Assembly: GCF_000169175.1 (NCBI RefSeq)
Contig: NZ_AAWS01000003.1
Coordinates: forward strand, 1-64,000
Origin: Microscilla marina ATCC 23134
GTDB taxonomy: Bacteria; Bacteroidota; Bacteroidia; Cytophagales; Microscillaceae
Direction: 5' to 3'
DNA length: 64,000 nt
The position numbers and the translations under genes are program-made. How positions within the stretch are numbered: position 1 is the stretch's first letter; each line of letters starts with the position of its first letter. Below the pieces are notes generated by a model that saw only the letters and a list, made by a program, of their open reading frames with translations, had not been told where the DNA came from and ran no database searches. Positions 1-64,000 of the stretch are shown piece by piece.

Positions 1-327
1 AGCTCCATAACCCGAGCTTCCATTGTTAATGACCACATTGGTTACTTCACCACTCGAAATAGCAGCCGTAGCCGTGGCTCCGGTACCGCCTCCACCAGTA
101 ATGGTTACTGTGGGGGTTGCAGTATAGTTTTTACCCCCATCCAATACCAGCACCCTATCAAAGGTAGTAGCTCCAAGTATTGCTTGCCCTTGGGCACCAC
201 GTCCAGTAGCATCTTTTATAATCACAAAAGGGGTATTTGTATATCCAGTGCCATTATTAGTTACAGTAAAACTACTGATACTACCAATGGTAGCTGCGCT
301 TGCAGTAGCTGTACTTGCATCGCCCAC
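1..327 (-). pseudogene. Fragment of a Gly/Thr-rich beta-repeat protein
   Basis: The minus strand is open from 327 down to the left edge (109 codons, C-terminus outside the window). It encodes repeated units of the type VTNNGTGYTNTPFVII and YTATPTVTITGGGGTGATA followed by VVINNGSSGYG. Such Gly/Thr-rich units are typical of very large secreted repeat proteins of Bacteroidota. The reading frame is closed upstream by TGA at 330-328, directly followed by GTG 327-325; no signal peptide or convincing ribosome site precedes it, and repeat coding does not continue in another frame to the right. I read it as a 5'-truncated remnant, possibly cut by rearrangement at the palindrome at 344-375. A GTG-initiated short gene cannot be excluded. 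Confidence 0.5.
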
Positions 328-343
328 TCATCCAGGAAAGCTT

Positions 344-375
344 GACAAACACCCGTCAGCTGACGGGCGTTTGTC
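344..375. repeat. 32-bp near-perfect palindrome
   Basis: Centred on CAGCTG, the arms CAAACACCCGTCAG and CTGACGGGCGTTTG pair with one A/C mismatch (351 against 368). There is no T-run on either side, so it is not an obvious intrinsic terminator. It lies 14 bp beyond the point where the repeat-protein fragment ends, which makes it a candidate recombination point or dispersed palindromic element. Confidence 0.6.
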
Positions 376-872
376 CCCGTTATTTTGTTGGCTAACTCAC
401 TAAAATTCAGCTACTTATTTTTAGGTTTGTCCCTGCGTCAAATAGCGAGGACACCCGAAAAAACCTCACTTTCACCCCTTGCGTGGTATGTTTTTGCCTC
501 CTACATTTGCCTCAAACGTAGCGAAGTTTTATACGCCCAATACTGCAGGGTGTAGGGCTTCAGAATCAGTTTTTTCTAAAAACCAGAGGGTAAGTAACTA
601 CCCTCTTTCCCTCGAAGTAAATGGTGCGCCGTAGTGTGGGTGTACTATTGCATTAAGCACAGCTTAAGGGGTGGCTGCTGGCTGCCCTTTAGCTTATAGT
701 TGGGAGCTTTTTAGTCGGGAGTCGGTAGTCAGTAGTCAGTAGTCAGTAGTCAGTAGTTAAAAAAAGGCTAAAAGCTAATGGCTAAAAACTAAATTAAAGC
801 TCAAACAAAGGCTAAAAGCCAATGGCTAAATCAAAAAACAAAAAAAACTAAAAACTCAACCATACGAAAAAC
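376..872. other. Gene-free stretch with short A-rich and 7-bp repeats
   Basis: No convincing ORF on either strand. The right half contains the 7-bp tandem repeat at 713-757 and then several diverged copies of the word GGCTAAAAGCTAATGGCTAA up to about 850, directly upstream of the first small gene. The same word recurs near 2015-2040 in front of the third small gene. Confidence 0.6.
713..757. repeat. 7-bp tandem repeat (AGTCAGT)
   Basis: About six consecutive copies of a 7-mer: the first is AGTCGGG, the second AGTCGGT and the following four AGTCAGT. The array ends in an A-run. It looks like a simple-sequence array in the repeat-rich island, not a coding feature. Confidence 0.8.
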
Positions 873-1079
873 ATGAATTTATTCAGAAAGAAACGAAAAC
901 AACCCACTACCGGGGAGCCTGTGCCCCTTGCCCAGGCAAACAAGGTGCGCGAAGCCAAACTAGAGTATTGCCGGGAGGTGTGCGCCCGTACTATAGCCAA
1001 GCTGAGGCGGGGCGAACCCTTGAGCCCCTATGAGAAAACCATGACCGAAGCGGCTATAGAAGATTTGATCAATAGTTAG
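873..1079 (+). CDS. Small basic protein, first small gene of the island
   Basis: A 68-residue protein with a basic N-terminus (FRKKRKQ) and a helical C-terminal half around RRGEPLSPYEKTMTEAA. I do not recognise the family. The C-terminal pattern (basic helix, EPLS, charged residues, A-rich helix) is echoed in the product of 1577-1858 (NNEPLSERDAILARAALAML), so the two may be diverged relatives. The ATG follows an A-rich leader, common in Bacteroidota. It is the first of three short genes lying between long repeats upstream of the metalloprotease. Codon use is biased towards the pattern of the neighbouring real genes (GCC, AAG), which supports coding. Confidence 0.6.
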   Translation: MNLFRKKRKQPTTGEPVPLAQANKVREAKLEYCREVCARTIAKLRRGEPLSPYEKTMTEAAIEDLINS

Positions 1080-1118
1080 TTTAATTACGAATGGTTCAAT
1101 TACGAATTACGAATGTTC

Positions 1119-1432
1119 GCAAAGCGAGGCTAAAAACTATGGTCTACCGACTACCAACTCCGGACTAAAGTATGAATGGCTTCGCCCAATTCGTAATTAG
1201 CTTTGCAGAGCTCCCTTTGGTCGGTTCGTAATTCTCAAATTCGTAATTCCTAATATTTGCAAAGCGAGGCTAAAAACTATGGTCTACCGACTACCAACTC
1301 CGGACTAAAGTATGAATGGCTTCGCCCAATTCGTAATTAGCTTTGCAGAGCTCCCTTTGGTCGGTTCGTAATTCTCAAATTCGTAATTCCTAATATTTGC
1401 AAAGCGAGGCTAAAAACTATGGTCTACCGACT
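1119..1432. repeat. 140-bp tandem direct repeat (2.2 copies)
   Basis: Units 1119-1258 and 1259-1398 appear identical base for base, and a third partial copy runs 1399-1432 before diverging into a degenerate copy up to about 1550. Each unit contains AAAGCGAGGCTAAAAACTAT, a stretch beginning GGTCTACCGACTACCAACTC, and several AATTCGTAATT words. Exact identity of two 140-bp copies suggests a very recent duplication. Confidence 0.9.
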
Positions 1433-1461
1433 CTGGACCAAATTACTAACGGCTTCGCCCA

Positions 1462-1507
1462 ATTCGTAATTAGCTAAAGCAGAGCTCCCTGCGGTCGGTT
1501 CGTAATT
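1462..1507 (+). repeat. 46-bp inverted repeat, left arm (flanks small gene)
   Basis: Begins ATTCGTAATTAGCTAAAGCA and ends GCGGTCGGTTCGTAATT. Its perfect reverse complement lies at 1884-1929, so the two arms exactly bracket the small gene at 1577-1858. Related but diverged copies occur in the 140-bp units (1180-1240, 1320-1380) and near 2361-2400. Confidence 0.9.
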
Positions 1508-1576
1508 CCCAAATTCGTAATTCTCAAATTTGCCACTAAAAACTATAAGGTTAAAAATTAAACAATAAACCACCAC

Positions 1577-1858
1577 ATGATACAAGCAATAAAAAAGTAC
1601 TGGAAAAGGCTGCGGCATACTGTGCCCCAGTTGCCAAGAGAGGGCAAAGCCGCTTACCCACAGGCAAAACAAATGCCTGCCCGCTACACCAATAGTTTGG
1701 TGTTTTTTCAGGAGCTGCAAACTCGCCTGCAAAACAACGAACCCCTCAGCGAACGAGACGCCATACTTGCCAGGGCTGCCCTTGCTATGCTAGGGGCAAA
1801 GTTTTATGAGGAGTATAACCAACTATTGGGGCAACTGATAAGCGAGCGTACAAAATAA
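1577..1858 (+). CDS. Small orphan protein bracketed by inverted repeats
   Basis: A 93-residue basic protein with no signal peptide. The N-terminal third is rich in Lys/Arg/Trp (KKYWKRLRH); the rest looks helical, with the segment NNEPLSERDAILARAALAML resembling the C-terminus of the 873-1079 product. Family unknown. The gene sits between perfect 46-bp inverted repeats (1462-1507 and 1884-1929), i.e. in a mobile-cassette-like arrangement, but encodes no recombinase. The start is the first ATG after the A-rich leader. A competing minus-strand frame over 1424-1732 is repeat-derived and was not accepted. Confidence 0.6.
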   Translation: MIQAIKKYWKRLRHTVPQLPREGKAAYPQAKQMPARYTNSLVFFQELQTRLQNNEPLSERDAILARAALAMLGAKFYEEYNQLLGQLISERTK

Positions 1859-1883
1859 GCTAATTACGAATGACGAATGGTTC

Positions 1884-1929
1884 AATTACGAACCGACCGC
1901 AGGGAGCTCTGCTTTAGCTAATTACGAAT
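1884..1929 (-). repeat. 46-bp inverted repeat, right arm
   Basis: Exact reverse complement of 1462-1507, starting 25 bp after the stop codon of the 1577-1858 gene. It is followed by another copy of the GCAAAGCGAGGCTAAAAACT word that also opens each 140-bp unit. Confidence 0.9.
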
Positions 1930-2068
1930 GTTCGCAAAGCGAGGCTAAAAACTAGGGTCTATGAACCAAAAGGATTGAGCATTAAAAAAACAGACGCGTG
2001 AGCCATTTGCGACAGGCTAAAGCTAAAAGCTAACGGCTTAATAATACAACAATCAAAAAAACAATACA

Positions 2069-2350
2069 ATGACTAAAAAACAACAACACCAAGCCGACCA
2101 AATAGCGGCAATAGAGCTACACCCACCCCACCAGGCGCCTACTTTGCTAAAAATGGAGGCGATATTAGGCATTACGCCCGACATTTGGTGGGATCAGCCC
2201 GCCGTGCGACTGCAAATGGTAAACGGTGGCAAGCACCGCCTTGCCTTTGCCAGCCACGAAGCCCGCGCCAAGTTTTACAACGAGGTATGCGAGCACTTCA
2301 GCATTAGCCGCCACGAGGTAGTAGAGATGCAGTCGGAAGAAGCTTGTTAA
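2069..2350 (+). CDS. Small orphan protein, third small gene
   Basis: A 93-residue, His-rich, mildly acidic protein. A short N-terminal polar segment is followed by a compact region with ILGITPDIWWDQPAVRLQM and a C-terminal helix (EARAKFYNEVCEHFSISRHE). No family recognised, no signal peptide or membrane segment. It follows a leader of GCTAAAAGCTAACGG words and an A-rich stretch, and is followed by another repeat block; the metalloprotease begins 329 bp downstream. Position suggests it belongs to the same island, possibly as accessory or regulator of the protease, but that is inference only. Confidence 0.6.
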   Translation: MTKKQQHQADQIAAIELHPPHQAPTLLKMEAILGITPDIWWDQPAVRLQMVNGGKHRLAFASHEARAKFYNEVCEHFSISRHEVVEMQSEEAC

Positions 2351-2645
2351 TTATGAATTGTTTAATTACGAACCGACCAGAGGGAGCTCTGCTTTAACTA
2401 ATGGTCGCAAAGTTAGGCTAAAAACTATGGTCTACCGACTACCAACTCCGGACTAAAGTATGAATGGCTTCGCCCAATTCGTAACCGCAGACCTTTAGGT
2501 CAAGCTCTGCTTTAGCTAATTCGTAATTCTCAAATTCGTAATTACTAACGGCTTCGCCCAATTCGTAATTCGTAATTCTCAAACTCGTAATTACTAACGG
2601 CTTCGCCCAATTCGCAATTCTCAAATTCGTAATTTTTACTGAAAA
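2351..2645. repeat. Mosaic of AATTCGTAATT-type repeats
   Basis: Contains a diverged copy of the inverted-repeat arm (about 2361-2400), a copy of the 140-bp unit opening (AGGCTAAAAACTATGGTCTA, about 2413), then repeated words ACGGCTTCGCCCAATTCGTA (around 2488, 2548 and 2595) and AATTCTCAAATTCGTAATT. It ends about 35 bp before the metalloprotease start. Minus-strand frames through it are repeat translations, not genes. Confidence 0.8.
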
Positions 2646-2679
2646 AAATATTAACTTTATACCTTATCAGACTTAACCC

Positions 2680-4446
2680 ATGCACAAAAAAATACCACAA
2701 GAGGATAACAGCCAGGATCAAACGCAGGCACAGCAACCTGTACAGAAAAAGCCAAAAGCGCCTGAGAAAAAAACCGGGCAAACCCATAACCCAAGCATAC
2801 CCACGGTAGGCGGCGACTTGCCCCCTATAGAGAGCAAACACCCACCCCACCGCAGCAAGCATGCGCTTCATAAGGCAAAGCAAGTGCCTATCAACAGAAG
2901 TGGAGCAACCAGCAAACCCCAACACGGGGTAACCCTGAGCGCGGCTAAGGTAAAGGTAGTGGGGCAAGACAAAGAGGTAAACGTAAGGGCTGGTGTGGAG
3001 GTGTACATTGCAGACGTAATGCCCAATGGCTATGTATGCCAGGCACCCGTCAAAGAGAAAGACAAGAAGGGCATTTGGCATACCAAACCCTACCAGGTGC
3101 TATTGCCCAAAGCAATGGTAAAAGTAACCCCCAACCAGCTAAGCGAAATAGACCCTGCCACCCGCCAACAAGTGGTAAAGTATACCAACCCCAACCTCAA
3201 AAAGACCAACCAGTCGCTTGCGGCAGACTATAGCAAAGCCACCGAAGTAAGCTTTATGCATACCCCGGGCATACCCAAGGAACTTAGGCGGGTGTTTGAG
3301 CATTTGGCAGAAACGTTTTTTTCTGACATAGAGAAGTTCAACGAAATGATGACCTTTAAAATAGACTTTGGGCAAATTCCCCCAAAAATAGCCCCTAAAG
3401 AATCGCCCACTAGTACCAAGTATGGGGGCAAGGTGTGGGCATACCGCTTTACCTCGTTGCGGCACGCCGACTTTGAGAAAACCCTGTTGGTAGAAGAGCT
3501 GGGCGAGGTAAAACAAGCCCCCCTCACCGAGCAAGCCGAGGCTAAAGCTGCCCAGCTCATGAAAAACTATCACATAAGCATCCACCAACCCACCGCCCGG
3601 GAACAAGCCAATAGCCAAGCCCTGAAGCAAGCCGTGGATGCGTCGAGCAGTAAGGTGTTTAAGCTAGGAGTGGACAATGATAAAAAGGGCAACGAAAAAA
3701 AGGATAAGGATAAAAAGAAAAAAGTGGATATGAAAAAGCTACATGCCCAGTCTTTTTTGCCGTTTAGCCCCCAAGACAAAACCCATATACGCCGTGCCTT
3801 GCTCAAGATGACCCCTGCCATGCTAGAGCGCATAGCGGGGGTAGCGTTTTTCAAACGTGGCTTTGCTTGTATAGGTGTCCCTACCCCCACTGGTAAGACA
3901 GGACAACATGTGAAAATACAAGCAGGCTGGGCAGTGGCAAGGTACCACCTCGAAAACCATACAATTTCGGTATATAATGGAATGATCAACGCCGACAATG
4001 TGTTGGTGTTTGGCGACAAGGGCAGCGACACCTTTACACCCCAGGCCGAGGAAGCCATTATTCATGAGTTGGGGCACGCCATAGATCTTAAAGAGGTGGC
4101 TAAAGCTCGCATGAAACGCGACCAGCTTAGAGAAAAACACAAAAAAGCCCCCCAAGACCCCCAAGCCAAAAAAGCCTGGGAAGCCCAGCAAAAGGTGTAT
4201 AAAAATACCCCAAGGTTAAGCGGGCAAACCGATACCAAGCGTGCTCCAGTGTACGAAACCGAGTTTAGCAAAGCAGCCCAACTAGATGCCCCCTTGCTCA
4301 CCAAGTACTCGAACAAAAACGACCTGGAAAACTTTGCCGAAGCTTTTGCCTTGTATATCACCGAACCCAAAACCCTACAACTATTGAGCCCCCATGTATA
4401 CCAATACTTCAAAACCCATTACCCTAAACCTACCTCTGATGATTAG
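2680..4446 (+). CDS. Lethal-factor-like (ATLF/M34-type) zinc metalloprotease, putative effector
   Basis: A 588-residue protein without signal peptide. Residues 1-90 are disordered and rich in Gln, Lys, Pro and His; about 100-150 could form a small beta domain (VKVVGQDKEVNVRAGVEVYI); a Lys/Asp-rich linker lies near 335-352. The catalytic region carries HELGHAID (His462, Glu463, His466) and a downstream ENFAEAFALY with Glu554 as the likely third zinc ligand, followed by PHVYQYFK. This HExxH plus FAEAF arrangement is that of the anthrax lethal factor C-terminal/Pro-Pro endopeptidase clan. The disordered Pro/Gln-rich N-terminus recalls cargo of extracellular contractile injection systems in Bacteroidota, but no injection-system structural gene is adjacent. 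The stop overlaps the start of the next gene, suggesting coupled translation. The substrate is unknown. Confidence 0.75.
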   Translation: MHKKIPQEDNSQDQTQAQQPVQKKPKAPEKKTGQTHNPSIPTVGGDLPPIESKHPPHRSKHALHKAKQVPINRSGATSKPQHGVTLSAAKVKVVGQDKEVNVRAGVEVYIADVMPNGYVCQAPVKEKDKKGIWHTKPYQVLLPKAMVKVTPNQLSEIDPATRQQVVKYTNPNLKKTNQSLAADYSKATEVSFMHTPGIPKELRRVFEHLAETFFSDIEKFNEMMTFKIDFGQIPPKIAPKESPTSTKYGGKVWAYRFTSLRHADFEKTLLVEELGEVKQAPLTEQAEAKAAQLMKNYHISIHQPTAREQANSQALKQAVDASSSKVFKLGVDNDKKGNEKKDKDKKKKVDMKKLHAQSFLPFSPQDKTHIRRALLKMTPAMLERIAGVAFFKRGFACIGVPTPTGKTGQHVKIQAGWAVARYHLENHTISVYNGMINADNVLVFGDKGSDTFTPQAEEAIIHELGHAIDLKEVAKARMKRDQLREKHKKAPQDPQAKKAWEAQQKVYKNTPRLSGQTDTKRAPVYETEFSKAAQLDAPLLTKYSNKNDLENFAEAFALYITEPKTLQLLSPHVYQYFKTHYPKPTSDD

Positions 4447-5926
4447 AAACCTACTGCTCTATCTAGTGCTAAGCGGGGCGTGTACAGCTTGTGTGGTGCG
4501 TCCCACCACCCCGTACCCCGCTCGTTGTTATGCTATAGCTACTTTTCACGGTAAAAAGGGGGTGATCAACCGCCAAGGAGAGTGGGTGGTAGCCCCTAAA
4601 TATGACGACTTGTATTTTTTGAATGATGAAGTTTTAAAAGCTTGTGCACAAACTGGAGACAAACAGAAAGCGTACTTGATTGATTTTAAAGGCAAGGTAA
4701 TGTACACTGTCCCTGATACATTGAAAATAAGCACAATGAACCATCACAGGCTATTAAAAGCTCGAATAGTATTGCCTGAGTTTAGATTTAAAGAAGTTGG
4801 TTGCATTGATGCCAAAGGCAATTGGATCGTTCCTCTTAAATACGATGGTATGGGCGATTTTTCGGAGGAGCTTGTGGCAGTCAAGCGCCAAGGCAAGTGG
4901 GGTTTTATCAATGCCCAAGGCAAAGAAGTAATTGCCCTTAGTCACCAACAAGTAAAACACTTTGTAAACGGCTTGGCAATGGTAAAAAAGGATGGTTTGT
5001 ATGGAGGCATCAACCGCCAAGGTGGTTGGGAGATACCCCCTGTCTACCAACACATAGGGTATTTTGTCAATGGCTTGGCAATTGCCCAAAAAGACAGCTT
5101 GTATGGGCTTATCAACCGCCAAGGCAAGTGGGTAGTGCCCAACCGCTACCCTGACATAAACTACTACCAAAGGGTGCAGGGGCGTTTGGTGGTGAAAGAC
5201 ACCACGGGCAAATGGGGGGTGATGACCGAGGCGGGGCAATGGGTGCTCAAGCCCCAATACGAGTATGTGCAACTATTGGGGGCAAACCGTGCCGTGGTGT
5301 GGCAATTAATCCCTGGCAAAACTGCCATTCATCAGCCCCGTAAGCGAACCTTGGTAGCTTTGCCTTCGGGCAAAATTGTTTTACCCCTTGCCAGAGAATA
5401 TTTTTTGCAATCCTTTGATCACCACGGGCTTGCCAAAATACTGGGAAAAAGCTTCCAGCATTGGTATAAAATCAACAAGTCAATTCGTGATGAAAACGAC
5501 ATACCTTGGGATTATAGCCATTTGCTATACTTTGATAAATTCTCAAGAGGGGTGCCTGGGTTGATAGATACCATGGGCAAAATGACGATTGCTACCAAGT
5601 ATGATGAAATAGGGGAGTTTAGTGAAGGGTTAGCCGCAGCGCAAAAAAAACCCAGAGATAGATATATGTTTATTAGACCAGATGGCAGTGTTGCTATACA
5701 AGGTAACTTTATCATTGCTTCCCATTTTCAACAGGGCTGGGCAAGGGTGTTAGCCCCTGCCGACTCGCTTACTTTTGTGCAAGAGAAAAACGGCAAGTTA
5801 GTCCTTACACCTGCTTCTATTTCTGACCTCAAAAGCCATCGTTGGGGTTTTATCAACAAAAAAGGCGAGTGGATGATTAAGCCCAGGTTTGAAGAAGTAT
5901 CTGATTTTTATTGTGTTGAAAAATAA
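4439..5926 (+). CDS. WG-repeat lipoprotein
   Basis: A 495-residue protein with a hydrophobic N-terminus and a lipobox-like SGAC (Cys15), then about ten WG repeats: KKGVINRQGEWVVAPKYDD, GKWGFINAQGKEVI, LYGLINRQGKWVVPNRY, ending RWGFINKKGEWMIKPRFEE. WG repeats form beta-rich protein-binding modules. The start at ATG 4439 is preferred over a longer frame from 4394 because it gives a clean lipoprotein signal; it overlaps the protease stop codon by 8 bp, a classic translational-coupling arrangement. Location in the envelope is inferred. Pairing with a toxin-like protease raises the possibility of an immunity or scaffold role, which the sequence alone does not show. Confidence 0.8.
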   Translation: MIRNLLLYLVLSGACTACVVRPTTPYPARCYAIATFHGKKGVINRQGEWVVAPKYDDLYFLNDEVLKACAQTGDKQKAYLIDFKGKVMYTVPDTLKISTMNHHRLLKARIVLPEFRFKEVGCIDAKGNWIVPLKYDGMGDFSEELVAVKRQGKWGFINAQGKEVIALSHQQVKHFVNGLAMVKKDGLYGGINRQGGWEIPPVYQHIGYFVNGLAIAQKDSLYGLINRQGKWVVPNRYPDINYYQRVQGRLVVKDTTGKWGVMTEAGQWVLKPQYEYVQLLGANRAVVWQLIPGKTAIHQPRKRTLVALPSGKIVLPLAREYFLQSFDHHGLAKILGKSFQHWYKINKSIRDENDIPWDYSHLLYFDKFSRGVPGLIDTMGKMTIATKYDEIGEFSEGLAAAQKKPRDRYMFIRPDGSVAIQGNFIIASHFQQGWARVLAPADSLTFVQEKNGKLVLTPASISDLKSHRWGFINKKGEWMIKPRFEEVSDFYCVEK

Positions 5927-6405
5927 AAGTCCCCGCTGTGTCAAATTTTCCCGTAGGGCGACTTGACACCATTGATGAATAGAAGTTTCCTAACTTCGCC
6001 CGAAAACAAGTTCGGGGTTTTTAATCTGCGAATGCAGCCTTTGGTCAAGTACTATGCGAGGTTGCTACGCAAGGAAGCCTGGAGACTTCCCTGTATTTAA
6101 GCTTTTAAGCCTCTTTTGGAAGATTTAAAAGAGCGGGGTGTTGTATACAATACTCCGCAGTGATTTTAGTCAAAGTTGTTTGCTGGTGATCAGTCATTGA
6201 TGAATTTAAAAACTATTTAATTGGGTGTTTAGGCATAAAACCGAAACACTTTTAAAAATAAAGTGAGTACTCAATCTTAATATAAAATACTGGTTTACAG
6301 CATTTAACAAGGTGAACATTTACTCGAATCAGCTATGGACTATCGACTAAATACTATGGACTATTGTTATAGGCATATTGGAAATTAGACGTAAGAGAGC
6401 ACAAA
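5927..6405. other. Intergenic region with dispersed repeat
   Basis: No ORF of note. Left part (5930-6140) holds GC-richer words such as TTCGCCCGAAAACAAGTTCG with weak hairpin potential; the right part is the 222-bp repeat at 6146-6367. The genes on both sides converge here (WG lipoprotein from the left, polyferredoxin from the right). Confidence 0.6.
6146..6367 (+). repeat. 222-bp dispersed repeat, copy 1
   Basis: Matches the reverse complement of 36885-37106 over its full 222 bp with about 13 mismatches by my count and no gap. It begins TACAATACTCCGCAGTGATT and ends ACTATGGACTATTGT. Both copies lie in intergenic space just past the 3' end of a minus-strand gene. No coding potential. Confidence 0.9.
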
Positions 6406-8184
6406 TTACTTTTTGAGGTCAATACTGTCGTTCCCAATCAAGATGGGTTGGTCGTGAATGCGTCCATCTTCGGGAGCATTTTCTAACTTGAGCACACCAC
6501 GTGGGCATACAGCGGCACATATCCCACAACCCACACACGAGGCGCGCACAATGTTTTGTCCTTTTTGGGCGTAAGCCCGAACGTCTATGCCCATTTCGCA
6601 ATAGGTAGAGCAATTGCCACAAGAAATGCACTGACCCCCGTTGGTAGTAATGCGAAAACGCGACTTGAAGCGTTGCACAATGCCCATATAGGCCGCCAAC
6701 GGACAACCAAAACGGCACCAAACCCGGTTACCCATCAAGGGGTAAAAGCCTGTACCCACTACCCCGGCAAATGCCGACCCAATCAGAAAGCCATAAACCT
6801 TTTGTACCATGTAAGTGTCTAAAAATAACACTTGCGATGCCCCCGTAAAGTAAGTATATAAAGTAAGTCCAGTCATGGCTACTGCAAACACCAATACACT
6901 ATGAATAAGGTAACGCTCTACCTTCCAGGCTTTTACCGATTTGTCGGACAATTGACGGTAAGGATCGCCCAAAGTTTCGGCAAGTCCGCCACACCCACAC
7001 ACCCACGAACAATACCAACGCTTGCCAAAGAAATAGGTCATAATGGGTACAGCTATAGCAAATAAAGCAATGCCCCAGCCCAGCATAAAAATACCCAAGG
7101 TTCCGGCTTTTACCATTCCGTCTATGTTGTAAGCAAAGAAAAAATCATAGTCAAGCGGCCAGATGTTCTTAAAGTCCATATAAGGTTGGTTGAACCTGAC
7201 CAATATTTCGGGAATAAGAAAAGCAAAGGCCAACTGGAAAAAGACTACCGAAGCTGTGCGCACCAATTGGTAGCGGTTGTGGCGGTATTTTACTGCCATA
7301 CGTACGCCCATGACCAACATAGCTACACAGTATAGCAAACCATACAAAAACCATTGGCTTGCCGGGTTGCCACTGAGTTCGTTGCTGAGAGGGTCTACCA
7401 TGAGCACCCAGCTGGTAATATATTCGGGAAACCAATACAAAAAAATGTAAAAGCTAATGAGAAAACTCCCCACCAAAATACCTATCCATCCGCGCGAAGT
7501 GCCTGGATGAGTAAATACGCCATTGTTTTTGATGCCTGGAAAGGAGGTGAGCGAGGGTAAAATATAAAGCAAGCCACCCACAGCCGCCAATGCTATAGTG
7601 AGCAAAAACCACAGGGCAGGATGAGCGGCTACCCATCCGTCGCTGGAGGCTTTGGTAATAGAAAAAAGCAGGTTTTTGATTTCGTAGCTACTAAACCCCT
7701 TTTTTTGGATTACATCATTGTTGATGTTTTGTATGGTAGTAGTCAGTTTTTCTTTGAGTGCCTTGGCATCGGCAAAGCTTTGCGACTCTAGCCAACCTGT
7801 ATAGTCTTTGAGCGCTTTGTTTTTAAAGTCGTTGAGTTCGTTGCCTTTGGGGTAAAGCTCATCAATAGGGCTTTTACTGTATTTTTTTCCATTTTTGGCG
7901 GCAATTGCGTCTATTTCTGCTTGGCTAAAGGCATACTTTTGTTTGATTTCGGCATTGGCAAGCTCAAACCCTCCCTTCAGATTGGCCACAAAGTTAAACT
8001 GGTCGCCAAACCGCTTGCGAAACATGGGGTCTACCTGGGGCGTAAGTGCCGCACGTTTGTCGGCATTGGTCACGGTGGTTTTGAGCACCTCTGGGGTAAG
8101 CTGATATTCGCCCAGGCTTAAAGTAGCAATAAAGGCAATAAAGCCCACCAAAAATAAGCTTAGCCCTATTTTTTGAATGTTCAT
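6406..8184 (-). CDS. Membrane polyferredoxin (NapH/NosR-like 4Fe-4S protein)
   Basis: A 592-residue inner-membrane protein. A first membrane helix (about 6-26) is followed by an extracytoplasmic domain (about 30-185) that I do not recognise and that lacks an obvious FMN-binding signature, then several membrane helices. Between helices are the NapH/NosR-type cysteine motifs WYCSWVCGCGG and WCRFGCP, and near the C-terminus two 4Fe-4S sets: CISCGNCSTYC (from Cys519) and CVGCGICAAVCP (from Cys550). Role: electron transfer across or along the membrane. It starts 5 bp after the FAD oxidoreductase stop, so the two form an operon and are probably redox partners. Confidence 0.85.
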   Translation of the reverse strand: MNIQKIGLSLFLVGFIAFIATLSLGEYQLTPEVLKTTVTNADKRAALTPQVDPMFRKRFGDQFNFVANLKGGFELANAEIKQKYAFSQAEIDAIAAKNGKKYSKSPIDELYPKGNELNDFKNKALKDYTGWLESQSFADAKALKEKLTTTIQNINNDVIQKKGFSSYEIKNLLFSITKASSDGWVAAHPALWFLLTIALAAVGGLLYILPSLTSFPGIKNNGVFTHPGTSRGWIGILVGSFLISFYIFLYWFPEYITSWVLMVDPLSNELSGNPASQWFLYGLLYCVAMLVMGVRMAVKYRHNRYQLVRTASVVFFQLAFAFLIPEILVRFNQPYMDFKNIWPLDYDFFFAYNIDGMVKAGTLGIFMLGWGIALFAIAVPIMTYFFGKRWYCSWVCGCGGLAETLGDPYRQLSDKSVKAWKVERYLIHSVLVFAVAMTGLTLYTYFTGASQVLFLDTYMVQKVYGFLIGSAFAGVVGTGFYPLMGNRVWCRFGCPLAAYMGIVQRFKSRFRITTNGGQCISCGNCSTYCEMGIDVRAYAQKGQNIVRASCVGCGICAAVCPRGVLKLENAPEDGRIHDQPILIGNDSIDLKK

Positions 8185-8188
8185 AATT

Positions 8189-9535
8189 TTAAATGTATTG
8201 TTTTTTGCGGTTAAAAATTCTTTTCCAGCTTCTTTTCTTGAGTCGAATATTTTCCCCGGTTTGCTGGTTGTAGGCGGCTATAATGGCGGCCTCGTGTTGG
8301 GTATACAACTCAGGGTCGAAATTGGCATCCTTCAGGTGAGCAATGGCATACGCTACTGATTTTCCCTGAGCAACCCAGTCGTTGCATACCTCGTGGCGTA
8401 AGCGTATGCCAAATACATTGATGCCCAGCAATTGCTGATTGCTTGCCTCATACACCAGACGCAAACTAATACGCTTGTTGGGGTGTTCCCAATAAAAAGC
8501 CCGTTCGTTTTCTTTAAGTTCGTTCCATACCCAGCCATAGGTTTGGTATTCTATATCAAAAAACTTTGCAGAGTTAAACCAAATTCCGGGCTTATACTCT
8601 GTGCGTTTGCCACACAAAGTTTGGGCAAGTGCTTCGCCCATCATTCTTCCTGTATACCATACTTGCTCTATGGGGCGTCGGTTGGCAAAAGGTTCGGTAA
8701 ACTCAGCACAGTCGCCCAAAGCATATACATCGGGTATGTTGGTTTCTAAAGTACGGTTTACCAATATGCCCCGGTTGAGGGCAATCTCTGAACCTTGCAA
8801 AAAATCTATATTGGGCACCACCCCAATGGTAAGCCCTACAAACTGGCAATCAATTTTCTTGTCATTATGGGTAATGATATGCTGCACCCGCCCATTGGCA
8901 TCGGGTACGATCTCTTTGAGTTCGGTTTGCAAGCGTAAGTCTACGTGGTGGTCGTGCGTCATGTGGCGGTTAATGAGTTCGCCCTCCTCTTTAGGCATTA
9001 CCCCACCCCAAAATCGATCTTCACGCACCAAAAAAGTAACCTCTATCTGGCGGCTTTGCAGCATTTCTGCCATTTCTACCCCAATAAGTCCTCCCCCCAC
9101 TATCACTGCCCGCCTAATGTCTTTAGTGTTTTGCTCCATCATCTCCAGGTCTTGTAAGCTATACAAACCCTGTACCCCTCTGGCATCTACACCTTTCCAG
9201 TCAAATTTGCGTGGCTTTGATCCCGTTGCAAGCACCAACACATCATAATCGAGGGTTTCGTTATTGTTCAAATACAGGGTTTTACGGTCAGTGTCTACCC
9301 GTTGTACATACGCTTTTTTGAGGGCGATTCGGTTCTTTTCCCAAAACCAATCTTCATACGGTTTGGTATCCTGGTAGCGCATGTGCCCCATATAAATGTA
9401 CATCAAGGCAGTACGCGAAAAGAAATGATCTGACTCGGCAGATACTACTGTAATGCGATGATCACTGTTTTTACGCACGTGGCGAGCAGTAGTAATCCCC
9501 GATATACCATTCCCGATAATGACAATATGTTTCAT
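8189..9535 (-). CDS. FAD/NAD(P)-dependent pyridine nucleotide-disulfide-type oxidoreductase
   Basis: A 448-residue soluble flavoprotein. The N-terminus has a dinucleotide-binding GNGISG motif (residues 8-13) for FAD; ATGSKPR near 104 and a second Rossmann motif VIVGGGLIGVEMAE (about 144) for NAD(P)H; NVYALGDCAEF-type FAD contact appears as DVYALGDCAEF. This is the architecture of nitrite-reductase-like/rubredoxin-reductase-like oxidoreductases. No redox-active CxxxxC is seen. First gene of a two-gene operon with the polyferredoxin downstream (5-bp gap), to which it may pass electrons. The exact substrate cannot be told. Confidence 0.85.
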   Translation of the reverse strand: MKHIVIIGNGISGITTARHVRKNSDHRITVVSAESDHFFSRTALMYIYMGHMRYQDTKPYEDWFWEKNRIALKKAYVQRVDTDRKTLYLNNNETLDYDVLVLATGSKPRKFDWKGVDARGVQGLYSLQDLEMMEQNTKDIRRAVIVGGGLIGVEMAEMLQSRQIEVTFLVREDRFWGGVMPKEEGELINRHMTHDHHVDLRLQTELKEIVPDANGRVQHIITHNDKKIDCQFVGLTIGVVPNIDFLQGSEIALNRGILVNRTLETNIPDVYALGDCAEFTEPFANRRPIEQVWYTGRMMGEALAQTLCGKRTEYKPGIWFNSAKFFDIEYQTYGWVWNELKENERAFYWEHPNKRISLRLVYEASNQQLLGINVFGIRLRHEVCNDWVAQGKSVAYAIAHLKDANFDPELYTQHEAAIIAAYNQQTGENIRLKKRSWKRIFNRKKQYI

Positions 9536-10211
9536 TTTTTTTAGTGGTTTTTGGGTGTTAGTAGTTGGGAGCTCCTACAGGGGCAAGCTTCAAGCGACAA
9601 GCCACAAGTGCCCCATGCTTTGCAAGTAGCTACTGATTTTATAGTACATTGGCTTTTAGTGGTTTATAAAATTGATAGATAGAAGCTTCTGTAGTTTCAA
9701 GGTACAGGCAACAATTCGCAAGGGTACTCTGTAAGTAGCCACTGATTTTTAATGTTTTATACACCCCATAGTTAAGCTGATGCATATCGGTGTTACACCC
9801 TGTGCTATCGGTGACTATTTTTAAACAGTTATCACTTGGTTGTTTAAAGATAGACGACGGCTTGTTTTGGGGTATTGTTTCGCACCCATTGGCAATAACT
9901 CTTGATTCGTTCCCAATTAAAAACTTGCTTCGTGTACCATCAAGCAATAGAACAATACCTTCCCCCCTCATAATTACATTTTAAATTACTATATTTCAGT
10001 TAGCATTGCAATTGAATACACTTCATTCACAAAAAATTAAGAGAATAGGTGTTTGACTTTGGTAACCTGAAGGCAATATAAGTGGTTCGGGGAGATATTT
10101 TTGTCGGGTAGATGACAGAAGTTTTTTACTTGAAAGTATTAAGTATTTGATTATGAGAGTACTGATAGCAACGCATTGCTCTTTTTCACTAAAATCCTAA
10201 ATATTTGTTAA
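9536..10211. other. Long intergenic region with degenerate direct repeats
   Basis: Separates divergent genes. At 9578-9606 the word GGGGCAAGCTTCAAGCGACA recurs (inverted) at about 46040-46070. A degenerate direct repeat GTAGCTACTGATTTT / GTAGCCACTGATTTT lies near 9625 and 9735. A 110-codon minus frame over 9639-9971 has no recognisable domain and overlaps these repeats, so I do not call it. Confidence 0.5.
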
Positions 10212-11297
10212 ATGCCTAACTTACCTCATATAGACCAGTTAAACGAACAAATAGCACTGGATGCCGACAATGATGAAGCGCGTTTTATGCGGGCAGAATA
10301 TTATTTCAGGCACCGTAATTATGCCCAGGCAAAACTTGATTATCAGGCAGCCATTGACATTAACCCTGAGTATGGGTTGGCGTATGTGGCGCTGGGGTAT
10401 GTAGACACTATAGAGAGAAGCACTGAGACAGCGTGCGCCTATTTTGAACAGGCACGCCTGTTGTACCCCACCAATAGTCAAGAGGCAGCGTGGGTACAAC
10501 AAGTAATTTGGGCCACCCAAAACCTGGCAAGCTACGGAGAAGACGCCAGCTATTACAACCGCAGAGGCATTAATCTAAACGATTTGAAACTCTATTGGCA
10601 GGCATTGGTCGACTACAGTCAAGCATTGGTGACCGATCCTGGATATAAATATAGTTATTATAACCGAGGACTTAACTACAACGAAATGGGGGAGTATGCA
10701 TTGGCAATTAAGGATTTTACGCAGGCCATTAGGCTTAAACCGGATGATCCCTGGCATTATAACGACCGGGGCAACAGTTATAATTACCTGAAAAGGTATG
10801 AAGAGGCTTTGAAAGATTACTTTAAAGGCATTAGCCTTGACCCAAACATTGCGGCGCTGTATGGCAATGTGGGCGATGTGTATTTTAGCCTGGGCAACCT
10901 GGAACAAGCCACACACTATATTGAGCTTGCCATTAACAAAGACCCACACGATGCTACCTACAAGGCTATCCTTGCCGAGATTTATTTGTGTGCTGGTGGC
11001 TATGAAAAAGCGTGGCAAATGATGATGCGAAATCGCACCTTGTTTGATGAATCAGCGTATGCGCTTGCCACTGATATTTTACAGTTGGTGTTGGCTTGTA
11101 TATTGGGGCACACCCAAGCGATAGATGCATTGGAAAAACGACTTTATATAGCAAAGCAGTTGGCAGAAACTGTAGATTGGGATTTTGATAGTTTGATGCG
11201 TTGGTTTAACAATACACAAGACCTGAGCGAAGGTACAAGGGTAGTTATTCAAAAGTATTTGGAAGTGGCCGTTGGACTAGTACCTCATCCAAAATAA
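10212..11297 (+). CDS. Tetratricopeptide-repeat protein
   Basis: A 361-residue cytoplasmic protein (no signal peptide) made of about seven TPR units: examples are ARFMRAEYYFRHRNYAQAKL with DYQAAIDINPEYGLAY, YSYYNRGLNYNEMGEYALAI with DFTQAIRLKPDDPWHYNDRG, and YGNVGDVYFSLGNLEQATHY. TPRs act as protein-protein interaction scaffolds; partner unknown. The last codons (Pro-His-Pro-Lys-stop) fall inside a 47-bp dispersed repeat shared with 34395-34441, so the natural C-terminus may have been replaced by repeat insertion. Transcription probably stops in the hairpin at 11327-11390. Confidence 0.85.
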   Translation: MPNLPHIDQLNEQIALDADNDEARFMRAEYYFRHRNYAQAKLDYQAAIDINPEYGLAYVALGYVDTIERSTETACAYFEQARLLYPTNSQEAAWVQQVIWATQNLASYGEDASYYNRRGINLNDLKLYWQALVDYSQALVTDPGYKYSYYNRGLNYNEMGEYALAIKDFTQAIRLKPDDPWHYNDRGNSYNYLKRYEEALKDYFKGISLDPNIAALYGNVGDVYFSLGNLEQATHYIELAINKDPHDATYKAILAEIYLCAGGYEKAWQMMMRNRTLFDESAYALATDILQLVLACILGHTQAIDALEKRLYIAKQLAETVDWDFDSLMRWFNNTQDLSEGTRVVIQKYLEVAVGLVPHPK

Positions 11298-11330
11298 ATG
11301 GTGCATTTACTTAGAGGATAAGGTACTAGT
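11284..11330 (+). repeat. 47-bp dispersed repeat, copy 1
   Basis: Matches the reverse complement of 34395-34441 at 46 of 47 positions. It overlaps the last four codons and the stop of the TPR gene. It contains TTTACTTAGAGGATAAGGTA. Confidence 0.85.
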
Positions 11331-11390
11331 GCATTAGGGATTAAATAAGTCGCCAAATAATATGTGAGTAACTTAGTACCTAATGCACTA
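11327..11390 (+). terminator. Hairpin downstream of the TPR gene
   Basis: TAGTGCATTAGG (11327-11338) pairs perfectly with CCTAATGCACTA (11379-11390) around a 40-nt loop. There is no U-run, so terminator function is uncertain; it may instead be part of the adjoining repeat element. Confidence 0.4.
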
Positions 11391-11461
11391 AGGTATATAT
11401 CTTAAATCATTTATCAAGTGCTAGGTTTTGTATGCAAACACCTTTCATTACTATTGTCAAT

Positions 11462-12346
11462 ATGAAAAAAACACTACTACTGCTGGGCTTACTTGTAGGC
11501 TTGGTACATTTGAGCCAAGGTCAAACCGACTCTTTGCACAACCTGCAAAATTACACGCCTGCCGTTGCGCTTAAAAAAGGGCAATTTGCTTACCGTTTCT
11601 GGAACCTGCTCTATACCCAAAAAGCCTTGTATGCCAACGATGGAGTGAGATTTGAGAGCAGCGAGCGGATTACTTATTTTACCTCGCAACATCACTTTAG
11701 CTATGGTATAAGCAAGCACCTACAGTTAGATACCGAAATATGGCTGAAGTCGGTACGGGCAGATTTGCCCCAAAACTCTCCATTGCAAGTATACCAGTTT
11801 ACTGGCTCAGACAGTATACGTACTGCTTTGACTTATGCAGGAGCGGGTGTTCGTTGGTCGCCCCAACCCGACAAAAAACGTTGGTCGCTGGTGAGCAAAA
11901 TACTTATTCCGCTGACCCCCAATCTGGAAAGTATTGATATTGTGCAGCCTTTTCTTGCCGAAGATCATTTTTGGTGGGTCAACGAAATCTACTTCGATCA
12001 AGTAGTAGCCGACAAACTCTATACTTTTTTGCAAGCAGGGGTGTGGTGGTCGTTGCCCAAAACAAGCAGTGAGCAAAACAGCATTTTGAGGCTACCCTTT
12101 CGGGGAATATTGAGTTATTTTGCCTCGCCCGTAATCAGTGCAAATTTGCAAGCAGGCTTTACGTTCCATCAGCAGTGGCAACAGCCCCAACGTAGCGGCT
12201 ACTGGGGCGACTTGGGCATAGGCTTGCGTTGGCAAATTGTGCCGGGTGCCCTTGAGCTACAAGCTGATTATCAGAAATATGTGCTGGGTAAAAATCAAGG
12301 GGCTGGCGAAACCTTTAACTTTGGTGTGCGATGGATCAGGTTTTGA
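11462..12346 (+). CDS. Outer-membrane beta-barrel-like secreted protein
   Basis: A 294-residue protein. The Met at 11462 is chosen because it starts a textbook signal peptide (MKKTLLLLGLLVGLVHLSQG, cleaved before QTDS); an upstream ATG at 11432 would add ten residues in front. The mature part has alternating aromatic/polar strands (HHFSYGISKHLQLDTEIWL, GAGVRWSPQ, AGVWWSLP, LGIGLRWQI) and ends with FNFGVRWIRF, a C-terminal Phe as in outer-membrane barrels. Family not named with confidence. The next gene overlaps its last 16 bp, so it is co-expressed with the GH113-like lipoprotein and may be part of the same envelope function. Confidence 0.75.
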   Translation: MKKTLLLLGLLVGLVHLSQGQTDSLHNLQNYTPAVALKKGQFAYRFWNLLYTQKALYANDGVRFESSERITYFTSQHHFSYGISKHLQLDTEIWLKSVRADLPQNSPLQVYQFTGSDSIRTALTYAGAGVRWSPQPDKKRWSLVSKILIPLTPNLESIDIVQPFLAEDHFWWVNEIYFDQVVADKLYTFLQAGVWWSLPKTSSEQNSILRLPFRGILSYFASPVISANLQAGFTFHQQWQQPQRSGYWGDLGIGLRWQIVPGALELQADYQKYVLGKNQGAGETFNFGVRWIRF

Positions 12347-13428
12347 AACATTGGGGTTGGGCTGTTTGGATGGCAATATGGGTCACCACTGCTTGTCAAA
12401 CCTCCCCCAAGACCGAGGCAAGGCATACCAGGCAACCAAACGAAAGAGTTATTCATCAACCGATGAAAAAAATTGACGGAGTGAGTTTTGTAAGTGCTGC
12501 CCAACCACCCAATGATCAAACCTTTGCTCCTATACGTCAGCGTGTACATGCCGACTGGGTAGCATTAGTGCCCTATGCTTTTTGTTTCAAAGATTCTACC
12601 CAAATACATTTTGACACCCCCCAACAATGGCAGGGCGAAACCACCCAAGGAATGATTGCTTATGCTAAATATGCCCGCCAACAACGTTTAAAATTGATGC
12701 TCAAACCTCATTTATGGATCATTCGGGGTGGTTTTACGGGTACACTTAGTTTTGGATCTACTGCCCGATGGCAGGCTTGGGCAAAGTCTTACGAAGCCTA
12801 CATTTTGCACTATGCTCACCTTGCCGACTCGCTGCAGGCAGAGTTGTTTTGCATAGGCACCGAGTTAGAAAGTTTTGTAAAAGCGCAGCCCCGGTTTTGG
12901 CAACAATTGATCGAAAAAATAAGGAAGGCATACCGGGGCAAGCTTACCTATGCGGCTAATTGGGACGAGTACAAACGGTTTCCTTATTGGACAATGCTCG
13001 ACTACATAGGCATAGATGCCTACTTTCCTTTGACAAAAGCCGCTACCCCTACCTTGCCCCAGCTCAAGGCAGGCTGGCAACGTTGGTTGAATGAAATAAG
13101 CCAGGTACAAAAACGCCACCACAAGCCAGTACTTTTTACTGAGTTTGGTTACCGCAGCATCGACCATACCGCCAACAAGCCTTGGGAATCAGGCAACCAC
13201 CGTCAAAAGGTAAACCTTGCCGGGCAAGCCCAGGCACTGGAGGCGCTTTTTCAAGTTTTTATGCTTCAACCTTGGTTTGCCGGAGGCTTTGTCTGGAAAT
13301 GGTTTGACGAAAATGTTCACCCTATCGACGCTACTACCCATACAGGCTACTCGCCCCAACACAAACCCGCCGAACAAGTACTGAACTTGTGGTATAAAAA
13401 AATGGGGGAGATGTTAGGTAAAGGTTGA
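12331..13428 (+). CDS. GH113-like glycoside hydrolase lipoprotein
   Basis: A 365-residue lipoprotein: hydrophobic N-terminus ending TTAC (Cys22). The rest is a TIM-barrel hydrolase resembling family GH113 (beta-mannanase): KLMLKPHLWI on strand 3, CIGTELES with the likely acid/base Glu178, YIGIDAYFPL, and LFTEFGYRS with the likely nucleophile Glu271, followed by GGFVWKWF near the end. Expected role is endo-hydrolysis of mannan-type polysaccharide at the cell surface or periplasm; substrate not proven. It overlaps the preceding outer-membrane gene by 16 bp, indicating an operon. No SusC/SusD pair is adjacent, so it is not a classical polysaccharide-utilisation locus. Confidence 0.75.
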   Translation: MDQVLKHWGWAVWMAIWVTTACQTSPKTEARHTRQPNERVIHQPMKKIDGVSFVSAAQPPNDQTFAPIRQRVHADWVALVPYAFCFKDSTQIHFDTPQQWQGETTQGMIAYAKYARQQRLKLMLKPHLWIIRGGFTGTLSFGSTARWQAWAKSYEAYILHYAHLADSLQAELFCIGTELESFVKAQPRFWQQLIEKIRKAYRGKLTYAANWDEYKRFPYWTMLDYIGIDAYFPLTKAATPTLPQLKAGWQRWLNEISQVQKRHHKPVLFTEFGYRSIDHTANKPWESGNHRQKVNLAGQAQALEALFQVFMLQPWFAGGFVWKWFDENVHPIDATTHTGYSPQHKPAEQVLNLWYKKMGEMLGKG

Positions 13429-13856
13429 AGTTTTTTAATTAAGAATTAGGGCTGTACGAAGTTTTAAAAATGTTTGACATACCGTTATTTAAAGCTAAAT
13501 CAAGAGGCTAAACGTAGGGGCAATCCCTTGCTGTAATGCAATGGAAGTTCGCGGTTTATCGGAATGGTTGCCCTAGCCGAGAGCAAACAAGCCCCAAAAA
13601 CAACTGCCTCGTGTTGGTTCTTGCTGGTGCACGTCGTCCTCACGTGTGCCATCGTAGGCAATTCAAGCCCAAAAAACAACTTCCTTGTGTTGGTTAATAC
13701 CTTGATTACCAATTTATTAAGCTAGTATTTTTTCTTGCAAAAGGCGGGAGATTTCACTATATTTGTCTATACTTTCAAGGTGAAAGTAAGCCCAAGAGGT
13801 GTAAGTTTTGGAAGACTACCTCAAGGGCTTTTTGCAAACAAATTAACATTTACAAT
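13429..13856. other. Intergenic region with a 32-bp direct repeat
   Basis: No convincing gene. Two copies of a 32-bp word (13588-13619 and 13664-13695; CAAGCCCCAAAAACAACTGC and CAAGCCCAAAAAACAACTTC at their starts) lie 76 bp apart. A 70-codon minus frame across 13500-13712 is a translation of these repeats. The last 100 bp lead into the small gene at 13857. Confidence 0.6.
13588..13695. repeat. Imperfect 32-bp direct repeat pair
   Basis: Copies 13588-13619 and 13664-13695 differ at only a few positions and both end GTGTTGGTT. The spacer has inverted-repeat potential (GCACG / CACGTGTGC). Confidence 0.7.
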
Positions 13857-14126
13857 ATGCAAGTTAATCAAAATTTGAATGGGCAACAAACCTGCCCCGC
13901 GCTCGACCTTCAAGACGTGATTTTAGATTTATTTCAGCAAAACCTAATGGCTCGGCTTGAGGTGTTGATTTTTGATGCTCAAGAGTTGTTAGAAACACGC
14001 GCACAACCTGCCGAAGACTTGGCAACCCCCAAAAAACTGGCAGACCAACTACGGTTGATGTCAACTCATATACACCATCTCAGCAACAACGTAGAGGTTT
14101 GGCAGTATTTGCAGCAAAATAAATAA
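13857..14126 (+). CDS. Small conserved-looking acidic helical protein
   Basis: An 89-residue protein, mostly helical and acidic (QDVILDLFQQNLMARLEVLI, LLETRAQPAEDL), without signal or membrane segments. I do not recognise it. It has its own leader and a strong intrinsic terminator 4 bp after the stop, so it is probably expressed as a single-gene unit. Confidence 0.65.
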   Translation: MQVNQNLNGQQTCPALDLQDVILDLFQQNLMARLEVLIFDAQELLETRAQPAEDLATPKKLADQLRLMSTHIHHLSNNVEVWQYLQQNK

Positions 14127-14130
14127 TGAT

Positions 14131-14168
14131 AAAAAAGCCCTCTGATGATTATTTCAGAGGGCTTTTTT
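14131..14168 (+). terminator. Strong intrinsic terminator
   Basis: AAAAAAGCCCTCTGA pairs perfectly with TCAGAGGGCTTTTTT (15-bp stem, 8-nt loop), ending in a T-run. Works in both directions; serves the 13857-14126 gene. Confidence 0.95.
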
Positions 14169-14453
14169 ATTGAATTTGCTATATTTTGAGGTGTTAAAAA
14201 AGCTTCAGGCTATTGTACCCTAACTCTTGACTTTAGCTGAGTTTAAAATTTTGTTTTTGCAAAACGAGCCAAGTTAAAAACGTAAAACCTTCGCGAATGT
14301 GGTGGTAATTTGAGGTTTCGATCGGGCGTGGGGACACTGCCCGAGGCGGGGAGGATTTCAGTATATGCTTGTCTACCATAACCTGAATTGTTTTATACCG
14401 TTACATAGAACAATAAGACGCGTAAGCCTTACTATTTTATACGAACTTTTACT

Positions 14454-16613
14454 ATGAACAGAATCATTATTACCTGGTTGGTAATTATTATTACCTGCTA
14501 TGGTTCATCGGCACAAAAAACCTACATCGTCTCACAAAAACAAGCTACTCACTCCCTCAGTCAATCCTTAGAAATCCTCGCCGACTCAACCCTTCAACTT
14601 AAGTACCCGGCCGTTAAAAATCAGCCTTTTATCCTTTTTAGTAAATTCAATAAAAAATTTCATCCTCATGAGGCTTATTGGGGGCGCCTTACTTTGCAAA
14701 GCCACCTAAACTACGACGAAAGTTTTGTGTTGTACCTGGGCTCGGCCAACTATGGTGAGGTATACATAGAAAGCCAACAAGGACTGATCGAAGAAAAAAC
14801 CGGAAGACTGGTACCTTTGTCACAAAAAAAAATAAAAGAAGGGCGTAATGCACCTGTCCCTTTGGTGTTGCCCGAAAAATCAGATCAACAACCAATAACA
14901 GTGTACTTCCGCTTATACAATGTTGATCATCGTTTGGTAAACTTTGTACCTGTATTGTATACCCAAGCTACCTGGGGAGCGCGTTTCAAACAACGAAACC
15001 TTGTACAGGGTATATTTCATGCCATTTTCTGGACGCTTATCATTTATCAGTTGAGCTTGTTTGTTTTACTCAAATACAAAGAACAGTTTTATGCCCCTGC
15101 GTATTTTATAGGACTGTCGGTGTATTATGCCTCCGTATATGGCATTATACCGGAGTTTTTTCTAGGCGAAACCCCCCACATCAACGAAGGGCTCTGGATC
15201 AATTCTCTGGCTTTGCATACGGCATTTCTGTATTTACTGATGAGGGCATTTCTCAATACCAAAAAGCATTTCAAGACCTGGCATAGCATTTTTACCGTGC
15301 TCATTAAATTACACTTTATACTTGCTATTGCTACCCTAATCGTGACCATCAGTACGTTTAATCTGGGCATGCTGTTAATAATAATACAGGCTGTATACAG
15401 TTTTACTTTGCCTTTGATCACCCTCTTTTGTATAGCAGCTTACCGCAAAAAACTCAAGGGCAGTTTTTTGTTCATTACTGGCGTTTTACAAATCAGTATA
15501 TTTAGTAGCATCAATTTTATTCAAGTAATGATGCACAATACCAGCAACAACTCATCTATGGTGGCGCTTATTGGGCATGCAATTCAGGCAATATTGTTTA
15601 CAATGGCTTTGGCGCAAAAAATGAAGGCAAGCGAAGAAGGCAAACGTTTGGCGCAAGCCGAACAACTACGCTTGGTGGCCGGGCAAAATACGTTGCTGGA
15701 GCAAAAGGTGAAAGAACGTACCTTAAAGTTGGAAGATAAAAATCACGAAATTCAAATGCAAAATGAGGCGCTCATGTTGCAACACGAAGAAATAGAAACC
15801 CAAAGAGATGCCATTGACCAGCAAAATAAAAAGCTTTCGGAGCGCAACTACCTCATTTCGCAAAGCATTAAAGCTGCTCAAGCTATTCAGCAGGCCATAT
15901 TGCCTCATCAGGAAAAACTGGATAAACTCATTCCTGATCATTTTATTCTCTATAAACCCAAAGATGTAGTGAGCGGCGATTTTTACTGGCTCAACGATAT
16001 AGAAGGTACTACTTTTCTTGCCACAGTAGATTGCACCGGGCATGGGGTGCCAGGTGCTTTTATGTCGCTCATTGGCAATACTTTGCTTGACAAAATTATC
16101 AGGGTATATAAAATATTAGATCCTGCCGAGGTACTATCGCGCTTGCATAACGAAATTTTTCACACCTTGAGGCAACAGGGCACCAACAACAATTATGGAA
16201 TGGATATGTCGTTGCTTACTGTGAAAAAAACAGACGATGTGAACTATGAAGTGAATTTTTGCGGAGCCAAACATTCACTTTATTATGCCACTCAAGGTAC
16301 TGATATGATCATTCAAGAGCTCAAAGGTGATCGGAGATCAATAGGAGGGTTTCAGCCTAAAAAAGTGAGTTTTAATACCCAATCTATTACATTGCCTGTG
16401 GGCACTATGCTGTATACCAACAGTGATGGGCTCAAAGACCAAAACAACCCGCAACGTAAGAAGTTTGGCAGCAGGCGAGTAACTGAACTATTGAATCAGA
16501 TAGTACATTTACCTCTGACCAGTCAAAAACAAAGGCTGGAAGAGGCCCTTGGTGAGCATATGAGGGGGGTGTCCCAACGCGACGATATTTTATTTATTGG
16601 AATCAGACTTTAG
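14454..16613 (+). CDS. 7TMR-DISM receptor with C-terminal SpoIIE/PP2C phosphatase
   Basis: A 719-residue membrane signalling protein. Signal peptide (1-20), an extracytoplasmic beta-sandwich of 7TMR-DISM extracellular type (about 25-170), seven membrane helices (about 185-390), a coiled coil (about 395-475) and a SpoIIE-type PP2C domain to the end. Phosphatase motifs visible: VSGDFYWL, DCTGHGVPGAFMSL, FCGAKHSLYY, TNSDGLKDQ, QRDDILFIG; the metal-binding Asp residues are present. Predicted role: an extracellular signal controls serine/threonine dephosphorylation of a partner such as an anti-sigma antagonist; no partner gene is adjacent. The next gene encodes a paralogous phosphatase with a different sensor. 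About 285 bp upstream of the start holds no other gene. Confidence 0.9.
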   Translation: MNRIIITWLVIIITCYGSSAQKTYIVSQKQATHSLSQSLEILADSTLQLKYPAVKNQPFILFSKFNKKFHPHEAYWGRLTLQSHLNYDESFVLYLGSANYGEVYIESQQGLIEEKTGRLVPLSQKKIKEGRNAPVPLVLPEKSDQQPITVYFRLYNVDHRLVNFVPVLYTQATWGARFKQRNLVQGIFHAIFWTLIIYQLSLFVLLKYKEQFYAPAYFIGLSVYYASVYGIIPEFFLGETPHINEGLWINSLALHTAFLYLLMRAFLNTKKHFKTWHSIFTVLIKLHFILAIATLIVTISTFNLGMLLIIIQAVYSFTLPLITLFCIAAYRKKLKGSFLFITGVLQISIFSSINFIQVMMHNTSNNSSMVALIGHAIQAILFTMALAQKMKASEEGKRLAQAEQLRLVAGQNTLLEQKVKERTLKLEDKNHEIQMQNEALMLQHEEIETQRDAIDQQNKKLSERNYLISQSIKAAQAIQQAILPHQEKLDKLIPDHFILYKPKDVVSGDFYWLNDIEGTTFLATVDCTGHGVPGAFMSLIGNTLLDKIIRVYKILDPAEVLSRLHNEIFHTLRQQGTNNNYGMDMSLLTVKKTDDVNYEVNFCGAKHSLYYATQGTDMIIQELKGDRRSIGGFQPKKVSFNTQSITLPVGTMLYTNSDGLKDQNNPQRKKFGSRRVTELLNQIVHLPLTSQKQRLEEALGEHMRGVSQRDDILFIGIRL

Positions 16614-16658
16614 TAACTCTTTTATGCTTGTTGTTTGTAACAAACTCCTTATACCTGG

Positions 16659-16682
16659 TAAATCAGCAAAGTGCCTGATTTA
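16659..16682 (+). terminator. Weak hairpin after the first phosphatase gene
   Basis: TAAATCAG pairs with CTGATTTA around an 8-nt loop, followed by a second perfect palindrome ATGTAAGCTTACAT and a T-run near 16705. Together they could terminate the upstream transcript. Confidence 0.45.
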
Positions 16683-17027
16683 TTTAAAATGTAAGCTTAC
16701 ATGTATTTTTTAATAGGGGTAAGTGCAACAAAGAAAGGATATAGTGTGTTTGCCTTCATTTTCTTTTGATTGTATTCGCTCAAGTTTCTTTTGCCAAAGA
16801 CTATTTTTTAGGGCTTAGTTTGGCCCACGAAAGTTTTCACGCTGCAAAACACCTGGCACCTCTCTACTTTCACTTTATGGCACAAAAATCCTCCTAACTA
16901 CTCTGGTTACCTACAGGCTTTGGAACAATATGTGATTATTGAAAGGCAGGGTATATGCGATTATTTTGTGTATACCAGAGCTTGGCTCAAACCGAACTAT
17001 TTGATAACCCCTACAGTAGTCCTCACA

Positions 17028-18539
17028 ATGAAACAACTCATTGAACAATGTATCCCACACCACCTCATTGGAGACGATAATGAGAAAACCAAAGCCCGCA
17101 TTTTTGTGTTTTCGGGGGTGGCAGTATCCTTACTGGGTCTAATAATGATTTTGCTTTACCTTACTGTTGTTCCTACGCCCACCAGTAATTTTATAGCTAC
17201 ATTTATACTCTTTGTTTTTTCGCTTTTATTGCTTGTATATTTCAAAAAAACCGGTAATCTGAAAATTGCCGCCAATGCATTGATCACGTTTGGTTTTTTG
17301 GCGCTTAATGTATCTGTGATAGATACTGGGGGTATATATTCTATGGATTTGATTTGGCTGGTGGCTTTTCCATGTGGGGCATTTTTGTTTGTAAATAACA
17401 AAAGTGCTTTTTGGTGGACAGCGGCTTCTATATCGGTGACTGTCATTTACCTTATCATTGCGTTTACGGCTCCCCAATTGCTAGGTAAAGTACAGTTTGA
17501 CCCCATATATAATTTTGTAAGTGTATGCCTTTGCATCGCCATAGTAATTTCTATCATTTACTATTTTGTCAAACAAAATCAACTTTATAGCCTGGTGTTG
17601 GCTCAAAAAAACGAAAAGCTGGAAAAGGCACAAGAAGAAATGATTGTCCAAAATATGGTGCTTCAGGAGCGGCAAGAAGAGATTGCCACCCAAAACGAAG
17701 AACTTATTCAAAACCAGGAAGAAATTATTGCCCAACGCGATTTTATAGAGGTTAAAAATCGGGCACTCGAAAACCGCGACAATCAAATTAGCCATAGTAT
17801 TAGGGCAGCTCAAGTGATTCAACAAGCAATTTTGCCCAATGCCCATAGTTTACAATTGTTACTGGGCGATCATTTCATTGTGTTCAAACCTAGAGATGTA
17901 GTCAGTGGCGATTTTTACTGGGTGAGCAAAGTGCAGGGGCAAACAGTGTTGGCTTCGGTTGACTGTACTGGACATGGGGTGCCGGGTGCTTTTATTTCAT
18001 TGATTGGGCACAACTTACTGGACAAGGTGATACTCCAGCAAAAAATCACAGATCCGGCAACTATCATCAATACTTTACACACCGAAATTGTACAATTACT
18101 TAAACAAGAAGCTGGGCGTAATAATTATGGCATGGATTTGACTGTATGCGCCTGGCAACATACCTCTGACGGTTGTCAATTGTTGTTTTGTGGTGCCAAA
18201 AATTCATTTTATTATACATTGCCCAACCAGTCAGGATATACTATACTCAAAGGCACCAGAAAGTCGGTAGGAGGTATACAACCCGGAAGTATTCATTTTA
18301 CTAACCAAAGTGTATGCTTGCCTCCGGGTAGTATGTTTTATATTGGCAGTGACGGCATAGAAGACCAAAATGACAAAAAGCGTAAAAAACTAGGTACCAA
18401 AAAGGTACTACGTATACTAAGTGATGCGGCTCACTTGCCTACGGCTGAACAAAAATTGCTGCTTGAAAATAGCTTAAAACAACACATGGAGGGTACTACC
18501 CAACGCGACGATATACTGTTGATTGGGGTAAGGGTTTGA
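17028..18539 (+). CDS. Membrane-bound SpoIIE/PP2C phosphatase, paralogue
   Basis: Start at ATG 17028 (503 residues); an upstream TTG at 16920 would add 36 residues of unlikely sequence. Five or six membrane helices (about residues 25-185) without a large extracellular domain, a long coiled coil rich in Glu/Gln (about 190-260) and a SpoIIE-type phosphatase domain: VSGDFYWVS, DCTGHGVPGAFISL, FCGAKNSFYY, GSDGIEDQN, QRDDILLIG. The phosphatase half is clearly homologous to that of 14454-16613, so this pair arose by duplication with replacement of the sensor part. Likely a separate transcript (over 400 bp gap). Confidence 0.88.
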   Translation: MKQLIEQCIPHHLIGDDNEKTKARIFVFSGVAVSLLGLIMILLYLTVVPTPTSNFIATFILFVFSLLLLVYFKKTGNLKIAANALITFGFLALNVSVIDTGGIYSMDLIWLVAFPCGAFLFVNNKSAFWWTAASISVTVIYLIIAFTAPQLLGKVQFDPIYNFVSVCLCIAIVISIIYYFVKQNQLYSLVLAQKNEKLEKAQEEMIVQNMVLQERQEEIATQNEELIQNQEEIIAQRDFIEVKNRALENRDNQISHSIRAAQVIQQAILPNAHSLQLLLGDHFIVFKPRDVVSGDFYWVSKVQGQTVLASVDCTGHGVPGAFISLIGHNLLDKVILQQKITDPATIINTLHTEIVQLLKQEAGRNNYGMDLTVCAWQHTSDGCQLLFCGAKNSFYYTLPNQSGYTILKGTRKSVGGIQPGSIHFTNQSVCLPPGSMFYIGSDGIEDQNDKKRKKLGTKKVLRILSDAAHLPTAEQKLLLENSLKQHMEGTTQRDDILLIGVRV

Positions 18540-18684
18540 TGAATCAATAGATTTTATTTATAACTGATGGAAAATAAGTGCCCTATAAGTTTGTTAGCTA
18601 CCCGTGAACCGAATTTATTGCCGATTTATCGGGTAACTTGCTGTAATGAGCTTAACAGAGTGTAGCGCTGGTAATACTAAATTT
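18540..18684. repeat. Intergenic repeat word between convergent genes
   Basis: Contains GTGAACCGAATTTATTGCCG, then GGGTAACTTGCTGTAATGAG and AGTGTAGC. The same order of words (GTGAACCGAATC, GCTTGCTGTGATGAGCTCAA, GGGTGTAGC) is found at about 45956-46013, so it is a diverged dispersed element. Confidence 0.5.
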
Positions 18685-19701
18685 TTAGTAAGAAAAACGC
18701 ACTACAAATGTTTTTTTTACCCTTACCGCCTTGCCTCTTTGTCTGCCAGGGTTCCACGGTGACGACCCTTTGAGCAAACGAATGGCTTCTTTGTCGCAAC
18801 CATTGCCCAAACCCCTCAACACTTTAAAATGACTCAATTGTCCGTTTGACTCTACAATAAACTGCAAGATAACGATGCCACTGGTGTGGTTAGCTTTAGC
18901 TTCGGGAGGGTATTGCAAGTTTTTTTCGAGGTATGCTGCCATTTGAGCGCTGCTACCTTGAGGAGTGGGTGGCTGTTCTACCACCACAAACACTGGGGCG
19001 TCTTTTTTGGGGTCATACATGCGCAGAAAGCCGCCAGAAGTGTTGATATAAAACTGCTTTTTTGCTTTGTTTACCAAGGCTTTACCTTGGACAAAATCTG
19101 TTGCCTCATCATACTGGCAAGCAATTACTTGTTGTCCATTTTTGTTCAAAAAGCCATATTTCCCCTGGGTGTTTTTTGCTTTCAGTCGCTGACCCATCAA
19201 ACGAGGCGCTAAATATTGGTATTGAAAAGGTGTCAGTTGCTTGCCAGTAGCTTTATCCAACAAAGCAAACAAACCGTTTTGCTTGGCTCTTACTATAGGG
19301 GTGGGTGTGTTTTCTGGAGCCAATACATAAGTAAGTTGACTGTAGGCTGCTGGTACAACCAATTTGCCCCGGTTGTTTACCAAGCCCCATAGATTGCTGC
19401 GTCCTACTTTGGCATACCCTGCCCTAAACGACAACACCTGCTGGTACAAAGGCTTTATGACATACCTGCCTTGGGTATTGACAAACCCCCATTGCCCGTT
19501 TTTTTGCACAGCTGCCAGCCCTTCGGCAAAGGGGCGGGCTTTGCTAAATTGTGGTGGAATGCGTACTTCGCCTAAGTGCCCTCTATAGCCCATCAATCCA
19601 TTTTTTGATCTAAATAGTTTGGGGGTAGACTGTGCCCAGGTGTTTGTATTGCCACCCAGTAAAAATAACAATACCCATATTATCCCTTGTTTTTGGTACA
19701 T
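18685..19701 (-). CDS. Secreted WG-repeat protein with TonB C-terminal domain
   Basis: A 338-residue protein with a signal peptide ending NTWAQ. Residues about 30-230 are WG repeats (NGQWGFVNTQGRYVIKPLY, NLWGLVNNRGKLVVPAAY, GKYGFLNKNGQQVIACQY). Residues about 240-338 form a TonB C-terminal domain (LQYPPEAKANHTSGIVILQF, GNGCDKEAIRLL, VRVKKTFVVRF). There is no N-terminal membrane anchor as in true TonB, so it is not a normal energy transducer; the TonB-C fold is often reused in secreted Bacteroidota proteins. A lipoprotein with the same C-terminal domain is encoded just upstream (6-bp gap), indicating an operon. Confidence 0.85.
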   Translation of the reverse strand: MYQKQGIIWVLLFLLGGNTNTWAQSTPKLFRSKNGLMGYRGHLGEVRIPPQFSKARPFAEGLAAVQKNGQWGFVNTQGRYVIKPLYQQVLSFRAGYAKVGRSNLWGLVNNRGKLVVPAAYSQLTYVLAPENTPTPIVRAKQNGLFALLDKATGKQLTPFQYQYLAPRLMGQRLKAKNTQGKYGFLNKNGQQVIACQYDEATDFVQGKALVNKAKKQFYINTSGGFLRMYDPKKDAPVFVVVEQPPTPQGSSAQMAAYLEKNLQYPPEAKANHTSGIVILQFIVESNGQLSHFKVLRGLGNGCDKEAIRLLKGSSPWNPGRQRGKAVRVKKTFVVRFSY

Positions 19702-19707
19702 ACACTT

Positions 19708-20151
19708 TTATTTTACAATTTTAAACACCACTGGAAACGATTGTTTGACCCTGACTACTTGGCCATGGTGCTCACCAGGTATCCATTTGTCAAAGCTCTG
19801 AATCAAACGTATGGCTTCACGATCGCACTCAGGCCCTATGCCTTTCAATACCCGCAGTTGATTCACTGTGCCGTTTTTCTCTACCACAAACTCTACAAAC
19901 ACCCGCCCTTCGAGTCCACGCCTGATGGCTTTTTCGGGGTATTGCAGGTTTTTTTGTATGTGTTTATATAACGCCCTCAAACCTCCTACTGGTGCGGCGT
20001 TTTTTTCAGGTACTATATAAATTTTATTATCATTGTCCGTTCCCTCCTTTTTGTCAGTGCGCATCTCCTCAACGCTTTGCGTATTGGGCTTTAGGCACCC
20101 CGACAGTAAAGTAGCACCGTAAACAAAAAAAACCAGGTATATGCTTTTCAT
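19708..20151 (-). CDS. Lipoprotein with TonB C-terminal domain
   Basis: A 147-residue lipoprotein: hydrophobic leader ending LSGC (Cys19). After a polar linker, residues about 55-147 form a TonB C-terminal domain (LQYPEKAIRRGLEGRVFVEF, GPECDREAIRLI, GQVVRVKQSFPVVFKI), closely similar to the end of the 18685-19701 product. It lies in the middle of a three-gene minus-strand run (gaps 10 and 6 bp). Probable envelope location; function unknown. The two TonB-C genes look like a duplication with different N-terminal parts. Confidence 0.85.
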   Translation of the reverse strand: MKSIYLVFFVYGATLLSGCLKPNTQSVEEMRTDKKEGTDNDNKIYIVPEKNAAPVGGLRALYKHIQKNLQYPEKAIRRGLEGRVFVEFVVEKNGTVNQLRVLKGIGPECDREAIRLIQSFDKWIPGEHHGQVVRVKQSFPVVFKIVK

Positions 20152-20161
20152 GAATTTAATT

Positions 20162-20569
20162 CTAATGCTGTATAACTAACTTCACCGCGCGTACAGTTTC
20201 TAAATAGGCTATTCCTGCTGGGCTAAGTTTTCGGGTATAAGTTTTACCGTGTAGGGTAAAATGTACATAATGGCAATTAGGATGCAAAGAGAAGTGAGCC
20301 TTTAATACACTTTGTTTGTGATATTTAAATACAATCTCACCATCATAGGGTTGTTTTTTTAAGGGCACATCCTGGGTGGTGATATAATATACATACATAT
20401 CATTTACCAGGTGTTTATCAGTTACCTTGATGTTAAATTTATTAGGGTTTTTCCTTGTCTTGTAAAAAACCAAATCCATTGCTTTGCACTTAGCCAATGG
20501 TTGATACAAGGGATTGGTTTGGCAACCCGATAATATGATAACTAATAAAAGGCAGAGAAGTCTTAACAA
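20162..20569 (-). CDS. Small lipoprotein of unknown function
   Basis: A 135-residue lipoprotein: short leader ending ILSGC (Cys16). The mature part has the look of a small beta-rich domain (KFNIKVTDKHLVNDMYVYYI, HYVHFTLHGKTYTRKL). The only plausible start is TTG at 20569: an in-frame TAA lies a few codons upstream and the signal sequence begins at once. First gene of the run leading to the two TonB-C proteins, 10 bp before the next start. Confidence 0.7.
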   Translation of the reverse strand: MLRLLCLLLVIILSGCQTNPLYQPLAKCKAMDLVFYKTRKNPNKFNIKVTDKHLVNDMYVYYITTQDVPLKKQPYDGEIVFKYHKQSVLKAHFSLHPNCHYVHFTLHGKTYTRKLSPAGIAYLETVRAVKLVIQH

Positions 20570-20593
20570 AACGTGTTATTTTTAATATAAAAT

Positions 20594-20671
20594 GGCTGTC
20601 TCACCCATTAAATACCCCCATTATTTTTTTTAAAAAACATAGTGAAGTGTTTCAATGATGATGAGACAGCC
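20594..20671. repeat. Long-loop inverted repeat
   Basis: GGCTGTCTCA (20594-20603) pairs perfectly with TGAGACAGCC (20662-20671) around a 58-nt A/T-rich loop, between the lipoprotein gene and rocD. Could be the ends of a small element or a regulatory hairpin. Confidence 0.5.
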
Positions 20672-20781
20672 TCTTGGCACTTATTTAAATTGTTATTTTT
20701 ACTAAACAAGTGCTAAGTAGGGATATTACTTCTTAGTAATGGTTGAAAAATAAGGTATCCATTTGGAGATAGAGATTTACC

Positions 20782-20930
20782 ACTGAGGCGAGGCATTTAG
20801 CCTCTGGCAGAGCTCAGCACAGCGAAGCTGTAGCTATCGGTTTTTGCGTTCGTAGCAGCGCTACGAGCAATAAAAATAACGAAGTATCAGTAGTAAAGGT
20901 CACTTCCTAAATCGAAAGATTATTTTTTGT
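20782..20930. repeat. Dispersed repeat family with TAGCC..GGCAGAGCTCAGC core, copy 1
   Basis: Begins ACTGAGGCGAGGCATTTAGC and contains TGGCAGAGCTCAGCACAGCG and GTAGCTATCGGTTT. The same order of words occurs at 22961-23020. A short palindrome GTAGCAGCGCTACGAG lies at about 20852. It fills the gap downstream of rocD. Confidence 0.65.
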
Positions 20931-20933
20931 CCA

Positions 20934-22169
20934 TTACTTAAACTCTAAAATAGTTTGTTCTATAATATCAGCACACTCATGCAACTCTTCTTCGGTCATT
21001 ACCAAAGGAGGAGCAAATCTGATAATGTTGCCATGCGTAGGCTTGGCAAGTAAACCATTTTCTTTAAGCGCCATGCAAATGTCCCAGGCAGTGCTGCTAT
21101 CCTCACTGTCGTTGATTACAATAGCGTTTAACAAACCTTTACCTCTTACCAAAGTTACTAAGTCACACTTGGCAATCAAGGCATTCATTCGCTCACGGAA
21201 AATGTTGCCTAGTTTGAAAGATTTTTCGGCAAGTTTTTCTTCTTTTACTACCTCAAGGGCTGCCATGGCCACTGCGCAAGCCAATGGGTTTCCTCCATAG
21301 GTAGAACCATGCTCACCAGGTTTGATGCTCAACATGATTTCGTCGCGGGCAAAAACAGCCGATACTGGGAAGACACCTCCTGACAAAGCTTTGCCTAAAA
21401 TCAAAATATCTGGCTGAAAGCCTTCATAATCACAAGCCAGCATTTTACCCGTGCGGGCAATGCCTGTTTGTACCTCATCGGCAATAAAAAGCACGTTTTT
21501 AGCCTTACACATTTCGTAGGCTTTCTTTAAGTAACCCTCATCAGGCACTACTACTCCGGCTTCGCCTTGAATAGGCTCTACCATAAAGCCTGCTACGTTG
21601 GGGTCTTCCAGGGCTTTTTCTAAAGCAGACAAGTCGTTGTAATCAATGATTTCGTAACCAGGCATATAAGGACCAAAGTTATCTTTTGCCACCGGATCGG
21701 TCGATGAAGACACTGCAGCCAAGGTACGCCCCCAGAAATTGTTTTTTACAAAAATGATTTTTGCCTGATTGGCAGGTACACCCTTGACAGTATAAGCCCA
21801 CTTACGGCAAAGTTTCAAGGCGGTTTCTCCTCCTTCTACGCCAGTGTTCATAGGCAATACTTTGTCGTAGCCAAAGTACTGGGTAATGTATTCTTCATAA
21901 CGTCCCAGTACATCGTTGTGGAACGCACGCGACGTAAGCGTTAGCTTTTGTGCCTGTTCTGCCAACGCACTCAAAATTTTAGGATGACAATGTCCTTGGT
22001 TTACTGCACTGTAGGCAGATAAAAAGTCAAAGTACTTTTTACCTTCTACATCCCATACATACACACCCTCGCCTTTAGACAGTACCACTGGCAATGGGTG
22101 ATAGTTGTGTGCTCCATACTTGTACTCCAAATCGATGGCCTCTTGACTTGAGGTTATTGTCTGTATCAT
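20934..22169 (-). CDS. rocD: Ornithine aminotransferase
   Basis: A 411-residue class-III PLP aminotransferase of normal length. Characteristic segments: [35 protein letters not shown] (ornithine-type VEGGETA), [28 protein letters not shown] and ILGKALSGG with the PLP lysine at 260. It converts ornithine and 2-oxoglutarate to glutamate semialdehyde and glutamate in the cytoplasm, linking arginine and proline metabolism. Preceded by a good Bacteroidota-type promoter at 22327-22359, so it appears to be transcribed alone. Confidence 0.95.
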
Positions 22170-22326
22170 ACTAATAATTATTTTAACTGTGTGTTTGTGT
22201 CAACTTTTTAGGGAATAAAAAATAAGGCACTTTTCCTTCGCAGCGGTTTCGCTCTCCCAGCAAGTGCACCATTTTTTTGGGTATTCCCTTACAACCACAG
22301 GCTCTACGTCGTACCTAAAAAGTGAT

Positions 22327-22359
22327 CAAATATAAATTGTATCCTCAAAATTAGTCAAA
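22327..22359 (-). promoter_or_regulatory. Bacteroidota-type promoter for rocD
   Basis: On the minus strand, TTTG (22359-22356), a 21-bp spacer and TATATTTG (22334-22327) match the TTTG/TAnnTTTG consensus. It lies about 160 bp upstream of rocD. Confidence 0.5.
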
Positions 22360-22442
22360 ATAAGGAAGCTTTAAAAAGTCTTGTTTATAATGATTAAGCA
22401 AGTGTGTAATTCTGCTAAGAATTCAAATTTTTTTAGGGTAAC

Positions 22443-22475
22443 TTTCGATCGTTTGAGGATTATTTTGTAGATTTG
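22443..22475 (+). promoter_or_regulatory. Candidate promoter for rpmB
   Basis: TAGATTTG (22468-22475) fits the TAnnTTTG -7 consensus; TTTC at 22443-22446, 21 bp upstream, is a one-mismatch -33 box. The rpmB start is 55 bp downstream. Confidence 0.4.
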
Positions 22476-22530
22476 CCCCCTCGCTTTTCTAACATCCAAT
22501 TAAATAATTGAATATTAAAGCTTTGTAACA

Positions 22531-22782
22531 ATGGCAAGGATTTGTGAAGTAACTGGAAAAAGAACCCAGTCAGGAAATAATGTATCGCACGCAAATAATA
22601 AAACAAGAAGAAAGTTTTATCCAAATTTGCAGAAAAAACGCTTCTTTTTAGAAAGTAAAGGTGAGTGGATTACTTTGAAAGTATCAACTCAAGCTATTCG
22701 TACCATCAACAAAAAAGGTATTGAAGAAGTATTAAAAGAAGCTAAAGCTAAAGGTCTTTTAAAGAAAAAAGTGTTGCTATAA
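22531..22782 (+). CDS. rpmB: 50S ribosomal protein L28
   Basis: An 83-residue protein starting MARICEVTGKRTQSGNNVSH, the L28 signature, followed by the basic NNKTRRKFYPNLQKKRF segment. Full length. In many Bacteroidota rpmB is followed by rpmG; here there is instead a strong terminator about 40 bp after the stop and no rpmG, so the usual pair is split. Likely highly expressed from the promoter at 22443-22475. Confidence 0.97.
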   Translation: MARICEVTGKRTQSGNNVSHANNKTRRKFYPNLQKKRFFLESKGEWITLKVSTQAIRTINKKGIEEVLKEAKAKGLLKKKVLL

Positions 22783-22822
22783 TCTATTGTAGTTTTACCA
22801 CTTTTCAACTAAAGTATTTCGG

Positions 22823-22866
22823 TCGCTAATACAGGTCAATTATGACCTCTATTAGCGATTTTCTTT
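22823..22866 (+). terminator. Intrinsic terminator of rpmB
   Basis: TCGCTAATACAGGTCA pairs with TGACCTCTATTAGCGA (one mismatch, 4-nt loop), followed by a T-rich tail. Confidence 0.9.
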
Positions 22867-23345
22867 TCGACCCTATTCAGGTATTTATTACTACAAATGT
22901 CTGATGCTAAGGAACATGTTCAAAATAAGTGTCGAGATTGAGGTCATAAACTCAAGGCTGACTGAGGCACTTTTAGCCTTTGGCAGAGCTCAGCGCAGCA
23001 GGGCTGCAGCTATCGGTTTGCAGGCAAGGCAACATCCGGGGGATGTTGAGCCAGACCGTGGGACGGTGCTACGGCGAAAAAAATCTCGTAGTTCCGGCGG
23101 AACTGCCGGGGTAACGAAAGTCAGTAAAGAGAACCGCAGAACGAAGTTCAAGCTCTGCGAAGCTAATTTGTTCTAAATCGGACAGCTTCAAAGTCCCGAT
23201 TTCTTATCGGGGTTATTGTTGAGGGCTATGCCCGAAATCCCGTTTACGGGGCGATCACATTCCTAAAGAAAAAAGCACTTTTTGACACATCAACCAGAGG
23301 CTTTGTGTTTACCTTTATTGTTGAAAATAAAATATTATTAATGCC
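22867..23345. repeat. Intergenic dispersed repeat, copy 2 of the GGCAGAGCTCAGC family
   Basis: From 22961 (ACTGAGGCACTTTTAGCCTT) through GGCAGAGCTCAGCGCAGCAG to CAGCTATCGGTTTG it parallels 20782-20851, then continues with GC-rich palindromic words (AACATCCGGGGGATGTT, GTTCCGGCGGAAC) to about 23170. A 90-codon frame over 22904-23176 is only a translation of this repeat. GC content is visibly higher than in the neighbourhood. Confidence 0.65.
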
Positions 23346-24335
23346 ATGAAAAAACTTTGTACTACACTGATATGGGCGATTATTTTAGGGTTGACGGCAT
23401 CGTCGGTTTGGGCACAAACTACTATTTATTTGGTACGCCATGCCGAAAAGGACAAGGGACGCAATCCTGACTTGACCGTAGCAGGTAAAGAACGTGCTAA
23501 AGCATTGCAAAAATTATTGAAAAAAGAAAATATAGCTGCAGTGTACGCTACCAAAACCAAACGCACCATGCAAACAGGCGAGCCAGTAGCAGAAGCGCAA
23601 AACCTTGCCATAGTAAACTATGATTACCGTGATAGGCAACTTTTGAGCAAGTTGTTTGACAAGCACGTGGGCAAGGCAATATTGGTAGTGGGGCATTCTA
23701 ACACGTTGCCTTCTCTCTTAAACCACTTGGTAAAAGAAGACCGCTACAAAGACTTAAACGAGTCGGTATATGATAACTTGGTAAAAGTACACCGAGGCAC
23801 TGATGACAAGCTAACCGTAAAGCACCTGAAGTATGGCAGAGCAAGTAAACTTACTTTTCCTAAGCCCAAGTCTGACTACAAGGCATCAGATGCTGATGTA
23901 AAAACCATTGATGGAATGATCAGGGCTTTGTATGGGGTAATATCTGGAGCCAAAGGCGAAAAACGCAACTGGGATCGTTTTCGCTCATTGATGAAGCCCA
24001 CCGCCCGTATGAACGCAGTAGCTACTCGTGCCAATGGCAAGCAGGTGTTTATATCTATGACGCCAGAAGACTATATCAAACGTAATGGACCATACTTGGT
24101 AGGGAAAGGTTTTTTTGAAGAAGAGATTGGGCGCAAAACCGAACGTTTTGGCAACATTGCCCAGGTGTTTAGTACCTATGTGAGCCGTCATACCAAAGAC
24201 GGAGCTATTTTTATGCGTGGCATCAACAGTATTCAGTTGTCGTATGAAAATGGTCGCTGGTGGTTAGTAAATATTCTATGGAACAGCGAAACAAAAGCGC
24301 AACCTATTCCGGCAAGGTATATTGATAAGAAATAA
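23346..24335 (+). CDS. Secreted histidine phosphatase fused to an NTF2-like domain
   Basis: A 329-residue exported protein (signal peptide ending SSVWAQ). Residues about 25-170 are a histidine-phosphatase-superfamily domain: IYLVRHAEKD with the RH(A)E variant of the RHG motif (Arg31, nucleophile His32), KTKRTMQTGEP, and LVVGHSNTLP with the second catalytic His117. Residues about 185-325 resemble an NTF2/SnoaL-type domain (alpha helices followed by strands ending SIQLSYENGRWWLVNILWNS). The fusion suggests a periplasmic phosphohydrolase with an added ligand-binding module; substrate unknown. Ends in a bidirectional terminator. Confidence 0.8.
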   Translation: MKKLCTTLIWAIILGLTASSVWAQTTIYLVRHAEKDKGRNPDLTVAGKERAKALQKLLKKENIAAVYATKTKRTMQTGEPVAEAQNLAIVNYDYRDRQLLSKLFDKHVGKAILVVGHSNTLPSLLNHLVKEDRYKDLNESVYDNLVKVHRGTDDKLTVKHLKYGRASKLTFPKPKSDYKASDADVKTIDGMIRALYGVISGAKGEKRNWDRFRSLMKPTARMNAVATRANGKQVFISMTPEDYIKRNGPYLVGKGFFEEEIGRKTERFGNIAQVFSTYVSRHTKDGAIFMRGINSIQLSYENGRWWLVNILWNSETKAQPIPARYIDKK

Positions 24336-24348
24336 CACGGGTGATAAA

Positions 24349-24388
24349 GTTTCAAGTAGCAAAATTTTAAGCACTTGCTACTTGAAAC
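24349..24388. terminator. Bidirectional hairpin between convergent genes
   Basis: GTTTCAAGTAGCAA pairs perfectly with TTGCTACTTGAAAC (14 bp, 12-nt loop). It lies between the ends of the phosphatase gene and the minus-strand gene at 24405. Confidence 0.75.
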
Positions 24389-24404
24389 TTACATGGTCAC
24401 TTTT

Positions 24405-25049
24405 CTAACAACCTCCTTGTTTCATTATAGCAGCGTTGGTTTCTTTGCCCCAATCAGGCATCAATCCATTGCCAGGCTTAAAAGCCTCAAATTTTTTGGC
24501 AGCCTTTTTAAATACAGGACAAGCCGCCTCTTTTCCTCCGCCAAAAGCAGGGGGCATGTTCATTTTCAGAATAGCCTCTATAAAATAAGGTCGGGGGTTT
24601 GCAGGGTTCAAGGCTTTGGCTTTGCCTATTTTTGCAAAAGTACGTCCACTGTATTCACGTCCTCTTACCATTGGGTCTACGCTTAGGCGGGTCAGGGTAA
24701 GGTAAGCTCCCAAGGTGACCAATTCCGAATTTTTACTATCTATTTTGTTTGCTTTTTCCAACAGGGCTGCGGCTTTATCCAGCACTTGATCTTTGGAAGT
24801 TGCTTCTTTCTCAAGCCTGGCCATTCTTATGTAACAATAAGCTGCATAGTAACCAGGCAACCATTTGTTACTTTCGGCATTGCCAATGCGCTCAAACTGG
24901 TTGGCCACCGCAAGTAATTCTGCTTTGGTTTTAGCAGTTTTCAATTTGCTCAGGTTAGCTTTCATTGCTTTTTCGTATTTATCTCCATTGTTGGCTTGCA
25001 GGGTAAACACGGTACATATACAAACGAGTAATAGGGTTAACTTTTTCAT
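24405..25049 (-). CDS. Periplasmic helical-repeat (TPR-like) protein
   Basis: A 214-residue exported protein (signal peptide ending LQAN). The rest is helical with TPR-like pairs (AELLAVANQFERIGNAES, KWLPGYYAAYCYIRMARLEK, LLEKANKIDSKNSELVTLGA, NPANPRPYFIEAILKMN) and a Gly/Cys-containing C-terminus (FGGGKEAACPVF, KQGGC). It lies directly downstream of a TonB-dependent receptor on the same strand (123-bp gap), so the two are probably functionally linked. This pairing is seen in other Bacteroidota as I recall, but the job is unknown. Confidence 0.75.
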   Translation of the reverse strand: MKKLTLLLVCICTVFTLQANNGDKYEKAMKANLSKLKTAKTKAELLAVANQFERIGNAESNKWLPGYYAAYCYIRMARLEKEATSKDQVLDKAAALLEKANKIDSKNSELVTLGAYLTLTRLSVDPMVRGREYSGRTFAKIGKAKALNPANPRPYFIEAILKMNMPPAFGGGKEAACPVFKKAAKKFEAFKPGNGLMPDWGKETNAAIMKQGGC

Positions 25050-25172
25050 GTTTTTTTGAGTTTATTGGGTTGTTTTTTTGTGAATAAATGATCATTAATA
25101 GTTACTACTAACTGCCTTTGTTGCTTGTAAGGCTACCTTGGCTTTTTGTTTTGAGGCATTCATTGACTGCAG

Positions 25173-27314
25173 CTATCGCTTGCCAATAGAGACAAACATT
25201 CCGATAAAAACGCCCCGGTCAGCAGCCTGTCCAATGGCTTGCCTTTGGGTACCGTCAGGCGCATAACGGTAGCCAAACACATTTTGTACGCCCAATACAT
25301 TGTTGATCGAAGCAAACAAAATGGTGAAATTGTCAAACAGTGACGTAATGTAGGTGTAAGTCAGGCTTAGGTTATGGTAAGCCGGGGTAGTATCACCGTG
25401 AAACTCAGGGTTATTTGGGTTGAAATAAGCCCGGCCTGAGCTAAAGGTATAAGTAAACCCTACATAACTATGAATATCAGAGAAGTACTGCTTGTATACC
25501 ATCGAGAGCGTGTGATTAGCCGCAAAACCAGGTCTTGCCAAAGTTGGAAAGTTTTGAAACTCACGTTCAGTGTCTAAAAACGAGTAAGAAACCCAGTAAT
25601 CTACGTTTTTAAAGGTTTGTTTGTCACGCCAAAACAACTCTATCCCTCGGGCAAACCCATAGCCATTGTTGTTGACCTCAAGTTGAGCCAAATCCTGGTT
25701 ATTTTTGACCAGATCGTCGTATTGCTTATAGTATCCTTCTATTCTAAAAGTGCGCTTGCCGGGTACCATCCACTGGTAGTTGAGCAGGTAATGCACCGAT
25801 TGTTCAAACTGCAGGTCAGTGGACAGCCTTGCTGTTTTTAGTTGTATTAAGTCATTGGTTTGAGGGGTTTGAAAAAACTGTCCGTATGCTGCCGACACCT
25901 GACTATATTTGCCAGTTTTATAAGCAAGCGATAGCCTGGGGGCAATATTTTGTTGTCCAATTACTTCCGATTTTTCCATCCGTACCCCAAAACGCCCGGC
26001 AAGTTTGCGGGTAAAAAACACATCGGCCTCTACAAAACCCGCCAGGTAGTTTTCTTCGAGTCCCCGACTCAATTGGTTAAGCCCATCGTCAAAATTGAAC
26101 CGTTGCACCTCGCCCCCAAAAGTAAGTCCTGAGTTTTCGCCCAAAAGATGTTGTACCGTAATGCGTCCTTGTTGCAAGCGTTCTTGCTGAAAAATGCGGT
26201 TACCATTTAGCAAAATCAAGTCGTGATCGTGGCTATAAGAACCCCCCACCTGCACAAACCAACGATCACTTAAGGCTTCTTTCCACGAAGTATTGATGTA
26301 AGTATTGTCATTGGTCAAGTCTAGCGCATTGGTGGTATTCTCTAAGCTTATATCTTGATAGTTCATAGCCAGGTTTGACTGGTTATAAGTGCTATACAGT
26401 TTGAATATGCCCGTTTTAGAAGTTTTTTGTCTAAAAATAATCGAGCCGTCCACACTTTCGGGGGCACGCTTCCAGTCGGCATTTTGCGGAATAAGTTGAA
26501 AAACCGGCTCCAGGTTGGTATACCTTGTATTGAGGCTCAGTGAAGTGTTTTTCCAACGTTGGGTATGACCCGCACCCACACCTACAGTCATAAGATCAAT
26601 ATTGGTCTGTGTTTTTTCGGCAAGGTCTTGCGAGTTGAGCACCAACACAGACGAAAGCGCTTGCCCGTATTGGGCGGAATAGCCCCCAGTGCTAAAAACA
26701 GTTCCTTTGAACAAAAAAGGAGAAAAACGTCCTCGTTGAGGTACATCAGGCACTGAGCTATAAAACGGGTTTTGCACTACCAAACCATCAATCAATGTTT
26801 TGGTTTCGTTGGCAGCGCCTCCTCGCACAAACAAACCTTCCGTTTCGCCTACTGTTTGAGCCCCTGGCAAAGTTTGTAAAGCACCCACCAAATCGCCTGC
26901 GCCGCCACCTGCTGTAGTAGCTATGTCTATAGAATTGAGCACTACCACCCGTTTTTCATCACTTGCCTCAAAGGCTCCTGCAGTAATTACCACCGTGTTT
27001 AGTTCGTTGGCTTCTTCTTTTAGGCGCACGTTTATCTGTAAAGGTTTGCCCGAAAGGGTAATTTTTTGCTCAAAGGTTTTAAAACTGATATAAGCAACTA
27101 CCAATATTGCCTCACCTTGTTGGGGAGTGTTAAACTGAAACTGCCCATCTATATTGGTAGAAGTACCATCATACGTGTTTTTGACCGATACATTGGCTCC
27201 TGCTAAAGCCTCACCTTTTTCATCAGTTACCATACCACTTATCAGTGTTTGTGCCTGTAGTGGAGAGGTGACTGTCCACAGCAATAATGCAATGATAAAC
27301 TTCAGGTATATCAT
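25173..27314 (-). CDS. TonB-dependent outer-membrane receptor
   Basis: A 713-residue protein: signal peptide ending PLQAQ, a carboxypeptidase-regulatory-like domain (about 25-105: GMVTDEKGEALAGANVSVKN), a plug domain (about 125-215: TIATTAGGGAGDLVGAL-type segment, GLFVRGGAANETKTLIDGLV), then a 22-strand-type barrel to the end. Imports a nutrient using proton-motive force through TonB; substrate unknown, perhaps metal or small organic compound, since no SusD-like gene follows. Downstream on the same strand is the TPR-like gene 24405-25049. Confidence 0.92.
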   Translation of the reverse strand: MIYLKFIIALLLWTVTSPLQAQTLISGMVTDEKGEALAGANVSVKNTYDGTSTNIDGQFQFNTPQQGEAILVVAYISFKTFEQKITLSGKPLQINVRLKEEANELNTVVITAGAFEASDEKRVVVLNSIDIATTAGGGAGDLVGALQTLPGAQTVGETEGLFVRGGAANETKTLIDGLVVQNPFYSSVPDVPQRGRFSPFLFKGTVFSTGGYSAQYGQALSSVLVLNSQDLAEKTQTNIDLMTVGVGAGHTQRWKNTSLSLNTRYTNLEPVFQLIPQNADWKRAPESVDGSIIFRQKTSKTGIFKLYSTYNQSNLAMNYQDISLENTTNALDLTNDNTYINTSWKEALSDRWFVQVGGSYSHDHDLILLNGNRIFQQERLQQGRITVQHLLGENSGLTFGGEVQRFNFDDGLNQLSRGLEENYLAGFVEADVFFTRKLAGRFGVRMEKSEVIGQQNIAPRLSLAYKTGKYSQVSAAYGQFFQTPQTNDLIQLKTARLSTDLQFEQSVHYLLNYQWMVPGKRTFRIEGYYKQYDDLVKNNQDLAQLEVNNNGYGFARGIELFWRDKQTFKNVDYWVSYSFLDTEREFQNFPTLARPGFAANHTLSMVYKQYFSDIHSYVGFTYTFSSGRAYFNPNNPEFHGDTTPAYHNLSLTYTYITSLFDNFTILFASINNVLGVQNVFGYRYAPDGTQRQAIGQAADRGVFIGMFVSIGKR

Positions 27315-27508
27315 TTATTCAATGGTTATATGATTTGTATTAAGTTGTTACAAATAAAGTGTTTAAACCCAGGCAGGGCTTGCTTTAGGGAGTGAGTTGG
27401 CGAATACCGGGTGTGAAATGGTAGGAGAGGGGAGTGTTGAGTAAGTCTGGTTGTTGTATGTACGCGTTGGCATCCCTCAATTCTTCGCTGCTGCCTTTGG
27501 GGTATCAC

Positions 27509-27545
27509 AAAAAAATCCCTTACCGAAAAACATCAGTAAGGGATT
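27509..27545 (-). terminator. Intrinsic terminator of secDF
   Basis: On the minus strand AATCCCTTAC and GTAAGGGATT form a 10-bp stem with a 12-nt loop followed by a T-run; it lies 28 bp beyond the secDF stop. Confidence 0.9.
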
Positions 27546-27572
27546 GTATATAAATCTAAAAACTACTATATG

Positions 27573-30500
27573 CTATTTTGCTGCTTCTGTGACTTTTTTC
27601 TTGTCTTTCTTTTGTTGCATGTTATAAAAATCTAACACAACCGGAGAAGCAATAAACACAGAAGAGTAAGTACCTACCAATACCCCAATTAACAAAGCAA
27701 AAGAGAAGCCTCTCAATACTTCGCCACCTGCAAGGAACAAGGTCAATACTACAACCAATGTAGTGGTAGAGGTCATTACAGTACGACTCAAGGTGTTGTT
27801 AATGGCATTGTTCAATACTTCGCTAAATGCCTGACCACGGTGTCCTTTGGTATTGTCTTCGTCTTCTTCACGAATACGGTCAAACACTACCACTGTATCA
27901 TTAATTGAGTAACCAATTACTGTAAGAATAGCGGCAATAAATACCTGGTCTATCTCTAGGGTAAAGCCAAGCAAGTGGGCAATAGAGAATGCCGAAAGCA
28001 CAAACAAAACATCGTGGAACAAAGCGGCAATGGCTCCTGCGCCGTACTGCCAGCGACGGAAACGTACTACAATATAAATAAAGATAACTACCAGCGAGAA
28101 TAATACTGCAGTTTGGGCAGTGTTACGAATATCATCGGCAATGGTTGAACCTACTTTAGAAGAACTTTCTACCGAAGGTGCTTTACCATCGTTGAATTTT
28201 TTCAAGCCATTCAATACCATTGCTTTTACTTTTTTGTCGGCTTCTTGCGATTCATCATCAATTAAGTAACTGGTCGTTACTTTAATTTGATTGCTGGCTC
28301 CAAAAGTTTTTACTTCCAGTCCGCCCTTAAACGAGTCGGTAAGCGCCTGACGAGCATCAGTAGCAGCTACTGATTTTTCAAACTTCACTACATAAGAACG
28401 TCCTCCTTTGAAGTCTACACCCAAGTTTAAGCCCCCATTGATCACCATAGCAATGATACCACAAGTGATGAATGCCGCAGAACCCATATAGGCTTTCTTT
28501 CTTAGCTTGATAAACTGAATGTTTGCTTTACCCATTGTTGGGATAAAAGAAGAAAATCCGATGTTACGTTTGCCACCGCGAGAAATAGCCTCAATGATTA
28601 AACGGGTAATAAAGATGGCACTAAACAATGAACAGGCAATACCAATCATCAATGTAACCGCAAAACCTTTTACTCCACCAGAACCAAAGCTATAAAGAAT
28701 GGCGCCAATAAGGAAAGTAGTTACGTTGGCATCTATAATAGAACTGTAAGCTTTTTCATACCCTAGTTTGATAGCCATTGGTAATTTTACTGCTTGCTCA
28801 CGGCGCAGTTCTTCACGAATACGTTCATAAATAAGTACGTTGGCATCTACCGACATACCAATGGTAAGTACAATACCTGCAATACCAGGCAAGGTGAGTA
28901 CTGCCCCAAACTGCGCCAAAATACCTACAATAAAGAAGATGTTGGCAAGCAAAGCAACGTTGGCAATGGCACCACCAAGCTTGTAGTACAGAATCATAAA
29001 TACTACTACCAAGCCCAAACCTACCAACATAGACTGAAGTCCTTGGTTAATAGACTTTTGACCCAAAGAAGGTCCTACAATGGCTTCTTCTACGATACGT
29101 ACCGGAGCAGGAAGTTTACCCGCTTTAAGAATGTTTGCCAAATCTTTTGCTTCTTCGATGCTAAAACTACCACTGATAGAAGAGTTACCACTTGGGATTT
29201 CGTTTTGTACAGTAGGCGCAGAGTATACATTGCCATCCAATACAATGGCTACACGACGACCAACGTTGGCACGGGTAAGTTTTTTCCACTCATTAGTACC
29301 CAGTTGGTTCATACGCATAGATACTTCTGGCTGAGAGTTTTGATCAAACTCCTGGCGTGCATCTACTACTACGTCACCTTCCAGAGGAGCCTTGCCACCA
29401 CGAGTGTTTTTAGCAATGTGTAGGCTCAACAACCCATTGGCATCAGGTTTTACATCCCAGAAAAATAAAGCATTTCCTTTAAACATACGACGAACCTCAG
29501 GGCGTCTTAGGTAAGAGTTAATTTCAGCGGTATCTTTTACCAAAGCCGCATAGTTTCTTCCGTTGTTTTTGAACAAACGGGCGAATTTTGAACCTATTTG
29601 CTGGGTAGTGTCTTTCTTTACGTCTTTTTTCTTGGCAGTATCTGCTTTTTTAGCTGTGTCCTTCTTGGTGTTGGCACTGTCAGTTTTGCTAGAGTCGGTT
29701 TTGGTACCCCCAGCTACCAAAGAGTTTTCAGTAGAGTCAGTTTCTTGGGCAGTAGTATCGCCTGCTACCAATAAATTATCATCTGTTTTTTTAGCAGTAT
29801 CTACTTTAGTCTCGGTTTTGGTAGAGTCTCCTGTAGTTTTTTGCGCTGCTTTTTCAAGCTTGGTCATGTACTGGTTTAACTGAGAAAAGCTCAAGGCAAT
29901 CTCGTTTAGCTCATATAGTTCCCAGAATTCAAGCTTAGCTACACCAGAAATCAGTTTTCTCACCCTTTCAGGATTGTCAACCCCTGGCAATTCGATCATA
30001 ATACGACCAGAACCGGGTAGTTTTTGAATATTAGGGTTGGCTACGCCAAATTTATCAATACGACGACGCAAGATTTCGAATGCGCGATCAATACCCTCGT
30101 CTACTTCTTTACCAATAAAAGCAATTACTTCATCGTTGGTAGAGTTGGTTCTGATCTTTTCACGGTTGGCACTACTGGCAAAAATATCAGCCAGCTTGTC
30201 ATTTGGGTACAACTTGTCAAAAGCTTTTTGGAAAAGAAAAATAAATTTTTCCTGGCTGTTTGCCTGTGCTTTTTGTGCTTCTTGCAGCGATCTATTTAGT
30301 TTTACACTGGCGCTGCTACCCGATAATGCTTTGATGATTTCTATGGGAGAAACTTCTACTACCACGTGCATACCACCTTGCAAGTCAAGACCCAAAGAAA
30401 GCTCTTTTTGCTTTACTTCTTTGTAGTCATACGATGCCCAGGGCAATTTATATACTACTTGATTGTCGACAGAGTCAAAGTACTTTTGTTTTTTACTGTT

Positions 30501-30644
30501 GCTTACCACACCAGTTTTAGGGTTACGCGCATATTCTTCAGCTTTTTGCTGCACGCCGCGTGCTTGAAATGTAAAAGACAGGTAATAAATACACAATAGT
30601 GTAATGGATACCGTCAAAATAATAACTCCGGTTTTATTCCGCAT
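27573..30644 (-). CDS. secDF: Fused protein-export membrane protein SecDF
   Basis: A 1023-residue fusion of SecD and SecF, as usual in Bacteroidota. SecD part: first membrane helix, then ELSLGLDLQGGMHVVVEVSP, RRRIDKFGVANPNIQ, IMIELPGVDNPERVRKLI and a six-helix membrane region (GMSVDANVLIYERIREELRR). SecF part from about 690: NLGVDFKGGRSYVVKF, SINDTVVVFDRIREE. It uses proton-motive force to aid Sec-dependent export. Odd: a Lys/Thr/Asp-rich low-complexity insertion (about residues 258-350, many DTAKK/TDS units) within the first periplasmic domain of SecD. Transcribed alone, terminator at 27509-27545. Confidence 0.97.
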   Translation of the reverse strand: MRNKTGVIILTVSITLLCIYYLSFTFQARGVQQKAEEYARNPKTGVVSNSKKQKYFDSVDNQVVYKLPWASYDYKEVKQKELSLGLDLQGGMHVVVEVSPIEIIKALSGSSASVKLNRSLQEAQKAQANSQEKFIFLFQKAFDKLYPNDKLADIFASSANREKIRTNSTNDEVIAFIGKEVDEGIDRAFEILRRRIDKFGVANPNIQKLPGSGRIMIELPGVDNPERVRKLISGVAKLEFWELYELNEIALSFSQLNQYMTKLEKAAQKTTGDSTKTETKVDTAKKTDDNLLVAGDTTAQETDSTENSLVAGGTKTDSSKTDSANTKKDTAKKADTAKKKDVKKDTTQQIGSKFARLFKNNGRNYAALVKDTAEINSYLRRPEVRRMFKGNALFFWDVKPDANGLLSLHIAKNTRGGKAPLEGDVVVDARQEFDQNSQPEVSMRMNQLGTNEWKKLTRANVGRRVAIVLDGNVYSAPTVQNEIPSGNSSISGSFSIEEAKDLANILKAGKLPAPVRIVEEAIVGPSLGQKSINQGLQSMLVGLGLVVVFMILYYKLGGAIANVALLANIFFIVGILAQFGAVLTLPGIAGIVLTIGMSVDANVLIYERIREELRREQAVKLPMAIKLGYEKAYSSIIDANVTTFLIGAILYSFGSGGVKGFAVTLMIGIACSLFSAIFITRLIIEAISRGGKRNIGFSSFIPTMGKANIQFIKLRKKAYMGSAAFITCGIIAMVINGGLNLGVDFKGGRSYVVKFEKSVAATDARQALTDSFKGGLEVKTFGASNQIKVTTSYLIDDESQEADKKVKAMVLNGLKKFNDGKAPSVESSSKVGSTIADDIRNTAQTAVLFSLVVIFIYIVVRFRRWQYGAGAIAALFHDVLFVLSAFSIAHLLGFTLEIDQVFIAAILTVIGYSINDTVVVFDRIREEDEDNTKGHRGQAFSEVLNNAINNTLSRTVMTSTTTLVVVLTLFLAGGEVLRGFSFALLIGVLVGTYSSVFIASPVVLDFYNMQQKKDKKKVTEAAK

Positions 30645-30788
30645 TTTTGTTAGAATTTAATAATAAAGTTTTGAGATTTTTTATAAAGTATAGCAATAAA
30701 TATCGTCACTGTATAAAAGTGTATACAATCTGACAATCAATGCTTTATGTCTTTTTAAGAAAATTAAAAAGGGTAAAATGGAGAGGCG

Positions 30789-31217
30789 CTAGGGGGCATT
30801 AATTACTATAAAGTGGTTGAACACATTCTCAAAATAGGGGAGGAGTGCAATAGAGGGTTCAGCGTAGTAAGCATGGTACTCAATAGATGGACACTCTATA
30901 TTGAACAACAGGTGAAGGGCAGGATCAATGTTTACGTTTAATGGAGGCACCGTGTGCTCCAGGGTAAGTTCCTGTACTATTACCTCTTCCTGGTTGTCTT
31001 GTGTTTGCTTTTGCTCTTTTTCTTGATGAGTATTTGTGTTCTGATGAGCAGCGTTTTGTTTTTGAGGTGTATCACCAGGTTTGGCTACTTGTTTTTTTAC
31101 AAGCGCTTTACTTTGGAATGCATCAAACACTCGCCCATTTGCCAACAATGTAGAAGTAATGGCAAGGTATGCTAAAAGCAATGTAAAAAAGCGATATGTT
31201 TTTTGTCTGTTCATCAT
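30789..31217 (-). CDS. Exported protein of unknown function
   Basis: A 142-residue protein with a signal peptide (cleaved near LLANG). The middle (about 45-85) is low-complexity Gln/Asn/Lys/Glu; the C-terminal part (PPLNVNIDPALHLLFNIECP, SIALLPYFENVF) is hydrophobic and aromatic. No family recognised. A good promoter lies directly upstream with an apparently very short leader. Confidence 0.65.
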   Translation of the reverse strand: MMNRQKTYRFFTLLLAYLAITSTLLANGRVFDAFQSKALVKKQVAKPGDTPQKQNAAHQNTNTHQEKEQKQTQDNQEEVIVQELTLEHTVPPLNVNIDPALHLLFNIECPSIEYHAYYAEPSIALLPYFENVFNHFIVINAP

Positions 31218-31229
31218 TTAAAGTGGGCG

Positions 31230-31261
31230 CAAATGTACAAAATACTTTTTTGTATGCCAAA
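31230..31261 (-). promoter_or_regulatory. Bacteroidota-type promoter
   Basis: On the minus strand TTTG (31261-31258), a 20-bp spacer and TACATTTG (31237-31230) match the TTTG-N19-21-TAnnTTTG consensus. The start codon at 31217 is only about 13 bp beyond, giving a very short leader. Confidence 0.65.
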
Positions 31262-31358
31262 CCTTACTTGAGTTTAGCCCAAATTAATGCTTAAAAGAGT
31301 AACATACCATCATCAAAAAATTTAATAACGTTCATTCTGCTGGTAGTATCTAAATTGA

Positions 31359-31366
31359 TAACTTTG
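31359..31366 (+). promoter_or_regulatory. Candidate -7 element for the LytTR gene
   Basis: TAACTTTG fits TAnnTTTG, 28 bp upstream of the 31395 start. No convincing -33 box. Confidence 0.4.
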
Positions 31367-31394
31367 GCTACAATGCTTAATAAAACTAAATAAT

Positions 31395-32105
31395 ATGACC
31401 ATACGCTGTATTATAGTAGATGACGAACCCCTGGCTACCGATATATTAGAAGCTTATGTAAGTAAAATTGCTTTTTTGGAGTTGGTGCAAATATGTGCCA
31501 ATGCCTTTGAAGCCTTGGACTGTCTGAAGAGAAACACGATTGATTTGATATTTTTAGATATTAATATGCCGGATTTGTCAGGCATTGAGTTTTTAAATGC
31601 CTTGCCTCAAAAGCCTGCGGTGATTTTTACTACGGCTTATGCCGACTATGCCGTTGAGGGGTTTAACCTTGATGCGGTAGACTATTTGCTTAAACCTATT
31701 TCGTTTGACCGTTTTCTAAAGGCAGCCAACAAAGCCGAAAGTTTCTTAGCCAGTAAGCAGTCGGGCAAGGAGGTGGTGGGAGCTGATGAAGCCCCCACAG
31801 AACACCTTTTTGTGAAAACTGAGTATAAAATTGTGAAAGTAAATTTGAAGGATATATGGTATGTAGAAGGGTTAAAGGATTACATCAAAATAGTGACTTT
31901 CGAAGGGCAACTGCTTACGCTTCAAAGTATGAAAAATATGCAGGAGACCTTGCCCGATGCGCAGTTTATGCGGGTGCATAAGTCTTATATTATTGCTATG
32001 GCGTATATAGAAAGCATTGAGCGCAATAAAATTAAAATTCAAGACAAGTGGATTCCTATTGGCACTACCTACCGCGATCAATTCTACAAGCGCATAGAGC
32101 ACTAG
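31395..32105 (+). CDS. LytTR-family response regulator
   Basis: A 236-residue two-domain regulator. Receiver domain 1-120: acidic pair VDDE (Asp9, Asp10), phospho-acceptor Asp55 in LIFLDINMPDLSG, TTAYADYAVEGF and conserved Lys in DYLLKPI. LytTR DNA-binding domain about 140-236: FVKTEYKIVKVNLKDIWYVE, FMRVHKSYIIAM and IPIGTTYRDQFYKRI. Binds DNA as a dimer when phosphorylated. Usually paired with a LytS/YehU-type histidine kinase, but none is adjacent, so this is an orphan regulator; targets unknown. Confidence 0.93.
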   Translation: MTIRCIIVDDEPLATDILEAYVSKIAFLELVQICANAFEALDCLKRNTIDLIFLDINMPDLSGIEFLNALPQKPAVIFTTAYADYAVEGFNLDAVDYLLKPISFDRFLKAANKAESFLASKQSGKEVVGADEAPTEHLFVKTEYKIVKVNLKDIWYVEGLKDYIKIVTFEGQLLTLQSMKNMQETLPDAQFMRVHKSYIIAMAYIESIERNKIKIQDKWIPIGTTYRDQFYKRIEH

Positions 32106-32119
32106 GTCTCGTTTGCTGT

Positions 32120-32554
32120 TTATTCCTTAAGCCATTCCAGGGCTTTGTCGTTATGGTCAAAATACAGCACTTGCATTGTACCATTTTGTTTTTTTACCAT
32201 ATCGTTGGTCGTTTGTTGAAGGGCTACCTCAGCAAAGTAGGATGGAGGAATAATCACCGCCATTTTTTCTAATCCAGCATCTGCCAATGTCTGATTAAAC
32301 TCTCCTGAAATCCAGTCTTGCAGGGCAGGCTCCATTACAAAGTCAAACTCTTTGGTATCGGCAAGCCATCTTTTTGCGCTCTTTTCTTTAACAAAAACAG
32401 CTGCTTGGGTTAATAACTTTTTCAGTTCATTTTCTTGAATATACTTGGTTTCAGCAAGCCACTGCAGGTTTACAATTGAATTCTCTTGATCCCAGGTTGA
32501 TTTTAGGTAAGGTGAGTTGATAAACACTTCTTGATTATTTTGAGTAGTATCCAT
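32120..32554 (-). CDS. SEC14/STAS-like small cytoplasmic protein
   Basis: A 144-residue soluble protein. The segments VNLQWLAETKYIQENELKKL, RWLADTKEFDFVMEPALQDW and MAVIIPPSYFAEVALQQTTN resemble a family of Bacteroidota proteins sometimes described as STAS/SEC14-like; I rank that as tentative. No catalytic residues can be named. Convergent with the LytTR gene (14-bp gap between stops). Confidence 0.6.
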   Translation of the reverse strand: MDTTQNNQEVFINSPYLKSTWDQENSIVNLQWLAETKYIQENELKKLLTQAAVFVKEKSAKRWLADTKEFDFVMEPALQDWISGEFNQTLADAGLEKMAVIIPPSYFAEVALQQTTNDMVKKQNGTMQVLYFDHNDKALEWLKE

Positions 32555-32939
32555 GCGTTGAATAAGGTTATAACTGTAAAAAAAATGTTTTAGGCTTTAG
32601 GATGTGAGATGGGTGTTTTTTAATTAAAACAGGCATAAGTGTGATGTTGATTGAAGCTTATCAACAAGGTAAATGTTTATAATTCACTGTTAGTGAAGCT
32701 TTAAACATCATAAAAGATAAACCATTCACACGAGTTTTAAAAATAATATAAGTTGTATTTTTTGTTGTGTAACAGACCGTCATTACCTATGGTTAACAAA
32801 CAGTAAATAAGTGATTGATAGTGTACTAAGTAAGTTTACCTACGCGAGAGGGAAGGGAATAGTTGGCTATTTTACAAAAAAAACACCCCAACTAAAGTAA
32901 AAGCTGAGGTGGTTTGAAAAATAAATGATTTATACGCAA
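32555..32939. other. Intergenic region, nothing recognised
   Basis: A/T-rich, no ORF, no long repeat matched elsewhere in the window. Near 32882-32920 the words ACACCCCAACTAAAG and GCTGAGGTGGTTTG could form a weak hairpin downstream of the hydrolase gene. Confidence 0.5.
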
Positions 32940-34256
32940 CTATTGCACTGCTGTACTATCTGTTACCAAAAATAAGTCTTTTTGTGGCCATTGTTTAATG
33001 GTTTTTATTCCTCGTCTCATGAGCCCCTCCAGTTCATAGCTAAATCCTGGACCTCTCCAGGTGCTGGTATTAGTAACAATGGCATAGCTTATGCCGTCTT
33101 GCCTGCGTTTTACTACAATGCCAGTGCCGGCAAGACTTCCGGTGCGCCACCATCTTTGGGCATTGCAGGCTTTCCAACCTAACACCTTTTTTTCGCTGCT
33201 ATCGCGTGGGGTGGTCATTGCCCTGATACTTTCTGGGGTTAAAAAATCGGGTAATGTGCTGAACCCATCAATTGCTGTTACCAAACGCAACAAGTCAGTG
33301 GGGGTAGCCAGCCAGCCTCCTGCCGGACCCAGTGCCTCTATATTGGTGGCATCATAGGTGCGGGCTACCGAATCGCCCGTATTGTAACACGAGAGTTTTT
33401 TTTCTGCGTTGGCATGCTCATAATACCTTACTTCGGTAAAAGCTTGGTCTTGCATTCTATTTTTGCTCAAACGCATTCGTTCAATGCCCAAAGGTTTCAA
33501 TATTTGTTGTACATATTTTTCATAGGGCATTCCTGCGGCTTTTTCTACTACTTTGCCCAGTACACAATACCCAAAGTTAGAATAGTCGTAAAACTTGCCA
33601 GGCTCAAAGGCTACCTCTTGGGTAAGCATAAACTTGAGGGTAGTTTCAAAGCTTGGGGGCGACTTTACCTGCATACGTTTGGCTACAGCCAAAGGAACAA
33701 ACATAGGGTCGGTACGATAAACATTGCGCCAGCCACCTGTATGGGTAAGCAAATGTTCTACTTTGATTTTGAGTAGGCGAGGGTTGTTATAGTGCAAATA
33801 AGCAGTATCATTTAAAATGCCTTTTTTGCCAAAAACTGCCTGATCAAGCCTGATTTTTTTAGCTTCTACCAGTTTCATAATGGCCACTGCTGTGACAAGC
33901 TTTGATACGCTTGCGGTGCGAAATAAATGATAGGGGGCTGTTTTTTCGTGGTTGATGGTGTCTGCTTCGCCATATGCTTTGGCATACAGCAACTTACCGT
34001 CTTTTACGATGCCCAGCGAAAGCCCTTGCACATCCCAATAATGCATAAACCGATGGATCAAAGTATCAAACTTCACCGTTTCGTTATAGTTTGAATGGTG
34101 ATTTCTTAAAGGAAAGTCAATGGTAGGTTTGGTAGGCTGGGCAGCTACTTCTTTGTCTAAACTTACTTCGCGTACCTTTTCACTCTTCACTCCACAGCTA
34201 CTTAACCAGCTCGTAAGGACAACTCCCCCAAAATAAATCCAGAAATTTTTTAACAT
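32940..34256 (-). CDS. Serine beta-lactamase-like hydrolase, lipoprotein
   Basis: A 438-residue lipoprotein (leader ending LSSC, Cys21). Class-C beta-lactamase/esterase fold: TASVSKL holds the SxxK motif (Ser116, Lys119), FYDYSNFGYCVLG the YxN motif, HLLTHTGGWRN the conserved loop, and a C-terminal WRTGSLAGTG region stands in for the KTG box. Likely a periplasmic or surface peptidase/esterase, not necessarily a resistance enzyme. Monocistronic by its surroundings. Confidence 0.9.
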   Translation of the reverse strand: MLKNFWIYFGGVVLTSWLSSCGVKSEKVREVSLDKEVAAQPTKPTIDFPLRNHHSNYNETVKFDTLIHRFMHYWDVQGLSLGIVKDGKLLYAKAYGEADTINHEKTAPYHLFRTASVSKLVTAVAIMKLVEAKKIRLDQAVFGKKGILNDTAYLHYNNPRLLKIKVEHLLTHTGGWRNVYRTDPMFVPLAVAKRMQVKSPPSFETTLKFMLTQEVAFEPGKFYDYSNFGYCVLGKVVEKAAGMPYEKYVQQILKPLGIERMRLSKNRMQDQAFTEVRYYEHANAEKKLSCYNTGDSVARTYDATNIEALGPAGGWLATPTDLLRLVTAIDGFSTLPDFLTPESIRAMTTPRDSSEKKVLGWKACNAQRWWRTGSLAGTGIVVKRRQDGISYAIVTNTSTWRGPGFSYELEGLMRRGIKTIKQWPQKDLFLVTDSTAVQ

Positions 34257-34703
34257 AATTGCGATTTGAATATAATAAGACTACAATGCTACAAAAAAAT
34301 ATGAATACAAGCCCATTCTTTTTTGCAAGTAGTGGCAGATAATTAAATTGGCAGTATAAATTTAATAGCCTATAGCCCCAACGAGGTTCTAGGGACTAGT
34401 ACCTTATCCTCTAAGTAAATGCACTATTTATTTTGGATGAGATTTGTTCTCTGACGAACTTCAAAAATTGAGCATAGCCATAGCTACGCGATATTTTTTA
34501 AGTAAAGTCAGGGTGCGAATATCGCCGAAATAATGTATCAGGTATTTAGAGGTTGAGGTACTAGGTATACCCTGTTCCCTAAGTAACTACACTTTTCTAT
34601 CACGTTAATTTTTAGTGACTTATAAAAACCGTAGTTAAATTAAAAGGATTCGAGCCACTTGTTTATGTATAATAGTAGCACTTTTATAACCTAAACTACA
34701 CTT
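34257..34703. other. Divergent intergenic region with dispersed repeat
   Basis: Holds the 47-bp repeat at 34395-34441 and, to its right (34441-34530), words such as GATTTGTTCTCTGACGAACT and GTGCGAATATCGCCG that resemble 43360-43445. No ORF. The promoters of the flanking divergent genes must lie here, but no good consensus was seen. Confidence 0.5.
34395..34441 (-). repeat. 47-bp dispersed repeat, copy 2
   Basis: Reverse complement of 11284-11330 with one mismatch. Here it is wholly intergenic, unlike copy 1, which overlaps the end of the TPR gene. Confidence 0.85.
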
Positions 34704-35912
34704 ATGAAAACAAAAAAAACAATATTTATTGTATGCCTGACGGCTATATTTTCTTGGCTGGTGATAGGCTGCGGAGAAAAAAAAGAACAATCTGCCAGTG
34801 ATCGGGCACAAGAATTTTCCAATCGTTTGATCAAGGTAATAAACGAGTTTGAAAATGAACGTACCCAAGCTTTAGAGGTGATCACGATCTCGAACGCCAG
34901 GATGGGAAAAGATATGTCTAGTAGCAATATGTCTGCTAAAAAGAAAGCCGATAACTATGAGAGAGATTGGAAAAAAATCGCAGTAAGCGTTAAAGCAATG
35001 GAGGCAAAGTTTAATGCCATTGAGCAAAGCTCAAAAGCTTATTTTAACCAACTGTACAGTATCAATGAAAGCATTAGCAGCGACGATTTGCGTAAAAAAG
35101 AGTTTAGCAAAAATACGGCGTTGAAAAAAAACTGGGATAAAGTATACCAGAAAGCCCAACAAGATATGCGGAACATAAAAACTGTGTTAGAAGAGGGTAA
35201 TGATTTGCATAAGGTGTTGATTTCCAGTGTTATGAGGTCAAAGATTACTGATAATGTTAGCCAAATGCACAATATATCGAGCCGGGCGCGCAAAGTAGTG
35301 AAAGAGCTGAGCAGTTTTTCGGTAGAGAGCAAAAAGATACTACAGGGTGGTTTTACTAGCTACCGCACCCCAAAAAACAAGGCAACGGAATCAACTAATC
35401 AGCATCGTAAAAACCAGGAGACATCAGGTGAGCAACCCGACCCTACCCCCAAGGTAAACAATGATGCCCCGTTGATCGAAGTATTGAGTAACGAAATCAA
35501 TGCTTCGAGTTATTTATCTACTGATGGTTTTGTATATAAACCTGCCAACGTAAATGATAATGACCTGAAAACCTGGTGGTCGCCCAAGCGTGATGATTTT
35601 TCAACTAATTGGTTACAAGTCATTTTTGACTCCGCAGAGCCTATCAGGGCTATTGAAGTACACGGAGGTTCTCATTACCCTGATTACCCAAAGCATGGCG
35701 ATATTTTTAGGATGAATCATCGGGTAAAAACTGCCACACTTGAGTTTTCTGACGGAAGCAAAGAAACCATTCGCCTCAAAGACATAGATGCAGTGCAAGA
35801 GTTTCAATTTCGCCCGCGTAATACCCGCTACATTATACTTAAAGTCAAAACCTGGTACCCTTCCGAAAGATGGAAAGACATCTGTGTATCACATTTCAAG
35901 GCATTTAAATAA
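34704..35912 (+). CDS. Coiled-coil lipoprotein with NADase-type glycan-binding (discoidin-like) domain
   Basis: A 402-residue lipoprotein (leader ending VIGC, Cys23). Residues about 30-215 are a long helical/coiled-coil region recalling DUF2959-type proteins; about 215-255 is a polar linker; residues about 260-402 form a beta-sandwich of the kind attached to NAD glycohydrolases (ASSYLSTDGFVYKPANVNDN, DLKTWWSPKRDDFSTNWLQV, IRAIEVHGGSHYPDYPKHGD, RYIILKVKTWYPSERWKDIC). Expected role: surface binding of carbohydrate or wall polymer. Stop and next start overlap (TAATG), so the alpha/beta hydrolase lipoprotein is translated with it. Confidence 0.78.
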   Translation: MKTKKTIFIVCLTAIFSWLVIGCGEKKEQSASDRAQEFSNRLIKVINEFENERTQALEVITISNARMGKDMSSSNMSAKKKADNYERDWKKIAVSVKAMEAKFNAIEQSSKAYFNQLYSINESISSDDLRKKEFSKNTALKKNWDKVYQKAQQDMRNIKTVLEEGNDLHKVLISSVMRSKITDNVSQMHNISSRARKVVKELSSFSVESKKILQGGFTSYRTPKNKATESTNQHRKNQETSGEQPDPTPKVNNDAPLIEVLSNEINASSYLSTDGFVYKPANVNDNDLKTWWSPKRDDFSTNWLQVIFDSAEPIRAIEVHGGSHYPDYPKHGDIFRMNHRVKTATLEFSDGSKETIRLKDIDAVQEFQFRPRNTRYIILKVKTWYPSERWKDICVSHFKAFK

Positions 35913-36826
35913 TGAGTATCTCAGGTAGAATGATATGGTGGGGGTGGTATTGCCTATGGGGAGTGGTGGTGGTGGGGTGCAATCGCCCACAGGCAAAAAA
36001 TGGCCAAAAAACGCAAGATTCTGTTACTGTATCTACATTAGCCGACTCTGTTGAGGTAAAACCACCCACTTGCGACTCTTTGCGGCGAATGCAAACCATC
36101 AAAGTAGCGGGACATTTGGTAGACATTGCCGTACCTCAGGATTCGACAAACATAAAAGCCAACTTATTGGTATTGCAAGGCTGGAACTTCCCTAAAGACG
36201 ATTGGTGTAAGAAATCGTCCTTGTGTAAAAAAGCCCTGTCGCAAGGCTATCGGTTGATTATGCCCGAAATGGGCAAAAGCACTTATTCTTCCAAACTATA
36301 CCCGGAAACTCTCAAACAATGGCGCAAGTACCCTACCCTTAAGTGGGTAACTGATTCGTTGATTCCTTATTTGCAACAACGATATTGTATCATGACGCCC
36401 CATCAGGCAAACTTTGTGGTAGGGCTTTCTACTGGAGCAAGGGGGGCTGGGTTGGTAGTACTCAATCTACCTGGTTTGTTTAAGGCCGTTGCTGCTCTTT
36501 CCGGAGACTTTGACCAAAGAAAAATACCCTACGATCGTATTATGACTGGGTTTTATGGCAGTATTGCTACTTTTCCGAAGCGCTGGGCAGGGGAAGATAA
36601 TATGGTGGTAAATATTCAAAAATTTAAAACGCCATTTTACCTGGGGCACGGCAAGTTAGACCGCGTATGCCCCCCTGCCCAAACTCAGTTATTTTACCAA
36701 ACACTTAAGAAAGCTCACCCTCGGCTCAAAGTAGTGTTAAGTATGCCAACGTGGGCAGCTCATAACTACAGGTATTGGGACTATGAAGTAGATAAGTTTC
36801 TGAAGTTTTTTGAGGCTTATAGGTGA
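35912..36826 (+). CDS. Alpha/beta hydrolase lipoprotein
   Basis: A 304-residue lipoprotein (leader ending VVGC, Cys23). Core alpha/beta hydrolase: LLVLQGWNFPKDDW, nucleophile elbow VVGLSTGARG with Ser173, YLGHGKLDRVCPP giving the likely Asp, and AAHNYRYW the likely His. Resembles esterase-D/feruloyl-esterase-like enzymes; substrate unknown. Its ATG overlaps the TAA of the upstream glycan-binding lipoprotein by one base, so both likely act together in the envelope, binder and esterase. Followed by a strong terminator. Confidence 0.85.
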   Translation: MSISGRMIWWGWYCLWGVVVVGCNRPQAKNGQKTQDSVTVSTLADSVEVKPPTCDSLRRMQTIKVAGHLVDIAVPQDSTNIKANLLVLQGWNFPKDDWCKKSSLCKKALSQGYRLIMPEMGKSTYSSKLYPETLKQWRKYPTLKWVTDSLIPYLQQRYCIMTPHQANFVVGLSTGARGAGLVVLNLPGLFKAVAALSGDFDQRKIPYDRIMTGFYGSIATFPKRWAGEDNMVVNIQKFKTPFYLGHGKLDRVCPPAQTQLFYQTLKKAHPRLKVVLSMPTWAAHNYRYWDYEVDKFLKFFEAYR

Positions 36827-36837
36827 ATTGCTCCAGC

Positions 36838-36871
36838 AAAAAAAGCTGCTTGTGTTTGAGCAGCTTTTTTT
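36838..36871 (+). terminator. Strong intrinsic terminator
   Basis: AAAAAAAGCTGCT pairs perfectly with AGCAGCTTTTTTT (13 bp, 8-nt loop), 12 bp after the hydrolase stop. Confidence 0.95.
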
Positions 36872-36884
36872 GTTGTTGGTACTT

Positions 36885-37106
36885 ACAATAGTCCATAGTA
36901 TTTAGTCGATAGTCGATAGCTGATTCGAGTAAATGTTTACCTTGTTAAATGCTGTAAACCAGTATTTTATATTAAGATTGCTTACTCAATTTATTTTTAA
37001 AAGTGTGTCGGTTTTACGCCCAAACACCCAATTAAATAGTTTTTAAATTCGTAAATAACTGAGAACCAGCAAACAACTTTGACTAAAATCACTGCGGAGT
37101 ATTGTA
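36885..37106 (-). repeat. 222-bp dispersed repeat, copy 2 (inverted)
   Basis: Reverse complement of 6146-6367, about 94% identical over its whole length without gaps. It lies between the terminator above and the end of the MFS gene. Confidence 0.9.
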
Positions 37107-37122
37107 CTTAAACAAGCTTTTA

Positions 37123-38337
37123 TTATGCTTCAGCTTTTTTACTAAGTACAATGCCATGCAGCAATAAACCAATTGCCAAAACAAGCATGATGATACCATA
37201 CGTCAAAAATGCAGAAGAAACATCCATAAACTTAAGCGCAACACTGGTAATATTGGGCGAAACAAAAATAGCGAAGAACAATAAACTGGTAAATATACCC
37301 ATGAAACGCCCAACCAAGGCAAGGGGCACTAAACTCATAATCCACAGGCTGGTATTGGTGCCATTGAGCCCATAACCCAAACCTGCCAAACCTACTCCTA
37401 TCAAAAACACAGGGTAGGTGTTGGCTTGATTGATAGTGATGAATCCGATACCTATCACAATAAATACCAATGCATAAATCAATTGGTAATGCAGCCTTTG
37501 TTTAATGGGCGTATACAAAAACATAGAGCTGGCCGCACCAGAAGCCAAAAATACCGCAAAGCCAGTCACGATATAGTAAATATCTGTGCTAAACCTTGCC
37601 ACAATGATGTCGGGTAATTTGATAAAAGTTAAACTTACCAGTGTAACCGCCACAAAAGAAATAGTATAGACCAATATCACCAGTGCTTTGGGGTAAGAGG
37701 TGGTAGAGAGGTTATCTGACGCTACTGTGGTGGTAGCTGTTGGATCGCTGGGAGGGGGACTGCCAACTGGTTTTTTGTCATGAAGCGATATGATTGCCAA
37801 TGGAATAAGTAAAAAAGCTACCCCATACATCGCAAAAGGGTGGTGCCAGCTTTTGGCAGCCAATGGAGCTACTACATACAAAAAAGCCACGCTTGCCCAC
37901 AAACTAAAGCCATTGATAAACCCCATAAACCTGCTGCGGGCTTCTCCCTCAAAATAATCGGCAACAAAGGTAAACAAAATGGTCATGATGCCCGCAATAG
38001 ACAAGCCTATAAGGGCGCGCGATACTATGAGCAAGTAAATATTGTTGAGGTACAGCCCCGATGTGCCTGCCAACCCATATAAAGCAAAGGCAGCAATGAG
38101 TAACTTTTTTTTGCTAAATCTTTCGATGAGTAAGCCCACTATGGTGGCTCCTATAGCAATAAACAACGCATTGAACACCAATACATAGTTTACCAATAGC
38201 TTTATATTAGGTACTTGTGCAAAGCTTTTGGCGATAGCGGGTTGCAGTGGCATTACTACTGCGTCACCCATTGACACTAAAGTGCCCCCTATAAGTAGGG
38301 TAATTTTAATCAGCGGATTTACTTTTGGTTGAGTCAT
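37123..38337 (-). CDS. Major facilitator superfamily transporter
   Basis: A 404-residue inner-membrane protein with about twelve hydrophobic segments. Features of drug/sugar MFS carriers: GATIVGLLIERFSKKKLLIA (loop 2-3 GxxxDRxxRR-like motif), YGLAGTSGLYL, and a polar central loop with a Pro/Ser/Thr-rich stretch (VGSPPPSDPTATTT) at about residue 190. Substrate cannot be assigned. The gene stands between the 222-bp repeat and the IS605-type element. Confidence 0.9.
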   Translation of the reverse strand: MTQPKVNPLIKITLLIGGTLVSMGDAVVMPLQPAIAKSFAQVPNIKLLVNYVLVFNALFIAIGATIVGLLIERFSKKKLLIAAFALYGLAGTSGLYLNNIYLLIVSRALIGLSIAGIMTILFTFVADYFEGEARSRFMGFINGFSLWASVAFLYVVAPLAAKSWHHPFAMYGVAFLLIPLAIISLHDKKPVGSPPPSDPTATTTVASDNLSTTSYPKALVILVYTISFVAVTLVSLTFIKLPDIIVARFSTDIYYIVTGFAVFLASGAASSMFLYTPIKQRLHYQLIYALVFIVIGIGFITINQANTYPVFLIGVGLAGLGYGLNGTNTSLWIMSLVPLALVGRFMGIFTSLLFFAIFVSPNITSVALKFMDVSSAFLTYGIIMLVLAIGLLLHGIVLSKKAEA

Positions 38338-38493
38338 ATCAGAAGGAAGTTAGGTATACTTGCATAATATCCTTTTTTGTGGGCATAAATGGCGCCATGA
38401 TGAAAAAAATCACGACTTTACGATAAATATTATTTGAAAGCCCACTGTCTTTAGTAGTGGGATGAAAAATAGTTGCCGAATGGCAAATGATGT

Positions 38494-38878
38494 TCACACC
38501 TTTTTTTGGTTTTCAATATATTTTTTGATGTTTTTTTCTGAAATATGCCCTACCGATTCCACATAATATGATCTAGTCCAAAGTGTTGGAAGTCTACTTT
38601 TTAGTTGGGGAAATTCTTGCCTCAAATGGCGACTAGTGTAGCCCTTAAGTTGCCCAATAATGAAGTGAGGAGCATCTATCGGCTTTGCTTTGATGAAAAG
38701 ATGCACCTGGTATTGTTTCTATTTCAATGCCCAAATCTTTAGCCTTTGAAAGCAAAAGTTCTTTGAGCCTTTTTTGTATTTCCTGAGTCAGGACTTTCCT
38801 GCGATATTTTGGACACCAAATGATATGATAGCCAAGTTTGTAGACACTAGTTTTAGAGCTTTTCCAGCGTTTTTCCAT
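38494..38878 (-). pseudogene. tnpA: IS200/IS605 TnpA transposase, frameshifted
   Basis: Two frames make up one Y1 transposase: residues 1-57 (KLGYHIIWCPKYRRKVLT to IEIETIP) in the frame from 38878, and the rest (VHLFIKAKPIDAPHFIIGQL to KYIENQKKV) in the frame ending 38494. Between them, near 38707, the expected PDHVHLF is reduced: about 5 nt are missing, removing Asp and the first His of the HUH motif and shifting the frame. The Tyr-bearing C-terminal helix (KKYIENQ) is kept. It cannot make active transposase as it stands. Confidence 0.9.
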
Positions 38879-38935
38879 GGCTTAAATATAGTATTTAATT
38901 GTCAGATAAATAATATTTCCTTCGTATATTGCATT

Positions 38936-40072
38936 ATGCTCCAAGTAGTGAAGACATACAAATACAAGCTCCGAAATTTGTCGGCTACCCAAACTCAAAA
39001 ACTGAGTAGCTGGGTGGGTGCTTGTCGGTTTGTGTACAACCTCGCTTTGGAGACCAAACAATACGCCTACAAAGCCTACGGGGTTAACTTGTCTCGCTTT
39101 GATTTGGATAAGGAGCTCAAAACCCTCAAGGATGTTGAATGGATCAAAGATGTTCCATCACAGAGTCTTCAGGATGTGCTCCAAAGGCTTGAGAAAGCCT
39201 ATCAATCTTTCTTTAAGGGTGGTGGCTTTCCCAAATGGGCGAAAAAAGGCAAATACAATTCTATCACTCTAAAGTCAGTCACTCGTGACAACTGTGGGGC
39301 AGGTCGTTTTGTTCTTCCAAAACTAGGCGAGGTCAAAACCTTCTACTCACGAGAAATCCCCAAAGAAGCCAAACTTAAGCGAGCAACCATCATCAAAGAA
39401 TCGGATGGTTTCTATATTTCTATTATGTTCTCAACGATCACCCAACCACTTCCGAGCAATAACCAAACTGTGGGATTGGATTGGGGGATAGAACATTTTC
39501 TAACAACCTCAGATGGCGAACACATTGCCAATCCGCGCCTTTTTCAGCACTACCAAAAAAAGCTCAGGATTGAACAACGAAGCCTTTCCCGCAAAAAGAA
39601 AGGAGGGAGCAACTTCAAGAAGCAAGCCCGAAAACTTGTCAAACTTCAGGCTAAAATTGCCCGTATTCGCAACGATTTTCAACACAAAGTCAGCAAAAGC
39701 TTAATTCTCAAATATGGCTCTATTGCGGTTGAAAACCTCAAAGTTCGCAATATGACTGGTAGCGCCAAAGGAACCACTGAAGCACTTGGAAAGAATGTCA
39801 AAGCCAAATCAGGTCTTAATCGCTCTATTCTGGACACGGCGCCTTCTATGTTTTTGGATAAGCTGGAGTACAAATCGAAATGGCACGAACGAACTTTTGT
39901 CAAGGTAAACCCAAAGCGTACTTCCCAGGTATGCTCTGAATGTGGGCACAAAGACAAAGAAAGCAGGAAAACACAAGCCAAATTTGTGTGTACATCTTGT
40001 GGTACAAAACTAAACGCAGACATCAATGCTGCAAAAAATATGGAGGCAAGGGCTTTTGCCTCCATCCGCTAA
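38936..40072 (+). CDS. tnpB: TnpB RNA-guided nuclease
   Basis: A 378-residue TnpB of normal length. Start at ATG 38936 (MLQVVKTYKYKL), 58 bp from the divergent tnpA start; a longer frame from 38774 only reads antisense through tnpA. RuvC motifs: GLDWGI (Asp182), VENLKVRNM (Glu266), NADINAAKN (Asp362); zinc finger CSECGH...CTSCG (Cys333, 336, 352, 355). TnpB uses a guide RNA from the right end of the element to cut DNA. The guide portion would be read from 40136 rightwards, i.e. antisense to the 3' end of the adjoining hydrolase gene. All catalytic residues are present, so it may be active although tnpA is dead. Confidence 0.95.
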   Translation: MLQVVKTYKYKLRNLSATQTQKLSSWVGACRFVYNLALETKQYAYKAYGVNLSRFDLDKELKTLKDVEWIKDVPSQSLQDVLQRLEKAYQSFFKGGGFPKWAKKGKYNSITLKSVTRDNCGAGRFVLPKLGEVKTFYSREIPKEAKLKRATIIKESDGFYISIMFSTITQPLPSNNQTVGLDWGIEHFLTTSDGEHIANPRLFQHYQKKLRIEQRSLSRKKKGGSNFKKQARKLVKLQAKIARIRNDFQHKVSKSLILKYGSIAVENLKVRNMTGSAKGTTEALGKNVKAKSGLNRSILDTAPSMFLDKLEYKSKWHERTFVKVNPKRTSQVCSECGHKDKESRKTQAKFVCTSCGTKLNADINAAKNMEARAFASIR

Positions 40073-40131
40073 CGTGAACCATTGGGTTGTGCGTTGGATG
40101 AGAATCCCCTTTGCTTTAGCTTGGGGAGTAG

Positions 40132-41310
40132 TCAATCTAAAGATTTGATCACCTTTTTTACCATTTCTCCCACTTTGGAAGGCGCAAGCCAACGTGTTAC
40201 AATTACCAGGTTGTGTTGTGGAGCTATCACAATAAAATTTCCTCCAAAACCGGCGGCATAATAGACTCTTTCTGACACTCCAGCCCAATGCCTTGCCCCT
40301 TGTTTGTTGAGCCACCACATGTAGCCATAGTTTACATTGGCTTTAGAGGAGGTAGTAGCAGCTTTGATCCATTGGGGCGAAAATATTTGTTTTCCGTTCC
40401 AGTTGCCATTATTCAAAAACAATAAGCCAAAGCGCGCATGATCTTCAGTATTGATAAATAAACCTCCGCCTGAGTGTCCGCCACCGCTTACTGATTGCAC
40501 CTTGGTACCATCTACGTTTACCCACGAATTGTCATAGCCAAACCAACGCCAGGTAGTTGAAGCGCCTATCTTATCCATGACCTTTTCTTTCAGTACCTGG
40601 GGCAGGGGCTTGCGCCAAACCTGAAGCAACGAATAAGCCAGCAGATTTACCCTTACATCGTTGTATTTAAAGTGAGTGCCAGGTTCGTGCAGTTTACGTC
40701 TTTGCCATTCATCTATGTTCCCAGTATTGGGTGGACGGTCTGCCCAGTCGTGCCCTCCCCAAAGTTGCCCATACCAGTCAGATGATTGGGTAAGCAGGTG
40801 TGCCCAGGTTATTTTGGCGTTGTGTTGTCCACTAAACTTTCCATCCCATACATATTGTCCTACCCGATCATCAAGTGAACCTATCAGTTTTTCGTCTATA
40901 GCCAGCGCTGCTACTGTAGACAAATAGCTTTTGGTTACACTAAAAGTCATGTCAACCCGCTTGGTATCGCCCCATTGGGCAATCACATAGCCATTCTTTA
41001 AGATCATACCTGTAGGAGCTCCTCGTTTTTTGACTGGTCCCAATATTTTGTGAAAAGGTTCGCGGCGAAAGCCCTTTAAGATAGCTGTGCGTAAATCACG
41101 CGATCCTGAGTATTCATTGGCTTTGGCAAAGTTTACTGCCTCTTGTAGGCGTTGCTGGTTTACTTGTAGTTGCTTAGGTGATTTGCTTTGCCAGGTAGCA
41201 CCCCTTGGCGGGAAGTAATCGCTGTTTTGGGCTGTCAAACTGCTTCCAGGCAGCCCAAGGATACAGATAAAAACAGCAATCAATAAATTTTTTTCTTGAA
41301 TTTTAGTCAT
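40132..41310 (-). CDS. Beta-lactamase-fold serine hydrolase, exported
   Basis: A 392-residue exported protein (signal peptide ending SLTAQ). Class-C beta-lactamase/6-aminohexanoate-dimer-hydrolase-like: MTFSVTKSYL with SxxK (Ser124, Lys127), HFKYNDVRVNLLAY in place of YxN, and FGGNFIVI near the end as the third box. Its stop codon TGA (40134-40132) falls within the TCAA that marks the inferred right end of the IS605-type element, so insertion may have changed or supplied the last codon and stop. Possible minus-strand -7 element at 41343-41350. Confidence 0.9.
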   Translation of the reverse strand: MTKIQEKNLLIAVFICILGLPGSSLTAQNSDYFPPRGATWQSKSPKQLQVNQQRLQEAVNFAKANEYSGSRDLRTAILKGFRREPFHKILGPVKKRGAPTGMILKNGYVIAQWGDTKRVDMTFSVTKSYLSTVAALAIDEKLIGSLDDRVGQYVWDGKFSGQHNAKITWAHLLTQSSDWYGQLWGGHDWADRPPNTGNIDEWQRRKLHEPGTHFKYNDVRVNLLAYSLLQVWRKPLPQVLKEKVMDKIGASTTWRWFGYDNSWVNVDGTKVQSVSGGGHSGGGLFINTEDHARFGLLFLNNGNWNGKQIFSPQWIKAATTSSKANVNYGYMWWLNKQGARHWAGVSERVYYAAGFGGNFIVIAPQHNLVIVTRWLAPSKVGEMVKKVIKSLD

Positions 41311-41342
41311 TGTCCTTTTAGGTTTGAATAGTTTTTATCAAT

Positions 41343-41350
41343 CAAATCTA
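41343..41350 (-). promoter_or_regulatory. Candidate -7 element for the serine hydrolase gene
   Basis: Minus-strand TAGATTTG fits TAnnTTTG, 33 bp upstream of the 41310 start; -33 box unclear. Confidence 0.35.
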
Positions 41351-41435
41351 TTCGATCATAAGTTCAATTGCTAATAACCAGTACTTTTAACAAAAGTTTA
41401 TAAATCAGGCATGAAGCAGTGCCCCAAATAATCGC

Positions 41436-41443
41436 TATTTTTG
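41436..41443 (+). promoter_or_regulatory. Candidate -7 element for bshB1
   Basis: TATTTTTG fits TAnnTTTG, 31 bp upstream of the 41475 start; no clear -33 box. Confidence 0.35.
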
Positions 41444-41474
41444 TTTTTTAAAATACATTAAATCAGACACATAT

Positions 41475-42200
41475 ATGAAATTGGACATATTGGCATTGGG
41501 GGTGCACCCCGACGATGTAGAGCTGGCGTGCAGTGGTACCGTTATTTCTCATATAAATAGGGGTAAAAAAGTGGGTATTGTAGACTTTACCAGAGGCGAA
41601 TTGGGCACGCGAGGCACCGCCGAAACCCGCAAGGCAGAGTCTGAAGCTGCTTCTAAGATTTTGGGGGTAGAGGTGCGCGAAAACCTGGAAATGGCAGATG
41701 GCTTTTTTCAAAATGACAAAGCCCACCAACTAAAATTGATTGCTGCATTGAGAAAGTTCCAGCCCGAAATAGTACTTGCCAATGCGCTCGATGATCGTCA
41801 CTCTGACCACGGCAGAGCTGCCAAACTTGCCATAGATGCTTGTTTTTATGCTGGATTGGTAAAAGTAGAAACCCTTGACGCACAAGGCAACATTCAAGCA
41901 CCTTGGCGACCTAAACAAATTTACCACTATGTACAAGACCGCTACATGAAGCCTGATTTGATTGTAGATGTTACCCCATTTTGGGAGCAACGGATGGAAG
42001 CAGTCAAAGCTTTTAAAACACAGTTTTTTATTTCAGGCAACGAAGACAACGAGCCTGCTACACCTATATCTACCCCTGATTTTATGCTTTTTTTGGAAGC
42101 CCGCGCCCGCGAGTTTGGACGCTTGATTGGGGTAAAGTATGGCGAAGGTTTTGTGAGTCGTACCCCTATAGGAACCACCAATTTGTTTGAATTGAAATAG
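41475..42200 (+). CDS. bshB1: Bacillithiol biosynthesis deacetylase BshB1
   Basis: A 241-residue PIG-L/LmbE-type zinc deacetylase. Zinc and catalytic motifs: GVHPDDVEL (His11, Asp13, Asp14) and DDRHSDHGRAA; also GELGTRGTAETRKAES and TPIGTTNLF, typical of BshB1. It removes the acetyl group from GlcNAc-malate during bacillithiol synthesis in the cytoplasm. bshA and bshC are not in the window. The AraC-type regulator follows after about 70 bp on the same strand. Confidence 0.92.
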   Translation: MKLDILALGVHPDDVELACSGTVISHINRGKKVGIVDFTRGELGTRGTAETRKAESEAASKILGVEVRENLEMADGFFQNDKAHQLKLIAALRKFQPEIVLANALDDRHSDHGRAAKLAIDACFYAGLVKVETLDAQGNIQAPWRPKQIYHYVQDRYMKPDLIVDVTPFWEQRMEAVKAFKTQFFISGNEDNEPATPISTPDFMLFLEARAREFGRLIGVKYGEGFVSRTPIGTTNLFELK

Positions 42201-42271
42201 ATGCGCAAAAAGCTGCATAATTGTCAATTAAACCGTCAGCGAAAACTCATCACCACTTAACGATTGCCTCT

Positions 42272-43237
42272 ATGAAAACCATTGCTTTTGTCATTTTACC
42301 CCAAGTACATATACTAGACCTTGCCGGACCTTTGCAAGTGTTTTATGAAGCCAAAAACGACTATCAGCAACCGTTTGATTTGCAACAAGTAGCCCTTGCT
42401 CCAGAGGTGTCTATGGCACAAGGGCTTACCTTGAGCCACTTGGCACCTTATACCACGCTCAGTTTGCAGAAAGGAGATTATATAATAATTGCGGGTATAC
42501 ATACCAGTGGTTTTCGTTCAGAAATATACCAGCAAGCCTCCCCTGCATTTTTTGCCTGGCTCAATGCCCAGCACGTTCAAGGTGTAAAAATATGTTCGGT
42601 GTGTACAGGGGCGTTTGTATTGGCACAAGCTGGTTTGTTAGACGGTAAAAAATGCACTACTCATTGGAAAGCTTCCCAGGAACTCCATGATAAGTTTCCA
42701 GCGGCTAAAGTGCAGTCTGACTGCCTGTATATTAAAGACCAACAAGTGTATACCAGTGCTGGAGTAGCTTCGGGTATCGATCTTGCCTTGTCTATTCTGG
42801 AAGAGGAAGCAGGTGCTTTATTGGCGGCAAAAGTAGCCCGCGAAATTGTGGTGTATATGCGACGCAATGGGTTGGAGCAACAGCAAAGTATTTACCTGGA
42901 TTATCGAACCCATTTGTATGAAGGAGTACACCGGGTACAAGATTGGTTGGTGCAAAACCCAGAGAAAAAAAACAACCTCGAAGAACTTGCCGAAATGGCG
43001 CACATGAGTAGTCGCAACCTTACCCGTTTGTTTCGTAAGGCTACTGGAGTCAGTGTGCATGAGTTTGCTACTAAAATAAGACTTGAGTTGGCAAAAAAAC
43101 TACTTAAAAACCCTGACCTCACCATTGAGGCGGTAGCTGCCCGGTGTGGCTTCAAAGATGCCCGTCAGTTGCGTCGTTTATGGCGCGAGCAGTTTGCCCA
43201 AAGCCCGCTCGAATGGAGAGTGAGTCAGGTGATGTAA
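42272..43237 (+). CDS. GlxA-type regulator (DJ-1/PfpI domain plus AraC helix-turn-helix)
   Basis: A 321-residue transcription factor. ATG 42272 is chosen because the DJ-1 domain begins at once (MKTIAFVILPQVHILDLAGP); a TTG at 42221 would add an unlikely extension. N-terminal DJ-1/PfpI-like domain (about 1-190) with ICSVCTGAFVLAQAGLLDGK and SAGVASGIDLAL; C-terminal AraC domain (about 220-321) with LEELAEMAHMSSRNLTRLFR and LTIEAVAARCGFKDARQLRR. Such GlxA-type proteins sense small amino or aldehyde compounds. The next plus gene encodes a stand-alone DJ-1 protein, so the two may be functionally linked. Confidence 0.92.
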   Translation: MKTIAFVILPQVHILDLAGPLQVFYEAKNDYQQPFDLQQVALAPEVSMAQGLTLSHLAPYTTLSLQKGDYIIIAGIHTSGFRSEIYQQASPAFFAWLNAQHVQGVKICSVCTGAFVLAQAGLLDGKKCTTHWKASQELHDKFPAAKVQSDCLYIKDQQVYTSAGVASGIDLALSILEEEAGALLAAKVAREIVVYMRRNGLEQQQSIYLDYRTHLYEGVHRVQDWLVQNPEKKNNLEELAEMAHMSSRNLTRLFRKATGVSVHEFATKIRLELAKKLLKNPDLTIEAVAARCGFKDARQLRRLWREQFAQSPLEWRVSQVM

Positions 43238-43493
43238 GTTTGGATGGCTTGTTTTGTCCGGTAAATGTCCTTTTATCAAGTGTTTTATCCACCTATATTT
43301 GTGTCATTATCAATATTTAGAGCTTATTTAAACTTTCGCGTGTAGAGTGATTTTCGATGAATTTTGTTCTCAGATGCGTTAAATTTTGAAGGAATAGCAC
43401 GCTATTTCAGATAAATTTAACAATATATGAGGGGAATATTCGCGTAAAGTGCCTATTAGGTGAATTTTAAACAAGCTCTTAAACACTTTTTCG
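43238..43493. other. Intergenic region with degenerate repeat
   Basis: From about 43360 to 43445 it carries GATGAATTTTGTTCTCAGAT, AGCACGCTATTTCAG and GGGAATATTCGCG, a pattern resembling 34436-34515. No gene. Confidence 0.4.
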
Positions 43494-44099
43494 ATGGACA
43501 ACAAAAAATACAACGTAGGGATTTACCTGTTTGACGATGTAGAAGTATTAGATTTTGCCGGACCTTTTGAAGTTTTTGCTGTAACAGCAGAACTATCAGA
43601 CTATCAATATTTTGAAGTCTTCACTATTAGCGAAAGTGGGCAACAAGTAAAAGCTCGGAATGGGTTAAAGGTACAGCCTGACTACAGTTTTGAGAACCAT
43701 CCTGCAATAGATGTCTTGATTGTTCCAGGGGGGATGGGTACCCGCGAGGTATTTAAGCATCAAAAGCCTCTCGACTGGATTGCTAAAACAGACACCACTA
43801 CTCATATTACTATGTCGGTGTGTACTGGAGCGCTATTATTGGCAAAGTTGGGTTTGCTCAACAATCAGCCCGCTACTACCCACCACACCACCTTTGATTT
43901 TTTGAGGAAAGTATCGCCCACTACTGAGGTAATAGAAGACCAGCGTTTTGTAGACAATGGACATGTGATGACTGCGGGGGGGATTGCGGCAGGCATCGAT
44001 TTGTCGTTGCATGTAGTAGAAAAACTTTTTGGTAAAGAGGCAGTGGCAAAAACCCTGACAGAAATGGAGTATGGCGATTGGCGAGCGGCCACTGTGTAG
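43494..44099 (+). CDS. DJ-1/PfpI family protein (isonitrile hydratase-like)
   Basis: A 201-residue soluble protein. VGIYLFDDVEVLDFAGPFEV, LIVPGGMGTREV, MSVCTGALLLAKLGLL with nucleophile Cys110 in the elbow, TTHHTTFDFLRK and TAGGIAAGIDLSLHVVEKL match DJ-1/PfpI proteins of the isonitrile-hydratase-like branch. It is similar to the N-terminal half of the GlxA-type regulator at 42272-43237. Substrate unknown; possible roles are small-molecule hydration or glyoxalase/deglycase chemistry. Confidence 0.88.
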   Translation: MDNKKYNVGIYLFDDVEVLDFAGPFEVFAVTAELSDYQYFEVFTISESGQQVKARNGLKVQPDYSFENHPAIDVLIVPGGMGTREVFKHQKPLDWIAKTDTTTHITMSVCTGALLLAKLGLLNNQPATTHHTTFDFLRKVSPTTEVIEDQRFVDNGHVMTAGGIAAGIDLSLHVVEKLFGKEAVAKTLTEMEYGDWRAATV

Positions 44100-44305
44100 T
44101 AAGTCAGTAGTGAGGCCTTGAAAGCTTGCCGATGCGCGTAAAAAACGTGATGGAGTACTTGTTGAGATAGGGCAGTGGATTGCTACTAAAAAAGCTTGCT
44201 ACCTAATTTGGATGTTTTTGGCTTTTATTGGAAATTTGATTCCGAAAATATTTCCTGTCAAATTGCTGTATAAATTCACGTACAGCCTAAATAAAAAAAA
44301 ACTAC

Positions 44306-45067
44306 ATGAGACAAAATATAGTTGCTGGAAACTGGAAAATGAACAACACCCTTGATGAAGGACTCAAGCTTACCTCTGAGGTGGTAAATATGGTGCAAGA
44401 TGAACTTACAAACAACAATGTACAAGTAATTTTGGGTTGCCCTTTTGTTCATTTGACCAGTGTACAAAAGCTTACCAATGGTACTAAATTAGCCTTGAGT
44501 GCGCAAAATTGCCACGAAGAAGCCAAAGGAGCTTACACTGGAGAAATATCGGCAACTATGCTAAAGTCGGTACCTGTGCAATATGTGATTATAGGGCACA
44601 GCGAGCGTCGTCAGTATTTTGGCGAAAGCCACGATACCCTTACTAAAAAAACCGATACTTTGCTGGCGCACAACCTCACTCCAATTTTTTGTTGTGGCGA
44701 GTCGTTAGACATCCGCGAAAAGGGTGAGCATGTAGCGTATGTGTGCAATCAGCTCAAGGACAGCTTGTTTCACCTAAGCGCCGAAGATTTTGCCAGGTTG
44801 GTGATTGCCTATGAGCCCATTTGGGCGATTGGCACTGGAGTAACCGCCTCTAACGAACAGGCGCAGGAAATGCACCTTGCCATCAGAAGCTTTATTGCCG
44901 ATAAGTATGGCAAAGAGGTAGCTGAGGGTACCCCTATTTTGTATGGTGGGAGTGTAAAACCTGACAATGCCAAAGCACTATTTGCCTGCCCCGATGTAGA
45001 CGGAGGTTTGGTAGGTGGAGCCTCTCTTAAGTCGCGCGACTTTGTGGATATTGCCAAAAGTTTTTAA
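44306..45067 (+). CDS. tpiA: Triose-phosphate isomerase
   Basis: A 253-residue TIM-barrel enzyme, normal length. AGNWKMN with Lys11, IIGHSERR with catalytic His98, AYEPIWAIGTG with catalytic Glu170 and YGGSVKPDNA for the phosphate loop. Interconverts dihydroxyacetone phosphate and glyceraldehyde 3-phosphate in glycolysis. No glycolytic neighbours in this window. Confidence 0.98.
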   Translation: MRQNIVAGNWKMNNTLDEGLKLTSEVVNMVQDELTNNNVQVILGCPFVHLTSVQKLTNGTKLALSAQNCHEEAKGAYTGEISATMLKSVPVQYVIIGHSERRQYFGESHDTLTKKTDTLLAHNLTPIFCCGESLDIREKGEHVAYVCNQLKDSLFHLSAEDFARLVIAYEPIWAIGTGVTASNEQAQEMHLAIRSFIADKYGKEVAEGTPILYGGSVKPDNAKALFACPDVDGGLVGGASLKSRDFVDIAKSF

Positions 45068-45166
45068 TCAATTTTAAGTAATAAATTTCAGGCGACAAGT
45101 CTTTGGATACCAGCGCCTATTGGTGTGCTCTCCATTTACTTGTCGCTTATTGCTCAAGTCTTGTTA

Positions 45167-45631
45167 CTACGCCTCCCACCTTATTTTTACCAATGACAAT
45201 TGCTCAGTTTTAAACCGTTGGTCGGTCAATACTTGAAAGTTATTTTTGAGATAAAACTCAACAGGTGAAATGTATGCTTGCCCGTCTTTGCGCACATAGT
45301 CGTTATGGTCAATTACCCAGCCATTGAGTACCTTGTTTTGCGCCTGAGCGCGGCGTAACAGTTCAGAACCAACGCCTTGTCCTTGTATGTTGTCATTGAG
45401 CAACATGGCAAACCAACGATCATCGTCGCGGTCGAAAGTAGTGAGCCAACCTTTTATGATGGGCTGTTTGTTTTGCACCAACCAATGCGTGGTATTGTGG
45501 AGCGGAGCAAGGTATTTTTCAAAGCTTATAATGTTTTGATGAGCTACTTGGGCTGGGTATACCCTGTTCCATATTGTGCGAATTTGTTCTTTTTGTGCAT
45601 CATTTAGTGCTTTCGTAATCAAATATTGCAT
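45167..45631 (-). CDS. GNAT-family N-acetyltransferase
   Basis: ATG 45631 (154 residues, MQYLITKALNDAQKEQI) is preferred to a TTG eight codons upstream. GNAT fold: MLLNDNIQGQGVGSELLRRA contains the acetyl-CoA-binding (Q/R)GxGxG-type loop, followed by VEFYLKNNFQVL. Transfers acetyl from acetyl-CoA to an unknown amine. Convergent with tpiA. Confidence 0.88.
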   Translation of the reverse strand: MQYLITKALNDAQKEQIRTIWNRVYPAQVAHQNIISFEKYLAPLHNTTHWLVQNKQPIIKGWLTTFDRDDDRWFAMLLNDNIQGQGVGSELLRRAQAQNKVLNGWVIDHNDYVRKDGQAYISPVEFYLKNNFQVLTDQRFKTEQLSLVKIRWEA

Positions 45632-45655
45632 AAGTTTTAGAAAATGGGTTATCAA

Positions 45656-46080
45656 GTCAATACTCTATCGTTTTTTCAATGAAACGTAGTTTAACTACAA
45701 ATGAATTAGTTTGAAGCCCCGACAAGGGGCAAGTTTTTATATATCGGTGAACATCGGTGTTATTACCTTTGGAACACAACCAGTCTTTACAGGCTTTGTA
45801 AAAGAAACAAAATGTACTACGCCACAAAAAAAGGAAGAGTCTCGTAAGACCCTTCCTTATATTTTATAGTTGTGTATGCTTCCACTGTTATGCTATTAAC
45901 TACGCTTTTTATAAGTTGCTAAAAATCAACATGATAGAAAAAGTGTAGTTATCTGTGAACCGAATCTACAGCTTGCTGTGATGAGCTCAACGGAGTTAAA
46001 CAGGGTGTAGCACCGATATACATCGGTATCTAAGGACTTGCGACTTGTCGCTTGAAGCTTGCCCCCGCAGGCGCTATATA
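45656..46080. other. Intergenic region with terminator and dispersed repeats
   Basis: Contains the hairpin at 45831-45858, then from about 45956 words shared with 18607-18670 (GTGAACCGAAT, TGATGAGCTCAACGG, GTGTAGC) and at 46040-46070 words shared, inverted, with 9578-9606. No gene. Confidence 0.55.
45826..45858 (-). terminator. Intrinsic terminator downstream of gdhA
   Basis: On the minus strand AAGGAAGGGTCT and AGACTCTTCCTT form a 12-bp stem (one mismatch) with a 4-nt loop, followed by an eight-base T-run. It lies about 220 bp past the gdhA stop. Confidence 0.85.
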
Positions 46081-47355
46081 CTAATAGCCACCACGGAACT
46101 GGTAAGTATCTGCTACTTTTTTCAAAGCTACTATATAAGCCGCAATACGCATGGGCACTTTGTACTCTAGTGAAGTAGCATATACGCGTTCAAAAGCTTC
46201 TTTCATAATGCGATCACTACGACGTTTGATACGCTCAGCTGTCCATTTATAACCTAGTCTGTTTTGTACCCACTCAAAGTAAGATACAGATACCCCACCT
46301 GCATTTGCCAAAATATCGGGCACCGCAAGAATACCTTTTTCGTTGAGGATTTTATCTGCTTTTGCCGAAGTAGGTCCATTGGCACCTTCTACAATCATTT
46401 TAGCTCTGATTTTTGGTGCGTTGGTTTCTACAATTACATCTTCCATCGCTGCAGGTACTAGTACATCTACTTCCAGGGTAAGCAAATCTGCCGGGTCAAT
46501 TTTTTCTCCCCCTTTAAAGCCTGCCAAAGAACGGTTGTTCTTTTCGGTATACTCCATGGCGGCCTTGATGTCTATGCCTTTCTTGTTGTAATAAGCACCT
46601 GTTACATCACTGATTGCCACCACTTTTACTCCACGTTCGTGTAGTAAACGGGCAGCATGCGAACCTACATTACCAAAACCTTGTACCGCACAAGTGGCGT
46701 GGTATGGGTTTACCCGTAGTTTTTCCATGCCTACCAAAGCACACACCATTACTCCACGTCCGGTAGCTTCTACCCTACCTTCTGAGCCACCCAATACCAA
46801 TGGTTTACCTGTCACTACCGAGTGTACAGTCATACCATTTGCTTTTGAGTATTCATCCATCAACCACGCCATCTCGCGAGGACCCGTACCCATATCGGGG
46901 GCAGGAATGTCTCGATCGGGACCAAAAACGCCCAGCATAGTTTGAGTATAGGTACGCATTAAGCGCTCTAACTCACCCGCTGACATTTCGCGGGGGTTGC
47001 AGGTTACGCCTCCTTTGGCACCTCCGTAGGGAATATCTACCACGGCACATTTCCAGGTCATCCAGGCAGCCAGTGCTTTTACCTCGTTGAGGTTTACACC
47101 AGGGTCAAAACGAAGCCCTCCTTTGGCTGGACCTAAAATATTGGAGTGAATTACGCGATAGCCTTCAAATATTTTGATTTTGCCGTTATCCATTGTTACT
47201 GGCAGACCAACCACTACTTGTTTGGCAGGTACTTTCAGAATGTCGTACATTTCTTCATCGAAACCCAACAATTCAAATGCTGTATTGAATCGTTGCATCA
47301 TCGATTCTAATGGATTTTCGGTGTCTTTGATAGGAGCGGGCTCAATGTAAGCCAT
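46081..47355 (-). CDS. gdhA: Glutamate dehydrogenase (Glu/Leu/Phe/Val family)
   Basis: A 424-residue hexameric-type dehydrogenase. KGGLRFDPGVNLNEVKALAA and MTWKCAVVDIPYGGAKGGV carry the catalytic lysines, APDMGTGPREMAWLMDEY the conserved loop, and CAVQGFGNVGSHAARLL the NAD(P)-binding fold. Reversibly deaminates glutamate to 2-oxoglutarate and ammonia. Together with rocD in this window it would complete ornithine-to-2-oxoglutarate catabolism. Probably NAD-dependent by length, but cofactor not proven. Confidence 0.95.
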   Translation of the reverse strand: MAYIEPAPIKDTENPLESMMQRFNTAFELLGFDEEMYDILKVPAKQVVVGLPVTMDNGKIKIFEGYRVIHSNILGPAKGGLRFDPGVNLNEVKALAAWMTWKCAVVDIPYGGAKGGVTCNPREMSAGELERLMRTYTQTMLGVFGPDRDIPAPDMGTGPREMAWLMDEYSKANGMTVHSVVTGKPLVLGGSEGRVEATGRGVMVCALVGMEKLRVNPYHATCAVQGFGNVGSHAARLLHERGVKVVAISDVTGAYYNKKGIDIKAAMEYTEKNNRSLAGFKGGEKIDPADLLTLEVDVLVPAAMEDVIVETNAPKIRAKMIVEGANGPTSAKADKILNEKGILAVPDILANAGGVSVSYFEWVQNRLGYKWTAERIKRRSDRIMKEAFERVYATSLEYKVPMRIAAYIVALKKVADTYQFRGGY

Positions 47356-47520
47356 AAGCTATTTATTTTTGTTGTATATATATATGAATTATTATTTGAG
47401 TCGGTATTCACCTATAATCTCAATGCCTGATGTATTATTTTTCAAACCTTTATTAGAAATAACCTTGTTTGAGAATGAGACACTTCATTACAAGTAATAC
47501 CGGTGTTTCTCAATGAGCGG

Positions 47521-47528
47521 CAAAGTTA
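47521..47528 (-). promoter_or_regulatory. Candidate -7 element for gdhA
   Basis: Minus-strand TAACTTTG fits TAnnTTTG; it would give a leader of about 160 nt for gdhA. No good -33 box. Confidence 0.3.
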
Positions 47529-47558
47529 CAGGATTCGCTGTGTAAATATAATTTTTTA

Positions 47559-48431
47559 TTAAAATATTTGCAGAAAAGCAACAATAAAAGGAATAGCCAT
47601 TAATAGGGCATCAAATCGGTCTAAAAAGCCCCCGTGACCGGGTATGGTACTGCCCGAATCTTTGATATGAATGCTGCGTTTAAACATAGATTCTATTAGA
47701 TCGCCAGAGGTACCCGCCAGAATAACAATGACCACTATACCGAGCCATTGCCAGGCTTGTAAACCATTGAAAATAAATGATAACAATATGGCCACAAGTA
47801 AGGTTGTAACCATTCCGCCTATGCTTCCTTCCCAGGTTTTTTTTGGCGAAATGCGTGGAAACAAGGAGTGTTTGCCAAAAGCTTTACCAGTAAAATACGC
47901 TCCAATATCGTTTGCCCAAATCAAAAACAACACCCCTAATATATTGGTAGGACTATATTTGCCAGGGACATAAAAAGCCACAAAATGCAGCAAAGCAAAA
48001 GGAACCGCAATGTACATAATGCCTAAAAACCACCAGCCCAAATCTTGAAAAGGGGTGGGGTTGTTTTTGCGGTAAAGCTCTAGTAAAAAAGCAGCAAATA
48101 ATGCCGGGAAAACCAGAGTGTAAAATTTGACTGCCGCCACTGGCAACGGGCTGTAAAAGTAGAGGAAAATGAGCACGTTGGTAGCTGCCCCCAGTACAAT
48201 GCCGTAAATTTGTAAGTCTTGTTTTTTACGCAGGCCAGTCAATTGATAAAACTCGCGTTGGGTAATCAGGGAAATAAGCAAAAATATACTGAAATAACTC
48301 CACGGGTGCCAAAACAAAGCTCCTAAAATAATTCCTAATCCGGCAAGCCCGGCTATTATTCTTTGTTTTAACTCTGCACTTCCCTTTTTTTTAGTGTTTT
48401 GATCAGTTTTCACTGAATTGTCTTCATTCAT
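47559..48431 (-). CDS. cdsA: Phosphatidate cytidylyltransferase
   Basis: A 290-residue inner-membrane enzyme with about eight helices. The C-terminal CDP-alcohol signature is present: SMFKRSIHIKDSG followed by IPGHGGFLDRFDAL; ISPKKTWEGSIGG precedes it. Makes CDP-diacylglycerol from CTP and phosphatidic acid. Its start lies 4 bp beyond the CPBP protease stop, so the two are cotranscribed. Confidence 0.95.
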   Translation of the reverse strand: MNEDNSVKTDQNTKKKGSAELKQRIIAGLAGLGIILGALFWHPWSYFSIFLLISLITQREFYQLTGLRKKQDLQIYGIVLGAATNVLIFLYFYSPLPVAAVKFYTLVFPALFAAFLLELYRKNNPTPFQDLGWWFLGIMYIAVPFALLHFVAFYVPGKYSPTNILGVLFLIWANDIGAYFTGKAFGKHSLFPRISPKKTWEGSIGGMVTTLLVAILLSFIFNGLQAWQWLGIVVIVILAGTSGDLIESMFKRSIHIKDSGSTIPGHGGFLDRFDALLMAIPFIVAFLQIF

Positions 48432-48435
48432 TGGG

Positions 48436-49407
48436 TTAGTTGTTTTCTCCTGCGTAATGTATGTCCTCTTGGTTTTGGGTGGAGGGTACTTTCAATGTTT
48501 GCGTATACAATAACCACAGCAAAGCCGCTGAGCCAATCAGCGAAAGCACCACCCAAAAAGTAGAGTAGTTGGTAGTTTGAATATCAAAAGAAACGACTTT
48601 TTGCTTGTAAAGATAAATCATCAACAAGGTAAAAGCATTATTGAGGAAATGTGCCAGCACAGGTAGCCACAAATTGCCCGACCAGTAATAAATGTACCCA
48701 AACAATACCCCCAGCAACATACGTGGCACCAAACCATAAAATTGTAGGTGGAGGGCACTAAACAAAAAAGCGCTCAACCATATTGCCAGGTGGGGGCTCA
48801 TAAGGTAAGAAAATTTTTTCTGGATTAGCCCCCGAAAGATAAGTTCTTCGCCAATACCGGGCAACAGAGCAATGATGAAAGTGGCAATCAAAAGTTCGGG
48901 CAGGCTACCTATGTTGGTCAGGAAAGCAGTAAGTTTGGCAAGTTGTTCTTCTTTGGCTTTGGCGGCTTGCTCAAACTCTGACAAAAAAGCGGGGAGTTCC
49001 AGGTTGGCGTTCCAATGAATCACTGATGACATAAAGGGCATAACTACTAATACAATGATCACGGCAAGTATAAGGGGAAGCATTGAAGTTTTTCGCTCGT
49101 TGAGGCTGGCGATGCTTTTGTGCTCAAACCAACGCAAGTATACCCAAGGCACCAGAATAAATCCTACCAATGCTGTAACTCCTTGCAAAGCCAGAATCAG
49201 CATTCTACCTTCAGTATTGTTGGGAGGGTTGCTGATAAAGTTGGTCATTCCGGCAAAGGTGAGGTTGTCGTAAAACGGTAAAATAGCCAAAAATGCCAGT
49301 AATGGACCTATTAAAAATAAACCGATGAATAAGCACCCAGTCAATATCAATAGCTGTGAGACAACAGTAGATCTGGGGGTTACTTCAGATTGGTCAAGCA
49401 TATTCAT
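48436..49407 (-). CDS. CPBP-family intramembrane glutamic protease
   Basis: A 323-residue membrane protein with about eight helices. GIGEELIFRGLIQKKF carries the EExxxR motif; SAFLFSALHLQFYGLVPRML the FxxxH motif and FLNNAFTLLM the HxxxN/B-like motif. Such proteases process prenylated or membrane proteins. First gene of the operon with cdsA. The initiator may be 49407 or the Met two codons later. Confidence 0.9.
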   Translation of the reverse strand: MNMLDQSEVTPRSTVVSQLLILTGCLFIGLFLIGPLLAFLAILPFYDNLTFAGMTNFISNPPNNTEGRMLILALQGVTALVGFILVPWVYLRWFEHKSIASLNERKTSMLPLILAVIIVLVVMPFMSSVIHWNANLELPAFLSEFEQAAKAKEEQLAKLTAFLTNIGSLPELLIATFIIALLPGIGEELIFRGLIQKKFSYLMSPHLAIWLSAFLFSALHLQFYGLVPRMLLGVLFGYIYYWSGNLWLPVLAHFLNNAFTLLMIYLYKQKVVSFDIQTTNYSTFWVVLSLIGSAALLWLLYTQTLKVPSTQNQEDIHYAGENN

Positions 49408-49782
49408 TGTATGTTTTGTCTTCGGTTGCCTGTAAGGTATACCTAAGTTTTAAATACGATTTCTCGTTTAAAAGCGGTAAATTTACAGCAAAAATGGTGA
49501 TTAATAATATATTCATGAGCAATAAGTAATTACGAATTATGAATTACGAATTACGAGTAGCTGTAAGTTGCTGATAAACAAATAATTACCTTTATTCATA
49601 AGTTGTACTTAATTTTGGCGTGCCGCTTAAAGTTGTCATTACTGATTTTCCTGTATTTTATTTGTTGGAAGTAAATAAATGGCAATGTTTGAACCTGATA
49701 ATAGTTATATAGCTACATAATCATATAAAAGCAACAGGTCAGCAATAGTATGTACAAAGACTAATTAATTTTTTTTAGAAAA
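49408..49782. other. Divergent intergenic region with AATTACGAATT repeat
   Basis: At about 49527-49556 lies TAATTACGAATTATGAATTA followed by CGAATTACGAG, the same word family that fills 1080-2640. Otherwise A/T-rich, no gene. Confidence 0.6.
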
Positions 49783-50775
49783 GTGGTAAAGATAGGAAAT
49801 ATAGAAGTAGGCGAGTTTCCGTTATTGTTGGCGCCTATGGAAGATGTAAGCGACCCTCCGTTTAGAGCTGCTTGTAAGCAAAACGGCGCTGATGTAATGT
49901 ATACTGAGTTTATAGCTGCCGAAGGCTTGATTCGCGATGCACATAAGAGTGTACAAAAGCTGGATATTTATGACTATGAGCGCCCCATTGGGATTCAAAT
50001 ATTTGGAGCAAATATAGAGTCTATGCGCCTGGCGGCTGACATAGTAGAGCGTACCCAACCCGAAATATTAGATATAAACTATGGTTGCCCAGTAAAAAAA
50101 GTGGCTTGTAAAGGAGCTGGTGCAGGTATTTTGCAAGACTTGCCCAAGATGCAAAAAATGACCGAGGAAATTGTAAAACGGGTAAAGCTGCCAGTAACGG
50201 TAAAAACGCGTCTGGGCTGGGACGATAGTTCGATTAAGATCATGGAGGTGGCAAAACGCTTGCAAGACGTAGGGATCAAGGCATTGAGCATCCACGGGCG
50301 TACCCGCAAGCAAATGTATAAGGGAGAGGCCAATTGGGAGCCCATTGCTGAGGTAAAAAATAACCCAGATATTCATATTCCCATTTTTGGCAATGGTGAC
50401 ATTGACACTCCCGAAAAGGCATTAGAATACAAAAATCGTTATGGGATAGACGGTATTATGATTGGACGTGCCGCCATTGGTTACCCTTGGATTTTTAACG
50501 AAATAAAACACTATATGGCAACAGGCAAAAAACTGGCTCCTCCTACCCTGGAGCAGCGGGTAGCAGTGTGTCACCAACACCTGGTGCATTCGGTAGAGTG
50601 GAAAGGTGAAAAACAAGGGGTTTTTGAAATGCGTCGCCATTATACCAACTACTTCAGGGGTTTTCACGGATTTAAGCCTTTCCGTACTCGCCTGGTAGAA
50701 GCTGGTTCGCCTCAAGAGGTCATTGATATTTTGGGCGAAGTAGGTGTACACTATGCCAATAAAACACTGGTATAA
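49783..50775 (+). CDS. dusB: tRNA-dihydrouridine synthase (DusB type)
   Basis: A 330-residue FMN enzyme with a GTG start (49783), followed directly by VKIGNIEVGEFPLLLAPMED. Motifs: LAPMEDVSDPPFR, EILDINYGCPVKKVACKGAG (catalytic Cys in NYGCP), LPVTVKTRLGWDD, SIHGRTRKQMYKGEANW and GNGDIDTPEKAL. Reduces specific uridines in tRNA D-loops. Monocistronic, with a hairpin terminator after it. Confidence 0.95.
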   Translation: MVKIGNIEVGEFPLLLAPMEDVSDPPFRAACKQNGADVMYTEFIAAEGLIRDAHKSVQKLDIYDYERPIGIQIFGANIESMRLAADIVERTQPEILDINYGCPVKKVACKGAGAGILQDLPKMQKMTEEIVKRVKLPVTVKTRLGWDDSSIKIMEVAKRLQDVGIKALSIHGRTRKQMYKGEANWEPIAEVKNNPDIHIPIFGNGDIDTPEKALEYKNRYGIDGIMIGRAAIGYPWIFNEIKHYMATGKKLAPPTLEQRVAVCHQHLVHSVEWKGEKQGVFEMRRHYTNYFRGFHGFKPFRTRLVEAGSPQEVIDILGEVGVHYANKTLV

Positions 50776-50800
50776 TAAACTTAAAGCGTGAAAACTAAGT

Positions 50801-50837
50801 GAAAGTCCCCTGAGCTATATTGGTTCAGGGGACTTTC
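50801..50837. terminator. Hairpin between convergent genes
   Basis: GAAAGTCCCCTGA pairs perfectly with TCAGGGGACTTTC (13 bp, 11-nt loop). Little T-run, but its place between dusB and the potassium transporter suggests bidirectional termination. Confidence 0.75.
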
Positions 50838-50928
50838 GGATTAATCCAGTGTATGACTAACAGCATAAGATTTGCAAATTCGTTGATATTTGCTTTTAAC
50901 CTTGCCTTTTTAATTTGCTTAAGTTTTT

Positions 50929-52284
50929 CTAAACTGCTAAATCGTCCTCTATTGACTCCTCTTTGCTTTTGTTTTTTCTTTCAAGCAACGCAAACCCAAA
51001 TGTCAAAACCCCCACTCTTCCTATAAACATTAATACTATGGTCAATGCTTTTCCCGTGTTAGACAAATCCCCTGTAATTCCTGTACTTAGCCCTACAGTT
51101 CCCAAAGCAGAGGCTACTTCAAAGAGGATTCTTTGAAATTCAAAACGCTCGGTGAACGTCAACAAAAATGTAAACAGGAAAATAATACTGGTGTACATCA
51201 TGAAAGTGGAAGTAGCCACATATAGCCGCTCAAAAGGAATGGTTCTGTTCAAAAAAGAAATGCGTTTTTGCCCAAACAATCTACTTTTGAGTATAGAAAT
51301 CATCGCCGTTAAAGTTGTTATTTTCATACCACCCGCTGTTCCCGAAGGCGAGGCACCTATGTACATTAAAAAAGTAACAAACAGCAAAATAGGCAGGCTT
51401 AAATTACCCGTCGAAATAGTATTAAAACCAACAGTTGTCATGGCAGTCATTGCCTGAAAGAATGATTCAACCAAGCGAGAGTCGGAGGAACGAATTGAAG
51501 GTTCGGTAAAATAAACCAAAGTAGTGCCTAAAAACAGGAGTATCACAAAACCATAAGTAATTATTTTAGTAGTAAATGACACACTGTTCGATTTTCCTGT
51601 AATTCTGTACCATAGGTCTGTAATTACTATAAAGCCAAGCGAACCAGCAATGGCTAAAACTGAGATAATTGTATTGATGAGTGCATTGCTGCTATAGCTC
51701 TCAAAACTATTGTTAAACAAGCCAAAGCCGGCAGTACAAAATGCAGATACACTATGGAATACTGAAAACCAAACTGCTTTCAAAGTCTCCATACCTGTCT
51801 GTCTGAAAGCAATGAAGAAACATATTGCTCCTATGACCTCCATTATAAGTGTAAATACAATGACACTTTTTACAAAATCCCGAATTTTAATAGTTTTTGG
51901 TAAGGTAAATTCTGCTCCTACTACTTTTTTATGCCAATGACCAATTTTTTGTGTTGTAAAAAGCAAGTAGTATGTGGTGAGGGTCATATATCCAATGCCA
52001 CCAATTTGAAAGAGCACCATTACGATCAACTGTCCAAAAAAATTGTAAGAGTCATATACACTGACAGTGACAAGCCCTGTAGTAGAAATGGCAGAGGTAG
52101 AAATGAACAAGGTGTCGAGGAAACTGACGCTTGTTTTGTGAAATATTGGAATTGATAAAAGTAAAAAACCTATAACAGTGTAGAGAAAGAAACCCCAAAC
52201 TAAATTCATCTGAGGCGACTTACTTACTTGAAATTTTTTGTACCAGGAAAGTATTTTGTAGAGGACGTTCTTATGCTTTGTCAT
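50929..52284 (-). CDS. Potassium-transporter subunit (KtrB/TrkH family)
   Basis: A 451-residue inner-membrane protein with repeated membrane-pore-membrane units: FISTSAISTTGLVTVSVYDS, FHSVSAFCTAGFGLFNN, FQAMTAMTTVGFNTISTGNL and VASALGTVGLSTGITGDL hold the four selectivity-filter glycines. This is the channel subunit of KtrAB/TrkAH-type K+ uptake. The cytoplasmic RCK partner (ktrA/trkA) is not next to it. Confidence 0.93.
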   Translation of the reverse strand: MTKHKNVLYKILSWYKKFQVSKSPQMNLVWGFFLYTVIGFLLLSIPIFHKTSVSFLDTLFISTSAISTTGLVTVSVYDSYNFFGQLIVMVLFQIGGIGYMTLTTYYLLFTTQKIGHWHKKVVGAEFTLPKTIKIRDFVKSVIVFTLIMEVIGAICFFIAFRQTGMETLKAVWFSVFHSVSAFCTAGFGLFNNSFESYSSNALINTIISVLAIAGSLGFIVITDLWYRITGKSNSVSFTTKIITYGFVILLFLGTTLVYFTEPSIRSSDSRLVESFFQAMTAMTTVGFNTISTGNLSLPILLFVTFLMYIGASPSGTAGGMKITTLTAMISILKSRLFGQKRISFLNRTIPFERLYVATSTFMMYTSIIFLFTFLLTFTERFEFQRILFEVASALGTVGLSTGITGDLSNTGKALTIVLMFIGRVGVLTFGFALLERKNKSKEESIEDDLAV

Positions 52285-52863
52285 TATTGTTTTTAGATAG
52301 CGTATAACAATTAGGTATAGTTATTAAAACAACTATATTTTCTTAAACTTGTTTCAATTTCTTCTAGTGCTACTTTACGGTATAACTCTATAGTCAATGG
52401 TGGTTTGGGCAACACAATGCTTAAATTATTTTGCTCAATAGTCTTCCTTCATCACATATTACTCACTGTTTGCTATTCTTTTTTTTTAATAATTAATAAT
52501 CAGTGGTTTATGTTTTTTAGTGACCTGTATACGCCCTAAGTTACGAACCCTTTTTGCACATTGGTAAATATAATATTACAAAATAATTGTTGCCCAATAT
52601 ACGCTCTCTAAAGTATTGTATTTATCGAGTTTGCCCGTGGATGACTACACGTGAGAACGTGTGCTAACACTTATTCTGTTTAAAGCAGTTTTTAAGATAG
52701 TATCTATTGATGTAGGAGGTACTTACATTTGGTATAAGTGGAAATACTTGGTACCAATAAAATAAAAAATATTGCCTGGCTTCTACTCCTTTTTATTTCT
52801 TTCAGTGTCTTAGAAGTGAATTTGAAAAACTATTTTACTCACGACAATAATTCTTTAAAAAAT
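52285..52863. other. Intergenic region upstream of the DUF4139 pair
   Basis: No gene accepted. A short hairpin ACACGTGAGAACGTGT lies at about 52647. The candidate -7 element at 52724-52731 precedes a GTG-initiated in-frame extension (52738) that I regard as leader. Confidence 0.5.
52724..52731 (+). promoter_or_regulatory. Candidate -7 element for the first DUF4139 gene
   Basis: TACATTTG fits TAnnTTTG; it lies about 130 bp upstream of ATG 52864. Confidence 0.35.
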
Positions 52864-54519
52864 ATGAATACGAACAAAAAAACTATACTCACCTTTGCGC
52901 TTTTGCTTGGCTTGGTGGTCAGCAGTTGGGCAACCGACAAGGAAAAGGCAATCAAGTCTAAAATCAAAGAAGTCACCGTGTTTTTGAACCGTGCCCAGGT
53001 AACCAATACCGCAAGGGTATCTTTGTCTGCGGGCAAAACCCTTTTAGTATTTGAAGGCTTGTCAACCAAACTTGCTAAGCAAAGTTTACAAGTATCGGCC
53101 AAGGGCAACCTCACCATTATGTCGGTCAAGCACCGCATCAATTACCTAAAAAGTTTTAGCAAGGCTCGTCGCATCAAACAGCTGGAAGACTCGCTGGAGT
53201 ATTACCAAGACCGCATTGCCAGAGTAGGCATTGAAAAAGAGGTGTTGAACAGTGAAGAAAAGATGATTCTTGCCAATAAGAAAATAGGGGGGCAAAAAGG
53301 TGTGTCAGCGCAAGAACTTGCCGAGATGGCAGCTTTTTATCGCAAACGTTTGTCTGAAATTCGTTTTGCTGTATTGCGTCACAACAAAGTTTTACGTAAG
53401 TATCGCCAACAAAAAAATAAAATTAAATACCAGCTCCGCGTAGAAAACAAAAATGCCAACAAACCCACCAGTGAGGTAATGGTGACTGTATCGGCTAAAA
53501 GTGCAATAAACGCCAACTTTGAACTGAATTACATAGTAATGAATGCCGGATGGAGACCCATTTATGACTTGCGTGCCAAAAACAGTAAAAGCCCCATTCA
53601 GTTGAGTTACAAAGCAGAGGTTTTCCAAAACACGGGCATCGACTGGAAGAATGTAGACATTACACTCTCAACAGGCAACCCTACCCAAAGTGGTTACAAG
53701 CCTAGCCTAAATCCTTGGTACGTAAACTTATATTACCCTCGTCCGGTAAAATTAGATCATTATTCGAGAGGTAAAGCCGCTGGTGTAAGTGTAACCACAG
53801 AACAAAACAAGAGCATCAATGCAAATGATCTTCCTCCACCGCCACCTCCAAGAGCATTGAAACCACGAAGTAAAACCGTGGCAGATTTTACCAAAGTAGT
53901 AGAGTCTACCTTTGCCACCAAGTTCGACATTTCTATTCCTTATAGCATTCCATCTAATGGCAAACCACAACTGGTAGATGTAAAAAGTCATACCCTGAAA
54001 ACCCTCTATAACCGTAGCGCAGTGCCTAAACTGGACAAAGATGCATTTTTGATGGCACGCTTGGTTGATTGGGAGAAATTTAACCTGCTTTCGGGCAAAG
54101 CCAACATTTATTTTGAAGGTACTTTTGTGGGCGAAACCTACCTGAACGCCAACAATACCAAAGATACGTTGGCCATTTCGCTGGGGCGTGATAAGCGAAT
54201 TATCATTGACCGTAAGCAAATCAAGGATTTTAGCAGCAAAAGGTTTTTTGGGTCTAAAATAAAACAAACCTATGGTTATGAGGTTATGGTGAGAAATACC
54301 AAAAACGAACAAGTGGAATTGGTGATAGAAGAGCAGATTCCGGTATCTAAAAACAACAAGATAACCGTGGAGCTATTGGAAGCCAAAGGTGCCAAAGTAG
54401 ACCTGACTACAGGCAAGGTAACCTGGAAACTGACCTTACAACCTAAGCAAGCCTCCAAGGTGTTGCTCAAGTATAGCATCAAATACCCCAAGGGTAAACA
54501 AATTAGTTTTGGAGGATAA
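52864..54519 (+). CDS. DUF4139/DUF4140 (MuiA-like) exported protein, copy 1
   Basis: A 551-residue protein starting at ATG 52864 with a signal peptide (cleaved after SSWA). DUF4140-type N-terminal domain (about 22-120: IKEVTVFLNRAQVTNTARVS), a coiled coil (about 105-185), and a DUF4139 beta-domain (about 205-551: NFELNYIVMNAGWRPIYDLR, FQNTGIDWKNVDITLSTGNP). A Pro-rich linker (NDLPPPPPPRALK) lies near residue 325. Family role unclear (mucoidy inhibitor A-like). Paralogous to the next gene; 53254-53663 is identical at DNA level to 55205-55614. An upstream GTG (52738) would add 42 residues in front of the signal peptide and is not favoured. Confidence 0.85.
   Translation: MNTNKKTILTFALLLGLVVSSWATDKEKAIKSKIKEVTVFLNRAQVTNTARVSLSAGKTLLVFEGLSTKLAKQSLQVSAKGNLTIMSVKHRINYLKSFSKARRIKQLEDSLEYYQDRIARVGIEKEVLNSEEKMILANKKIGGQKGVSAQELAEMAAFYRKRLSEIRFAVLRHNKVLRKYRQQKNKIKYQLRVENKNANKPTSEVMVTVSAKSAINANFELNYIVMNAGWRPIYDLRAKNSKSPIQLSYKAEVFQNTGIDWKNVDITLSTGNPTQSGYKPSLNPWYVNLYYPRPVKLDHYSRGKAAGVSVTTEQNKSINANDLPPPPPPRALKPRSKTVADFTKVVESTFATKFDISIPYSIPSNGKPQLVDVKSHTLKTLYNRSAVPKLDKDAFLMARLVDWEKFNLLSGKANIYFEGTFVGETYLNANNTKDTLAISLGRDKRIIIDRKQIKDFSSKRFFGSKIKQTYGYEVMVRNTKNEQVELVIEEQIPVSKNNKITVELLEAKGAKVDLTTGKVTWKLTLQPKQASKVLLKYSIKYPKGKQISFGG
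53254..53663 (+). repeat. 410-bp exact repeat within paralogous genes, copy 1
   Basis: Identical to 55205-55614 (offset 1951 bp) with no mismatch seen, whereas flanking parts of the two genes differ at many third positions. Suggests recent gene conversion. Confidence 0.9.
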
Positions 54520-54564
54520 AGAAATAGCAAATTTTTAGCGGCAAGCTACAAGAGTAACTGGCAG

Positions 54565-54598
54565 TAAAAAAGCGTGTTCGAAAGAGCATGCTTTTTTT
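54565..54598 (+). terminator. Intrinsic terminator of DUF4139 gene copy 1
   Basis: AAAAAAGCGTGTTC pairs with GAGCATGCTTTTTT (two G-U pairs in RNA, 4-nt loop) and a T-run. Just before it (54530-54555) lies a degraded copy of the terminator that follows gene copy 2. Confidence 0.85.
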
Positions 54599-54814
54599 AT
54601 TTATAAGCTTTTTTGAAATTATTATTATTTGTTTTAAGGGTTGCAAAACCTTGTTTATCAGATTTTTATAGGCTTTTGGTTACTTAAAAAACAAGTGGTA
54701 ACCAAAGGTTTAGTGTTAATTACTAAAAGCTTGTTGATGCTGTCTACTCCCTTTTGGTATTGTCCCTGTCTTACAATTGAATTTAAATTCAACAAAATAT
54801 TTAATATCAAAAAA

Positions 54815-56467
54815 ATGACGATTTCAAAAAAAACAATACTAACCCTTGCTTTTCTTTTTAGCCTGATGGCAAGCAGTTGGGCAAATGACAAGGAAAAGGC
54901 AGTAAAGTCTAAAATAAAGGAGGTGACGGTGTTTTTGAATCGTGCCCAGGTAACCAACACCGCAAGGGTATCTTTGTCTGCGGGCAAAACCCTACTAGTA
55001 TTTGAAGGCTTGTCTACCAAACTTGCCAAACAAAGTTTACAAGTGGCAGCCAAGGGCAACCTCACCATTATGTCGGTCAAGCACCGCATCAATTATCTAA
55101 AAAGTTTTAGCAAGGCTCGCCGCATCAAACAGCTGGAAGACTCACTGGAGTATTACCAAGACCGCATTGCCAGGGTAGGCATTGAAAAAGAGGTGTTGAA
55201 CAGCGAAGAAAAGATGATTCTTGCCAATAAGAAAATAGGGGGGCAAAAAGGTGTGTCAGCGCAAGAACTTGCCGAGATGGCAGCTTTTTATCGCAAACGT
55301 TTGTCTGAAATTCGTTTTGCTGTATTGCGTCACAACAAAGTTTTACGTAAGTATCGCCAACAAAAAAATAAAATTAAATACCAGCTCCGCGTAGAAAACA
55401 AAAATGCCAACAAACCCACCAGTGAGGTAATGGTGACTGTATCGGCTAAAAGTGCAATAAACGCCAACTTTGAACTGAATTACATAGTAATGAATGCCGG
55501 ATGGAGACCCATTTATGACTTGCGTGCCAAAAACAGTAAAAGCCCCATTCAGTTGAGTTACAAAGCAGAGGTTTTCCAAAACACGGGCATCGACTGGAAG
55601 AATGTAGACATTACGCTCTCTACGGGCAATCCGAGCCAAAGTGGCTACAAGCCAGATTTGAACCCTTGGTATGTAAATATATATCAATCACAGAAATACT
55701 ATAACAGAAGAGAAGCTTATAGGCTTAGAAAAGAAGCTGAAAAAGTCGAAAAACAGGCTCTCTATGACAAGAAAAAGGCTAAATCGTCTAAAACAAGCTT
55801 CTCAAGGAAACCCAACAGTAGCACTGTAGCCGATTTTACCAAAGTAGTAGAGTCTACCTTTGCCACCAAGTTTGACATTTCTATTCCTTATAGCATTCCG
55901 TCTAATGGCAAACCACAACTCGTGGATGTAAAAAGCCATACTTTGAAAACCATTTACAACCGTAGTGCAGTGCCTAAGTTAGACAAAGATGCATTTTTGA
56001 TGGCACGCTTGGTCGATTGGGAGAAATTTAACCTGCTTTCGGGCAAAGCCAACATTTATTTTGAAGGTACTTTTGTGGGCGAGACTTATCTGAACACCAA
56101 TAATACCAAAGATACGTTGGCCATTTCATTAGGGCGTGATAAGCGAATTATTATTGACCGTAAGCAAATCAAGGATTTTAGCAGCAAAAGGTTTTTGGGG
56201 TCTAAAATAAAGCAAACCTATGGTTATGAGATTGCCATCAGAAATACCAAAAACGAAGCGGTGGAGTTGGTGATAGAAGAGCAGATTCCAGTATCTAAAA
56301 ACAACAAAGTAACCGTGGAGCTATTGGAAGCCAAAGGCACCAAAGTAGACCCGACTACAGGCAAGGTCACCTGGAAACTGACCTTACAACCCAAGCAAGC
56401 CGCTAAGGTATTGCTCAAGTACAGCATCAAATACCCTAAGGGTAAACAAATTAGTTTTGGAGGATAA
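54815..56467 (+). CDS. DUF4139/DUF4140 (MuiA-like) exported protein, copy 2
   Basis: A 550-residue paralogue of 52864-54519, starting at ATG 54815 with a signal peptide (cleaved after SSWA); a TTG at 54641 is not favoured. Same architecture: DUF4140-type domain, coiled coil and DUF4139 domain ending LLKYSIKYPKGKQISFGG in both. The main difference is the mid-protein linker: here a Lys/Glu/Tyr-rich, probably helical stretch (REAYRLRKEAEKVEKQA) replaces the Pro-rich linker of copy 1. Has its own terminator. The pair may be differently tuned versions of one envelope protein. Confidence 0.85.
   Translation: MTISKKTILTLAFLFSLMASSWANDKEKAVKSKIKEVTVFLNRAQVTNTARVSLSAGKTLLVFEGLSTKLAKQSLQVAAKGNLTIMSVKHRINYLKSFSKARRIKQLEDSLEYYQDRIARVGIEKEVLNSEEKMILANKKIGGQKGVSAQELAEMAAFYRKRLSEIRFAVLRHNKVLRKYRQQKNKIKYQLRVENKNANKPTSEVMVTVSAKSAINANFELNYIVMNAGWRPIYDLRAKNSKSPIQLSYKAEVFQNTGIDWKNVDITLSTGNPSQSGYKPDLNPWYVNIYQSQKYYNRREAYRLRKEAEKVEKQALYDKKKAKSSKTSFSRKPNSSTVADFTKVVESTFATKFDISIPYSIPSNGKPQLVDVKSHTLKTIYNRSAVPKLDKDAFLMARLVDWEKFNLLSGKANIYFEGTFVGETYLNTNNTKDTLAISLGRDKRIIIDRKQIKDFSSKRFLGSKIKQTYGYEIAIRNTKNEAVELVIEEQIPVSKNNKVTVELLEAKGTKVDPTTGKVTWKLTLQPKQAAKVLLKYSIKYPKGKQISFGG
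55205..55614 (+). repeat. 410-bp exact repeat within paralogous genes, copy 2
   Basis: See copy 1 at 53254-53663. The block ends one codon-wobble before the ACACTC/ACGCTC difference at 53664/55615. Confidence 0.9.
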
Positions 56468-56491
56468 GATAAGAAAGTAGCAAATTTTTAG

Positions 56492-56523
56492 CGGCAAGCT
56501 ACAAGAGTAGCTTGCCGTTTTTT
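56492..56523 (+). terminator. Intrinsic terminator of DUF4139 gene copy 2
   Basis: CGGCAAGCTA pairs perfectly with TAGCTTGCCG (6-nt loop), followed by six T. Confidence 0.95.
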
Positions 56524-56705
56524 ATGTCCTTTAGTCTAAATTTAGTCAAGTAGTAGATAACTTCACTCAATAAAAGTGGCATCTGAGACTTTTTGGAAAA
56601 TAAGCAAAAAACTATAGGAGAATAATTTTCAAACCATTGGTTTTCAATATATTGCTAGATGCTTGTGCTTACGCAACAACCATCACCCGTCGACTGAACA
56701 CTTTT

Positions 56706-56756
56706 ACTAACAAATTCATAATCCACTGAAAGTAAGAATACTATGAATTTGTTAGT
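56706..56756. repeat. 15-bp inverted repeat between convergent genes
   Basis: ACTAACAAATTCATA pairs perfectly with TATGAATTTGTTAGT around a 21-nt loop. No T-run on either side. The rest of 56524-56801 holds nothing I recognise. Confidence 0.7.
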
Positions 56757-56801
56757 TGCCTATGGAGCAAGGTGTACCTAGAACCTTTTCAGGGCTATGA
56801 A

Positions 56802-57347
56802 CTATTGATACATTACATCAGACCTGAGCACATATTTTACCCCCTCAATTACAGGCAAACCAGCGTGTACTACCCGATGTTCAAAAATCAAGGCAGCCCC
56901 TTGTTTGGGGACAAAATTTATATCCATTGTTCGAAAAAACGTGTCTCCTCCTGTAAAGTCCTCATTCAAATAAATTAATAAAGTCAATACACTGACCTCC
57001 TGAGCATTACGTCTAAAGTGCCCATCTTTGTGTTCCTTAAACTCTTGCCCTGGGTGGTATTTATAAAACCGAAAACGTTCGTTTAAACCTACTGCTTTTT
57101 TACCTTGCAAACGAGTTGGCAGCAAAGGTTGTAGTTTTTGCCAAAGGCTTGCCGCCAGGTTATTGTCGTCAAACATTACCCGCTCGTTGTTACGCACATC
57201 GGGCATCATTTCGGGACCCCAAGGCGTGGTTACTGGTGCAGGTGCATACCCCACCTTTTCGGTAAAGTCAATGTAATGTTCACATTCCTCTGGAGTAAAC
57301 ACATTGCTGATGGTAAATACTTTTTCGTGAAGTTGATCTACTTGCAT
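56802..57347 (-). CDS. 2-oxoglutarate/Fe(II) oxygenase (prolyl-4-hydroxylase type)
   Basis: A 181-residue cytoplasmic enzyme. Iron ligands in FKEHKDGHF (His106, Asp108) and HRVVHAG (His161), and the 2-oxoglutarate-binding Arg175 in YVLRSDVMY. RFRFYKYHPGQEFKEHKDG is typical of the P4H-alpha-like family. Hydroxylates a protein or small molecule; target unknown. About 30 bp after the queA stop on the same strand is its start in the 5' direction, so it may be cotranscribed with queA. Confidence 0.9.
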   Translation of the reverse strand: MQVDQLHEKVFTISNVFTPEECEHYIDFTEKVGYAPAPVTTPWGPEMMPDVRNNERVMFDDNNLAASLWQKLQPLLPTRLQGKKAVGLNERFRFYKYHPGQEFKEHKDGHFRRNAQEVSVLTLLIYLNEDFTGGDTFFRTMDINFVPKQGAALIFEHRVVHAGLPVIEGVKYVLRSDVMYQ

Positions 57348-57378
57348 TGTTCATTATTTAAATGTTTCTAAAAACGGT

Positions 57379-58626
57379 TTACTTACTTGCCTCATTACAC
57401 CAAAGCAAAGACGAGTCGCCATAGCTCAAGAAACGATAATCTTTGGCTAAAGCTTCATTATATATTTTTTCCCAATCGTTGCCCACAAAAGCCGCCACTA
57501 GTAAAATTAAAGTAGTTTTGGGCAAGTGATAATTGGTAATCAGGCCTTTACACATTTTAAACTCATATCGGGGAAAAATAAATATTTCGGTAGCCCCCCA
57601 AAGTTTGCCCAGTTCCTGACGATTCATATAATTTAAAATTGCCTGTAAAGCCTCTTGACGAGTAGGTAAATCGTTGTTTTCCCATTGGTAAGGCAACAGT
57701 TTATCGATTTGAAAAGGGGTGCCAGGCAACAATTCATAGTTTTCTTTGAGCAAACGTACCCCTAGCCAATACACACTTTCAAGCACCCGCATAGAAGTGG
57801 TACCCACTGCCACTATATTGCCCGAATGATGGAGTAAGTGCTCAATATTTTGTTTATGAATCACCAACTGCTCAGAGTGCATGTCGTGCTCTATTACATT
57901 TTCAACCTTTACTGGCTGAAAAGTGCCTGCACTGACGTGTAAAGTCAAAAATTCGGTTTGTATCCCCTTGTCTTGCAACTGACTGATCACCTCTGGGGTA
58001 AAGTGCAAGCCAGCAGTAGGGGCGGCCACTGCTCCTTCAAACTTGGAGTATACCGTTTGGTACTGATCTGCGTCTTTTTGGGTAGCTTTGCGCTTAAGGT
58101 AAGGAGGCAGGGGTAACTCGCCTGTCATAGCCAATACCTCAGCAAAGCTCACATGACTATTGTTCCACTCAAACCTTACCCACTGTTTTTCGGAATCGGT
58201 TAGCTCTGCTTTTAGCACCAATCCATTGGGTAAGACTTGCTCCAGTATCAGTCCCTTGTTCCATTTTCTTTTGTTGCCAATCATGCAGTGCCAGATACAT
58301 CCATTACCTGTATGCATAGCAGCCGCTATTTCATGGGGAGCTTCAGGTTTTAGCAAAAACACTTCAATCAAGGCACCCGTGGGTTTTTGAAAATACAACC
58401 TTGCCGGAATCACTTTGGTATTGTTAAACACCAGCATAGTGTCAGCGGGCAAGTGCTGTGGCAAATCATAAAAATGCTGATGCTGAATATTGCCCGATTG
58501 GTAAACCAAGAGTTTAGACTGATCGCGTTGCATTAAAGGACTTTTGGCAATGCGTTCTTCTGGTAATGTATAATTATAATCGGTTAAATAAACCGGAGGT
58601 AAGTTATCAATGCTCTGATTGCTCAT
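57379..58626 (-). CDS. queA: S-adenosylmethionine:tRNA ribosyltransferase-isomerase
   Basis: A 415-residue enzyme of queuosine synthesis. Start at ATG 58626 is preferred over a frame beginning at 58653, since the candidate promoter element at 58651-58658 overlaps the latter. Motifs: YTLPEERIAKSPLMQRDQSK, MLVFNNTKVIPARLYF, AAPTAGLHFTPEV, HVSAGTFQPVKVENVIEHDM and FIFPRYEFKMCKGLITNYHL. Transfers and isomerises the ribose of SAM onto preQ1 in tRNA to give epoxyqueuosine. Confidence 0.96.
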   Translation of the reverse strand: MSNQSIDNLPPVYLTDYNYTLPEERIAKSPLMQRDQSKLLVYQSGNIQHQHFYDLPQHLPADTMLVFNNTKVIPARLYFQKPTGALIEVFLLKPEAPHEIAAAMHTGNGCIWHCMIGNKRKWNKGLILEQVLPNGLVLKAELTDSEKQWVRFEWNNSHVSFAEVLAMTGELPLPPYLKRKATQKDADQYQTVYSKFEGAVAAPTAGLHFTPEVISQLQDKGIQTEFLTLHVSAGTFQPVKVENVIEHDMHSEQLVIHKQNIEHLLHHSGNIVAVGTTSMRVLESVYWLGVRLLKENYELLPGTPFQIDKLLPYQWENNDLPTRQEALQAILNYMNRQELGKLWGATEIFIFPRYEFKMCKGLITNYHLPKTTLILLVAAFVGNDWEKIYNEALAKDYRFLSYGDSSLLWCNEASK

Positions 58627-58650
58627 AATCAAAAAACAGTTTTTAGACTT

Positions 58651-58658
58651 CAAAATTA
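58651..58658 (-). promoter_or_regulatory. Candidate -7 element for queA
   Basis: Minus-strand TAATTTTG fits TAnnTTTG, 24 bp upstream of the queA ATG at 58626; back-to-back with the plus-strand element at 58672. Confidence 0.4.
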
Positions 58659-58671
58659 GGGTAAAAAATGA

Positions 58672-58679
58672 TATGTTTG
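58672..58679 (+). promoter_or_regulatory. Candidate -7 element for the 58704 gene
   Basis: TATGTTTG fits TAnnTTTG, 24 bp before ATG 58704, which supports that start over one at 58668. Confidence 0.35.
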
Positions 58680-58703
58680 TATATAACCTACGCCAATAAA
58701 TTT

Positions 58704-59732
58704 ATGAAAACACCTCATCCATCCCATCTTCAAAACCTTGAGCACGATATTCAATGGTTAGCCCAGGTTATTCAGGCGCGTTATGATTTTTTGCAGGGAG
58801 GCAAAACCCAGCAAGTGAGTTATGTTCCTGTACGTTTTCAGGTGAAAACCCCTGAAGGTGACCGTTTATTTAAGGTAGAGCATCCAGCGGTTCATTTGCA
58901 AGCGCCTGTAAAAGAAGTAGTTATACCTGTTTATCAAGAGAACAAGGAAGACCTTATTAAAGTCCCTCAAGGTAAAAAAGAGTATTTTGCGGTGCTTAAA
59001 GTAGCCGCCACAGTACACCTCATTGCGCTAGACGCTGATAATGACTGGGCGCAAGTTTGGGTGCCCAATCAAGACAATGCTTACCTGATTGACCAAAACT
59101 TAATAGTACAGGGCACTAACCAACAAGGTTTACAAGGTTGGGTAAAACTATCAGATACGAACATTCCATCGGGGTATCACCCTGACCTTACCGAAGAAGA
59201 GTTTAATAAGGCGAAAAAGGATTGGGCACCTGAGCTACAAACACTTATTACGGCAAATATACCATTGAGAAAGTCTTATTTGCAGTGGCAGGACTTTTAT
59301 AATAATCAAAATGTGCTGGCAGTGACTGTTCCTGAGCCTGTAGCTAAAGACTCGGTCTATGGAACCTTTATTGAGGACAATAAACTCACCCTACCTGATC
59401 GGTTGCTATTGATTTTGTTGCTGTTGCCTCATTTGCAACCGGGCAAACTAGAGGAGATGTTGAAAGACAAGTTTTCGTCACTAGACATTGGGAATACTTA
59501 CAACCCTGACTATCCAGGCATTATACCCAACGGTTTGATGTTTATATTTTTACTGGCGGGCAATCATATCGAGCGTCGTCTTGAGGTGGTTAACTTTATG
59601 ATGCAAGACAGTGTATTACTCAACCAAGGCATTATACAAATGGAGCAAGATTCGCCCAGTAGCCCACTGATGAGCGGACGCTTGCGGCTACACCCTGACT
59701 ATGTCAAACAGTTTGTGTTGAACCAGTCATAA
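58704..59732 (+). CDS. Orphan domain resembling the N-terminal part of injection-system-type AAA+ ATPases
   Basis: A 342-residue cytoplasmic protein (start ATG 58704). I recognise no enzyme motif, and there is no Walker A. The C-terminal third (LTLPDRLLLILLLLPHLQPG, GIIPNGLMFIFLLAGNHIER, RLRLHPDYVKQFVLN) recalls the region preceding the AAA+ module in ATPases of Bacteroidota extracellular contractile injection clusters (pattern: L..R..L.L.L.PHL.P, then GF.PTG....FILAG...ERR). Here the protein ends before any AAA+ domain, so it would be a stand-alone version. N-terminal half: beta-rich, unknown (RFQVKTPEGDRLFKVEHPAV, LQGWVKL). Moderate confidence in coding, low in the relationship. Confidence 0.7.
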   Translation: MKTPHPSHLQNLEHDIQWLAQVIQARYDFLQGGKTQQVSYVPVRFQVKTPEGDRLFKVEHPAVHLQAPVKEVVIPVYQENKEDLIKVPQGKKEYFAVLKVAATVHLIALDADNDWAQVWVPNQDNAYLIDQNLIVQGTNQQGLQGWVKLSDTNIPSGYHPDLTEEEFNKAKKDWAPELQTLITANIPLRKSYLQWQDFYNNQNVLAVTVPEPVAKDSVYGTFIEDNKLTLPDRLLLILLLLPHLQPGKLEEMLKDKFSSLDIGNTYNPDYPGIIPNGLMFIFLLAGNHIERRLEVVNFMMQDSVLLNQGIIQMEQDSPSSPLMSGRLRLHPDYVKQFVLNQS

Positions 59733-59989
59733 GTGTATTTCCTTTGACAGGTTGCGTCCTGATTGCTGCATTGGGCTATTTAGTTTATGTTTTTATTTTG
59801 GAAGGTACCCAACAAATACAGCAAAAAAGTATGCGTGCCTAAAAAACAAGTCGCGTAAGTACTAAAAAAGTGATTTACTCTTGAAATGACATAGTAATAT
59901 TAATGAAAAAAATGATTTAAACATTTTGTTTAAATTTATGTTTCTTGAAAATACAATTTCATTAGCTTTGAATAATCAAAAGCTAGTGT
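59733..59989. other. Intergenic, A/T-rich
   Basis: No gene and no repeat found elsewhere in the window. The right end holds the candidate promoter of the Rpn gene. Confidence 0.5.
59963..59970 (+). promoter_or_regulatory. Candidate -7 element for the Rpn gene
   Basis: TAGCTTTG fits TAnnTTTG, 19 bp before ATG 59990; a possible -33 TTTC lies at 59941-59944. Confidence 0.4.
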
Positions 59990-60823
59990 ATGAGTAATAA
60001 ATACGACAAGATATTTAAAGAGAATATTGGCGAATACTTTTTATCTTTGAGCAAAAAGCACTTGGGTATAGAGGTAGCAAGCAGCGAAGAACTCAAAGAC
60101 AAACTGCAAACTACATTGGAGCGAGAGGCTGATTTTCTGAGAAAAATAACTACGCCAAAGGGCGAAAAAATGATCATTCAGCTAGAGTTTCAAACCACCG
60201 ACGAACAAGGAATGGTAGAGCGAATGCAGCTGTGTTTTGCCCTGTTACGACAAAAGTATCAATTGCCCGTACATCAGTTTGTGATTTATGTAGGGAGCAA
60301 ACCACCTAAAATGCGTACTAGGTTGCAACCACAAGAAATTTTTACTGGTTTTAAGTTGATTGACTTGCAGCAGGTAAGCTATGAGCAATGGCTTGACTCA
60401 AATATACCAGAAGAAATGCTGCTTGCGATATTAGGTGATTTTCAGCAGGTAGATGCTTTGATAGTTTTGAAACAAATAATTTCAAAACTTGACAAACTAA
60501 TTAATGACCCTGGTACGTTACAAAAATATATCAGGCAACTCACCACCCTTGCCCGATTGAGAAATTTGACAATTGAAACCAAAAAAACACTGAATTCTAT
60601 GGCATTTACTTATGATATTGAAAAAGATGCTTTTTATCAAAAAGGAGTAAAAACAGGTAAGGAAGAAGGAAAAGAAGAAGGCAAGAAAGAAGGCAGGGAA
60701 GAAGTAAAAATAGAAATGGTACTTGGCTTGATCAACTCTGGCAAACTTACCTTAAGTGAAATTGCCCAACTTGCAAAAATTAGCCTGGAACAAGTGCAAA
60801 AAATTGCTGATCAAAATAAATAA
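59990..60823 (+). CDS. Rpn-family PD-(D/E)XK nuclease
   Basis: A 277-residue protein of the Rpn/PDDEXK-transposase-like family. Nuclease core: READFLRKI (Asp48) and IIQLEFQTT (Glu66-x-Gln68, the ExQ variant), then VHQFVIYVGSKPPKMRT. Helical middle part to about 200. From Met204 (60599) the C-terminal segment MAFTYDIEKDAFYQKGVKTG is followed by a Gly/Lys/Glu-rich repeat (KEEGKEEGKKEGREE) and a small helix-turn-helix-like end (GKLTLSEIAQLAKISLEQVQ). That 3' 212 bp is duplicated immediately downstream as a separate ORF. Established for E. coli Rpn proteins: DNase toxins, some neutralised by an internally initiated C-terminal fragment. Here Met204 could be such a start. Confidence 0.85.
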   Translation: MSNKYDKIFKENIGEYFLSLSKKHLGIEVASSEELKDKLQTTLEREADFLRKITTPKGEKMIIQLEFQTTDEQGMVERMQLCFALLRQKYQLPVHQFVIYVGSKPPKMRTRLQPQEIFTGFKLIDLQQVSYEQWLDSNIPEEMLLAILGDFQQVDALIVLKQIISKLDKLINDPGTLQKYIRQLTTLARLRNLTIETKKTLNSMAFTYDIEKDAFYQKGVKTGKEEGKEEGKKEGREEVKIEMVLGLINSGKLTLSEIAQLAKISLEQVQKIADQNK

Positions 60824-61047
60824 ACTTTGCAGTAATATGGCACTTACTTATGACATTGAAAAAGATGCTTTTTATCAAAAAGGAGTAAAAAAAGGTAAGG
60901 AAGAAGGAAAAGAAGAAGGCAAGAAAGAAGGCAGGGAAGAAGTAAAAATAGAAATGGTACTTGGCTTGATCAACTCTGGCAAACTTACCTTAAGTGAAAT
61001 TGCCCAACTTGCAAAAATTAGCCTGGAACAAGTGCAAAAAATTGCTG
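60598..61047 (+). repeat. 212-bp tandem duplication of the Rpn 3' end (period 238 bp)
   Basis: Copies 60598-60809 and 60836-61047 differ at only three positions by my count: two near the start (Phe/Leu change and one silent) and one Thr/Lys change. The period of 238 is not a multiple of three, so the second copy is read from its own start codon. Confidence 0.95.
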
Positions 61048-61058
61048 GTAAAGTATGA
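60837..61058 (+). CDS. Free-standing copy of the Rpn C-terminal segment (possible antitoxin)
   Basis: A 73-residue protein starting at ATG 60837 (MALTYDIEKDAFYQKGVKKG), nearly identical to residues 204-274 of the upstream Rpn nuclease and lacking the nuclease core. Composition: short N-terminal motif, Gly/Lys/Glu-rich helix (KEEGKEEGKKEGREE), C-terminal helices (TLSEIAQLAKISLEQVQKIA). Its start lies 13 bp after the Rpn stop and its TGA overlaps the ATG of the next gene (ATGA), so three ORFs are translationally linked. Its likely reading in light of E. coli Rpn biology is a dedicated small antitoxin, but a decaying duplication is the alternative. Confidence 0.7.
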   Translation: MALTYDIEKDAFYQKGVKKGKEEGKEEGKKEGREEVKIEMVLGLINSGKLTLSEIAQLAKISLEQVQKIAGKV

Positions 61059-62095
61059 TCACACAAACCCAACACCTGATTACTTACCTAAAAACCTCTG
61101 TACACCCCCAAAATAGCATTATATCGTCTTATGCCAAGGCAATTGAACAGTTAGGTGACCAAGAAGACCTACAAGCATTGCTTGAGTTGTTTTTGCAACA
61201 AGCAGATAATTATAAATACCAGGCATTGCTTAGCCCAATCAAAAGGCGAGGTAACAAGGCAATGGCTGATGCACTGGTGGAGCATTGCTTTGATCACTTT
61301 TTATTGAAAGAAGGAATTACCGAAAAAGTACTGGATTGTATTACCTGGCTTAAACACCCCCAAGCCGAAGAAATACTTTGGCGTCATTTTCATCATGAAA
61401 AAGCCAACTATTCTATGCACCAGGCAGCTTGCATAGGTTTATTACATTTTGACTTAAGTGCCCACCAAGGAGTAATTCTGAAAGCAATTGAAGCTTGCGT
61501 TGGCAAAAACATATTTGACGAATTTGTACCTGCCTTGGTTTGCAAAATAACCGATATCGCCAAACGCAATGAGTTGGCAGAGCGCCTCTATGAATCAGGC
61601 TGTACCATTACTTCTACCGATTGTAACGGAGGCATTGTATTGGGGCTTGCTTTATCACCTGGCAGAGGTGAAGAACTTTTCAAGAAATTGTTTTGGGACG
61701 AGTATTGGGAAGTACAAGGAGGTGGCACAGGTACCGATACCTTTGCTTATACGGGATTGCAATACCTGCAAATAACCATACAAGATTTATGTAAACAAAT
61801 ACAAGCAGACATAGACAATGGGCAAGACGATCAACAAACCATTCATCAATTAAGGGTTTTAAGGTCTATGTTATCTTGTCGAATTAGGCGATCCTACTCG
61901 CTTTTAAAGTTTTCTCCTGTATTTACTGATAGTTTGTTGAATGTATACGCCAGTGTTTTTAGCTGGAGTACCCCACACAAAAATGACTCACTTGCTGGGT
62001 TGGCAAGCAAGCTTACTCAAGGCAAGTTCAATTTTTATAAAGAAAAGACCGAACTTCAGCTAAAAGTAGACAAGGAAATATTGGAAATAAGGTAA
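61055..62095 (+). CDS. Helical (HEAT-like) repeat protein
   Basis: A 346-residue cytoplasmic protein, mostly helical. Repeating helix pairs (ISSYAKAIEQLGDQEDLQAL, KAMADALVEHCFDHFLLKEG, EKVLDCITWLKHPQAEEILW, SMHQAACIGLLHFDLSAHQG) suggest HEAT/armadillo-like structure. One Gly-rich loop (VQGGGTGTDTFAYTG) stands out. No catalytic motif recognised. Start overlaps the stop of the small Rpn-tail gene by 4 bp, so it belongs to the Rpn transcription unit; whether it takes part in the Rpn function is unknown. Confidence 0.75.
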   Translation: MITQTQHLITYLKTSVHPQNSIISSYAKAIEQLGDQEDLQALLELFLQQADNYKYQALLSPIKRRGNKAMADALVEHCFDHFLLKEGITEKVLDCITWLKHPQAEEILWRHFHHEKANYSMHQAACIGLLHFDLSAHQGVILKAIEACVGKNIFDEFVPALVCKITDIAKRNELAERLYESGCTITSTDCNGGIVLGLALSPGRGEELFKKLFWDEYWEVQGGGTGTDTFAYTGLQYLQITIQDLCKQIQADIDNGQDDQQTIHQLRVLRSMLSCRIRRSYSLLKFSPVFTDSLLNVYASVFSWSTPHKNDSLAGLASKLTQGKFNFYKEKTELQLKVDKEILEIR

Positions 62096-62097
62096 TG

Positions 62098-63585
62098 TCA
62101 AACAGTCTCTTCTTCTTTTTTTGTCGAGCTTGATGTACCCAGGTCAGCCACCGTTGCCGCTTGCTTTTTTGCTTGCATCCACCTGAATAATATCAAACCC
62201 AACAAAACAATGAATGCTACTGAAACAGCGATGCCTATATTGCGCCACAGGTTTCGTTTTTTAGTCATTTGCTCGATGAGTTTATCTTTGCTGGCAAGTT
62301 GTAGTCTTTTCTCGTTTTGCTCAGTTTTAAACTTGTTCTGCAAAGACGATATTTGGGCAAAGTTTTCGGAACTAAACAAAGAGTCTTTGATGTTGGCGTA
62401 CCTTTGGTGATATTCATAAGCCCTTTGATAGTTTTCACTTTGGGCATAAGCTTTAGCAGTGTACTCATAAGCTTCTTTTTCAAATTCTTTAACTCCTATT
62501 TCGGTAGCAATGCGTAGCCCTCTGCGTAAATAAACCAAGGCTTGTTTTACATTCCCTCTACTTAGGTAAGTTTGCCCAATGCTGTTGAGCGAAGCTGCTT
62601 CTCCTTTTTTATCTCCAATCTCTGCCTTTATCTTCAACGATTGTGCATGGTAATCCAGTGACTTGTCATAGTTTTTAAGGTTTTTGTGTACAATACCAAT
62701 GTTGTTTAATGCAATAGCTTCACTGTTTTTGTCGTCGCTTTCCTGGAAAATTTTGAGAGCTTGTCCATAATAATCCAATGCTTTTTCAAACGCTTTAGCA
62801 TCATCATAAATGGCACCTATATTATTGAGTGCCTGAGCTATCCCATCTTCATTTTTACTTTCTTGACTTACTTTTAACGATTGTTTAAAGTAAATCAGGG
62901 CTTTGTCATTTTTCTTAAGCTTTTTATACACAATACCCACATTATTGAGCGCAAGTTGTAAGCTCCCCTTATCATTGCGTTGCTCGTTGTGTTTCAAGGC
63001 TTTCAGATAGTGTTCAAGAGCAAGATCGTAGTCTGCTTGGGCGTAGTATACTGCTCCCAGATAACGCAAGGTCTCGTCTATACCCGGCCCACTATTCATT
63101 TCTTTGTAAATGATATATGCTTCCTGAAAGTTTTTCAGTGCTTTGTCATATTCTCCCTGATAATAATAAATCAAGCCTATGGCATTCAGGGTATAAGCCA
63201 CCCCCTTGCTCGATTTAGCACTTTGGTAATATTTAAGGGCTTTCAGGTAATACTCAAGGGCTTTTTTATAATTACTTTGGTTTTTTTGTAAGTCGCCCAA
63301 ATCGTTGAGGCTATGTGCAATATACTCTTCATCTTTGAGTTTTTTGGCAATAGTGTACTCTTCACTGGCGTACTTTGCGGCTGCTTGGGGGTCGTCCAGC
63401 GATAAGTAAAACACCAGGTTTTGTAAAACTTCTATCTTATCTTCTTCAGAGGTAGCTTTTGCCAATTGTTCTTGCCAGATAGCAACAGAGTCTTGTTGAG
63501 CATATAAGAGCCCAACATTGCCCACTACCAGCCAAATCACAAAAGCCCATGCTCCTTTGTATAATTGGAGAGAGGTTCGTGTCAT
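62098..63585 (-). CDS. TPR membrane protein, kinase-less
   Basis: A 495-residue protein with a signal peptide (cleaved near LLYAQ), about nine TPR units (YIAHSLNDLGDLQKNQSNYK, AYTLNAIGLIYYYQGEYDKA, ALNNIGAIYDDAKAFEKALD, AIALNNIGIVHKNLKNYDKS) and one membrane helix near 445-465 (IGIAVSVAFIVLLGLILF) followed by a short Lys/Glu-rich tail. In Cytophagales this TPR-TM layout usually leads into a histidine kinase or phosphatase; here it stops after about 30 residues. Presumably an extracytoplasmic interaction platform. Its end meets the end of the HEAT-like gene (3-bp gap). Confidence 0.85.
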   Translation of the reverse strand: MTRTSLQLYKGAWAFVIWLVVGNVGLLYAQQDSVAIWQEQLAKATSEEDKIEVLQNLVFYLSLDDPQAAAKYASEEYTIAKKLKDEEYIAHSLNDLGDLQKNQSNYKKALEYYLKALKYYQSAKSSKGVAYTLNAIGLIYYYQGEYDKALKNFQEAYIIYKEMNSGPGIDETLRYLGAVYYAQADYDLALEHYLKALKHNEQRNDKGSLQLALNNVGIVYKKLKKNDKALIYFKQSLKVSQESKNEDGIAQALNNIGAIYDDAKAFEKALDYYGQALKIFQESDDKNSEAIALNNIGIVHKNLKNYDKSLDYHAQSLKIKAEIGDKKGEAASLNSIGQTYLSRGNVKQALVYLRRGLRIATEIGVKEFEKEAYEYTAKAYAQSENYQRAYEYHQRYANIKDSLFSSENFAQISSLQNKFKTEQNEKRLQLASKDKLIEQMTKKRNLWRNIGIAVSVAFIVLLGLILFRWMQAKKQAATVADLGTSSSTKKEEETV

Positions 63586-63839
63586 TATATGTTTATCTGC
63601 TATTAATTCTATTAATCAAGTATCACTATTGTCTGCCAATATGCAAAGGCAGATTGTTTTCACTTATGGTAAGTTTAGACTTTTTTTAAAAAATTACAAA
63701 TAATTTGGTTAATTTGAGTGGTATAATCAAAAGCAACAAGTGATGAGCTACAAGATTCAAGTATTTATATATGTATAAAGTATAACTACCTAACCTTGTC
63801 GCCTGAAGCTTGATGCTTGGAGCTTAAAAAAGTAATAAA
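63586..63839. other. Divergent intergenic region
   Basis: A/T-rich. Near 63798 the words CCTTGTCGCCTGAAGCTTGA and GCTTGGAGCTT resemble the dispersed words at 9581 and 46045. No gene. Confidence 0.45.
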
Positions 63840-64000
63840 GTGGAAGAGAATAAAGAACACAAAGCAGACAATCGAAGGTCGGCACTCAAAAAAATTGCCA
63901 TTGCTGGTACTGCGGCTATCTTTAGCCCTTCAATTTTGGTAGGGCAAGATTTAAGCGACCAATACAAAATGGTTATTAAAGGTGGAAGGGTATTTACCGA
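63840..64000 (+). CDS. Amidohydrolase-like exported protein, partial
   Basis: Reads from a probable GTG at 63840 to the right edge (53 codons, C-terminus outside). A twin-Arg-like leader (NRRSALKKIAIAGTAAIFSP) with RRS but lacking a full TAT consensus is followed by YKMVIKGGRVFT, the typical opening of amidohydrolase/dihydroorotase-superfamily enzymes. Start and family are tentative because only the N-terminus is visible. Confidence 0.55.
   Translation, partial: MEENKEHKADNRRSALKKIAIAGTAAIFSPSILVGQDLSDQYKMVIKGGRVFT

Follow-up and report, generated by a model that had tools for sequence, protein, structure and literature searches.

A free-standing copy of an Rpn-type nuclease tail in Microscilla, older than a species split and apparently kept alike by gene conversion

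Microscilla marina ATCC 23134 harbours an Rpn-type nuclease gene (L) directly followed by a free-standing copy (S) of its own C-terminal segment. The locus lies in the window, i.e. the whole stretch of 64,000 nucleotides that was analysed (contig NZ_AAWS01000003.1). Judged from the sequences compared below, the duplication is older than the split of two Microscilla species, and gene conversion since that split is the simplest reading of the close likeness between tail and copy. Similar layouts recur among the surveyed Rpn genes, but only the pair in the window was found to be equal in repeat length.

L (59990..60823, forward strand) codes for 277 amino acids, which comprise a head (residues 1-203) and a tail (residues 204-277). 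Read from Met204, the tail spans 74 codons (60599..60820, forward strand) and represents a candidate internally started small protein, methionine being present at this column in 67 of the 85 aligned L proteins (14/16 of those with a downstream copy and 53/69 of those without). A 13-nt spacer (60824..60836, forward strand) separates the TAA stop codon of L from the ATG of S, the latter gene (60837..61058, forward strand) encoding 73 amino acids. The two segments form a direct repeat (60598-60814 and 60836-61052) of 217 nt at 98% identity, a degree of likeness which is not due to chance. The first-pass annotation, according to which the 3′ 212 bp of the nuclease gene are tandemly duplicated with three differences, is borne out by this alignment, as five differences are found over 217 nt, three of them within the first 212. 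The same holds for its statement that the copy has its own ATG (60837) at the position of codon 204 of L (60599), and for the ATGA overlap of the end of S with the next gene (61055..62095, forward strand, 346 amino acids), which is kept, overlap included, in the second Microscilla genome, G001. In a profile search the product of this next gene matched no family above its cut-off. A search for exact matches to a Bacteroidota promoter pattern returned none in 59990-61058, and six in the window versus 4.9 expected by chance. An assembly artefact as the source of the tail copy is unlikely, since the second genome has the same layout.

The product of L matches the Rpn profile TIGR01784 with an E value of 2.4e-7 and 30.8 bits, the curated cut-off being 52.1, while PF04754 and PF12784 gave no match to it in the profile search; among 23 aligned relatives these two families were matched weakly by three (best E 0.0012) and two (best E 0.00012) proteins, respectively. 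The PD-(D/E)XK core with D ... E-x-Q is present in L, and the presumed catalytic residues are kept almost throughout the 85 aligned Rpn proteins (D48 85/85, E66 84/85, Q68 85/85). By order and spacing, D6, D48, E66 and Q68 of L seem to be the counterparts of D11, D63, E82 and Q84 of RpnA, a member of the YhgA-like/Transposase_31 nucleases RpnA-RpnE as presented in the accessible text of Kingston et al. 2017 (PMC5350276). The same text reports no activity in the assays for RpnE, the K-12 protein that is accompanied by a free copy, whereas L retains the presumed catalytic residues. The C-terminal helical domain with a variable number of four-residue repeats is also present, as seen from the alignment, in which length differences are multiples of four, and from the structural model, where the L tail is predicted to form one long and two short helices. 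The model of S alone consists of three helices (mean pLDDT 69). The best Foldseek match of the L model had an E value of 0.0089; by sequence, neither L nor S had a meaningful counterpart among solved structures, RpnAS included. With PADLOC at E 0.01, no match was obtained for L, S, the next gene or the nuclease and first copy (S1) of a further locus of the same genome, C16; the second copy of the latter (S2) gave a single weak match (E 0.0011). A pattern scan of viral contigs returned 260 stretches, none of which was confirmed as a relative.

The age of the duplication follows from the comparison with G001, the nearest genome, which belongs to a second Microscilla. At its syntenic locus both L and the copy are present, and the copy again overlaps the same next gene by ATGA; moreover, the spacer aligns between the two genomes without gaps and the 3′ end of the copy is common to both. 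Since the copy, a homologous spacer and the same 3′ end are found at the same site in G001, the duplication, on sequence grounds, predates the split of the two species, which differ by a dS of 0.33-0.41 in the flanking genes and of 0.405 in the L head. Two independent duplications at identical breakpoints are an unlikely alternative to a single old one. It had been proposed earlier that the near identity points to a recent event, and that the locus displays the birth of a dedicated antitoxin gene. The 98% identity between tail and copy does speak for such a recent birth; however, with the copy already in place at the syntenic locus of a second species despite the divergence of the flanking genes, we consider it highly improbable. 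A DNA search of 15 genomes of the family detected the arrangement seen in the window nowhere but in the two Microscilla genomes.

As the copy is older than the species split, yet the dS between tail and copy is low (0.023 in the window, 0.112 in G001), their near identity is best read as homogenisation. Between the species, dS reaches 0.570 for the L tails and 0.622 for the S genes. When the four tails (L and S of both genomes) are aligned, 34 sites unite tail and copy within a genome, three unite orthologues and none displays the third pattern; the three orthologue-grouping sites are all situated at the 3′ end, beyond the 34. In the AU test the orthologue grouping was rejected, both when the L tails and when the S genes were placed together (p 0.0022 each). 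S is open in both species, with 80% nucleotide identity and changes that favour third codon positions (9-11 versus 23).

Further Rpn loci of the two genomes are more heterogeneous. At C16 of the window genome, the nuclease gene is followed by two tail copies, of which S2 has an identity of 0.94 to its own L tail, while S1 is of a foreign, C3-like type with an identity of 0.88 to the tail of the window locus; the grouping of S1 with the C16 tails was rejected (p 3.4e-5). Beyond the last C16 copy lies purL, in the opposite orientation. Comparison with the positional orthologue (L013, L049) gave 14 sites of the within-locus pattern, none of the orthologue pattern and one of the third, but this pair is less clean as a case of homogenisation, because the L heads (dS 0.84) differ more than the purL genes beside them (dS 0.37). 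The same difference suggests, as a separate observation, that head sequence may also be exchanged or replaced. C21 of the window genome has no tail copy, whereas its orthologue in G001, C10, has one, of C31 type (0.91 nucleotide identity to the C31 tail). A swap of L tails between C10 and C39 of G001, hinted at by a tail identity of 0.89, was not upheld, the tree placing the C10 tail with its orthologue C21 with weak support (38/74). When aligned by eye, neither C16 S1 nor the C10 copy matched the register of the other L that each resembles. Besides these loci, a fourth, more distant Rpn gene of the window genome (contig C2, ∼1260-2019, L015) has a frame that stops just before the tail, which continues in another frame without a start methionine. 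On contig C10 of G001, a short extra remnant, composed of the end of an Rpn head and the start of a tail, lies ∼290 nt past the L stop (L050). Meanwhile contig C1 of genome G126 carries tandem Rpn genes (17784-18605 and 18872-19693) with equal match scores and the last 90 residues identical; from its sequence, this locus (L098) is a whole-gene rather than a tail duplication.

The layout of nuclease plus tail copy was surveyed more widely. Of 146 genomes searched, 53 had a match, and 80 stretches were taken from these. The survey covered 83 loci besides the window; four pieces or unfinished frames among the 88 Rpn frames were left out. The loci are the better-scoring rows, several per genome, and do not constitute a random sample. 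Regions C16, C21 and C2 of the window genome were included and C27, C64 and C51, with weak or decayed matches, left out. Matches to fragments of Rpn genes that are decayed or belong elsewhere (L065, L109, L111, L112, L117), the remnant at L050 and the out-of-frame own tail in L015 were not counted as copies. In all, 85 L genes from 27 genomes were scored, and for 82 of these genes the downstream sequence extended over 300 nt or more. Tail copies lie immediately downstream of 16 genes, distributed over eight genomes, with one or two per gene and 17 altogether. The recurrence check proposed with the first-pass annotation has therefore a positive answer. For 10 of the 17 copies the best-matching L tail is that of their own L. 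Two additional candidates, L152 (a Saprospiraceae MAG) and L158 (a Chitinophagales MAG), were noted among the named loci outside this count.

The repeat length, measured between two anchors in each copy and its L, sets the window pair apart, as it is the only one of the 17 in which both are equal. For thirteen copies the offset from their own L is a nonzero multiple of four residues, while for the remaining three, with weak anchors, it is 5, 7 and 10; even the S orthologue of G001 is one four-residue unit apart from its L. The rpnE loci of E. coli behave alike: in all 13 that have the copy as a separate gene, L and copy differ by a nonzero multiple of four and no pair is equal. In E. coli RpnC, according to the accessible text of the preprint of Zhong et al. 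2023 (PMC10327210), a single extra repeat abolishes neutralisation, so that L and S must have equal repeat numbers, as is the case in the window. Should this rule hold in general, the majority of free copies would leave the neighbouring nuclease unrestrained, with the window pair as the exception, and the antidote reading would not be transferable to the recurrent layout, since only the window copy equals its L.

That preprint, in the portion available to us, describes E. coli RpnL/RpnS as an intragenic toxin-antitoxin system: RpnS is produced from within rpn in E. coli and C. difficile, and E. coli RpnS, which folds into one long and two short helices in the case of RpnAS, blocks its RpnL. 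The model of the L tail agrees with this set of helices. Free-standing rpnS genes are reported there as ypaA after rpnE, where the product was detected, and after rpnC in some strains, and RpnL itself is suggested as a possible trigger of the recombination by which downstream copies arise. The earlier view of S as a free-standing antitoxin gene derived from an intragenic one stands insofar as an Rpn nuclease is joined by a free copy of the segment that serves as the intragenic antitoxin in E. coli, and fails as regards a recent birth; such a derivation has already been published for rpnE and rpnC (PMC10327210). Both systems share the Rpn head, the variable helical tail with four-residue repeats and a separate tail copy just downstream, and a further likeness is the loss of copies, in some E. 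coli strains by deletion or fusion. In contrast, the downstream copies of E. coli were traced to independent origins; they also bring the in-gene ribosome-binding sequence along, whereas the Microscilla repeat begins one base ahead of the S ATG. In the text of PMC10327210 at hand we found no mention of homogenised tails and copies, of a foreign-type copy within an array such as C16, or of the rarity of equal repeat length, nor did a literature search by titles and abstracts, with most subscription papers and supplements outside its scope, reveal a paper dealing with conversion between the tail of an Rpn gene and its copy. The E. coli loci compared here are a manual selection from a spread of 60 records, out of 5371 with a match, and the strains are related.

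Taken as a whole, we regard it as somewhat probable that the locus is a chromosomal Rpn-type toxin-antitoxin locus in which S is an extra antidote kept matched by conversion. The L head would be a PD-(D/E)XK-type DNA nuclease and the tail a helical dimerisation/HTH module which, by analogy with E. coli RpnA, may also be made alone, both from Met204 and from the adjacent S. The free tail would bind the L tail via the long repeat helix and hold the nuclease inactive. Being equal to the L tail in repeat length, S should act as an additional, separately dosed antidote; toxicity of the nuclease, initiation at Met204, neutralisation by S and joint expression of the two genes would all be expected from the E. 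coli work. The tandem duplication would have given rise to S before the two species split, and later conversion may have kept S like the L tail, so that antidote and toxin stay matched while both change. Three points count against the toxin-antitoxin reading, namely the score of L under the TIGR01784 cut-off, the failure of the sequence search to match RpnAS among solved structures, and the 16 of 17 free copies that are not equal to their own L.

The prevalence of out-of-register copies may also be viewed from another angle, with free copies serving mainly as recombination donors and conversion or deletion replacing the L tail. With the main antidote read from the L tail, toxin and intragenic antidote would then switch specificity together, in one step, and most copies, being out of register, could be stored without silencing the nuclease. 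The homogenisation in the window, the foreign type of C16 S1 and the C31 type of the C10 copy in G001 agree with such a role, as do two of the 15 E. coli rpnE loci (L134, L135), in which L terminates in the sequence otherwise typical of the copy, with no separate copy annotated. These two loci look as if two tails had recombined. However, the tree did not confirm the C10/C39 swap, and L and copy remain distinct at their 3′ ends in each of the 13 E. coli rpnE loci that have both (L of the DADIPN type, the copy ending in SEADLAANNH), unlike the homogenised Microscilla pair, which argues that conversion is infrequent in E. coli rpnE. A role as donors appears rather doubtful. It is also quite unlikely that S is a passive by-product, i.e. 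a tandem duplication devoid of protein function of its own, retained through the coupling of its end to the translation of the gene that follows, and homogenised by conversion between neighbours. This would account for the ATGA overlap in both species and for the drifting repeat length of most copies, but S is open in both species with third-position-biased changes (a pattern that conversion from L could impose), and translational coupling cannot explain every copy, as the last one at C16 precedes purL on the opposite strand.

In the preferred reading, with S as an extra antidote, the locus bears on the question of how a toxin and its antidote can change without losing their match. According to the available text of PMC10327210, the overlapping arrangement forces toxin and antitoxin to co-evolve, a constraint which a free copy escapes. 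Here, gene conversion appears to have held one free copy in line with its nuclease, whereas almost every other copy that was compared has a different repeat length. Provided that the published rule on a single extra repeat applies generally, such out-of-register copies would not serve the neighbouring nucleases as ordinary antidotes, and what they do becomes a concrete question open to testing.
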